From Saprospiraceae bacterium (GTDB lineage: Bacteria; Bacteroidota; Bacteroidia; Chitinophagales; Saprospiraceae): a stretch of DNA of 32,734 nucleotides. The position numbers were made by a program, and so were the translations under genes. The notes under the pieces were generated by a model that did not search any database, was not told where the DNA came from, and saw only the letters and a program-made list of their open reading frames with translations. The DNA lies in assembly GCA_020627825.1 (NCBI GenBank), contig JAHDGD010000033.1, positions 1 through 32,734 on the forward strand. The letters are read 5' to 3'. Position 1 is the first letter of the stretch; each line of letters opens with the position of its first letter. This document shows, piece by piece, positions 1 through 32,734 of the stretch.

Positions 1-365
1 GTTGATTTTTTCGATTTGTTTTGATATAGTGTATGCTCATACACTTGCTTTTATGTACGACAAAATTTCGACATTTTTTAACGCAATTGGACTTAAGGCC
101 GAACTTTCTTTTTCTGTTGACATGAAAATAATTTGATCTATTGTATAATTGAAAAAAAGTGCTAGTTAGATAGAATAAAGGATAAGGAATTTTTCAGAAA
201 CCTTTTAAAGAGTCAGATTTGACTATAAATTTCGAAGGACTAGCCTAAGACTTAGATTTCTTAAGATTAATTGAGGTGAAATTTAAACAGAGTCAATGTA
301 AAAAAAAGATAAAGACTCGGTATAAATAATGCAGAATATAAGACTACTGAGTATATTTGTGGCAT
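1..365. other. Upstream region of lepA, no recognised gene
   Basis: This is a 365-bp AT-rich stretch with no open reading frame worth reporting and no RNA fold that I recognise. A TAnnTTTG-like octamer (TATATTTG, 352-359) lies only 6 bp before the lepA ATG, with no TTTG box at the expected distance upstream, so I do not call it a promoter. The region probably carries the lepA promoter and leader, but I cannot place them. Confidence 0.4.
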
Positions 366-2156
366 ATGAAAGAGATAAGGAATTTTTGTGTTATAGCTCA
401 TATTGATCATGGAAAATCAACACTTTCTGATCGATTACTTGAATTTACGCAAACCATTTCAGAAAGGGACATGACGAATCAAGCTCTTGATGATATGGAT
501 CTAGAGAGAGAAAGAGGCATCACAATCAAGTCACATGCAATTCAGATTTACTACAAGCATACAGATGGTGTAACGTATACATTTAATTTGATTGATACAC
601 CTGGTCACGTCGATTTCTCTTATGAAGTTTCAAGATCGATTGCTGCCTGCGAAGGAGCTTTGTTGCTAGTTGACGCTTCACAAGGAATTCAAGCCCAAAC
701 TATTTCAAACTTATATCTAGCTATTGAACACGATCTTGAAATTATTCCTGTTTTAAACAAAGTAGACATGGAGTCTGCGATGATTGAAGAAGTGAGTGAT
801 CAGGTTATTGATTTGATAGGTTGTGATAAAGATGAAATTGTTCTAGCAAGTGGAAAAACGGGAATTGGTATTCAAGATATTATGAATGCTATTGTTGATC
901 GAGTTCCTGCTCCTCAGGGAAAGGTAGAAGCGCCGCTACAAGCTTTAATATTTGACTCTGTTTTCAATCCTTTCAGAGGAGTTATTGCTTATTTCCGAAT
1001 TTTAAATGGTGTCCTGAAAAAAGGAGATCATGTTCGATTTGTGAATACTGGAAATGAATACACAGCAGATGAAATTGGCATATTGCAATTGGATTTAGTA
1101 CCGAAGAAAGAACTACAAACAGGTGATGTAGGCTATATCATCACTGGTATCAAAACATCAAGTGAAATTAAAGTAGGAGATACCATTACTACAGTTGCAA
1201 ATCCTTGTGAGACTGGTATAGATGGATTTGAGCTAGTAAAGCCTATGGTTTTTGCTGGTATTTTTCCTATAGATAATGATGATTTTGAAGATTTAAGAGA
1301 TTCATTAGAGAAGTTGCAATTAAATGATGCCTCACTTGTATTTGAACCTGAAACATCAGTTGCATTGGGGTTTGGTTTTAGGTGTGGTTTTCTAGGAATG
1401 CTGCACTTGGAAATTATCCAAGAACGATTATCTAGAGAGTTTAATCAAGAAGTCATCACCACAGTTCCAAATGTATCGTATTATGCGTACACTAAAAAGG
1501 GTGAAAAACTATTAATCAATACCCCAAACGATCTTCCAGATCCTACTTTGCTCGATCGTGTTGAAGAACCTTATATAAGTGCACAAATTATATCGAAACC
1601 TGAATATATAGGTGCTATAATGTCCTTGTGTATGGATAAAAGGGGGAATCTCACGAAGCAAACTTATTTAACTACTGAAAGAGTTGAATTAAGCTTCGAA
1701 TTGCCTTTAGCGGAGATTGTTTTTGATTTCTATGATCGATTAAAATCTATCTCTAGAGGATATGCATCTTTCGATTATCAACCTACAGGTTATCAACCAA
1801 GTGATCTTGTAAAATTAGATATTAAGCTAAATGGTGATTCTGTTGACGCATTGTCTTCATTAGTTCATCGAGATAAAGCCGATTCCTTCGGAAGGAAAAT
1901 CTGTAAGAAATTAAAGGAATTACTTCCTAGACAGCAATTTATGATAGCGATTCAAGCTGCAATCGGTGCTAAAATAATTGCAAGAGAAACAATATCTGCA
2001 TTGCGTAAAGATGTTACAGCTAAATGTTACGGTGGTGATATTACTCGTAAACGTAAATTATTGGAAAAACAGAAGAAGGGGAAAAAGAAAATGAGAAGTA
2101 TTGGGAATGTTGAAGTACCGCAAAAGGCATTTTTGCAAGTTTTGAAGCTGGATTAA
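366..2156 (+). CDS. lepA: Elongation factor 4 (LepA), ribosome-bound translational GTPase
   Basis: LepA/EF4 is a cytoplasmic translational GTPase that acts on the ribosome during initiation or elongation and under ionic stress. Visible GTPase motifs are the P-loop AHIDHGKS (residues 11-18), the switch region ending in RERGITI (about 48-54), DTPGH (77-81) and NKVD (131-134). The LepA-specific C-terminal domain follows, with the basic tail [20 protein letters not shown]. At 596 residues it matches the usual family length of about 600. The open frame extends back to a TTG at 357, but I chose the ATG at 366 because it gives the family-typical beginning [17 protein letters not shown]. It has no close gene on its strand, and the next coding gene converges on it. 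Identification is certain; only the start is a choice. Confidence 0.98.
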
Positions 2157-2193
2157 TCACTTACCTTATCAAGTTTTATAGTTCCGTATTATT

Positions 2194-2217
2194 TCTTTTG
2201 GGCTTAAGCCCAAAAGA
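2194..2217. repeat. Perfect 24-bp palindrome with core TTTTGGGCTTAAGCCCAAAA
   Basis: The palindrome is perfect over 24 bp and has no loop, 37 bp after the lepA stop. No T-run follows it on either strand, so it is a poor intrinsic terminator. The same arms (TTTTGGGCT and AGCCCAAAA) recur at 12075-12094, 20519-20538 and 28671-28691, which makes it one member of a small dispersed family in this window. Confidence 0.75.
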
Positions 2218-2522
2218 GAATGCAGGTAATGGTCTCTGTTCCACTCCTTTCTAAGACATTTTTCTATGTTTTAATATGAGTGTTTTATTGGTTATAAAGG
2301 AGCTATGCATCCTACAAATTTTGTTTGAACCCTTTTTTACTTAGTATTCTTTTGGGAAAATCTAAAAATGACGATTTTCATGAATAGTAATCCTCGCAAT
2401 AAACCAAATAATATTCTGTGCTAAACCCACTAACTCAAACCAATATTTCAGGAAAATAATTTTTGTAAAATATTAATTTAAAATTTCCACTTGTTTTGAA
2501 ATTTTATTTATTTTTGTTTTGT

Positions 2523-2632
2523 CTTAATGACCTGGTCCTTCCATGAAAAGCAAATTTGGACCTGATAATTTTGGATTTGTGATTTTATTGAGGGGGCCAT
2601 CATTGTATAATGATCGGCTTTCCCTTTTTTTT
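2523..2632 (+). ncRNA. Possible small RNA, about 110 nt
   Basis: A consensus -7 octamer TATTTTTG sits at 2509-2516, which would start a transcript near 2523. About 110 nt later comes a hairpin followed by eight T (2592-2632). A short 5' stem (GGTCC pairing with GGACC about 20 nt later) is possible. No -33 TTTG lies at the exact 20-nt spacing; TTG/TTTG sequences occur closer, at 2491-2498. No known RNA family is recognised, and this is an inference from promoter-like and terminator-like signals only. Confidence 0.25.
2592..2632 (+). terminator. Intrinsic terminator with T8 tract
   Basis: The stem pairs GCCATCATT (2596-2604) with AATGAT plus GGC (2609-2618) around a GTAT loop with one bulged C. 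An outer GGG/CCC pairing is possible, and eight T follow at 2625-2632. It reads in the plus direction, about 440 bp beyond lepA, so it may end lepA read-through or a small RNA. Confidence 0.55.
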
Positions 2633-2673
2633 ATCCTCTCTATTTACATAAATTATATTGTTCCATTTCTTAT

Positions 2674-2717
2674 AAAAAAAGGTTGCATGTCTCCTTTGTG
2701 GGAAACATGCAACCTTT
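2674..2717 (-). terminator. Bidirectional intrinsic terminator
   Basis: The perfect 10-bp stem GGTTGCATGT (2681-2690) / ACATGCAACC (2705-2714) is extended by AAA/TTT, with a 14-nt loop. Seven A flank it on the left and TTTCTTTT on the right. On the minus strand the stem is therefore followed by seven T, suiting termination of the gene at 2927-3541, and the other face can stop plus-strand transcription. Confidence 0.7.
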
Positions 2718-2926
2718 CTTTTGTGTGAATAATAGATAAGGGAGTTTAATCGTAACTTTTAAGATACTTCATTTTAGAAAATAGGTCAATGAAGAAACCT
2801 TCTACTGGGTATTATTTAATTTACACTAGCGTGTTTCTAAGGCAAATTATACTGAAAGTAACAAATAGCATCCCTTACCTATTATTCGCTTTAATTTGTA
2901 TGTCTGCTAACTTTATAAAATTGGCC

Positions 2927-3541
2927 TTATAGTTTTAAATATTTTTTCGTTTCTACCGTTCCATCAGCCTTTCTTATTTTAATCAAGTAAAACCCTGCTC
3001 TGAGACTTTTAAGATCAATTTGTTTTTTATTTAATACCTCAACAGGAAAAGTTACTCCTTCTTTATTCTCAATCTGAATTTCTGTTATATTCTCTACTCC
3101 CAAGTCTAAAATATGTGGAACTGTGTTTTTTCTCATTTCGACTTTATCCACAAAGGATCCTGTCACTAATCGATGTTCGGAATAAGAATGATCTCCATTT
3201 TCAAAAATCATTTTTAATCGCACAAAATAATGTTGGTCAACAGTAGGTTTCATTACACTATATTGTCCTCCTTCTATCGCTTTATTACTTAGAATAACGT
3301 TTGAAGATTCCCATACTTGAAGATCTCTACTAGACTCTAAAACGAAATGGCTGAAATTTAATTCTGAAATTGTTTCCCATTCAAACGTAGTAACTTCTTC
3401 TGATGAAATATGAGTGAATTCAGAAAGTTCTACTGTGAATTTTTTTGTTTCTTTTACTGGTTCTCCGCTGTTTGGAGTGGCATAAATAGTACCAGATAGG
3501 AAAAGACAGGGTACGGCGATGTATTGCATGAATGTTCTCAT
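2927..3541 (-). CDS. Secreted protein with degenerate T9SS C-terminal sorting domain
   Basis: This is a 204-residue protein of unknown function. The first ~21 residues (MRTFMQYIAVPCLFLSGTIYA) form a signal peptide. The middle part (about 50-130) looks like a fibronectin-III-like beta sandwich: it has the pattern FxWETxSELNFSHFVLESSxDLxxWE and later YFVRLKMIFENGDHSYSE, seen in Bacteroidota surface proteins. The last ~60 residues, ending LRAGFYLIKIRKADGTVETK plus KYLKL, resemble a type A T9SS sorting tail (GxYxxKIxxxxxxxxKKxxK), so the protein is probably exported through the outer membrane and cleaved or anchored. It stands alone, divergent from the TPR gene, with a terminator 210 bp downstream. 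The function cannot be named. Confidence 0.75.
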   Translation of the reverse strand: MRTFMQYIAVPCLFLSGTIYATPNSGEPVKETKKFTVELSEFTHISSEEVTTFEWETISELNFSHFVLESSRDLQVWESSNVILSNKAIEGGQYSVMKPTVDQHYFVRLKMIFENGDHSYSEHRLVTGSFVDKVEMRKNTVPHILDLGVENITEIQIENKEGVTFPVEVLNKKQIDLKSLRAGFYLIKIRKADGTVETKKYLKL

Positions 3542-3853
3542 AACTGTAATTTTTTGTTGCTAATAACTTTGACTTCAAATAGTTGGAATGAAGTCTATAT
3601 TTTATATCTTGTAACGAGTTCTAAGGGTAAACTCTGTTTCAAATTTATTTTCTTTTCTCTTTTTAAACAAGTAATTTATACTGTAAACAAGGTACTTGCA
3701 AAATATTTGCTATTCTTTGTGTGAAAATCGCAGTAATTAGTTTGTTTTGTGTAAAGTATTTTACACCTCTTTTTACTAGTTTTCTTTCTTTTTTATTCAT
3801 TTTATCAGATAAAAAATCAATCATTTTGATAAATAAGATTGCTAAGAATTCAC
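3542..3853. other. Divergent intergenic region
   Basis: These 312 bp separate the start codons of the secreted protein (-) and the TPR protein (+). The stretch is AT-rich and without a credible gene. The only structure noted is an interrupted dyad at 3749-3766. No perfect TAnnTTTG box was found for either gene. Confidence 0.5.
3749..3766. promoter_or_regulatory. Interrupted dyad GTGTAAA-N4-TTTACAC
   Basis: Two 7-bp half-sites in perfect inverted repeat are separated by 4 bp, 88 bp upstream of the TPR gene start. The size and spacing fit an operator for a dimeric regulator, but there is no supporting second copy in the window, so this is only a candidate. Confidence 0.25.
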
Positions 3854-5182
3854 ATGATTAACCAAATGAATGTAGGTCAAGCATTACTGTATTTAACATC
3901 AGAATCAGAAGAAGAAATAGAACTTGTTCTTGATATCTTAAAGGAGGATCATAGCTTATATGAGCTTGTTAAGCCATTTGTATTACATTATATCAAAGGC
4001 TATCTCAAAGATCCTTATGCGACATTAATGGATATCGTACATGTTACTTTTCCTCAAGACTTGAGAAGCTTTTCGACAAAGACTAATAAAGAGCGAATTG
4101 AACTTAGGTCATTATCTTTAAGAAGTGTAGAATGCATTGTGAATTTCTATGGCGGGTTAGCTGCTCGATTTTTTAATTTCAATTCTTATCAAGATAGTAT
4201 ACAAAAGGTACATACTAAAAAGACGCTTATTCAAATAAATAAAAAATATTTTCAGCGAATAAAGAATGGTTTTGAAGAAATGGTAGAATTCCTGAGGGAG
4301 TTTGAAGAATTGAAAAACCATTGGTATCTTGATCTTATGTCGCATTTCAACAGCTTTATTTATAGTATTGAATTAGGAAATGGACATTATACTGCTTTAT
4401 TCAATACAATGTACTATAATGAATTTTTCGCTTTTGCAATGACATATGCTTTCGGCCCTTTCACCATTTCAGCGGATTTAAATGGAGCTATTAAATTACC
4501 ACAGATTATTTGGGGATTTGAAAATGGAATTAAGTTAGAGAAAAAACAATATGGATCATTTGAATTTGATATGCCTAAAAGTCCATTGCAAATCTATAAT
4601 CACTGTGTTCTAGATATAAAAAACAGTAATACAATTGTTTCAAGCCATATAAAAGTGGAAAAGGACTGGCAAGATTATTTAGCATATAGAAAAAAAGGCA
4701 CAAATGCTTATAAAGAAGGTCAATATCAAGAGGCTTTGCAGTTATTCGAGAAAGCAGCATCTAAGAAAGCTACAAAAACGATCTATTTGTTCATCCTTCA
4801 TATACATCAAGAACTTCAACTTGAAGAGAAAGAAATTCTTTTGAAAATAAATGATATCGATCCTGAAGACGTCATCATTATAAATAACCTTGCATATACT
4901 TACCTAGAAAATAATGAACTAGACTTGGCATTTAAAACTATTCAAAGAGCCTTACAAATACAACCTCTTTTCGATTTAGGTCTTGCAACAAGAGCAGAAA
5001 TTAGTTTTGCAATGGGCAACGAAGAAGATATGTTTACTTGTCTAGATGCTGCTGCATTAGTAGGGTTCGATATTTCCGAATGTAATCTTGAACTATATAA
5101 CCAATACGGACATACAGAAAGATATCAAGGTATTCTACGTATAGTTGAAGAATACAAGAAAATCAACAAACGTAAAAATTAG
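3854..5182 (+). CDS. Tetratricopeptide-repeat protein of unknown function
   Basis: This is a cytoplasmic-looking protein of about 442 residues with no signal peptide or membrane segment. The C-terminal third (from about residue 275) has TPR units: a helix pair around KGTNAYKEGQYQEALQLFEK and a second around NLAYTYLENNELDLAFKTIQ with ALQIQP, followed by a third, less regular pair. TPRs bind protein partners. The N-terminal ~270 residues are mainly helical, with many aromatic residues (for example NSFIYSIELGNGHYTALFNT), and match no family I know. The frame opens at TTG 3839; I chose ATG 3854, and ATG 3866 is also possible. The gene is single and convergent with the S9 peptidase gene, so context gives no role. 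Confidence 0.7.
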   Translation: MINQMNVGQALLYLTSESEEEIELVLDILKEDHSLYELVKPFVLHYIKGYLKDPYATLMDIVHVTFPQDLRSFSTKTNKERIELRSLSLRSVECIVNFYGGLAARFFNFNSYQDSIQKVHTKKTLIQINKKYFQRIKNGFEEMVEFLREFEELKNHWYLDLMSHFNSFIYSIELGNGHYTALFNTMYYNEFFAFAMTYAFGPFTISADLNGAIKLPQIIWGFENGIKLEKKQYGSFEFDMPKSPLQIYNHCVLDIKNSNTIVSSHIKVEKDWQDYLAYRKKGTNAYKEGQYQEALQLFEKAASKKATKTIYLFILHIHQELQLEEKEILLKINDIDPEDVIIINNLAYTYLENNELDLAFKTIQRALQIQPLFDLGLATRAEISFAMGNEEDMFTCLDAAALVGFDISECNLELYNQYGHTERYQGILRIVEEYKKINKRKN

Positions 5183-5258
5183 CAAGACATATGCGCTATT
5201 GTTTGCTTATATCTTTGTTGCTTTAAAACTTTAGTAAAATCTCAAAACTTTAATGACA

Positions 5259-7685
5259 TTATTCCTCAGCTGTCTCTTTATTCTTTACATACTTTTCAAG
5301 CCACTGATCTTGTTCCCACAGTAAATGTAGAATACTTTCCTTGGCTCTATACCCATGACTTTCTTTAGGTAGCATTACTAATCTAGCAGTAGCACCTAAA
5401 CCTTTAAGAGCATTAAAATAACGTTCACTTTGTAAAGGGTAGGTACCGCTATTATTATCAGCTTCACCATGAATTAAAAGCAAAGGAGTCTTCATTTTAT
5501 CAGCATGCATAAATGGTGACATTGTATAGTAAACTTCAGGTGCTTCCCAGTATGATCTTTCTTCGCTTTGGAAACCAAAAGGTGTAAGGGTTCTGTTATA
5601 CGCTCCACTTCTTGCAATACCTGCAGCGAAAAGATCGGAATGTGATAGTAAATTTGCAACCATAAATGCTCCATATGAATGCCCACCTACAGCGACTCTA
5701 TTTCGATCAATATATCCCATATTATCCACTGCATCTATAGCTGCTTTTGCATTCGCTACAAGCTGTTCTCTAAAGGAATCATTCGGTTCTTTATCTCCTT
5801 CTCCTACAATAGGAAAAGCAGCATCATCCAATACCACATATCCTTTATTTACCCAATATATTGGCGATCCCCAGTAAGGATAAGTAAATTCATTCGGGTT
5901 CTGCGTGTTCTGAGATGCACTGTTCTTATCTTTATATTCTCTCGGATAAGCCCATAAAATCATTGGCATTTTCTTGCCTGAGTTCTTATCATAACCAACA
6001 GGTAAGTATAAGGTTCCTGAAAGCTCTAAACCATCATCTCTTTTGTACGTAATGACTTCTTTGTCAACATTTTGAATAGCTTGAAAAGGATTCTCAAAGA
6101 AACTGATTTGTTGTACTTTTTGTCTCTTTATGTCTCTGAAATAAAAATTGGGATAATCACTTTTACTTTCTATTCGAACGAGTAACTTGTTGTTTGTATA
6201 ATCATAATCATATAGTGTTTCCAGTTGATTCTCTAGCTCACTTCTATATAGTGTTTCTGTGTTGCCACTGTCAAAATCGTAAGTGTTCAAAAATGGAAAT
6301 TGACCTTTTTCTGTAAAACCATCACCTAGTAAATAGGCCTTACCTTCATTAAGAACAAGTACATTTCTACCATATTCATTTTTATCTGTAACAAAATCAC
6401 CTGGATCGTTATAGCGATCCTGATAGTTTCTATCAATAATGGTCTTTACCTCCATACTTTGACCTGAAGGATCAAATGTGTAACTCTTTGTATTTCGATT
6501 ATTCCACCAATAATCATGTACAATAGCTAATTGATCATTTGCCCAAGATATGTAACTGTATCTGTTTTTAGTTTTAACTAGTGAACGAGCTGAACCGTCA
6601 AATGGTGCGTCCCATTGATATATTTCATCTCTATATTCTACTTCAACTGCAGGGTCTCCTCCATCCAATGCAACTGCATAAACTAGACTAGCTGGTTTAT
6701 CAGCTCTCCATGAATAACTTCTTTTCCCTTTTTGTGTGGACATAAAACCTTTTGGTAAATCTTCCAACAATGGAGTTCGATTCGCTTCAACAATTTTTTG
6801 GCCGTCTTTGGTGTAAACCATTGCTACCGATGGAAATCTTCTATATGGGACCAAGTAAGAGAACGGGCGTTCAATAGTTGTAACCAATACATATTCTCCA
6901 TTCGGAGAAAAACGGATGGATGTATACATCGCCGCATCAAGAAATTTTTCTCTATTTCCTTCTACGTCAATTATATGAATTTCACTTGTCGCTAATTGTT
7001 CGAAATTTGCTTCATCATTTTTATTTTTTAATAAGTCTTGGTACGTTCTATTTTGAGCTTTTTTTCCATCACTTACAGAAATAGTAGGACCGCTAGGAAT
7101 CGAATTATTTGTGTCAATAAGATCAACTTTATTTTGGGGAAGTACTTTGACTAGGAGTCTTTTATTATCGGAAAACCAGTTAATGGTGCTTCGCATATTC
7201 GCATTTAGAATTGCTTCGGTTAATTTTTTTGCTTTTGCTTTTTTTACATCAAGAACCCACAGTTCTACGCCTTTGTCTGTTGTATGTGTAAAAGCAATCA
7301 TGGAGTAGTCGGGAGACCAATTGAAGTTGGTGAGTTTAGCTTTGGACGGAAGTCCAGAAACCTTTTGTTCCGACTTTTCTTGAACAGTAATTCGATTTAC
7401 ACCAATGTCATTATAATATGTTGTTCTCGAGCCAATATTAGTTGCAGGATCAATTCGCAGACCTGCTAATCTTAACTCTTTCCTTGATAATTCATCGATC
7501 GACTTATAGGCATCTCTATATAATAGAATCATACTTGATTTATCATTGTTGAGAAGCACGCGAGGAGCTAAGGGGACATCTACAAGACTTAATATATCAT
7601 CACTTGGTTTTTGATAATTTAGATTGTCTTGTGCATCCATCATAATAAAAGAAAAAAGGAAAATGAGTGTAAGTAAATGTTTCAT
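5259..7685 (-). CDS. Exported S9 family (prolyl-oligopeptidase type) serine peptidase
   Basis: The product is an 808-residue peptidase with a signal peptide (MKHLLTLIFLFSFIMMDAQ), so it acts in the periplasm or is lipid-free exported. Residues of about 20-540 form the predicted beta-propeller gate, with repeated segments such as LTNFNWSPDYSMIAFT and IRFSPNGEYVLV. The last ~260 residues are the alpha/beta-hydrolase peptidase domain. The catalytic triad is visible: Ser670 in GGHSYGAF, Asp743 in HGEADNN and His777 in KESHGYR. Such enzymes cleave short peptides, often after Pro, Ala or Glu, and probably serve peptide nutrition. In several Bacteroidota homologues this type is annotated as a glutamyl or prolyl endopeptidase; the exact specificity cannot be told here. 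It stands divergent from the superoxide dismutase gene with a 378-bp shared upstream region. Confidence 0.92.
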   Translation of the reverse strand: MKHLLTLIFLFSFIMMDAQDNLNYQKPSDDILSLVDVPLAPRVLLNNDKSSMILLYRDAYKSIDELSRKELRLAGLRIDPATNIGSRTTYYNDIGVNRITVQEKSEQKVSGLPSKAKLTNFNWSPDYSMIAFTHTTDKGVELWVLDVKKAKAKKLTEAILNANMRSTINWFSDNKRLLVKVLPQNKVDLIDTNNSIPSGPTISVSDGKKAQNRTYQDLLKNKNDEANFEQLATSEIHIIDVEGNREKFLDAAMYTSIRFSPNGEYVLVTTIERPFSYLVPYRRFPSVAMVYTKDGQKIVEANRTPLLEDLPKGFMSTQKGKRSYSWRADKPASLVYAVALDGGDPAVEVEYRDEIYQWDAPFDGSARSLVKTKNRYSYISWANDQLAIVHDYWWNNRNTKSYTFDPSGQSMEVKTIIDRNYQDRYNDPGDFVTDKNEYGRNVLVLNEGKAYLLGDGFTEKGQFPFLNTYDFDSGNTETLYRSELENQLETLYDYDYTNNKLLVRIESKSDYPNFYFRDIKRQKVQQISFFENPFQAIQNVDKEVITYKRDDGLELSGTLYLPVGYDKNSGKKMPMILWAYPREYKDKNSASQNTQNPNEFTYPYWGSPIYWVNKGYVVLDDAAFPIVGEGDKEPNDSFREQLVANAKAAIDAVDNMGYIDRNRVAVGGHSYGAFMVANLLSHSDLFAAGIARSGAYNRTLTPFGFQSEERSYWEAPEVYYTMSPFMHADKMKTPLLLIHGEADNNSGTYPLQSERYFNALKGLGATARLVMLPKESHGYRAKESILHLLWEQDQWLEKYVKNKETAEE

Positions 7686-8063
7686 ATTTTAGGTATTAGA
7701 GCTTTAAAAGGAATCTTTCCTTTATGATACCTTTTAAAAACTAAAATGTCAGATAAATATTTCTTAAAATAAGTGATTTCTTCCTTAAAAAACATCGAAA
7801 TAGCGGAGACTATTACTGTATTTTATAGATCGAAACATCCTATTCGTCATTTAAATACAGTACAGGCATCTTAAAATTTAAATGGTATTGGTCTTGTAAA
7901 ATAAGTGAATATCTCTTTAAAAAGTGTAGTATTCTAAGATTTTATAATTCACGTTAAACATAAATGGCCTTATTTCTTTCTATTAATATTGAACTCTTTT
8001 GCTACAATAAATGAAAAGTGGCTTTTATTTTGTAGCTTTCACTTGATTCTAAAAAAGCTTAAT
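7686..8063. other. Divergent upstream region of peptidase and superoxide dismutase genes
   Basis: These 378 bp contain no gene. The open frame of the dismutase extends back to 7989, but that extension lacks homology to the family. Two inverted repeats are present: TTTAAAAGG/CCTTTTAAA at 7703-7738, in the likely leader of the peptidase gene, and TACTGTATTT/AAATACAGTA at 7814-7862. No perfect consensus promoter box was identified. Confidence 0.5.
7814..7862. promoter_or_regulatory. Inverted repeat TACTGTATTT ... AAATACAGTA
   Basis: The arms are exact 10-bp inverted repeats at 7814-7823 and 7853-7862, separated by 29 bp, midway between two divergent genes. Spaced half-sites of this sort could bind a regulator controlling both genes, or fold as a weak hairpin. 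There is no further evidence for either. Confidence 0.3.
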
Positions 8064-8801
8064 ATGAAACGTAGAGAATTTGTCCATAAAACAAGTATGG
8101 TAGCAGTAGGGATTGGAAGTTTGCCTGTCCTTTCTTGTACGAATGATCCCACACAAAAAGAACAATCTTCGACTTCTACCACACCTACTTTTACATTACC
8201 TGATTTACCTTATGACTTTAGTGCTCTTGCACCGAATATTGATGCAAGAACCATGGAAATTCATCATGACAAACATCATGCTGGATATGTGAAAAAATTA
8301 AATGCGGCATTACAAGATCACCCTTTAGCGGGAAAAAACTTAATGGATATATTAGCTTCTATTAAAGATCAAAATGCTGATGTTGGTGTGCGAAATAATG
8401 GAGGTGGCCATTACAATCATTCCATGTTTTGGAAAATTATGAAGCCTGGAGGAAGTGCTATGAGTCCAGAATTAAAAACCGCTCTCATGTCTACATTTAA
8501 TTCCAAAGAAGCATTCGAAAAAGCATTTGCAGCTGCAGCGAAGTCTAGATTTGGATCTGGATGGGCTTGGCTGAGTGTTGATCAAGATAAAAATTTATTT
8601 ATCAGCTCTACACCTAATCAAGATAATCCGTTGATGAAGCAAATTGTTGAAAAACCAGGAACTCCTATTTTAGGTATCGATGTATGGGAACATGCTTACT
8701 ATTTAAATTATCAAAACAGGAGAGGGGATTATATTGATAATTGGAATAATATCATAAATTGGGAACAAGTTTCAAAAAATTATACCGAAGCGATTTCCTA
8801 A
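8064..8801 (+). CDS. Exported Mn/Fe superoxide dismutase, predicted lipoprotein
   Basis: The enzyme converts superoxide to hydrogen peroxide and oxygen. The 245-residue product has an N-terminal export signal with twin arginines (KRREF, residues 2-6), a hydrophobic stretch and a lipobox-like VLSC with Cys25. It is then likely a periplasmic or outer-membrane lipoprotein exported by Tat. The mature part aligns with the family from TFTLPDLPYDFSAL on. Metal ligands are His67 (EIHHDKHH), His119 (GHYNHSMFW), Asp206 and His210 (DVWEHAYY). Gly-rich NNGGGH with Gln186 in STPNQDNPL is the arrangement of Mn-type enzymes, though cambialistic use is possible. I chose ATG 8064 because the longer frame from 7989 would hide the signal. 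A 14-bp gap to the next gene suggests co-transcription. Confidence 0.93.
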   Translation: MKRREFVHKTSMVAVGIGSLPVLSCTNDPTQKEQSSTSTTPTFTLPDLPYDFSALAPNIDARTMEIHHDKHHAGYVKKLNAALQDHPLAGKNLMDILASIKDQNADVGVRNNGGGHYNHSMFWKIMKPGGSAMSPELKTALMSTFNSKEAFEKAFAAAAKSRFGSGWAWLSVDQDKNLFISSTPNQDNPLMKQIVEKPGTPILGIDVWEHAYYLNYQNRRGDYIDNWNNIINWEQVSKNYTEAIS

Positions 8802-8814
8802 ACGTTTAGCTAGT

Positions 8815-9147
8815 ATGAAGTATTTATTTTGTTGTATTATTTTTCTTTTCTCTTTAGGGGCTTCCGCCCAAAAAGTATATGAGGTGGAATATGAGAGTAG
8901 GGCGGATGTCAGTGTATTTGTATGTGATTATGAAAGTCAAGCAGACCTTCTAGTCTATAAAGAAGACTATGAGTCAGGTGCAAGAGGAAATGAAGGAAAA
9001 TGGTTTTTTGTTGACTATGAATCTCGAGCAGATGTAAGTGTGTATTTTGTTGAATATGAAAGCCGTGCTGATTTAAAAATCTATTATGTTTCTTATGAAA
9101 GTAGGGCAGGCTGGAGAAATAATTCGAAGAAAAGCTTACTTGATTAA
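8815..9147 (+). CDS. Small secreted repeat protein, DUF6150-like
   Basis: This 110-residue product has a signal peptide (MKYLFCCIIFLFSLGASAQ). The mature part consists almost wholly of five short units of about 12-18 residues built around YESRAD or variants (EYESRADVSVF, DYESQADLLVY, DYESGARG, DYESRADVSVY, EYESRADLKIY, SYESRAG). The alternation VYxVxYESxAD matches my memory of the DUF6150 family, whose function is unknown. The regular hydrophobic/Tyr pattern suggests a small beta structure. It begins 14 bp after the superoxide dismutase stop, so the two are probably one operon, which hints at a cell-envelope stress context but proves none. Confidence 0.8.
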   Translation: MKYLFCCIIFLFSLGASAQKVYEVEYESRADVSVFVCDYESQADLLVYKEDYESGARGNEGKWFFVDYESRADVSVYFVEYESRADLKIYYVSYESRAGWRNNSKKSLLD

Positions 9148-9219
9148 AGTAAAGTGATAGATTCCTTAGGATTTATCCATTATTCACGTTAAATTTTATA
9201 AGGTGTAATTCGCGTTTAC

Positions 9220-11691
9220 TTAATTACGCCGCCGTTTTTTCTTATTCTTTTTCATCAATTTTCGAATTGAATTTTCAACTTGATTTTTGAAGTTTTCTAA
9301 TTCTCTATTATTTGTTGATTTACGAGATTTATATTTACGTGGTGTTCTTCGTGGTGCACGTTTAGTAGATTTTCTTGGTTCGCCAGTTATAACTTCTCCT
9401 TGATCTTCCTCCCCAAATAGAATATCGAAAATATCAAGATTGTCAGGGTCTCGTGATCGTTCTACAGCTGCAAATTGCCCCGGGTGTTCTTGAAGAAAAG
9501 CGTATTCTTCTGTGCTAATTGAATCTGGACAGCTCACAGGTAAAGAATCAAACTCTATTATACTTGGTTGATAACCTTTACTTGCTACATATTCAAACAT
9601 TCTGCCTACCATAGGTAATGCTGTTCGTCCGCCTGAACCAGTCCCCAAATTTCGGAAATGAATTCCTCTGTTCTGTGCTCCGACCCATGCTCCAAAAACA
9701 TAATCTTCTGTTCCGCCAATAAACCAACCATCTGTTTGGTTTTGTGTGGTACCTGTTTTGCCTGCAACTTCAAAAGGAATATTATAATTATAAAGTCGTG
9801 CCCCAGTACCTTGAGCAGTAACATTTTTCATGATATCTTGAATCATCTTATAAGAAGCCTCTACTTCTGTTTTGACGTAGGATTGTTTTTTACGTTCATA
9901 CAAGATATTGCCCTTGGAATCTGTTATTTTACTTATTCCATATAAATCAGGTTTTTCTCCACCATTCATAATGGCACTATAAGCAGTAACCATTTCTTGT
10001 AAGGAAATATCAGCTGTTCCCAAAACTAGAGAAGGTACAGTAGGTAGATCACTTTCTATTCCTAACTCCTCAGCGAACTGAACTACATTTTTCATTCCTG
10101 CATGAAACATCAATTGTACAGAAACCGTGTTAACCGAACGGGTAAGTGCTTCTTTTACGGAAAGATACCCTCCATATTTCCCATCCGAGTTTTGGGGCTC
10201 CCAGTCTTTGTAGTCTGAGTAGATCCTGCGTTCATTCGGGAAATAATCACAAGGAGTAAGATTTTTTTGTAAGGCTTTTAAGTAAACGATCGGCTTGAAT
10301 GTTGAGCCAACTTGTCTTTTACTAACTACATTGTCATATTGAAAGTGTCCATAATCTATTCCGCCTATATAGGCTACGATTTCACCTGACTTTGGTTGAA
10401 CTCCTAGAACCCCTGTGTGCAATAAACTCATGTAATGCCTGATAGAATCTTCCACACTTTTCATTTCAGTCGGCGAATCATCCCAAGACCACAGTTTCAT
10501 TTTGCGTTCCACATCCATCAATACTTCTATTTCTTCATTCGTTCTATTTTTAAACCTTTTGCCAAGTTCTCCAGATGAAATTTCATTTTTAAAGTATCGG
10601 TCACCTGGGCCATATTTGTTACCATTCTTCCATGATCTTTCAAATATCCCTTGTAAAGCAGCCATGTGTTTTTCCATATTATGTTCAGCCGCTATTTGAA
10701 GATCATAATCGAGTGTAGTGTAAATTTTAAGGCCATCACGCTTGATGTGGTAGATATCCCCATTTTCCTTCGGGTTATCTTTTGCCCATTTTTCAAATTC
10801 TTTTCGAACGTATTGCTGAAAATAACGAGCAAGTCCCGTTGATTCGCTTATAGATTTATAGTTGAGTACAAGTTCTTTAGATTTAGCTTCTTCGAGTTCT
10901 GTGTCTGAGATAAAATCATACTTGTTCATTTGATTCAAAACAGTATTTCTTCTAGCAGTACATCTTTCTGGATTTCTTTTGGGGCTGTAATAAGTAGGGG
11001 CTTTTAAGATACCGACTAGGGTTGCAGATTCCTCAAGATTTAATTTGCTAGGTTCTTTTCCAAAGAATCTTTTCGAAGCAGTGTGTAAGCCGAACGCTCT
11101 TTCTCCGAAAGATATAGTATTCGAATAAAGCAAGAGAATCTCATCTTTTGTGTAGTTTTTCTCAAGTTTTTGGGCGATTGCAATCTCACGAAATTTATTG
11201 AGAGGAAGACTTAAAATCTTGAATCTTTTTCGTGGATATAAGTTTTTGGCTAATTGTTGGGTAAGGGTAGAGCCACCACCTGATGCGTCATTTTGAAGTA
11301 AGATGGATTTAATTGCAACTCGTCCTAGCGATCTGTAATCGATTCCAGAATGCTTGTAAAATCGAATATCTTCAGTTGCTAATAGAGCGTTTTTGAAAGA
11401 GGTGGTAAGGTCGCTGGTGTCAAGGTCAGCTCTATTTTCATCGTAAAAAATCCCGAATAGAGATCCATCACGAGCATAAAGTTCAGTGGATAGCGGGTTA
11501 TTAATGGATTGGATTTCCTCGTGGGAAGGGAGTTTGGTTATAATGCTCCATTTTACAGAGAAGAACAGCATAAGGATGAACAAAGATCCAAGAACAAACG
11601 CAGTAGAAAACGCGAAAATAAGTTTAGTATACCATTTCTTCGACGTAAACCAAGTCCAGAGCGCTAACCATTGCTTTTTTATTCTATTCAT
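9220..11691 (-). CDS. Class A penicillin-binding protein (PBP1A-type peptidoglycan synthase)
   Basis: This bifunctional enzyme polymerises lipid II and cross-links peptidoglycan at the outer face of the inner membrane. The 823 residues comprise a short basic cytoplasmic tail and a membrane anchor (about 23-46). The GT51 glycosyltransferase follows, with catalytic Glu107 in ATEDIRFYKHSG and the GGGSTLTQQLAKN block at 138-150. The transpeptidase has active Ser463 and Lys466 in GSTFK, SVN at 519-521 and KTG at 645-647. The extreme C-terminus is a highly basic Arg/Lys tail (about 780-823), common in this phylum's PBP1A and perhaps binding wall or nucleic acid-like polyanions. It converges with the DUF6150-like gene, and upstream lies the truncated DCC copy. 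All catalytic motifs are intact. Confidence 0.95.
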   Translation of the reverse strand: MNRIKKQWLALWTWFTSKKWYTKLIFAFSTAFVLGSLFILMLFFSVKWSIITKLPSHEEIQSINNPLSTELYARDGSLFGIFYDENRADLDTSDLTTSFKNALLATEDIRFYKHSGIDYRSLGRVAIKSILLQNDASGGGSTLTQQLAKNLYPRKRFKILSLPLNKFREIAIAQKLEKNYTKDEILLLYSNTISFGERAFGLHTASKRFFGKEPSKLNLEESATLVGILKAPTYYSPKRNPERCTARRNTVLNQMNKYDFISDTELEEAKSKELVLNYKSISESTGLARYFQQYVRKEFEKWAKDNPKENGDIYHIKRDGLKIYTTLDYDLQIAAEHNMEKHMAALQGIFERSWKNGNKYGPGDRYFKNEISSGELGKRFKNRTNEEIEVLMDVERKMKLWSWDDSPTEMKSVEDSIRHYMSLLHTGVLGVQPKSGEIVAYIGGIDYGHFQYDNVVSKRQVGSTFKPIVYLKALQKNLTPCDYFPNERRIYSDYKDWEPQNSDGKYGGYLSVKEALTRSVNTVSVQLMFHAGMKNVVQFAEELGIESDLPTVPSLVLGTADISLQEMVTAYSAIMNGGEKPDLYGISKITDSKGNILYERKKQSYVKTEVEASYKMIQDIMKNVTAQGTGARLYNYNIPFEVAGKTGTTQNQTDGWFIGGTEDYVFGAWVGAQNRGIHFRNLGTGSGGRTALPMVGRMFEYVASKGYQPSIIEFDSLPVSCPDSISTEEYAFLQEHPGQFAAVERSRDPDNLDIFDILFGEEDQGEVITGEPRKSTKRAPRRTPRKYKSRKSTNNRELENFKNQVENSIRKLMKKNKKKRRRN

Positions 11692-11839
11692 GAAGGAAAA
11701 ACCGTTTTCAACTTTAGTTTATTGTTTAGGCATATAAATCTATAGCTATTAATTTCAAGACGTTAAAAATTCGAATGTAAAAACCACATCAATTTTGATG
11801 CGTAATAATAAATTCAAAGCATGCGATTTCAAGTTTCAG

Positions 11840-12097
11840 ATATACCTATGTCTCACTTGCTCATCCGGAACAGTGCAAGTAGCTTTCTTTCCGAAGATCC
11901 GATATCGAATATAAGCAACTCCATCATACATCTTATCCGTCCATTTTAATGGAAGAATGCGACCGATTAACAATACCTTATGAAAACCAAAAGGTAGGAG
12001 TTCTACAATTTTTAAAACAGCACGAGACTTCAGATATACTTCATCGTGATGCACAAGTACAACACTTTCCATTTTTTTGGGCTCGAGCCCAAAATTC
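11840..12097 (-). repeat. 258-bp perfect direct repeat, left copy
   Basis: This segment is identical in sequence to 20284-20541 at a constant offset of 8,444 bp. The bases just outside differ (G at 11839 against T at 20283; A at 12098 against T at 20542), so these are the exact limits. It covers codons 50-135 of the DCC gene and includes the 20-bp palindrome at 12075-12094 close to its right end. Confidence 0.95.
12075..12094. repeat. 20-bp palindrome TTTTGGGCTCGAGCCCAAAA
   Basis: This is a perfect palindrome inside the duplicated DCC segment, 3 bp from the repeat boundary. It shares both arms with the palindromes at 2194-2217 and 28671-28691. In the gene it encodes FGLEPK on the minus strand. 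Confidence 0.7.
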
Positions 12098-12193
12098 ATA
12101 TATGAGTCACTTTTAATAATGGATTTATAGTTGGTTGAAAATATGTTTTTATAAATAATTAAGCTGGTATTAACTACCATACATATTTTCATT

Positions 12194-13306
12194 TTAAGAT
12201 ATTAGGTTAAGGTTGTAAGCAATATTTTCTAGATAATGTTCTCCATTTTCCATTGCATCTTCCAAATCCTTAGCATAAGTCGTAATACTTTCTACTTTGT
12301 CTAGATGTAAAACTTCAATTGAATGTTTTGAAAGCTCGTTTTTTCCTACAATAAGAGTTAAAGGCTTATTATATTTTTTACACAGTTTAGCTATACCCGA
12401 AATCACTTTTCCTTGAAGTGATTGATTGTCTAATTTACCTTCACCGCTGATGACATGATCAGCTTGTTTGATTTTTATTTCTAACTCTGTAAGATCTGCA
12501 ATAAGGTCAAATCCGCTGATTATTTCAGCGTTAAAAAATGGTAAAATAGATGCAGGAATTCCACCAGCAGCCCCCGTTCCTTTAGTTGTTTGAAGATCTA
12601 TTTTAAATTGCTCTTGAATTAATAAGTTGTAGTGTTTTAGTCCTTGATCTAATATTTTTACTTCATGGGATGATGCTCCTTTTTGAGGAGCATAAACATA
12701 AGAAGCCCCGTTCGGTCCGTATAAAGGATTTTCAACATCACACACAATTTTAAAAACAATGTTATTGTATTTATTATCTCTAGGTTCTATGATGCGATCA
12801 ATAAGAACTAAGGAATGGCCGATAGGGTCTAAAACTTTACCACTTCTATCCAAAAATATATAACCTAATGCCGATGCAATACCTATACCAGCATCATTAG
12901 TCGCACTACCACCCAAGAATAATTGTAATTCGGTAAAACCAGATTTAATAGCATTTTTAATCATTATTCCAGTTCCGTAAGAACTTGTATGAATAGGATT
13001 TCTATCCTCTTCTTTCAATAGTATCAAACCACTCGCGTCTGCTAATTCTATAAATGCTTTGTGACCTGAAAAATAGTAGGGTGCATCTATCTTTCGATAT
13101 AAAGGGTCGACAGTTTCTATAATTTTTGTTTCTAGAGAAAGGGATTGCTTTAAAATACTTAACGAACCTTCTCCACCGTCTGCCATCGGTTGAATAGAAG
13201 TAGTTACAATGTGATGTTTTCTTTTTAATCCCTTTGAAATGGCATTACAAACTTGTATGGCAGAAAGAGAACCTTTGAATTTATCGGAGGCAATTAATAT
13301 GTTCAT
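12194..13306 (-). CDS. Glycerate kinase (GarK/GlxK family)
   Basis: The enzyme phosphorylates D-glycerate with ATP, in this family usually to 2-phosphoglycerate, feeding lower glycolysis. The 370 residues fit the family length of about 375-380. Diagnostic motifs are the N-terminal IASDKFKGSLSA (4-15), MADGGEGS (41-48), LGGSATNDAGIGIASALG (131-148), KGTGAAGGIPAS (242-253) and SGEGKLDNQSLQGK (287-300). It is the last gene of the island's minus-strand series, 89 bp after the symporter gene. Beside a hydrolase that releases glycerate from glucosylglycerate or mannosylglycerate, its role is most simply to use that glycerate. A role in glycolate/tartronate metabolism is possible for the family, but no such genes are nearby. 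Confidence 0.93.
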   Translation of the reverse strand: MNILIASDKFKGSLSAIQVCNAISKGLKRKHHIVTTSIQPMADGGEGSLSILKQSLSLETKIIETVDPLYRKIDAPYYFSGHKAFIELADASGLILLKEEDRNPIHTSSYGTGIMIKNAIKSGFTELQLFLGGSATNDAGIGIASALGYIFLDRSGKVLDPIGHSLVLIDRIIEPRDNKYNNIVFKIVCDVENPLYGPNGASYVYAPQKGASSHEVKILDQGLKHYNLLIQEQFKIDLQTTKGTGAAGGIPASILPFFNAEIISGFDLIADLTELEIKIKQADHVISGEGKLDNQSLQGKVISGIAKLCKKYNKPLTLIVGKNELSKHSIEVLHLDKVESITTYAKDLEDAMENGEHYLENIAYNLNLIS

Positions 13307-13395
13307 GAGGTAAATGAAGTAAAAAGTTCAAGTGACTAAGGAAGATTAATTTTAAGAAGTGCTTTATAAATTATAAATTAATAAATAATGCTTTT

Positions 13396-14964
13396 TTAAA
13401 AAAGATTAGGAATCGAGCTGCTAATAATCACGATTATGGCGAAATAAGCAACTAATATAATTGCCTTGAAGTAATCAATTTGAAATGAACCAAAATGTAT
13501 ACGTGTATTTTTATTAGTGGAATCATTTTTATACAAGTAACTAACAAAAAGACCAACAAGCAATGTAACAACCGCACCAAATGCATTCCACCAGAACCAA
13601 AATACTTCTGGAACAAATAACCACAAATATAAATTAATAGACACCCCTGCTATTAAACCAATGTTTGCTCCTATTGCATTTACTCTTTTAAATGCTATAG
13701 CTGCTATAAATGTGGCTAAAATGGGACCATAAAATACGGATCCAACTTTGTTGATGGCTTCAATAACAGTTTTTGCAATATCACCAGTAAAAAATGCAAG
13801 AACAATGCATACTACTCCCCAAAATAAAGCGGAATATTTAGAGTATCTCATGTATCTTTCATCTGATAATTTATGTTCTCTGTTGAAAAAATCTTCTACA
13901 GTAGCAGCACTTAAAGAATTTATAGCAGAACTTAGTGAAGACATCGCTGCAGAGAAAATAGCAACCATAAGTATTCCAATTACACCATGAGGCAAGAAGT
14001 CTCTTATGAATATAGGTATCATTAAGTCAGGCTTGTCGGCAGGAATCACAGATAAAAATTCAGGACTTAATAGTACTAAAGTACCTATGACAAGACCCAT
14101 AAGGCAATAAATAAATGTTATGGGAAATCTAAGCAAGCCATTAAATAGTAAAGTTTTTTTAACAGTAGGTAAATCTTGAGCGGAGAATAGTCTTTGTACT
14201 TGACTTTGGTCAGTGCCATAGTATGAAGTATACAAGAAAAATCCACCGATTAACATTGGCCAGAAGCCAAATTCTTCTCCTTCTTCAAAGCCCATTGAAC
14301 TGAAATCTACAGCCATTAATCTTTGGTTATCAATATTTTGAATAAAGTTTTCCCAACCACCTATGTAATGAATTCCAGCAAATAAACATATAATTATGCC
14401 CAAAAATAGGATGATCATTTGAATCATATCTCCGTATACAACAGCTTTCATTCCACCTTGATAGGAATAAATAAGTGTTACAATCCCTATTATTAAAATA
14501 GTTTGCCACATTGGGAAATCCATAACACTGGTTAAAATAAGTGCTACAGTATATATCATAACACTTGTAGCGAATGCTCTGCTTATTTGAAAAACTCCAC
14601 TCAATAAAATTCTTGTTGAAGCACTAAATCTTTTTTCCAGAAACGCGTACACGCTAACAATTCCGGCTTTGTACATCGGTGGTATTAAAAAAACCATAAG
14701 GAAAAGCATGGCCAAAGGAACAGCAAATTCATACGTTAACCACATCATCCCACCACCTTTTTTTAATCCCACAAAAGCTGGTGCAGAAATAAAGCTTATA
14801 GCAGATAATTGAGTAGCTATTGTACTAAGTGATAATGGAAACCAACCAAAACTTTTACCTCCAAGAAAATAATCTTTACTATTCTTATTGTTTTTGAATA
14901 ATCTTCCAAGAAATAGAAATCCGATAATATAACAAAGTACTACAATCCAATCTATATAATTCAT
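13396..14964 (-). CDS. Sodium:solute symporter (SSS family), putative glycosylglycerate importer
   Basis: This 522-residue polytopic inner-membrane transporter has about 13-14 hydrophobic segments beginning with IDWIVVLCYIIGFLFLGRLF. Family features include the GGKSFGWFPLSLSTIATQLS region after the first helix (Na+-site residues in the Ser/Thr-rich stretch) and the signature-like SYYGTDQSQVQRLFSAQD in the middle. SSS proteins move sugars, amino acids or organic acids with Na+. The substrate cannot be read from the sequence. Because it lies between the GH63-type hydrolase and the glycerate kinase and follows a TonB receptor, I infer it imports the intact glycosylglycerate. It starts 138 bp after the hydrolase stop. 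Confidence 0.88.
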   Translation of the reverse strand: MNYIDWIVVLCYIIGFLFLGRLFKNNKNSKDYFLGGKSFGWFPLSLSTIATQLSAISFISAPAFVGLKKGGGMMWLTYEFAVPLAMLFLMVFLIPPMYKAGIVSVYAFLEKRFSASTRILLSGVFQISRAFATSVMIYTVALILTSVMDFPMWQTILIIGIVTLIYSYQGGMKAVVYGDMIQMIILFLGIIICLFAGIHYIGGWENFIQNIDNQRLMAVDFSSMGFEEGEEFGFWPMLIGGFFLYTSYYGTDQSQVQRLFSAQDLPTVKKTLLFNGLLRFPITFIYCLMGLVIGTLVLLSPEFLSVIPADKPDLMIPIFIRDFLPHGVIGILMVAIFSAAMSSLSSAINSLSAATVEDFFNREHKLSDERYMRYSKYSALFWGVVCIVLAFFTGDIAKTVIEAINKVGSVFYGPILATFIAAIAFKRVNAIGANIGLIAGVSINLYLWLFVPEVFWFWWNAFGAVVTLLVGLFVSYLYKNDSTNKNTRIHFGSFQIDYFKAIILVAYFAIIVIISSSIPNLF

Positions 14965-15102
14965 ATTCAGGATTTATCAATTAATTGCTTTTATTTATAG
15001 TCAAACATTACTCTATGAAGCAAAAACTCGATATAGCTACTATTTTAAGTAGATATAAGCATTTTTACTACTGTAATGTTATATTTTAAGGGTTTTCAAA
15101 TG

Positions 15103-16401
15103 TTATATGATATTTGATAAATCAAGTGCACACGCTGCGGTCCATGAAAAGTCATTTCCACCATATCCTTTCGAAAGGTCAAAAGCTACTGATTTTTGGG
15201 ATTCAAAATATTCATAGAATCCATGCATTTCAATTAGTTCAAGAAGATCAGTCTTTACAATTTCTGCAGTTGAATGAAAATTGTAGTTTTCTAATCCATG
15301 GTATATCATCCAGTTCATTTGTGGCCAAATAGGTCCTCGCCAGTATCTTTTTGAATCAAACAATGGGCTATCAACATCAAAGCTAGGACATATGTAAAAT
15401 CCTCTATCATGAAGTGATATGAGATAATTGTTTAAATCCTTAGCTTGTTTCTGGGAAGGAATATTTGCAAATAGGGTAGAAATACCTCCTATTTCTTTAA
15501 ATTCTATTTGCTCATTGTTTCTTAGATCATAAGGAGTAAATGTTCTTAATTCTTCATTCCATAATTTTTCTCTAAACTTGGGAATAGATTGTTGTTGCCA
15601 TTCTTCTAACTCACCTGTGTCTAGTCCAAATCTTTTACCTACCTTGATCATACTTTCATTGGACCTTATTAGTACCATGTTCATTAGGGTGTCCTGAATA
15701 AGAAAAGGACTTTCTTCAAAAATTCCTATTTCTTCATACTTGTTTTCTTTACCCAATTGGAGCAAATAAACATAGCGGTCATATTGATATGATGTTGGTC
15801 TTTCTTCAGCGGGAGCTATAGAAATGTCTCTTCGCTCATAAGATGGAATATCGTTTTGCGAAAATTTAATTTGATCTAAAGCTTTATCCCACAGCGGTGA
15901 ATTATCTCTCCCAGATTCCCAAGGATGAAATATAAAAGTCAATCCTTCATTTAGGGGATCCCTGTATTTATAGAAAAAACGATGGCTATTTATGATTTTT
16001 GGATAGATATCTTTTATAAATGAAATAAGATGTTGATCGTCTGGATATTTATTAAGCAGATTTTCGATAACGAATCCATGCACCGCTGGTTGTGTAATTC
16101 CGGAAGATTTGGGTTTATTAGGTGCACCTTTATTAACGCTTGATTCCCAAAAATCAAAATTTGGAAAATATGTTTTCTCGTTTTCACTATGAAACAAAAT
16201 ATGTGGTACCATTCCATTTTGCCATTGTCCAGAAAATAATGAATTTAGCTCTTTAATAGCACTATTTAAATTATAATGACTTAGACCAATTGAAGTGAAA
16301 CCTGAATCCCAATTCCATTGAAAAGGATACAAGTTTTTGGTTGGGATTGTAAATCCATCTTTCCAATTCAGATCCAATATTCGGCGTGCATCATCTTTCA
16401 T
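15103..16401 (-). CDS. GH63-type glucosylglycerate/mannosylglycerate hydrolase
   Basis: This enzyme is predicted to hydrolyse 2-O-glucosyl- or mannosyl-glycerate to the free sugar and glycerate. The 432-residue protein has no signal peptide, so it is cytoplasmic. Compared from memory with the mycobacterial glucosylglycerate hydrolase, it keeps WDSGF (Asp32, like Asp43 there), the SGITQP motif (100-105) and HPWESGRDNSP with Asp166 (like general acid Asp182). It also keeps YQYDRY (206-210), KRYWRGPIWP (351-360) and FYEYFES with Glu397 (like general base Glu419). The (alpha/alpha)6 architecture and length agree with the bacterial MgH/GgH branch of GH63 rather than with long eukaryotic glucosidase I. 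The neighbouring glycerate kinase strongly supports a glycerate-releasing substrate. I cannot tell glucose from mannose; trehalase-like (GH37) use is less likely. Confidence 0.85.
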   Translation of the reverse strand: MKDDARRILDLNWKDGFTIPTKNLYPFQWNWDSGFTSIGLSHYNLNSAIKELNSLFSGQWQNGMVPHILFHSENEKTYFPNFDFWESSVNKGAPNKPKSSGITQPAVHGFVIENLLNKYPDDQHLISFIKDIYPKIINSHRFFYKYRDPLNEGLTFIFHPWESGRDNSPLWDKALDQIKFSQNDIPSYERRDISIAPAEERPTSYQYDRYVYLLQLGKENKYEEIGIFEESPFLIQDTLMNMVLIRSNESMIKVGKRFGLDTGELEEWQQQSIPKFREKLWNEELRTFTPYDLRNNEQIEFKEIGGISTLFANIPSQKQAKDLNNYLISLHDRGFYICPSFDVDSPLFDSKRYWRGPIWPQMNWMIYHGLENYNFHSTAEIVKTDLLELIEMHGFYEYFESQKSVAFDLSKGYGGNDFSWTAACALDLSNII

Positions 16402-16432
16402 ACATATTTTTTAAATAATAAAAATATAAAAA

Positions 16433-16468
16433 AGCAAGACAAGAGATAGGATTCATCCTTGTCCTGCT
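16433..16468 (-). terminator. Terminator-like hairpin between receptor and hydrolase genes
   Basis: On the minus strand AGCAGGACAAG pairs with CTTGTCTTGCT over 11 bp (one G-U) around a 14-nt loop and is followed at once by six T. It lies 57 bp after the receptor stop and 32 bp before the hydrolase start. It would end or reduce transcription from the receptor promoter before the enzyme and transporter genes. Confidence 0.65.
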
Positions 16469-16524
16469 ATATGAATAAATAATTCTGTCATACTCTCACA
16501 AAGAATGTACTTAAAGAATCTTAA

Positions 16525-19128
16525 CTAAAATTCAAAAGAAGCTCGAAGGAAAATTCTTCTAGGTAAAATCGGTCTTCCCACAAAGAAATTCCCCCCTGAA
16601 ACTTGACTATTTCCCTGTCTAGGAGAACCTTCCGTAACTCCATCTGCATTTAGCAAATTAAAGACAGAAATACCAAGTCGAAGACTTTCATCATTTTGTC
16701 CTAAAGCTAAAGTATAACCTGCATCTAAACGCACTATATTAAATCCGTCCAGTTCAACAGAGTTGCTGTTGTTAGCGAACTTACTTCCTAAAAAGTTGGA
16801 GCTGAAATTAGCATCAATAACACCATTGTCATAGTTAGCACCTATCATCCCCATAATATTAGGTATTCTTGCTATACTGTTTCCTACTTGTTCAGGGTTG
16901 CCTTCAACTTGTGTAAATCTATGATTCTGAAGTGTTAAATTACCATACGCATTGAATCCTTGAAAAATGGTATAATTTACGCTTGTTTCGATTCCTATTG
17001 TACGAGTGCTTTGTAATTGAATTGATTCCGTAATACCTCCTTGACCATCATTAACAATATCTACATTTCTTCTATCTCTTAACGCATTATAAAACACTGC
17101 AGCTGTACCTGCTAATCTTCTTGAACCATACTTAGCACCAATTTCTCCCTGCAATACAGTTTCGGTTTCATATGACTGTGCAGCTCCATCTGCAAACTTT
17201 AGGGATCTTAATTGTGGGAAGAAGTATCCTCTACTTCCATTAGCATAAATGTTCAAGTTGTTGTTTAATTTATATAAACCTCCTAAAACTAAAGCTATAT
17301 CTGAAGCTTGAACTCTCGCTTTGTTAAAGTTATTGGACCCTATACCATCTTCTAAACTTACAATCCCAACTGCCCTTTCCCACCTCAATCCAACATCGAA
17401 ATTAAATCTATCCAATTTAATTTCATCTGCAATGTAACCAGCTACTTTATTGCTCTGAAGTGTTTTATTTGCAGTTTGTCTTCCAGATCCCTCTACATAT
17501 CCATCTGTAGAATATAATACACTATTTCCCATTGTGTCAAGATAAGACAGTGAAATGGCTCTAGGAGAATTAGAAAAATCTCCAAGAACATTGTGAATCC
17601 AGTTGTTGTCAAGCGATCTTGTAGACGACATAAAAGTTCCAACAGTTAAATTATGGATGTTAACAGTTTTAGTTAAGTTAACTTCTCCTACTACTTCTTC
17701 CATATCTCTTTCTCTATCAAGAATTCTATTTTCAAATAATAGATCGGTATTGCTCAAAGTAGCGCCATTATCTGCATATGTAAATACAGCGTTTTCGTCA
17801 GAAATTCCTCTATCCTCAAGGTAACTCTCTTGGGTCTCGGGAGTGTTATGTGTGCCATCCCCATCTAAAAATAAGTTAAACCAATGATCATAAGAAGCAG
17901 CTTTGGTCTTAGCTGTAAGTTTCCAATTATTTCCAAATTGATGATTTAATTCAGCCATTATAAATTGTCCATTTGTAGTAACACCATCACCGATAGGTGA
18001 TTTAAATTGACCAAAAGGCGTATTAAAAGAAAAATCAGTTAATTGACTAGAAAGCATAGTGAAAATTTCTTCTCCATCATTTCCTATCGGTCTTTCTCTC
18101 TGATCATTTGAGTTATCAAGTGGATAAGGTAAATAAAATTGAACCTTATCATCTATTTTTTGCATGCACAATACAAATTTACTTTTACCATCGTTAAATA
18201 ATTTTTTAATATTTCCTCGTAGTTGATATCCTCTTGTAGGTAAACCAGTTTCTAATGGTCCTTCATCGTATCTGTAAAATCCCGAAAATGCGTAATAAAA
18301 TCCTTTTGAAAGTGGACCTGCTGATAAGAAGTCAGTTTTTAATCTCCCTCCTTGTGCCCACTCTAATTGAACTTTATTAATAGGGTCATCTGAACCTTGG
18401 ATACTTTGATAATTAACAATACCAGCAACACTTCCAGCTCCTTGTAAAGTTGCTGAACCACCTCTTACGAATTCTAGACTTCTTAAACCTATATCATTTC
18501 TAAAGTAAACATCATGGGCAGATGAATTCAATCCGAATGTGCTGAGAATTGGTATTCCATCTATGCTTAATGGTGTAAATGCGTATTGACCACCAGAAGG
18601 GAATCCCCTTACAAATAAATTCGTTGCAACTTCACCTCCACCACCTTCAGCAGTAATTCCTGGTACTGTCCTCAAAATGTCTGCCTGTGAATTTGAAGCT
18701 AGTCTCTGAAGTTGTGCCCCGTTTAAGACAGTTAATGACATAGGTGATTCTTTTTGTGATCTACCTGTAAAAGTACCTGTGACAACAATTTCATCAAGAG
18801 CTAATTTATCACTGCTTAACGATATATCTTGGGTATAATTTGTTCCATTTGCTACATCAATGGACAATTCATAAGTACGATACCCAATGTAAGAGTATAA
18901 AACTTTTTGATTTCCTGCAGGTAGTTGTAAAGAATATCTTCCATCTATATCTGAAACAGTTCCTAATGTTTCATTTTTAACTGTGACCGTAACTCCTATC
19001 AATGGAGCTCCTTCATCATCTGTGATTACACCTGATATGGTCCCTTGAGAAAAGGATAATCCCATGGAAAAGCAGACTAGAAAAATGCTTAAAATGGATT
19101 TAGTAAAAAGTAGTAAATTTCGTTTCAT
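16525..19128 (-). CDS. TonB-dependent outer-membrane receptor, not SusC-type
   Basis: This 867-residue outer-membrane active transporter is driven by TonB. It has a signal peptide (about 1-28, ending GLSFSQG) and a carboxypeptidase-regulatory-like beta sandwich typical of Bacteroidota receptors (about 30-110). Next come a TonB-box-like region around LDEIVVTGTF and a plug domain (about 120-240) with ILRTVPGI and SLEFVRGGSATLQGAGSVAG. The 22-strand barrel follows and ends in an aromatic residue (RASFEF). The length and lack of a SusD gene beside it place it with siderophore/small-solute receptors rather than SusCD polysaccharide systems. It is the first gene of the island's minus-strand series and divergent from the AraC regulator. 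By context it should import a small glycosylglycerate; an iron-chelate role cannot be excluded from sequence alone. Confidence 0.9.
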   Translation of the reverse strand: MKRNLLLFTKSILSIFLVCFSMGLSFSQGTISGVITDDEGAPLIGVTVTVKNETLGTVSDIDGRYSLQLPAGNQKVLYSYIGYRTYELSIDVANGTNYTQDISLSSDKLALDEIVVTGTFTGRSQKESPMSLTVLNGAQLQRLASNSQADILRTVPGITAEGGGGEVATNLFVRGFPSGGQYAFTPLSIDGIPILSTFGLNSSAHDVYFRNDIGLRSLEFVRGGSATLQGAGSVAGIVNYQSIQGSDDPINKVQLEWAQGGRLKTDFLSAGPLSKGFYYAFSGFYRYDEGPLETGLPTRGYQLRGNIKKLFNDGKSKFVLCMQKIDDKVQFYLPYPLDNSNDQRERPIGNDGEEIFTMLSSQLTDFSFNTPFGQFKSPIGDGVTTNGQFIMAELNHQFGNNWKLTAKTKAASYDHWFNLFLDGDGTHNTPETQESYLEDRGISDENAVFTYADNGATLSNTDLLFENRILDRERDMEEVVGEVNLTKTVNIHNLTVGTFMSSTRSLDNNWIHNVLGDFSNSPRAISLSYLDTMGNSVLYSTDGYVEGSGRQTANKTLQSNKVAGYIADEIKLDRFNFDVGLRWERAVGIVSLEDGIGSNNFNKARVQASDIALVLGGLYKLNNNLNIYANGSRGYFFPQLRSLKFADGAAQSYETETVLQGEIGAKYGSRRLAGTAAVFYNALRDRRNVDIVNDGQGGITESIQLQSTRTIGIETSVNYTIFQGFNAYGNLTLQNHRFTQVEGNPEQVGNSIARIPNIMGMIGANYDNGVIDANFSSNFLGSKFANNSNSVELDGFNIVRLDAGYTLALGQNDESLRLGISVFNLLNADGVTEGSPRQGNSQVSGGNFFVGRPILPRRIFLRASFEF

Positions 19129-19186
19129 AATAAATAGTTGTAATTGATTGATTTTTCAATATATAATTTGAAATTTCGTAATGAAT

Positions 19187-19194
19187 CAAAATTA
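19187..19194 (-). promoter_or_regulatory. Candidate -7 promoter element TAATTTTG for the receptor gene
   Basis: The octamer matches the Bacteroidota TAnnTTTG -7 consensus on the minus strand, 58 bp before the receptor ATG. No clear TTTG is found at the -33 distance. A weak -33 box would be in keeping with an activator-dependent promoter controlled by the adjacent AraC-type protein, but this is inference. Confidence 0.35.
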
Positions 19195-19294
19195 GATTGG
19201 GATTTTTAATTAAAAATGAAGAAAACTATCCATTGGTGACACTATTCTATAATTTTTTTGAGACAAATACATTCTATTTATTATTATTGTGTGA

Positions 19295-20158
19295 ATGAAG
19301 CCAGAATATGAAAAAATTGTAGATACTGGGTCTAAGTCCTTTATCATAAGAAATATTACGCGAAAAAGTCGACCACTTTTAAGTCAAGCATGGCATTTTC
19401 ACCCCGAAATCGAAATCTGCTACACAGAAAAAAGTAGAGGAAGAAGATTTGTAGGAAATCAGATCGCTGAATACGAAGAAGACGATTTAGTAATGTTTGG
19501 TTCAAATTTACCACACGGATTTACAACAGATATGTTTTGTAGTCAAGTCGTTATACAGTTCACTGGTGATTTCATGGGTCCCTCGTTTATCAATAAACCT
19601 GAAATGATAAAGATAAAATCATTATTAGAGCGTTCAAAGCAAGGACTTGAGTTTAAAGGTGCTCATAAAAAAAAGGCTATTAAGATTATTCGAAAATTGA
19701 GTACTTCGCAAGATGGGTTGTTTCAATTTCTTGAATTATTAAAATTATTGAAAACATTGACTGAAGGGAAAAAAGTTAAACATATTTGTACAAAAGAATA
19801 TGCCTTAGATTTAAACGCTAGTCAACTTGGAAGAATAAAGATAGTTTATGATCATATTATGAATAATTTTAAGGATGAAGTTCGAATCAAAACAATAGCT
19901 ACGAAGTTAAATATTTCAGAAGCAGCTTTCTATAAATTTATCAAAAAGCATACACATAAAACGTATACCCAAATAATTAATGAATTTAGAATTAATCATG
20001 CAAGTAAATTATTAATCAATTCAGATAAACATATTTCAAGCATTTGTTTTGAAAGTGGATATAACAATATTTCTTATTTCAATAGAAAATTTAAAGAAAT
20101 AATGCACGTTTCACCAATGGAATTTAAAAAGAACTACACTAATAAGTCTTTGATATAA
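19295..20158 (+). CDS. AraC-family transcriptional regulator
   Basis: This 287-residue DNA-binding regulator has an N-terminal cupin-like sensing domain (about 25-95) with WHFHPEIEICY (33-43) and the loop NLPHGFTTDM (71-80). The C-terminal AraC domain has two helix-turn-helix units: IKTIATKLNISEAAFYKFIK (198-217) and the second around ISSICFESGYNNISYFNRKF (247-266), then the usual HVSPMEFK ending. It is divergent from the TonB receptor with 166 bp between start codons, so both are likely controlled from that region. AraC regulators of this build usually activate catabolic genes when the sugar-like inducer is bound, so it is most simply the local activator of the glycosylglycerate genes. The inducer is unknown. 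Confidence 0.9.
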   Translation: MKPEYEKIVDTGSKSFIIRNITRKSRPLLSQAWHFHPEIEICYTEKSRGRRFVGNQIAEYEEDDLVMFGSNLPHGFTTDMFCSQVVIQFTGDFMGPSFINKPEMIKIKSLLERSKQGLEFKGAHKKKAIKIIRKLSTSQDGLFQFLELLKLLKTLTEGKKVKHICTKEYALDLNASQLGRIKIVYDHIMNNFKDEVRIKTIATKLNISEAAFYKFIKKHTHKTYTQIINEFRINHASKLLINSDKHISSICFESGYNNISYFNRKFKEIMHVSPMEFKKNYTNKSLI

Positions 20159-20276
20159 GACATTTCTTTATTTTAAGGTTGTTGTTTATAGAACAATATA
20201 AATGAATCTATTTATCAATATAATGATAATAACTAGACACAAATCAAAAGGTCACTCAATTTAATAAAGTAAAATT

Positions 20277-20687
20277 CTAAACTATATACCTATGTCTCAC
20301 TTGCTCATCCGGAACAGTGCAAGTAGCTTTCTTTCCGAAGATCCGATATCGAATATAAGCAACTCCATCATACATCTTATCCGTCCATTTTAATGGAAGA
20401 ATGCGACCGATTAACAATACCTTATGAAAACCAAAAGGTAGGAGTTCTACAATTTTTAAAACAGCACGAGACTTCAGATATACTTCATCGTGATGCACAA
20501 GTACAACACTTTCCATTTTTTTGGGCTCGAGCCCAAAATTCTTTAAATATATAGACGAAGATGTCCCTTGTAAAGTGCCGAACATAAACATTTCGGAACG
20601 ATCTTTTTTGATAATATATGAAACGAAGGTATTACACAAAACACAAATCCCGTCAAATAAAATGAACGATTTGTTTTGATGCGTCAT
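20277..20687 (-). CDS. DCC-family thiol-disulfide oxidoreductase (DUF393)
   Basis: This is a small cytoplasmic 136-residue protein of the DCC family, predicted thioredoxin-like oxidoreductases whose substrates are not known. The motif giving the family its name, FDGICVLCN, is intact with Asp12, Cys15 and Cys18. The conserved LLPFG and later GKKATCTVPDEQVRHRY parts follow. It begins within the stop of the DUF1573 gene (TAATG overlap), so the pair is translationally coupled. Codons 50-135 are duplicated exactly at 11840-12097, and the duplication ends at the last shared codon. This copy is the complete one, its 3' end now bordering the acquired-looking island, so its natural downstream neighbour was probably the PBP1A region. 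Confidence 0.92.
   Translation of the reverse strand: MTHQNKSFILFDGICVLCNTFVSYIIKKDRSEMFMFGTLQGTSSSIYLKNFGLEPKKMESVVLVHHDEVYLKSRAVLKIVELLPFGFHKVLLIGRILPLKWTDKMYDGVAYIRYRIFGKKATCTVPDEQVRHRYIV
20284..20541 (-). repeat. 258-bp perfect direct repeat, right copy
   Basis: This is the right-hand partner of 11840-12097, in the same orientation and with no mismatch in 258 bp. It lies inside the intact DCC gene. The complete lack of third-position differences means a recent event or continuing gene conversion between copies. Confidence 0.95.
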
Positions 20688-21130
20688 TACTCAAAATTAA
20701 AAGTGTAATTTACACGGTAGAAAAAGGGGTAATTATTTCTTTTGTCAATATTTTTAAGTTCAAAATTCACATCCACAGGTTCTTCATCTTCACGTTCCTT
20801 GCTGTCAAAACGAATGTGAAACGATCCTTCTTCACCTGGTTTTATGACGGCATCTTCATCATAAGTCAAGATGGAACACGAGCATACATCAAAAAAACTA
20901 TACTCGATATCTTCATCTGAAATATTAAGAAAACGATATGTAAATTCGGGAAAGCTGCCTTTTTTGATAGTACCTAATTCTATTGTCTTTTTTTCAAAAA
21001 CGATAATTTCACCAGCTTGTTTTGCTTGCTCAATTTGCTGAACATCATAGCGATCTTTTATGCTCGATTTCTGAGTATTGCCCACAGTAACAAACAATAA
21101 AATCATACCTAACCCGAGAAGTTGTTTCAT
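20687..21130 (-). CDS. DUF1573 secreted/periplasmic protein
   Basis: The protein has 147 residues with a signal peptide (MKQLLGLGMILLFVTVGNTQ). The mature part is the Bacteroidota-rich DUF1573 Ig-like fold: an ELGTIKKGSFPEFTYRFLN strand pair (51-69), the cysteine pair DVCSCS (Cys83, Cys85) and the KPGEEGSFHIRFDS turn. Family members are periplasmic or surface proteins of unknown role, and the usual pattern is xCGCT, here CSCS. Its stop overlaps the DCC start codon by one base. A cysteine-bearing exported protein coupled to a thiol-disulfide protein suggests redox-related work, but this is only a contextual hint. Confidence 0.85.
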   Translation of the reverse strand: MKQLLGLGMILLFVTVGNTQKSSIKDRYDVQQIEQAKQAGEIIVFEKKTIELGTIKKGSFPEFTYRFLNISDEDIEYSFFDVCSCSILTYDEDAVIKPGEEGSFHIRFDSKEREDEEPVDVNFELKNIDKRNNYPFFYRVNYTFNFE

Positions 21131-21153
21131 TTACTTTTTTATTTACATAATGG

Positions 21154-21196
21154 TAACGAAACGAATCGCGTTCAGGTTTCACGATTCATTTCGTTA
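21154..21196 (-). terminator. Long hairpin after the SprB-repeat gene
   Basis: The arms 21154-21168 and 21182-21196 pair over 15 bp with one mismatch around a 13-nt loop, between the stop of the SprB-repeat gene and the start of the DUF1573 gene. No T-run follows on the minus strand, so it may act as a processing or stability structure, or a Rho-type end, rather than a classical terminator. Confidence 0.4.
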
Positions 21197-21219
21197 ACAA
21201 AATCTTTACACCCTTGCTT

Positions 21220-24200
21220 TTACTGTTTGATTATTTTTATGATTTTTCTAGATGATTCTTTTTCTATAAAACAAATGTAAGTTCCACTTGGCCATTCTAT
21301 TGATGGAATAGAAAGTCTATCATTATTAATGGATTGATCTCTAAATATCTGAATGCCATCAATTGACAAAATAGTGACCGATGCATACACAGGTATATCT
21401 TCTATGATCAGCACATTATGAATAGGGTTTTGGACCAATACGATCGATTCCAATTCACTTTCGCCAACGGAGGAAAATACATCTATAAATGTATTGAGTA
21501 TCGTTTCACATCCATTAGCATCAACAACTGATAAAGTATATTGACTTGAAGGGAAATTTATTAAATCTTCGCTTTCGCTTATCACCACACCATTTTCTGT
21601 CCATGTAAATGTATAAGGTGGAGTTCCTCCAGTTACATCGACATCAATAAATCCATCACTCTCTCCCGGTGTTTCATCTTGTTTCGCAATTTCAGTAATT
21701 ATGAGTTCATCTGGTTCTTTCAGTGTTATGTTTACACTATCCGTACAACCATTAGAATCTTGGATGATGTAGTTGTATATTCCTGCACCTAAATTACAAG
21801 TACTTGTATCGCCTATAAATTCATAAGGCGCTGTCCCTCCAACAATTTCAAATTCTATACAACCATCCATCTCCATAAAACACGAAATTTCTGTCACATC
21901 AAATTCTACTACAGGTTCTTCCAAAACGACAATCGTTTTGCATAATTGTAATGCTGAAGTATTGCCAGCTGCATCTGTGAAGGTAAACGATTCACAATAT
22001 TCACCTGACACATCTGTTTCTATAAAGAGAATAAGAGAGTCTGGTCCTACAGTTCCAGGGCAATTATCTTGAATTGAAACTTCATCAAAATCAATTTCTA
22101 GTAAATAAGAGGCGAATCCACAGAATGTATCGATTGATTGATCATAAGAAACTTCTATTAACGGTGCTATCGAATCCAAAATAATGATGTCATTGTACAA
22201 TGTATCTATAGGCGTTTCAAAATTATAGAATACTGTTTCAATTTCTAATGTATCTAAGACATCAGGACATCCTACAAAGATACTATCTACCACTACATAC
22301 AGACTATCATCACATGATCCCGCGATGGTTGATAGGAAAGATGGTATTCCATTGAATTGCCCGTTTTCATCAAGGTAAATAGGTTCAAATTCAAGTGTTG
22401 CAGAAGGAGAATCTTCTATACTTTTTTCAATTGTAAACGTGTCAAGATGCTGGCATCCTGCTGCATTTGTTATGATGACAGAAATCTCTCCTTCAAGTAG
22501 TGAATCTGCTGTGGTAGTCGTATCTCCGTTTGACCATAATATTTCATAAGGAGGAAAATTCCAATCAATACTAATATCTATTAGCGCAAACTCTTCCTCA
22601 CATGATACAATTCCAATGGAATCAATTGTTATCATTGCTTCAGCTGCATCAGTAATTTCGATACATAGTGTTTCTGAACAATTGTTTTCGTCTGATACAA
22701 TCACATCGTATTTGCCTGCTATTAAATTGCTTACTGATGAGCTAGTATCTCCTGTGCTCCAAAGGTAATTAAGAGTTTCTGAAGTATTCGAAGTAATAGT
22801 GGCTGTCGCTAAATCACCCACACAAATGATAGAGTTAATCTCAACATTTAAATCAAACATACATTCGACTTGAACAAGTTCGACAGAATCAATAACTTCA
22901 CAATTATTCGCATCGGTAACTGTTATGACATATGTCCCTGCCATTAAATTTTCAATTGCAGCCGTAGAGTCCTGTGTCGACCACAGATATTCATAAGGAG
23001 CAGTACCATTGTTAACTGTGACCGAAATACTTCCAGAAGAAGGATTGTCAGTACTTGGATTTGTTGCATCGAAATTAAGTGAAAGAGCTTCAGGGTCGGT
23101 AATCACATAGCTTGTCGAATCTGTACAATCTCCATTAGAAAATACCACACTATATGTTCCAGCAGTCAAGGAATTTATTGTAGATGTCATATCTCCAGTA
23201 TTCCATAAATAAGTGACAGGACCATCTGTTTCGAACACTACATCCACAGTTATAGACCCATCAGACCCACCATTACATGTAGGGTTTGAAAGGGTTTCAG
23301 ATATGTTGTACATGCAGTTGATGGCTTCTATTTCTACTGAGGATTCTATTGTACATCCATTAGCATCGGTAACGATGACGGTATAAATACCTGCTTCAGT
23401 CACGGTTATGCTTTGGGTTGTTTCATTCGTTTCTACCCATAAATAAGAATATGAACTGTTAAAACCACCAGAAGGATTCGCTGTTAAAGTGTACGGATCC
23501 ATTCCAACAACTTCTATCACGACAGATAAAGGATCATTAGTATTTTCTAATGTAAAGTTAGCTTCAGCAGTACAACCTTCAATACTGGTCAAAGTTACTG
23601 CGTATAATTCATTGTAAAATCCAGTAATGGATGGTGACGTTTCTTGAGTATTCCATTCATAGGTAACAGCAATAGAAGGATTTGCAAAAGCTTGCAGCAC
23701 TATTGTTTCACAGAACTGATCTACTACACCTATTGATGCGTTGAAGAGAATTCCAGCAGAAATTGTAAAAACTTGAACAATGGAACAGTCATTTTCATCG
23801 CTTATAACCACTTCATAAGAACCTGCAGGGAGATTTTCTATGAAATTATCAGTTGATCCAGTTGACCATAAATAACTTAGATTTCCTGTACCTCCAGCAG
23901 CTTCAACTAGTATGGAACCTGTATTTTCTCCAGCACAATCAACGTCAACAACAACTGTATTGGTTATGACTAATTCTGATGGTGTTGTTAAGTCAAATGA
24001 AATCATCTGACTCTCATTAGCAGCATCTGTTACATTTACACTATTCGTTCCTCCACTTAACATGGTGGCAGTTGTTCCTGTTTCACCACTTGACCATTGA
24101 ATAGAATAGGGTGGAGTTCCGCCAGTAATATTAACTTGTGCGCTTCCATCGTTACTATCAAAGCATAACGGGTCGTTAAGATTAACGACTTCAGCTACTA

Positions 24201-24759
24201 ATGGAGGTGTATCAACATTCATTGTTCCATTAAATTGTTGTGTAACTACTAAGTCATTGGAACTTCCAGAACCATTGGCAATCACGGAAATACTGTAAAA
24301 GTCGATAACGTCTCCATCAACAAGATCACTTGGTGCTGTCCAATCTACTTCGAAAGTTACTAGACCACCACTAAAATCAGTAGCCGGACTGTGTTCGACA
24401 TACGTTCTGTCACCTGATATTGTAACCGTTGCATTGGATGATGGATTAGAAAACGTACCTACAGTTACATTGTCATCTGGACCGACGTTTGTCATTTGAA
24501 AACCTGCTCGATCAGCGTTTAAATTGTCATCGGTTATGGTGATGATGAGTGGATATGTTTCACCTGGAAGAACGTCGGCATCTAGACCTGTCACATTAAT
24601 GCTGCCGGAAAAAGCGGGATTGGATGGCGCGTGGCAACCTGCTGAACCGCATGTGCTTTCTCCTGGAGCTCCTGTTCGCCCATTGGGCGGATTTCCAGAA
24701 AAAGAATAATAAAGTATTAAGCTAATAGCTAAAATGAATGCAGAGTATCTATTCTTCAT
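21220..24759 (-). CDS. Giant secreted SprB-repeat protein with choice-of-anchor V head and T9SS tail
   Basis: This is a 1,179-residue cell-surface or secreted adhesin-like protein. It has a signal peptide (1-21), then a choice-of-anchor V domain beginning NGRTGAPGESTCGSAGCHA (26-44), with Cys37, Cys42 and His43. About ten SprB-type/Ig-like repeats of 60-80 residues follow, each with the pattern GGTPPYxxxWSxGxT ... LxAGxYxVxVTDANGC. An irregular Cys-rich insert lies at about 830-980. The C-terminus is a type A T9SS sorting domain (IPVYASVTILSIDGIQIF ... WPSGTYICFIEKESSRKIIK). SprB-like proteins carry gliding motility adhesion in some members of the phylum; others bind surfaces or polysaccharide. 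No gliding genes are in the window, so the function here is only inferred as adhesion. Confidence 0.88.
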   Translation of the reverse strand: MKNRYSAFILAISLILYYSFSGNPPNGRTGAPGESTCGSAGCHAPSNPAFSGSINVTGLDADVLPGETYPLIITITDDNLNADRAGFQMTNVGPDDNVTVGTFSNPSSNATVTISGDRTYVEHSPATDFSGGLVTFEVDWTAPSDLVDGDVIDFYSISVIANGSGSSNDLVVTQQFNGTMNVDTPPLVAEVVNLNDPLCFDSNDGSAQVNITGGTPPYSIQWSSGETGTTATMLSGGTNSVNVTDAANESQMISFDLTTPSELVITNTVVVDVDCAGENTGSILVEAAGGTGNLSYLWSTGSTDNFIENLPAGSYEVVISDENDCSIVQVFTISAGILFNASIGVVDQFCETIVLQAFANPSIAVTYEWNTQETSPSITGFYNELYAVTLTSIEGCTAEANFTLENTNDPLSVVIEVVGMDPYTLTANPSGGFNSSYSYLWVETNETTQSITVTEAGIYTVIVTDANGCTIESSVEIEAINCMYNISETLSNPTCNGGSDGSITVDVVFETDGPVTYLWNTGDMTSTINSLTAGTYSVVFSNGDCTDSTSYVITDPEALSLNFDATNPSTDNPSSGSISVTVNNGTAPYEYLWSTQDSTAAIENLMAGTYVITVTDANNCEVIDSVELVQVECMFDLNVEINSIICVGDLATATITSNTSETLNYLWSTGDTSSSVSNLIAGKYDVIVSDENNCSETLCIEITDAAEAMITIDSIGIVSCEEEFALIDISIDWNFPPYEILWSNGDTTTTADSLLEGEISVIITNAAGCQHLDTFTIEKSIEDSPSATLEFEPIYLDENGQFNGIPSFLSTIAGSCDDSLYVVVDSIFVGCPDVLDTLEIETVFYNFETPIDTLYNDIIILDSIAPLIEVSYDQSIDTFCGFASYLLEIDFDEVSIQDNCPGTVGPDSLILFIETDVSGEYCESFTFTDAAGNTSALQLCKTIVVLEEPVVEFDVTEISCFMEMDGCIEFEIVGGTAPYEFIGDTSTCNLGAGIYNYIIQDSNGCTDSVNITLKEPDELIITEIAKQDETPGESDGFIDVDVTGGTPPYTFTWTENGVVISESEDLINFPSSQYTLSVVDANGCETILNTFIDVFSSVGESELESIVLVQNPIHNVLIIEDIPVYASVTILSIDGIQIFRDQSINNDRLSIPSIEWPSGTYICFIEKESSRKIIKIIKQ

Positions 24760-24866
24760 AAAATTGAATTTACATCTTGTTGACGGTTAAGCGAATCTTT
24801 TATAAAGATGCTATTTAGATTTCAAATGATGCATTTCTTTTGGTCCGAAAAGATACTTAATATAAT

Positions 24867-25886
24867 TTAATTTTCGCTTTTTGGTTTTATACTTTCGATT
24901 TCATAGTCCGATTTTTCTTTTTTTCTTTCTGATTGATCGAACAGACTATCTACAAATGCTTTTTTATTAAATATTTGGAGTTGATCAATTCCTTCACCAA
25001 CACCTATAAAACGGATAGGAATTTTAAACTGATCACTTATGCCTATTGCAACTCCTCCTTTTGCTGTTCCATCTAGCTTTGTTAAAGCAAGTGCTGAAAC
25101 ATCTGTTGCTTCACTAAAAGCAGTAGCTTGTTCTATAGCATTTTGTCCAGTTGTTGCGTCCAGAACCAAAAGAACTTCGTGTGGAGCACCTTCCATTTTT
25201 TTGCCTATTGAATTTCTTATTTTAGTAAGTTCCCTCATCAATCCTGCTTTAGTATGGAGTCTACCAGCCGTATCAATTATAGCTACGTCAATCCCAAAGT
25301 TAACAGCATATTGAGTTGTTTCGTACGCAACTGCTGCAGGATCAGTGTTCATACCTTTACTAACAAAATGCGTATCCGCTTTATCTGCCCATATTTTTAA
25401 TTGATCAACAGCAGCAGCTCTATAGGTATCTCCAGCCCCTAGTACGACAGTTTTTCCTTTTTGTCTAATCGCATTTGCAACTTTACCAATTGTAGTGGTT
25501 TTCCCTACACCATTAACACCTACGACTAGAATTACATGAGGTTTATGTGCATTTGGGGGTAAATAATCATCGTAATCTTCATTGTTGTTTTCTGAAAGAA
25601 GGTCAACAATTTCATCTTTTAAAATGGCGTTTAGTTCTTTCGTATTGATGTATTTGTCTCGCGCAACGCGTGCCTCTATACGTTCTATAATTTTTATAGT
25701 TGTGTCAAGACCTACGTCAGAAGAAATAAGAATTTGTTCCAATTCATCTAAGACTTCATCATCCACTGTTGATTTTCCAGCTACTGCTCTAGAAATTTTT
25801 CCGAAAATGTTGTCTTTCGTTTTTTCTAATCCTGCGTCTAAATCTTCTTTTTTATCTTTTGTAAAAAATGTATTAAAGAATCCCAT
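24867..25886 (-). CDS. ftsY: Signal recognition particle receptor FtsY
   Basis: This SRP GTPase docks ribosome-SRP complexes at the inner membrane for co-translational insertion. The product is 339 residues. A short acidic/helical N-terminal A-N region (about 1-105) precedes the G domain: P-loop GVNGVGKTT (123-131), GDTYRAAAVDQL (152-163), DTAGRL (205-210) and TKLDGTAKGG (about 268-277), then the closing GVGEGIDQL. It is the short form without the long acidic extension of the E. coli protein, usual in this phylum. It lies on the same strand as, and 298 bp after, the DUF4295 gene; the order rpmB-rpmG-DUF4295-ftsY is conserved in Bacteroidota. A strong terminator between them suggests separate control here. 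Confidence 0.97.
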   Translation of the reverse strand: MGFFNTFFTKDKKEDLDAGLEKTKDNIFGKISRAVAGKSTVDDEVLDELEQILISSDVGLDTTIKIIERIEARVARDKYINTKELNAILKDEIVDLLSENNNEDYDDYLPPNAHKPHVILVVGVNGVGKTTTIGKVANAIRQKGKTVVLGAGDTYRAAAVDQLKIWADKADTHFVSKGMNTDPAAVAYETTQYAVNFGIDVAIIDTAGRLHTKAGLMRELTKIRNSIGKKMEGAPHEVLLVLDATTGQNAIEQATAFSEATDVSALALTKLDGTAKGGVAIGISDQFKIPIRFIGVGEGIDQLQIFNKKAFVDSLFDQSERKKEKSDYEIESIKPKSEN

Positions 25887-26118
25887 TCTATATTATTCGT
25901 GGTTAAAATTTATAAAGAAAAGCAACCTTATTATCTCATAATGCGGGTTTAATCAAGGTCATTTTTTTCTACATTCAAATGTAATGAAATTGTGGTGCTA
26001 AAACAATTTCGTTGGATAAGACATGCCTTTATTTCTATAAATTCAAGAAATCAAATACAAATGAATAGGGTAGGAATGGAGATAAATATTGCTAGAAGTA
26101 CGTGTCATAGAAAAAGAA

Positions 26119-26144
26119 AGGCATTACGCTATTGCGTAATGCCT
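26119..26144 (-). terminator. Strong intrinsic terminator after the ribosomal protein operon
   Basis: The perfect 11-bp stem AGGCATTACGC/GCGTAATGCCT has a 4-nt loop, and on the minus strand it is followed by TTTCTTTTTC. It lies 41 bp after the DUF4295 stop and so closes the tRNA-rpmB-rpmG-DUF4295 unit. The rest of the 298-bp gap before ftsY (25887-26184) shows nothing else I can name; it should contain the ftsY promoter. Confidence 0.85.
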
Positions 26145-26184
26145 AAATCTATCATAAGATCTTTCTAAGTCTTGTTGTAAGTAA

Positions 26185-26361
26185 TTACTTGTTCTCAGCT
26201 AGGTATTCTTTTACCTTATCTTTGTGAACCATTACTTTTTTGTAGGAATATTTTCCTGTTTTAGGGTCTTTAATAGAGGTAACTACTTTTACGAAATCTC
26301 TACCTGAACCAGCGTTCGCGGCTCTTTGTCCTACTCTTGAGTTTTTCGATACTTTAGCCAT
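26185..26361 (-). CDS. DUF4295 family small basic protein
   Basis: This 58-residue gene is too short for usual gene-length cut-offs. It begins MAKVSKNSRVGQRAANAGSG, continues with RDFVKVVTSIKDPKTGKYSY and ends VKEYLAENK. DUF4295 is a Bacteroidota-specific family found right after rpmG; its role is unknown, but the size, basic nature and position suggest a ribosome-associated protein. The start ATG lies 2 bp after the rpmG stop, so the two are co-translated. Confidence rests on the conserved context and the family-like sequence. Confidence 0.9.
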   Translation of the reverse strand: MAKVSKNSRVGQRAANAGSGRDFVKVVTSIKDPKTGKYSYKKVMVHKDKVKEYLAENK

Positions 26362-26363
26362 AA

Positions 26364-26552
26364 TTATTTAATTTCTTTGTGAACAGTCATTTTTTTAAGA
26401 ATAGGGTTATACTTTTTAAGCTCCAATCTATCAGGAGTGTTTTTTCTATTCTTTTGAGTTACATATCTAGATGTTCCTGGCTTACCTGAAGCTTTGTGCT
26501 CCGTGCATTCTAGGATTACTTGAAGTCTATTACCTTTTGATTTCTTTGCCAT
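26364..26552 (-). CDS. rpmG: 50S ribosomal protein L33
   Basis: This is a 62-residue large-subunit ribosomal protein. It starts [20 protein letters not shown], continues [20 protein letters not shown] and ends [17 protein letters not shown], as in L33. Of the zinc-binding cysteines of the C+ form only one (Cys16) remains, so it is the zinc-free (C-) type that does not need zinc. It lies 29 bp after rpmB and 2 bp before the DUF4295 gene in the same transcription unit. Confidence 0.97.
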
Positions 26553-26581
26553 CGTACTATATCTTAATAGGTGCTATAAAA

Positions 26582-26830
26582 TTAAACATTTGCCCCGACA
26601 TCGAAGCCTTTTCTCTTACATTCTTTCAAATACTCGTAAATACCATTTTTATTAATGGTACGTAAAGCTTTTGAAGAAACTTTTAATGTGATATACTCTT
26701 CCGTTTCAGGAATGTAAAATTTCTTTGTATGAAGATTAGGTAAAAATCTTCTTTTTGTCTTACGATTTGAGTGGGAAACATTGTTACCACTTATTGGTCT
26801 CTTTCCTGTTAATTGACAAACTCTAGACAT
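26582..26830 (-). CDS. rpmB: 50S ribosomal protein L28
   Basis: This 82-residue large-subunit ribosomal protein begins MSRVCQLTGKRPISGNNVSH and continues SNRKTKRRFLPNLHTKKF, both highly typical of L28. As in many members of the phylum it keeps only the first cysteine of the possible zinc motif. It starts 32 bp after the 3' end of the tRNA-Arg gene on the same strand, and is likely read from the promoter upstream of that tRNA. Confidence 0.97.
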   Translation of the reverse strand: MSRVCQLTGKRPISGNNVSHSNRKTKRRFLPNLHTKKFYIPETEEYITLKVSSKALRTINKNGIYEYLKECKRKGFDVGANV

Positions 26831-26862
26831 TACGCTCTTTTTAAAATTGTTCTATTATAAAG

Positions 26863-26936
26863 TGACTCCGGAAGGATTCGAACCTTCAACCTCCTGAGCC
26901 GTAATCAGGTACTCTATCCAGTTGAGCTACGGAGCC
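26863..26936 (-). tRNA. tRNA-Arg, anticodon ACG
   Basis: The full cloverleaf folds on the minus strand. The acceptor GGCTCCG/CGGAGTC has one G-U, the D arm is GCTC..GAGT, and the anticodon stem CCTGA/TCAGG holds the loop TTACGGC, giving ACG (read CGN as inosine). The T arm is GAAGG-TTCGAAT-CCTTC and the discriminator is A at 26863. CCA is not encoded. It heads the rpmB operon. Confidence 0.96.
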
Positions 26937-26975
26937 GAATTCCCTTCATCCTACCACCTCAATAAATTCAGACCG

Positions 26976-27007
26976 CAAAGATAGGTATTTTCTTTTCTTT
27001 TGTCAAA
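26976..27007 (-). promoter_or_regulatory. Consensus Bacteroidota promoter for tRNA-Arg and rpmB operon
   Basis: On the minus strand TTTG (27004-27007) is separated by exactly 20 bp from TATCTTTG (26976-26983), a full match to the -33 TTTG / -7 TAnnTTTG pattern of the Bacteroidota housekeeping sigma factor. The start point would fall near 26970, about 34 bp before the tRNA. Confidence 0.8.
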
Positions 27008-27019
27008 GGATTTTTTTAA

Positions 27020-28729
27020 TTAATTGGATTTGTAAAACTTGGAAGTAGCTATATTACGTCCTTGTTGCAAACTCAAAAAATACATGCCAGGTATTAAATG
27101 TTCAGTATTTATAGTGCCTTCAGCCTCTTCGAAAAGTGGGAAAGTCATTTTTTCTTCCCGTATTAATTGTCCTAAAATATTATATATTTTTAAATATATT
27201 TCTTCCGCTGGATCAGCTTCAAAGTTGAAATTCAACTCATTTGTAACTGGATTGGGGTAAATGGTGGACAATCGAACCTCCCCTTTGGTTCCTCCACAGA
27301 ATCTTGAAACTTCAACCATTGCATTGTACACATTGAGTCTTTTCTCGGAACGTACTAGTGATGCTAAACTTTCTAGTTGATCTCCTGATTGGATCACTAA
27401 TTCTGCTAAACTATCTACTTTTGAGGGATTACGTTTAAAAAAGTCAATAAATTCAGGACAATCTACACTATACAATAAACCTATTGCACCTGCAACATGT
27501 GGTGCTGCAGCTGATGTACCTGAGAAAATACCATATCCACTCGTATTTAATGGATGTAATGTAAATGTAGCCTCACCTGGAGCAGCCATATCAACATTTT
27601 CATCCCCAAAAGCAGCCTCCGCAAAGGCATCATCAATGTCAGTAGACGTTACCGCAATAAGATAGTCCGAATCGCATAATGAAGGAATATCACCTTCTAC
27701 ATCTACATTGTAATTTTCGTTACTTACGGCACTTACATTGAGAATTCCTTGTTCTCCCATTTTATCATACATGCTACACCAAATTGGAAAATCTTCTGGC
27801 TGGCCAAAATCTACTCCCAAGGAATAATTACACACCACAATGAAAGCTCCTTTTTCTCCATCGGTTTCATTATACAACCGCCGCATATCTGTTATATAAT
27901 TGTATGTTTCAATAATATCTGCTAATCTTAATCCACTGCTTAATGGTAAAATTTTTATATCCCAGTTTAAGCCTGCAACACCTACATTATTATCTGCTTT
28001 TGCGCCGATAATACCAGCTGAAGAAGTGCCATGTCGTTGGCTGGTATGAGCATCATTTTGCTGCGTGGCATTCAGGCCATGTATGTCATCTTTGTATCCA
28101 TTTTCATCATCATCAGCTGAAAAACTAGCGTCATAACCTGGATCTCCAGGTTCTCTCCCAAAGCTATCTTCGTCTATCAAGCCATCTCCGTCATCATCAA
28201 CACCACAATCTCCTGGACAACCGTCATTATTAGCATCACCTTCACTTTCATGTGGATTCGTATAGATATTATCACCCCAATCCTCCAACTCTAAAAAAAA
28301 ACCATCATCTAAAACTGCAATGATAATCTCATCTCCTTCTATGGTTTGCCCTCCTGTCGTAATATCCCATGCTAACTCTGCTTGAATATTTTGTAAGGTC
28401 CATTGTTGATCATAGAATGCGTCGTTTGGTGTAGCGCGAGGAGTGGTCATTTTTGAATGACTGATATATGAAAATAGGTTTTCTTCATTAAGCTCTTCTA
28501 TTGATATAGGAAGTTTATTAAGGTGAGAAAGTAAATAAATTTCTTGTGTTTGAGATAATTTCCTTTGAATGCGTAGATTTTTATGGGCTCTTGAAGATTG
28601 CAAGAATCTGCTTAAGTCCTCGATTGTCTTATTTTCTTGTAATTCTACAATAAGTTCGTGGTCAATTATTTTTTGGGCTTTAAGCCCAAAAGAAAGGAAG
28701 CAAAGGAGCGCTATGGCAAGATATTTCAT
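27020..28729 (-). CDS. Subtilisin-like (S8) serine protease with T9SS sorting domain
   Basis: This 569-residue exported protease has a signal peptide (1-19, ending SFGLKAQ) and a probable propeptide (about 20-100). The S8 catalytic domain has Asp141 in IAVLDDG, His233 in QRHGTSSAG and Ser406 in GTSAAAPHVAG, and Asn336 region VSAVSNEN may hold the oxyanion Asn. Between Asp and His lies an unusually acidic insert (165-217), with NNDGCPGDCGVDDDGDGLID and later SADDDENGYKDD, probably calcium-binding. The C-terminal ~80 residues (YPNPVTNELNFNF ... HLIPGMYFLSLQQGR) form a type A T9SS sorting domain. It is likely a cell-surface or secreted protease for feeding. It ends just before the tRNA-Arg promoter and is downstream of the BtuF-like gene. 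Confidence 0.93.
   Translation of the reverse strand: MKYLAIALLCFLSFGLKAQKIIDHELIVELQENKTIEDLSRFLQSSRAHKNLRIQRKLSQTQEIYLLSHLNKLPISIEELNEENLFSYISHSKMTTPRATPNDAFYDQQWTLQNIQAELAWDITTGGQTIEGDEIIIAVLDDGFFLELEDWGDNIYTNPHESEGDANNDGCPGDCGVDDDGDGLIDEDSFGREPGDPGYDASFSADDDENGYKDDIHGLNATQQNDAHTSQRHGTSSAGIIGAKADNNVGVAGLNWDIKILPLSSGLRLADIIETYNYITDMRRLYNETDGEKGAFIVVCNYSLGVDFGQPEDFPIWCSMYDKMGEQGILNVSAVSNENYNVDVEGDIPSLCDSDYLIAVTSTDIDDAFAEAAFGDENVDMAAPGEATFTLHPLNTSGYGIFSGTSAAAPHVAGAIGLLYSVDCPEFIDFFKRNPSKVDSLAELVIQSGDQLESLASLVRSEKRLNVYNAMVEVSRFCGGTKGEVRLSTIYPNPVTNELNFNFEADPAEEIYLKIYNILGQLIREEKMTFPLFEEAEGTINTEHLIPGMYFLSLQQGRNIATSKFYKSN
28671..28691. repeat. 21-bp near-palindrome TTTTGGGCTT-T-AAGCCCAAAA
   Basis: It carries the same arms as the palindromes at 2194-2217 and 12075-12094, with one extra central base. 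It falls in the protease gene at the codons for FGLKAQ, the end of its signal peptide, so coding constraint may explain part of the pattern. Confidence 0.55.
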
Positions 28730-28784
28730 GTAATTTATTTATCTGCTAACAAAAATACATTAATGATTGGATTCCACTAAAAAA

Positions 28785-29582
28785 CTAATCTTCCATCATT
28801 AAAATTGTCTCCCGTAAGGATTTCATGTATTCGTATGCTTTTAGCAATCGAGATCCGTACCAAGAAAAGTAACTGCCGTCTACCAATAGTATTTTTTTAG
28901 TTGGAAAAGATGGTTGCAATGATTGTTTGTGTTTTTCAGCAAAAGGAAATGGCTCATTCGAAAGCATTATAAAAGTAGCACTTGATTCATTAATTTCATC
29001 TTTTGTAATTTCCGGGTATCGATAGTCTTGAACCACAGAAAGCATGCCCATCTCTTGAAGCATATGATAGATAAAAGTATCTTTCCCTACAGTCATGAAA
29101 GGGTTTTGCCATATAAGGTAAACACATCGAAGGTCCTCATAACGGTTCTTGTGAAAATCAATTTGCATTTCGTTAATTCTGCCAATCAATTCTTGAGCTG
29201 ATGCATCCACTTTTAATATTTTGCCTAAGTCATCAATCATTGCTAAGGCCCCATGAATGGTCTGAATAGAAGAGACGTAGACTGGAAAATGAGCATCTAG
29301 TGTTGTTACAATTTCTTCAGTATTTTCTTCTTTATTGCATATGATAATATCGGGTTCCAAAGCTATAATCTTATCATAATGCACTTGTTTTGTACCTCCT
29401 ACAATAGTTGCTTTTTCTAGATTGTGCCCTTCAAAAACGCAGAATTTTGTCCGACCAATAATTTTTTCTGAAAGGCCTAAATCATATAGGAGTTCTGTAA
29501 TGGAAGGGACTAAACATACTATTCTGTTGATAACTAGCGGAACATTGATTGTTCTACCCAATTGATCGTAATATGTCCTCAT
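28785..29582 (-). CDS. BtuF-like helical-backbone metal/cobalamin-binding protein
   Basis: The product has 265 residues and the periplasmic-binding fold linked by one long helix: VNRIVCLVPSITELLYDLGL (about 18-37), the GGTKQVHYDKIIALEPDII region (62-80), and the second lobe from about 150 with FMTVGKDTFIYHMLQEMGML. Homologues bind cobalamin or metal chelates for ABC import. It lacks any signal peptide, which is odd for a periplasmic receptor but common among Bacteroidota members; it may act in the cytoplasm. No permease or ATPase is beside it. Its ATG follows directly on the stop of the DUF1684 gene (TAAATG), so it is expressed with that operon. The family is secure, the ligand is not. Confidence 0.85.
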   Translation of the reverse strand: MRTYYDQLGRTINVPLVINRIVCLVPSITELLYDLGLSEKIIGRTKFCVFEGHNLEKATIVGGTKQVHYDKIIALEPDIIICNKEENTEEIVTTLDAHFPVYVSSIQTIHGALAMIDDLGKILKVDASAQELIGRINEMQIDFHKNRYEDLRCVYLIWQNPFMTVGKDTFIYHMLQEMGMLSVVQDYRYPEITKDEINESSATFIMLSNEPFPFAEKHKQSLQPSFPTKKILLVDGSYFSWYGSRLLKAYEYMKSLRETILMMED

Positions 29583-30242
29583 TTAATGGCCCCCTTTATA
29601 TGTTCCTGCATAATTTTTTTCCCCTGCAAGAATTTTTATGTTGACATGATTTTCAGCTGGAGGAATAGCACAACTGTATCCCGAACTATAATGACAATAT
29701 GGGTGATAAGCTTTATTAAAGTCTAACGTTATTTTACCATTTTTTATATCGGTTTTATATAAATCTATATAACGACCTCCACCATATGTTTCTTCCCCAT
29801 TTGTTAAGTCATAAAACATCAAAAACATAAGGTCTTTGTAAGCGGGAATGGAATTAAATGATGGGCTGGTGTGAACTTGTAGCGAGAAGGGTTTACCAGC
29901 TATTTCAAATTGAAGTGTAGCATAAGGTATATATTGCCTTTCTTCTCCAGCGCTTGTTTTTACTGTAACACTTTCTTGCTTATCGAGCACGGTGATTGTT
30001 GCGTCTACTTTAAATGCTGAGTTAGCAGGAAAATATCTTAGGTATTCTAGTTCTTTCCCTTTCAATGGATAATGGCTGTCAGCTTCGTATTCTAGTTTCT
30101 TTTGTGCTCTGTAATCTTCGAGTTCTTGAATGTATGATGATGTATCAAGAGATACTTTTGAATTGTTTTTTGACCGAGTTGATCCACATGAAACGATAAC
30201 GAAAATACTAAGTAGGATGCATATTAATCGACTACATTTCAT
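29583..30242 (-). CDS. DUF1684 lipoprotein
   Basis: The product has 219 residues from the ATG at 30242. I chose this start, not the longer frame from 30278, because it gives a clean lipoprotein signal MKCSRLICILLSIFVIVSC with lipobox IVSC (Cys19), and the longer frame would overlap the preceding gene. The DUF1684 domain follows: YPLKGKELEYLRYFPANSAF, YGGGRYIDLY, the NKAYHPYCHYSSGYSCAIPP motif and the closing NIKILAGEKNY. The function of the family is not known. It starts 4 bp after the stop of the beta-propeller-like gene and directly abuts the BtuF-like gene, so all are co-transcribed. Confidence 0.88.
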   Translation of the reverse strand: MKCSRLICILLSIFVIVSCGSTRSKNNSKVSLDTSSYIQELEDYRAQKKLEYEADSHYPLKGKELEYLRYFPANSAFKVDATITVLDKQESVTVKTSAGEERQYIPYATLQFEIAGKPFSLQVHTSPSFNSIPAYKDLMFLMFYDLTNGEETYGGGRYIDLYKTDIKNGKITLDFNKAYHPYCHYSSGYSCAIPPAENHVNIKILAGEKNYAGTYKGGH

Positions 30243-30246
30243 GATT

Positions 30247-31107
30247 TTAAGGTTTGTTGATGAGCAATAATTTACCATTTCTGTAGTCCATTCTCGTTAT
30301 GTCTTTAAGTCCATAAGCAGATAAATCCCATAGTAAGATAAAACTTGCAGCGGTAGGATTATACTTGAATATTTTTGCGCCTTTTGCCATTAAGATTTGT
30401 TCGGTATCTCCATATAGTACAAAATCCTCTGAACCAGGAAGTGCAGAAGTTATGGTCTCTACTCTTTTATTAACAGGATTGAATGATTTAAGCATAGAGT
30501 CAGAACCTTTTTGAATGAATATTAATTCACCTGCTTTATTTACTTGAAAACATCTTCCAATGTTTTTCGTAACAAATTCTATTCGTTGGTTACGAACATT
30601 TATGACTTGAAGGTTATTCGTTTTTTCGAGTACGAATAATGCCATTTTAAAATTACTTAAAGGATGATAATATCCTATATTTACATAATCTTCTAGTACT
30701 TTTTCACCCGAATCTTTACCATTTATTGGGTATTCCCAAAGAACTTGTGATTTTTCATCTTGTTCTACTCGTACTGTTGTTATAAAATCTCTTCCTGCTA
30801 TTCTCGGGCTGTATTCATTTTCCAAAGTTTTAGTTAACCGTTTCCATGAGTTGTTCTGCAGATTCATAAGAACAATATCGGTATTTCCTTTATCGAGTTC
30901 AGCCGTCATTGCAATCTCTAAATCATTGATAAATACTGCTTGATTATTATAAGAATCGGGGTTAAAGTCACTTAAGTACTTGACATTTTTAACCTGATCA
31001 ACGCCATTCAATTCAAGCATCCAAAGCTCTGTAACAGGCAATTGAGTGTGGGCTTTTGGGCCTACGAGCCCTATAAAAATAATGCAAAAGAATATGCGGT
31101 ACATCAT
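30247..31107 (-). CDS. Secreted beta-propeller-like (WD40/PD40-type) protein
   Basis: The product has 286 residues with an N-terminal signal peptide (MMYRIFFCIIFIGLVGPKAHTQ), so it is exported. Short beta-rich repeats such as NQAVFINDLEIAMTAELDKG, NEYSPRIAGRDFITTVRV and GYYHPLSNFKMALFVLE resemble the blades of PD40/TolB-like propellers. No enzyme motif is visible and I cannot assign a function. It sits between lepB (58-bp gap) and the DUF1684 lipoprotein (4-bp gap), part of one minus-strand series. The second Met, one codon on, could also be the start. Confidence 0.7.
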   Translation of the reverse strand: MMYRIFFCIIFIGLVGPKAHTQLPVTELWMLELNGVDQVKNVKYLSDFNPDSYNNQAVFINDLEIAMTAELDKGNTDIVLMNLQNNSWKRLTKTLENEYSPRIAGRDFITTVRVEQDEKSQVLWEYPINGKDSGEKVLEDYVNIGYYHPLSNFKMALFVLEKTNNLQVINVRNQRIEFVTKNIGRCFQVNKAGELIFIQKGSDSMLKSFNPVNKRVETITSALPGSEDFVLYGDTEQILMAKGAKIFKYNPTAASFILLWDLSAYGLKDITRMDYRNGKLLLINKP

Positions 31108-31165
31108 ATTAGTTCTTTTAACCTCAAGATACAGCGTTTTCGTTAGTTCTATAGAATGCGACGAC

Positions 31166-32734
31166 TTAAAATTTATTTCCCTTAGAGAATAGTCGCTTCC
31201 AACGAATCCCTTGAAATAAATTGTTGTTTTTCAAAGACATCCATATGAAAATAGGTTTCCCCACCATATGATCCATTGGTACGAAGCCCCAAAAACGAGA
31301 ATCTTCAGATTGATGACGATTGTCTCCCATTGCCCAATAATAATCTTGTTCAAATGTATACGAAGTAGCTTCTTCGCCATCAATATAGATTTTACCATTT
31401 TTTGATTCCAAGGTGTGGTTTTCATACACCCCAATAATCCGTTTATATAAAGCGATATTCTCAGGTGAAATATCAACAGTTGCTCCAGCTTGAGGGATGT
31501 AAATAGGACCATAGTCATCTATCGTCCAAGTATTAAAATGCCTTGGATCATTAGGGAATAATGTTTTTGGTCTAACTTGCTGAGGTATGTTTTGTAGCGT
31601 CATAGAAGGAAAGGCTTCTTGAATTGCTTTAGCTTCTGTAGTATTCGCAGTAATGACATATGTTCCTTTACTATCTATTAAATTATACTCGTCTTCTTCA
31701 ATACCTATTCTTTCAAGGGCTTTGGTATTAATTCCTGTTCCATTCGTTTGAAGAAAATAGGTGAATTGCATTTCTGAGGGGTTTTCAATAGGCTCGCCAT
31801 CAATGTAGACTTGTCTATTGATGATTTGCATAGTATCTCCTGGTAAACCAAGACATCTTTTTATGTAGTGGTCTCTTTTATCTACAGGCCTTGTCCTCAA
31901 GTTTCCTTTGCGAATTTGGTTTTTTAATCCACGATCTTGCGATAGTGTTTCTTCTAAAGTGGCTTGATACGCAGACCAAGTTCTATTTGAAATATAGATG
32001 CTATCACCAGCAGGCCAATTGAAAACAATGGCGTCATTTAACTTCACATCACCGAATCCTGGTAGTCTGTGATAACCAAGTGAAGGTTTCTTAAGGTATG
32101 ATTCAGTGCCAAGACCTGGGATCGTATTGTGTAACAACGGCACCATTGCAATAGTTTGAGGTGTACGTATACCATATGCTGATTTGCTAACAAATAAGAA
32201 ATCACCTACTAGTAGGGATCCTTCCATAGATTCAGTAGGTATGATATAGGCCTCTATGAGAAACATTCTTATAAATGCGGCTGCAAAAACTGCAAAAACT
32301 ATGGATTCCACCCATTCTCTTCCACCTGATTTTTTATATGGATTATTGGCTAGTAATTTTTTTAATTCATAATCATTGCCTCCTTTTCTAGCTTCTTCTA
32401 TTTTATCGGCATAATCTTTTTCAAGGATCAATGTTGGTCCTACATATTGATCCTTATCATTGAAGGCAGACTTGAAAAAAGCAGCAGGCGCATAAATCAC
32501 AGCTAATGCAGTATCAACGAATTTTAGTTTTCCGAATGATCGAACAAGATCAACTGCCATTCCAGTAAAAATGAAAATATTAACAATGGGGAATAATAAC
32601 CATAGAGCGTATATTGGTTTTCTACCGATAAGTTTACACCATTCTATGAAATTAATACCTGGAATAAGCCCTTTAATGGGGTTGACGTCCGTTTTCTTGA
32701 ATAGAAAGAATAAGGAAATACTTAATAAAACATA
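31166..32734 (-). CDS. lepB: Signal peptidase I (LepB) with N-terminal DUF5684-like region; 5' end outside window
   Basis: This membrane serine protease removes signal peptides of Sec-exported proteins. The frame stays open without a stop to the window edge, so the gene is partial: 522 residues are visible. The first visible ~58 (PIKGLIPGINFIEWCKLIGR, then WLLFPIVNIFIFTGMAVDL) and the next ~30 look like the DUF5684 membrane region often fused to LepB in this phylum, so the Met at 32560 is internal. Counting from that Met, the catalytic Ser111 is in IPTESMEGSLLVGD and Lys234 in YIKRCLGLPGD, and the GDNRHQSEDSRFWGFVP box is present near the end. Two large inserts separate the boxes, typical of Bacteroidota enzymes. 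It leads the operon with the propeller-like, DUF1684 and BtuF-like genes. Confidence 0.95.
   Translation of the reverse strand, partial: YVLLSISLFFLFKKTDVNPIKGLIPGINFIEWCKLIGRKPIYALWLLFPIVNIFIFTGMAVDLVRSFGKLKFVDTALAVIYAPAAFFKSAFNDKDQYVGPTLILEKDYADKIEEARKGGNDYELKKLLANNPYKKSGGREWVESIVFAVFAAAFIRMFLIEAYIIPTESMEGSLLVGDFLFVSKSAYGIRTPQTIAMVPLLHNTIPGLGTESYLKKPSLGYHRLPGFGDVKLNDAIVFNWPAGDSIYISNRTWSAYQATLEETLSQDRGLKNQIRKGNLRTRPVDKRDHYIKRCLGLPGDTMQIINRQVYIDGEPIENPSEMQFTYFLQTNGTGINTKALERIGIEEDEYNLIDSKGTYVITANTTEAKAIQEAFPSMTLQNIPQQVRPKTLFPNDPRHFNTWTIDDYGPIYIPQAGATVDISPENIALYKRIIGVYENHTLESKNGKIYIDGEEATSYTFEQDYYWAMGDNRHQSEDSRFWGFVPMDHMVGKPIFIWMSLKNNNLFQGIRWKRLFSKGNKF

Follow-up and report, generated by a model that had tools for sequence, protein, structure and literature searches.

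Five adjacent genes in a 32,734-nucleotide stretch of contig JAHDGD010000033.1 from a Saprospiraceae bacterium (assembly GCA_020627825.1; the whole stretch is referred to as the window) very probably form a catabolic scavenging locus of the CUT type whose substrate is an alpha-D-hexosyl-(1->2)-D-glycerate: mannosylglycerate (digeneaside), glucosylglycerate, or both. The gene families, the preserved active site of the hydrolase, the conserved linkage of the genes, the association of receptor with hydrolase and the failure to detect a mannosyl-3-phosphoglycerate synthase were all computed here.

Gene content and proposed pathway

The ORF list of the window contains the five genes that an earlier note on this DNA had described as adjacent, at the positions given below and each with a Pfam match; no other ORF of at least 150 aa lies between 12194 and 20158. 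They include the gene set of a CUT locus, in which a TonB receptor and an inner-membrane transporter are encoded next to a carbohydrate enzyme and a regulator.

12194..13306, minus strand: glycerate kinase, 370 aa (PF02595/TIGR00045; Pfam Gly_kinase, 395 bits)
13396..14964, minus strand: SSS-family sodium:solute symporter, 522 aa (Pfam SSF, 142 bits)
15103..16401, minus strand: GH63-type MgH/GgH-like alpha-hexosylglycerate hydrolase, 432 aa (MGH1-like_GH, PF22422, 285.5 bits)
16525..19128, minus strand: TonB-dependent receptor, 867 aa (TonB barrel/Plug/CarbopepD_reg_2, 95/60/75 bits)
19239..19251, minus strand: conserved motif TATAGAATAGTGT, candidate AraC-type site in the 166-bp divergent intergenic region
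19295..20158, plus strand: AraC-family regulator, 287 aa, divergent (Pfam HTH_18, 69 bits)

The following pathway carries what we infer about the transport substrates, the place of hydrolysis, induction and the identity of the hexose. The solute would be bound outside the cell by the TonB receptor and moved across the outer membrane, and would then enter the cytoplasm intact, together with sodium, through the SSS symporter. The inverting GH63 hydrolase would split it into hexose and D-glycerate, the latter entering lower glycolysis via glycerate kinase, and the released sugar would be handled by a hexose kinase encoded elsewhere. Control of the divergent operon would fall to the AraC protein, with TATAGAATAGTGT as its possible binding motif. 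No hexose kinase is encoded in the locus, and the ROK genes of this genome lie on other contigs; the earlier description of the locus as self-contained needs qualifying on this point.

Fold and active site of the hydrolase

An AF2 model of the hydrolase (pLDDT 93.8) was closest to 4wva/5ohc, with Thermus MgH as the best match (4wva_B; TM 0.92, 1.8 A) and the chains of MhGgH from Mycolicibacterium hassiacum at TM 0.85-0.92; the families ranked next reached a TM of about 0.7 or less. With these as the best folds and the direct substrate contacts kept, the enzyme does not fall in another GH63/GH37 clade; had it done so, this would have spoken against the original reading. The other GH63/GH37 specificities considered, YgjK and trehalase, were ruled out by residues and fold, both lying well behind MgH/GgH.

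Asp166 and Glu397, singled out in the earlier note as key residues, align with two M. hassiacum residues, Asp182 and Glu419, whose catalytic roles are described in the accessible text of PMC6608630. The catalytic pair and the hexose and glycerate contacts kept in the hydrolase comprise D166, E397, Y25, W29, W31, D32, Y78, Q104, G164, R201, Y207, Y353 and W354, among which Tyr25, Trp29, Tyr78, Arg201 and Tyr353 contact the glycerate directly and Tyr207 does so via water. Across 19 compared active-site positions, the hydrolase is identical to TtMgH at 19 and to MhGgH at 18. The sole substrate contact that differs from the mycobacterial enzyme is Gln434, replaced by Phe418; Phe is also found here in Thermus MgH and in 118 of 121 aligned rows, and in siding with Thermus MgH it may give a weak hint as to the hexose. 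Six entrance/open-state positions also differ from MhGgH. The alignment of relatives (121 rows, 113 distinct) conserves the catalytic Asp in 120 rows, the Glu in 119, Arg201 in 120 and Tyr207 in all 121, the exceptions being L045, which is truncated, and L191, which is aberrant and near a contig end. The solved chain 6g3n likewise has Phe at the Gln434 position in our alignment, while PMC6608630, as far as its text was accessible, speaks of Gln434.

The PF22422 score (cut-off 27) says little by itself because the profile is broad, its cut-off being passed in about 160-163 of 395 sampled genomes. Against the stricter NCBIfam equivalog for glucosylglycerate hydrolase, NF047898, the protein scored 292.4 bits, below the cut-off of 550. 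The hydrolase starts 23 residues ahead of the LYPFQWNWD motif, and, judged from the sequence, has no leader resembling a signal peptide; the cytoplasmic location proposed earlier thus appears reasonable.

Receptor, symporter and glycerate kinase

The receptor carries an N-terminal CarbopepD_reg_2 domain, as SusC-like proteins do. The locus does not show the SusC/SusD pair of a canonical polysaccharide utilisation locus: the receptor scored 104 bits against a SusC/RagA cut-off of 368, and no SusD-like partner was found among the locus ORFs of at least 150 aa. The best solved chains for the symporter were sodium/iodide, monocarboxylate and multivitamin transporters, with 5nv9 and sodium/glucose transporters behind them; it is expected to be the inner-membrane importer of the intact glycoside, a substrate that SSS similarity does not prove. 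The kinase matched 3cwc (putative glycerate kinase 2) with 224.6 bits and is expected to phosphorylate the released D-glycerate. A 268-Da solute could also pass through porins, a point against the proposed pathway.

Recurrence of the gene unit

The combination of TonB receptor, hydrolase, SSS symporter and glycerate kinase recurs across Bacteroidota, including in other families, and the gene order that the earlier note had suggested looking for in other genomes was found there. We examined 80 named loci with a hydrolase relative, counting only those with room for the gene in question. A receptor of the same family lies directly upstream of the hydrolase in 40 of 65 loci (25 lack this arrangement), the symporter lies downstream in 68 of 72, and glycerate kinase belongs to the unit in 55 of 66 and was not seen in 11. 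All three occur together in 29 of the 56 loci with room for them; the clustering thus exceeds chance. A ROK-family gene lies inside the unit in 6 of the 80 relatives. Cultivated carriers include Neolewinella agarilytica (L025), Winogradskyella eximia (L055) and Lewinella cohaerens (L017), the last of which has no receptor directly upstream.

The PF22422 profile being too broad for a census, the hydrolase protein itself, along with the receptor, served as query in a phylum-wide sample of 395 genomes. Receptor matches at E<=1e-120, a cut placed post hoc where the E-values jump from 8.6e-126 to 2.5e-90, occurred in nine genomes, in all nine directly upstream of the hydrolase; weaker matches (28-31% identity) occurred in nine others, all without a hydrolase match. 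Of the nine receptor-type genomes, seven contain PF02595, versus 80 of the 386 others (Fisher p 0.0005, with no correction for relatedness). Conversely, 10 of 19 hydrolase genomes in the phylum sample and 13 of 21 among the relatives have no receptor directly upstream (in one of the latter, G464, it lies two ORFs away), and in one relative, G489, a receptor gene is present at the end of a contig but no hydrolase match was obtained. Since it is often not directly upstream, the receptor is not essential to the pathway. Taken with the fold and active site, the recurring gene order lends weight to the glucosyl-/mannosylglycerate pathway proposed in the earlier note.

Regulator and intergenic motif

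An AraC or LacI regulator is divergent in all 38 loci with a receptor and room for it. In the AraC-type loci, a search limited to the non-coding part (with coding sequence included, only the AraC start came up) returned TATAGAATAGTGT, width 14, at 17.6 bits over 22 loci versus 9.9-10.5 bits in four single-base shuffles. These loci are related and hence not independent. They represent 22 of 27 intergenic sequences, L007, L011, L027 and L028 having been omitted for an unrecognised AraC start and L043 because its interval is very long. The fit to the motif is poor in L020, L031, L046 and L048. Genome-wide, the exact pattern gave one other match, as did a reversed control, and we therefore claim no wider regulon. 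The LacI-type loci share a palindrome-like CGTTTnCGnAAACGTTTGCG, to which several of 15 do not fit.

Alternative explanations

If the locus recycled the cell's own compatible solute, with the transporters merely recapturing leakage, a synthase would be looked for in the same genome. No match to mannosyl-3-phosphoglycerate synthase (PF09488) was found in this genome, which is 96% complete. NF010496, which we take to be glucosyl-3-phosphoglycerate synthase, gave nothing over its cut-off of 262; its eight weak matches (best 59.7 bits) look like general glycosyltransferases, though a divergent synthase could escape the search. The single PF02595 match of the genome is the kinase in the locus, and this, with no synthase found, favours scavenging. 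The hydrolase family does serve endogenous glucosylglycerate turnover in mycobacteria (PMC6608630, accessible text), apparently also the role of distant homologues (35-37% identity) that adjoin mannosyl-3-phosphoglycerate synthase in four genomes, all from a single other family. Near those homologues, however, no match to this receptor or symporter was found in any of the four genomes, and their position was counted as a link that would tie the hydrolase family to mannosylglycerate. After these searches we judge recycling very unlikely.

It is quite unlikely that the imported substrate is larger, for instance mannosylglucosylglycerate or a glycerate-capped oligosaccharide of which the hydrolase cuts the last bond. 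TonB receptors often have larger ligands, so that such a substrate would better justify one, and the SusC-like N-terminal domain points the same way; but no second glycosidase recurs in the unit among the annotated neighbour clusters, and a receptor of the same class, SuxA, is needed to take up sucrose, a disaccharide (PMC1790865, accessible text). Drift of the hydrolase to another alpha-glycoside, such as glucosylglycerol or glucosylglycolate, could be read from the Gln434 replacement and the six entrance/open-state differences, but seems extremely unlikely: the Phe is shared as described above, MhGgH does not cut either compound according to the accessible text of PMC6608630, and the linked glycerate kinase implies glycerate as a product. 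Scavenging of hexosylglycerate thus remains our preferred reading.

Significance and comparison with known systems

Beyond this locus, we lean slightly towards a distinct TonB-receptor family dedicated to the active outer-membrane uptake of alpha-hexosylglycerate compatible solutes. Together with the genes for hydrolase, symporter and kinase, it would have spread among Bacteroidota, Saprospiraceae and Flavobacteriaceae included, with AraC and LacI regulators interchangeable and the solutes scavenged at high affinity as carbon, and SusCD-based surveys would overlook it. Mannosyl- and glucosylglycerate are small sugars with a protective function that certain algae and microbes produce. Red algae contain digeneaside, and in Prochlorococcus NATL2A glucosylglycerate is among the major solutes; the literature searched gave little on who consumes them and by what means. 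The receptor family beside the hydrolase would serve as a metagenome marker gene for hexosylglycerate carbon flow, the locus would exemplify how a solute of 268 Da can be taken up with the help of TonB, and a recurring TonB receptor/SSS pair gains a candidate annotation.

The enterobacterial MngA/MngB route acts on the same solute, taking up mannosylglycerate by a PTS and using a GH38 enzyme on the phosphorylated product. MgH of Thermus thermophilus HB8 (4wva/4wvb/4wvc, 2z07) resembles the hydrolase in fold, is 40% identical over 408 positions and shares every compared active-site residue, including the Phe where MhGgH has Gln434. M. hassiacum GgH, also GH63, is alike in fold and 18 of 19 positions, but just 27.5% identical over 400 positions and different at the entrance; it acts in recovery from nitrogen starvation (PMC6608630, accessible text). 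The GH13_18 glucosylglycerate phosphorylases of Meiothermus, Spirochaeta and E. coli likewise free D-glycerate from glucosylglycerate, by phosphorolysis and with another enzyme family (PMC6521584, accessible text).

The openly accessible paper texts consulted gave no description of the TonB, SSS, GH63 and kinase unit. Such a locus is nevertheless partly in print, and the novelty that the earlier note saw in a TonB and Na+ symporter route is weakened accordingly: digeneaside degradation genes are reported in Zobellia galactanivorans and Maribacter dokdonensis (PMC8072126) and digeneaside use is predicted in North Sea Flavobacteriia (PMC6298971), cases which, from the accessible texts, we liken to ours by solute and phylum alone and not by gene content, and CUT loci were described in 2007. 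The sux CUT locus of Xanthomonas likewise joins a TonB receptor (SuxA), an inner-membrane permease (SuxC), an intracellular enzyme (SuxB) and a regulator (SuxR) for a disaccharide-sized solute (PMC1790865, accessible text); it differs in substrate, in transporter type and in having only the LacI-type SuxR, whereas the loci described here have AraC or LacI regulators and a glycerate kinase.

Structure of the locus

The window comprises bases 1-32734 of contig C157 in a 4.46-Mb genome of 297 contigs and 96% completeness. ORF and profile matches recovered all five genes claimed by the earlier note, and its account of their arrangement was right: the minus strand carries a four-gene unit, the TonB receptor gene being followed by those for the hydrolase, SSS symporter and glycerate kinase; an AraC regulator gene diverges from this unit across 166 bp. 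On one flank lie LepA, superoxide dismutase and transglycosylase/transpeptidase genes; the opposite flank encodes an SRP54-type GTPase, a subtilase and a protein with SprB repeats. None of these looks related to the five-gene locus. The SprB-repeat product is likely a gliding/adhesion surface protein:
window 21220-24759, 1179 aa, SprB repeats, weak Por_Secre_tail match

The hydrolase is of the MgH/GgH type

Pfam placed the window hydrolase in the MGH1-like family (285.5 bits), with far weaker trehalase and GH63 matches. Among solved chains, phmmer ranked Thermus TTHA0978 (2z07/4wva) first at 306 bits, the Mycolicibacterium hassiacum glucosylglycerate hydrolase (MhGgH) second at 162-170 bits and YgjK next at 26 bits. 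An AF2 model built from 22 sequences of the window and the loci (pLDDT 93.8, pTM 0.94) superposed on 4wva_B with a TM score of 0.92 (1.8 Å), compared with 0.85-0.92 for MhGgH chains, about 0.7 for YgjK and about 0.6 for trehalases. Because it scored 292 bits against the 550-bit cut-off of the strict NCBI glucosylglycerate hydrolase (GgH) model, we filed it as MgH/GgH-type (MgH, mannosylglycerate hydrolase) and not as GgH.

Active-site residues were compared at the positions named for MhGgH in PMC6608630. The window hydrolase is identical to chain 6g3n at 21 of 27; the other six (MhGgH 191, 212, 214, 215, 432 and 433) are assigned in that paper to the wall of the entrance tunnel or to maintenance of the open state. 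At the 19 of these positions that were carried forward, Thermus MgH agrees with the window hydrolase at 19/19, whereas MhGgH agrees at 18/19, the exception being Gln434, which corresponds to Phe418. Across 121 aligned rows (113 distinct), only L045 and L191 depart from the catalytic pair: the Asp is conserved in 120 rows and the Glu in 119.

Five hydrolases from genomes of the window's own family (L161, L184, L185, L187 and L190; ~41-44% identity), without a receptor match nearby (the L187 flank is short), have two contacts swapped, His78 to Gln and Gln115 to Met, and their sequences may reflect a shifted substrate. The receptor-linked L157 shares the Met, not the Gln. The L184 gene adjoins a GH13 alpha-amylase-family gene.

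Association of receptor and hydrolase

The nearest relatives of the window hydrolase among the matches listed were Saprospiraceae MAGs (75% identity). Scanning genome contigs confirmed at least 569 relatives, and the best 80 of these were taken as named loci. Among these 80, where flanking room allowed, a same-family receptor lay directly upstream of the hydrolase in 40/65, a symporter downstream in 68/72 and a glycerate kinase in 55/66; receptor, symporter and kinase occurred together in 29/56. All 38 loci with receptor and room had a divergent regulator (24 AraC, 14 LacI). The upstream receptor was absent from one Flavobacteriaceae group, and two Opitutaceae (Verrucomicrobiota) loci, L070 and L077, gave weak receptor matches (24-26%) and symporter matches of 50-54%. 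A ROK-family gene followed the symporter in six of the 80, before the kinase in five; in the window's genome, contigs C142 and C179 carry ROK genes. The Sediminibacterium locus L076:9965-12650 holds a tandem pair of hydrolase genes. Nine of the 80, AraC- as well as LacI-controlled, have a GNAT acetyltransferase-like gene between hydrolase and symporter:
L005:6703-7305, GNAT acetyltransferase-like gene
L050:11294-11893, GNAT acetyltransferase-like gene (seven further loci)

In an evenly drawn phylum sample of 395 genomes, 19 (own genome counted) had the hydrolase at E ≤ 1e-40; on wider stretches, nine had the receptor directly upstream and the symporter downstream and ten did not. A receptor search of the same genomes gave 18 with a match at E ≤ 1e-60. 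With a cut of E ≤ 1e-120, set after the list was seen (gap 8.6e-126 to 2.5e-90), nine matches remained, which were exactly the nine receptor-upstream hydrolase genomes, each receptor lying directly upstream by coordinates. The other nine showed 28-31% identity and no hydrolase match; weaker paralogues may be missed, because scoring was limited to two candidates per genome. PF02595 glycerate kinase occurred in 87/395 genomes: 7/9 of the receptor type versus 80/386 others (Fisher p 0.0005, uncorrected for relatedness).

Among 119 relatives, 21 had the hydrolase, and 12 of these gave no receptor match. Distribution of the hydrolase is patchy, with two of four same-genus genomes positive (two of the four only 51-61% complete). 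The receptor was present at E ≤ 1e-200 in ten relatives, nine of them with the hydrolase: directly adjacent in eight and two ORFs apart in G464. In G489, the receptor lies at a contig end with no hydrolase match.

A tree of 116 hydrolase rows (quick method, SH-aLRT support only; both reference enzymes on long branches, root unsure) placed the window hydrolase in a 57-row clade (100) nested in a 105-row group (97). That group contains the tree's receptor-linked rows and seven marked receptor-less; Thermus, Mycolicibacterium, the synthase-linked homologues, L162 and L163 fall outside.

Synthase-linked homologues

A hydrolase of 35-37% identity adjoins a mannosyl-3-phosphoglycerate synthase gene (Pfam 522 bits in L165; L166-L168 genes 97-98% identical) in four genomes belonging to a different family, f14, and this neighbourhood ties the hydrolase family to mannosylglycerate in the phylum sample. 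These L165-L168 stretches gave no match to the window receptor or symporter, and the synthase had no match in the named loci (best 80 of at least 569). The contrast between synthase-linked and receptor-linked loci separates an endogenous setting from a scavenging one. Other f14/f26 copies fetched (L169-L172) had neither synthase nor receptor match nearby. The window's own genome gave no match to PF09488 and nothing above cut-off for NF010496 (PRK13915), which we take to be glucosyl-3-phosphoglycerate synthase; its single PF02595 glycerate kinase lies in the locus. An RtcB ligase gene adjoins the synthase-linked hydrolase, with an intein-like domain in L166:8690-11656, an ORF of matching length and split in L168:8463-11429, and no insert in L165 and L167.

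Transport and control

Among solved chains, the symporter best matched iodide, monocarboxylate and multivitamin symporters, followed by 5nv9, a sialic-acid symporter, and glucose symporters; these are compatible with, rather than proof of, an anionic sugar derivative as substrate. The receptor matched solved TonB proteins in the plug and N-terminal regions only. Intergenic regions between AraC and receptor genes share the motif TTATAGAATAGTGT (22 sequences, poor fit in four), which scored 17.6 bits versus 9.9-10.5 in four shuffles:
window 19239-19251, candidate operator, TTATAGAATAGTGT (motif search)

Most of 15 LacI-type loci (within L049-L081) carry a palindrome-like element, CGTTTnCGnAAACGTTTGCG, some 60-110 bp upstream of the receptor gene; it is a likely LacI operator.

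Comparison with known systems

The earlier note's functional reading, glucosylglycerate/mannosylglycerate utilisation, is very probably right. We found no description of this gene combination in the literature searched; our analysis adds the association of receptor with hydrolase, the contrast between scavenging and endogenous contexts, and a candidate operator. The system type is already known. Zobellia galactanivorans is reported to have digeneaside (mannosylglycerate) degradation genes with homologues in Maribacter (PMC8072126), and PMC6298971 names digeneaside as one possible substrate for Flavobacteriia of the North Sea. CUT loci, which cluster a TonB receptor, inner-membrane transporter, carbohydrate enzyme and regulator, are defined in PMC1790865. 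There, the SuxA receptor is required for sucrose uptake (presumed Kd 0.033 µM) and dispensable for growth at 20 mM sucrose, with TonB dependence itself left unsettled; SuxA sucrose uptake therefore offers a precedent for such a receptor class acting on a small sugar.
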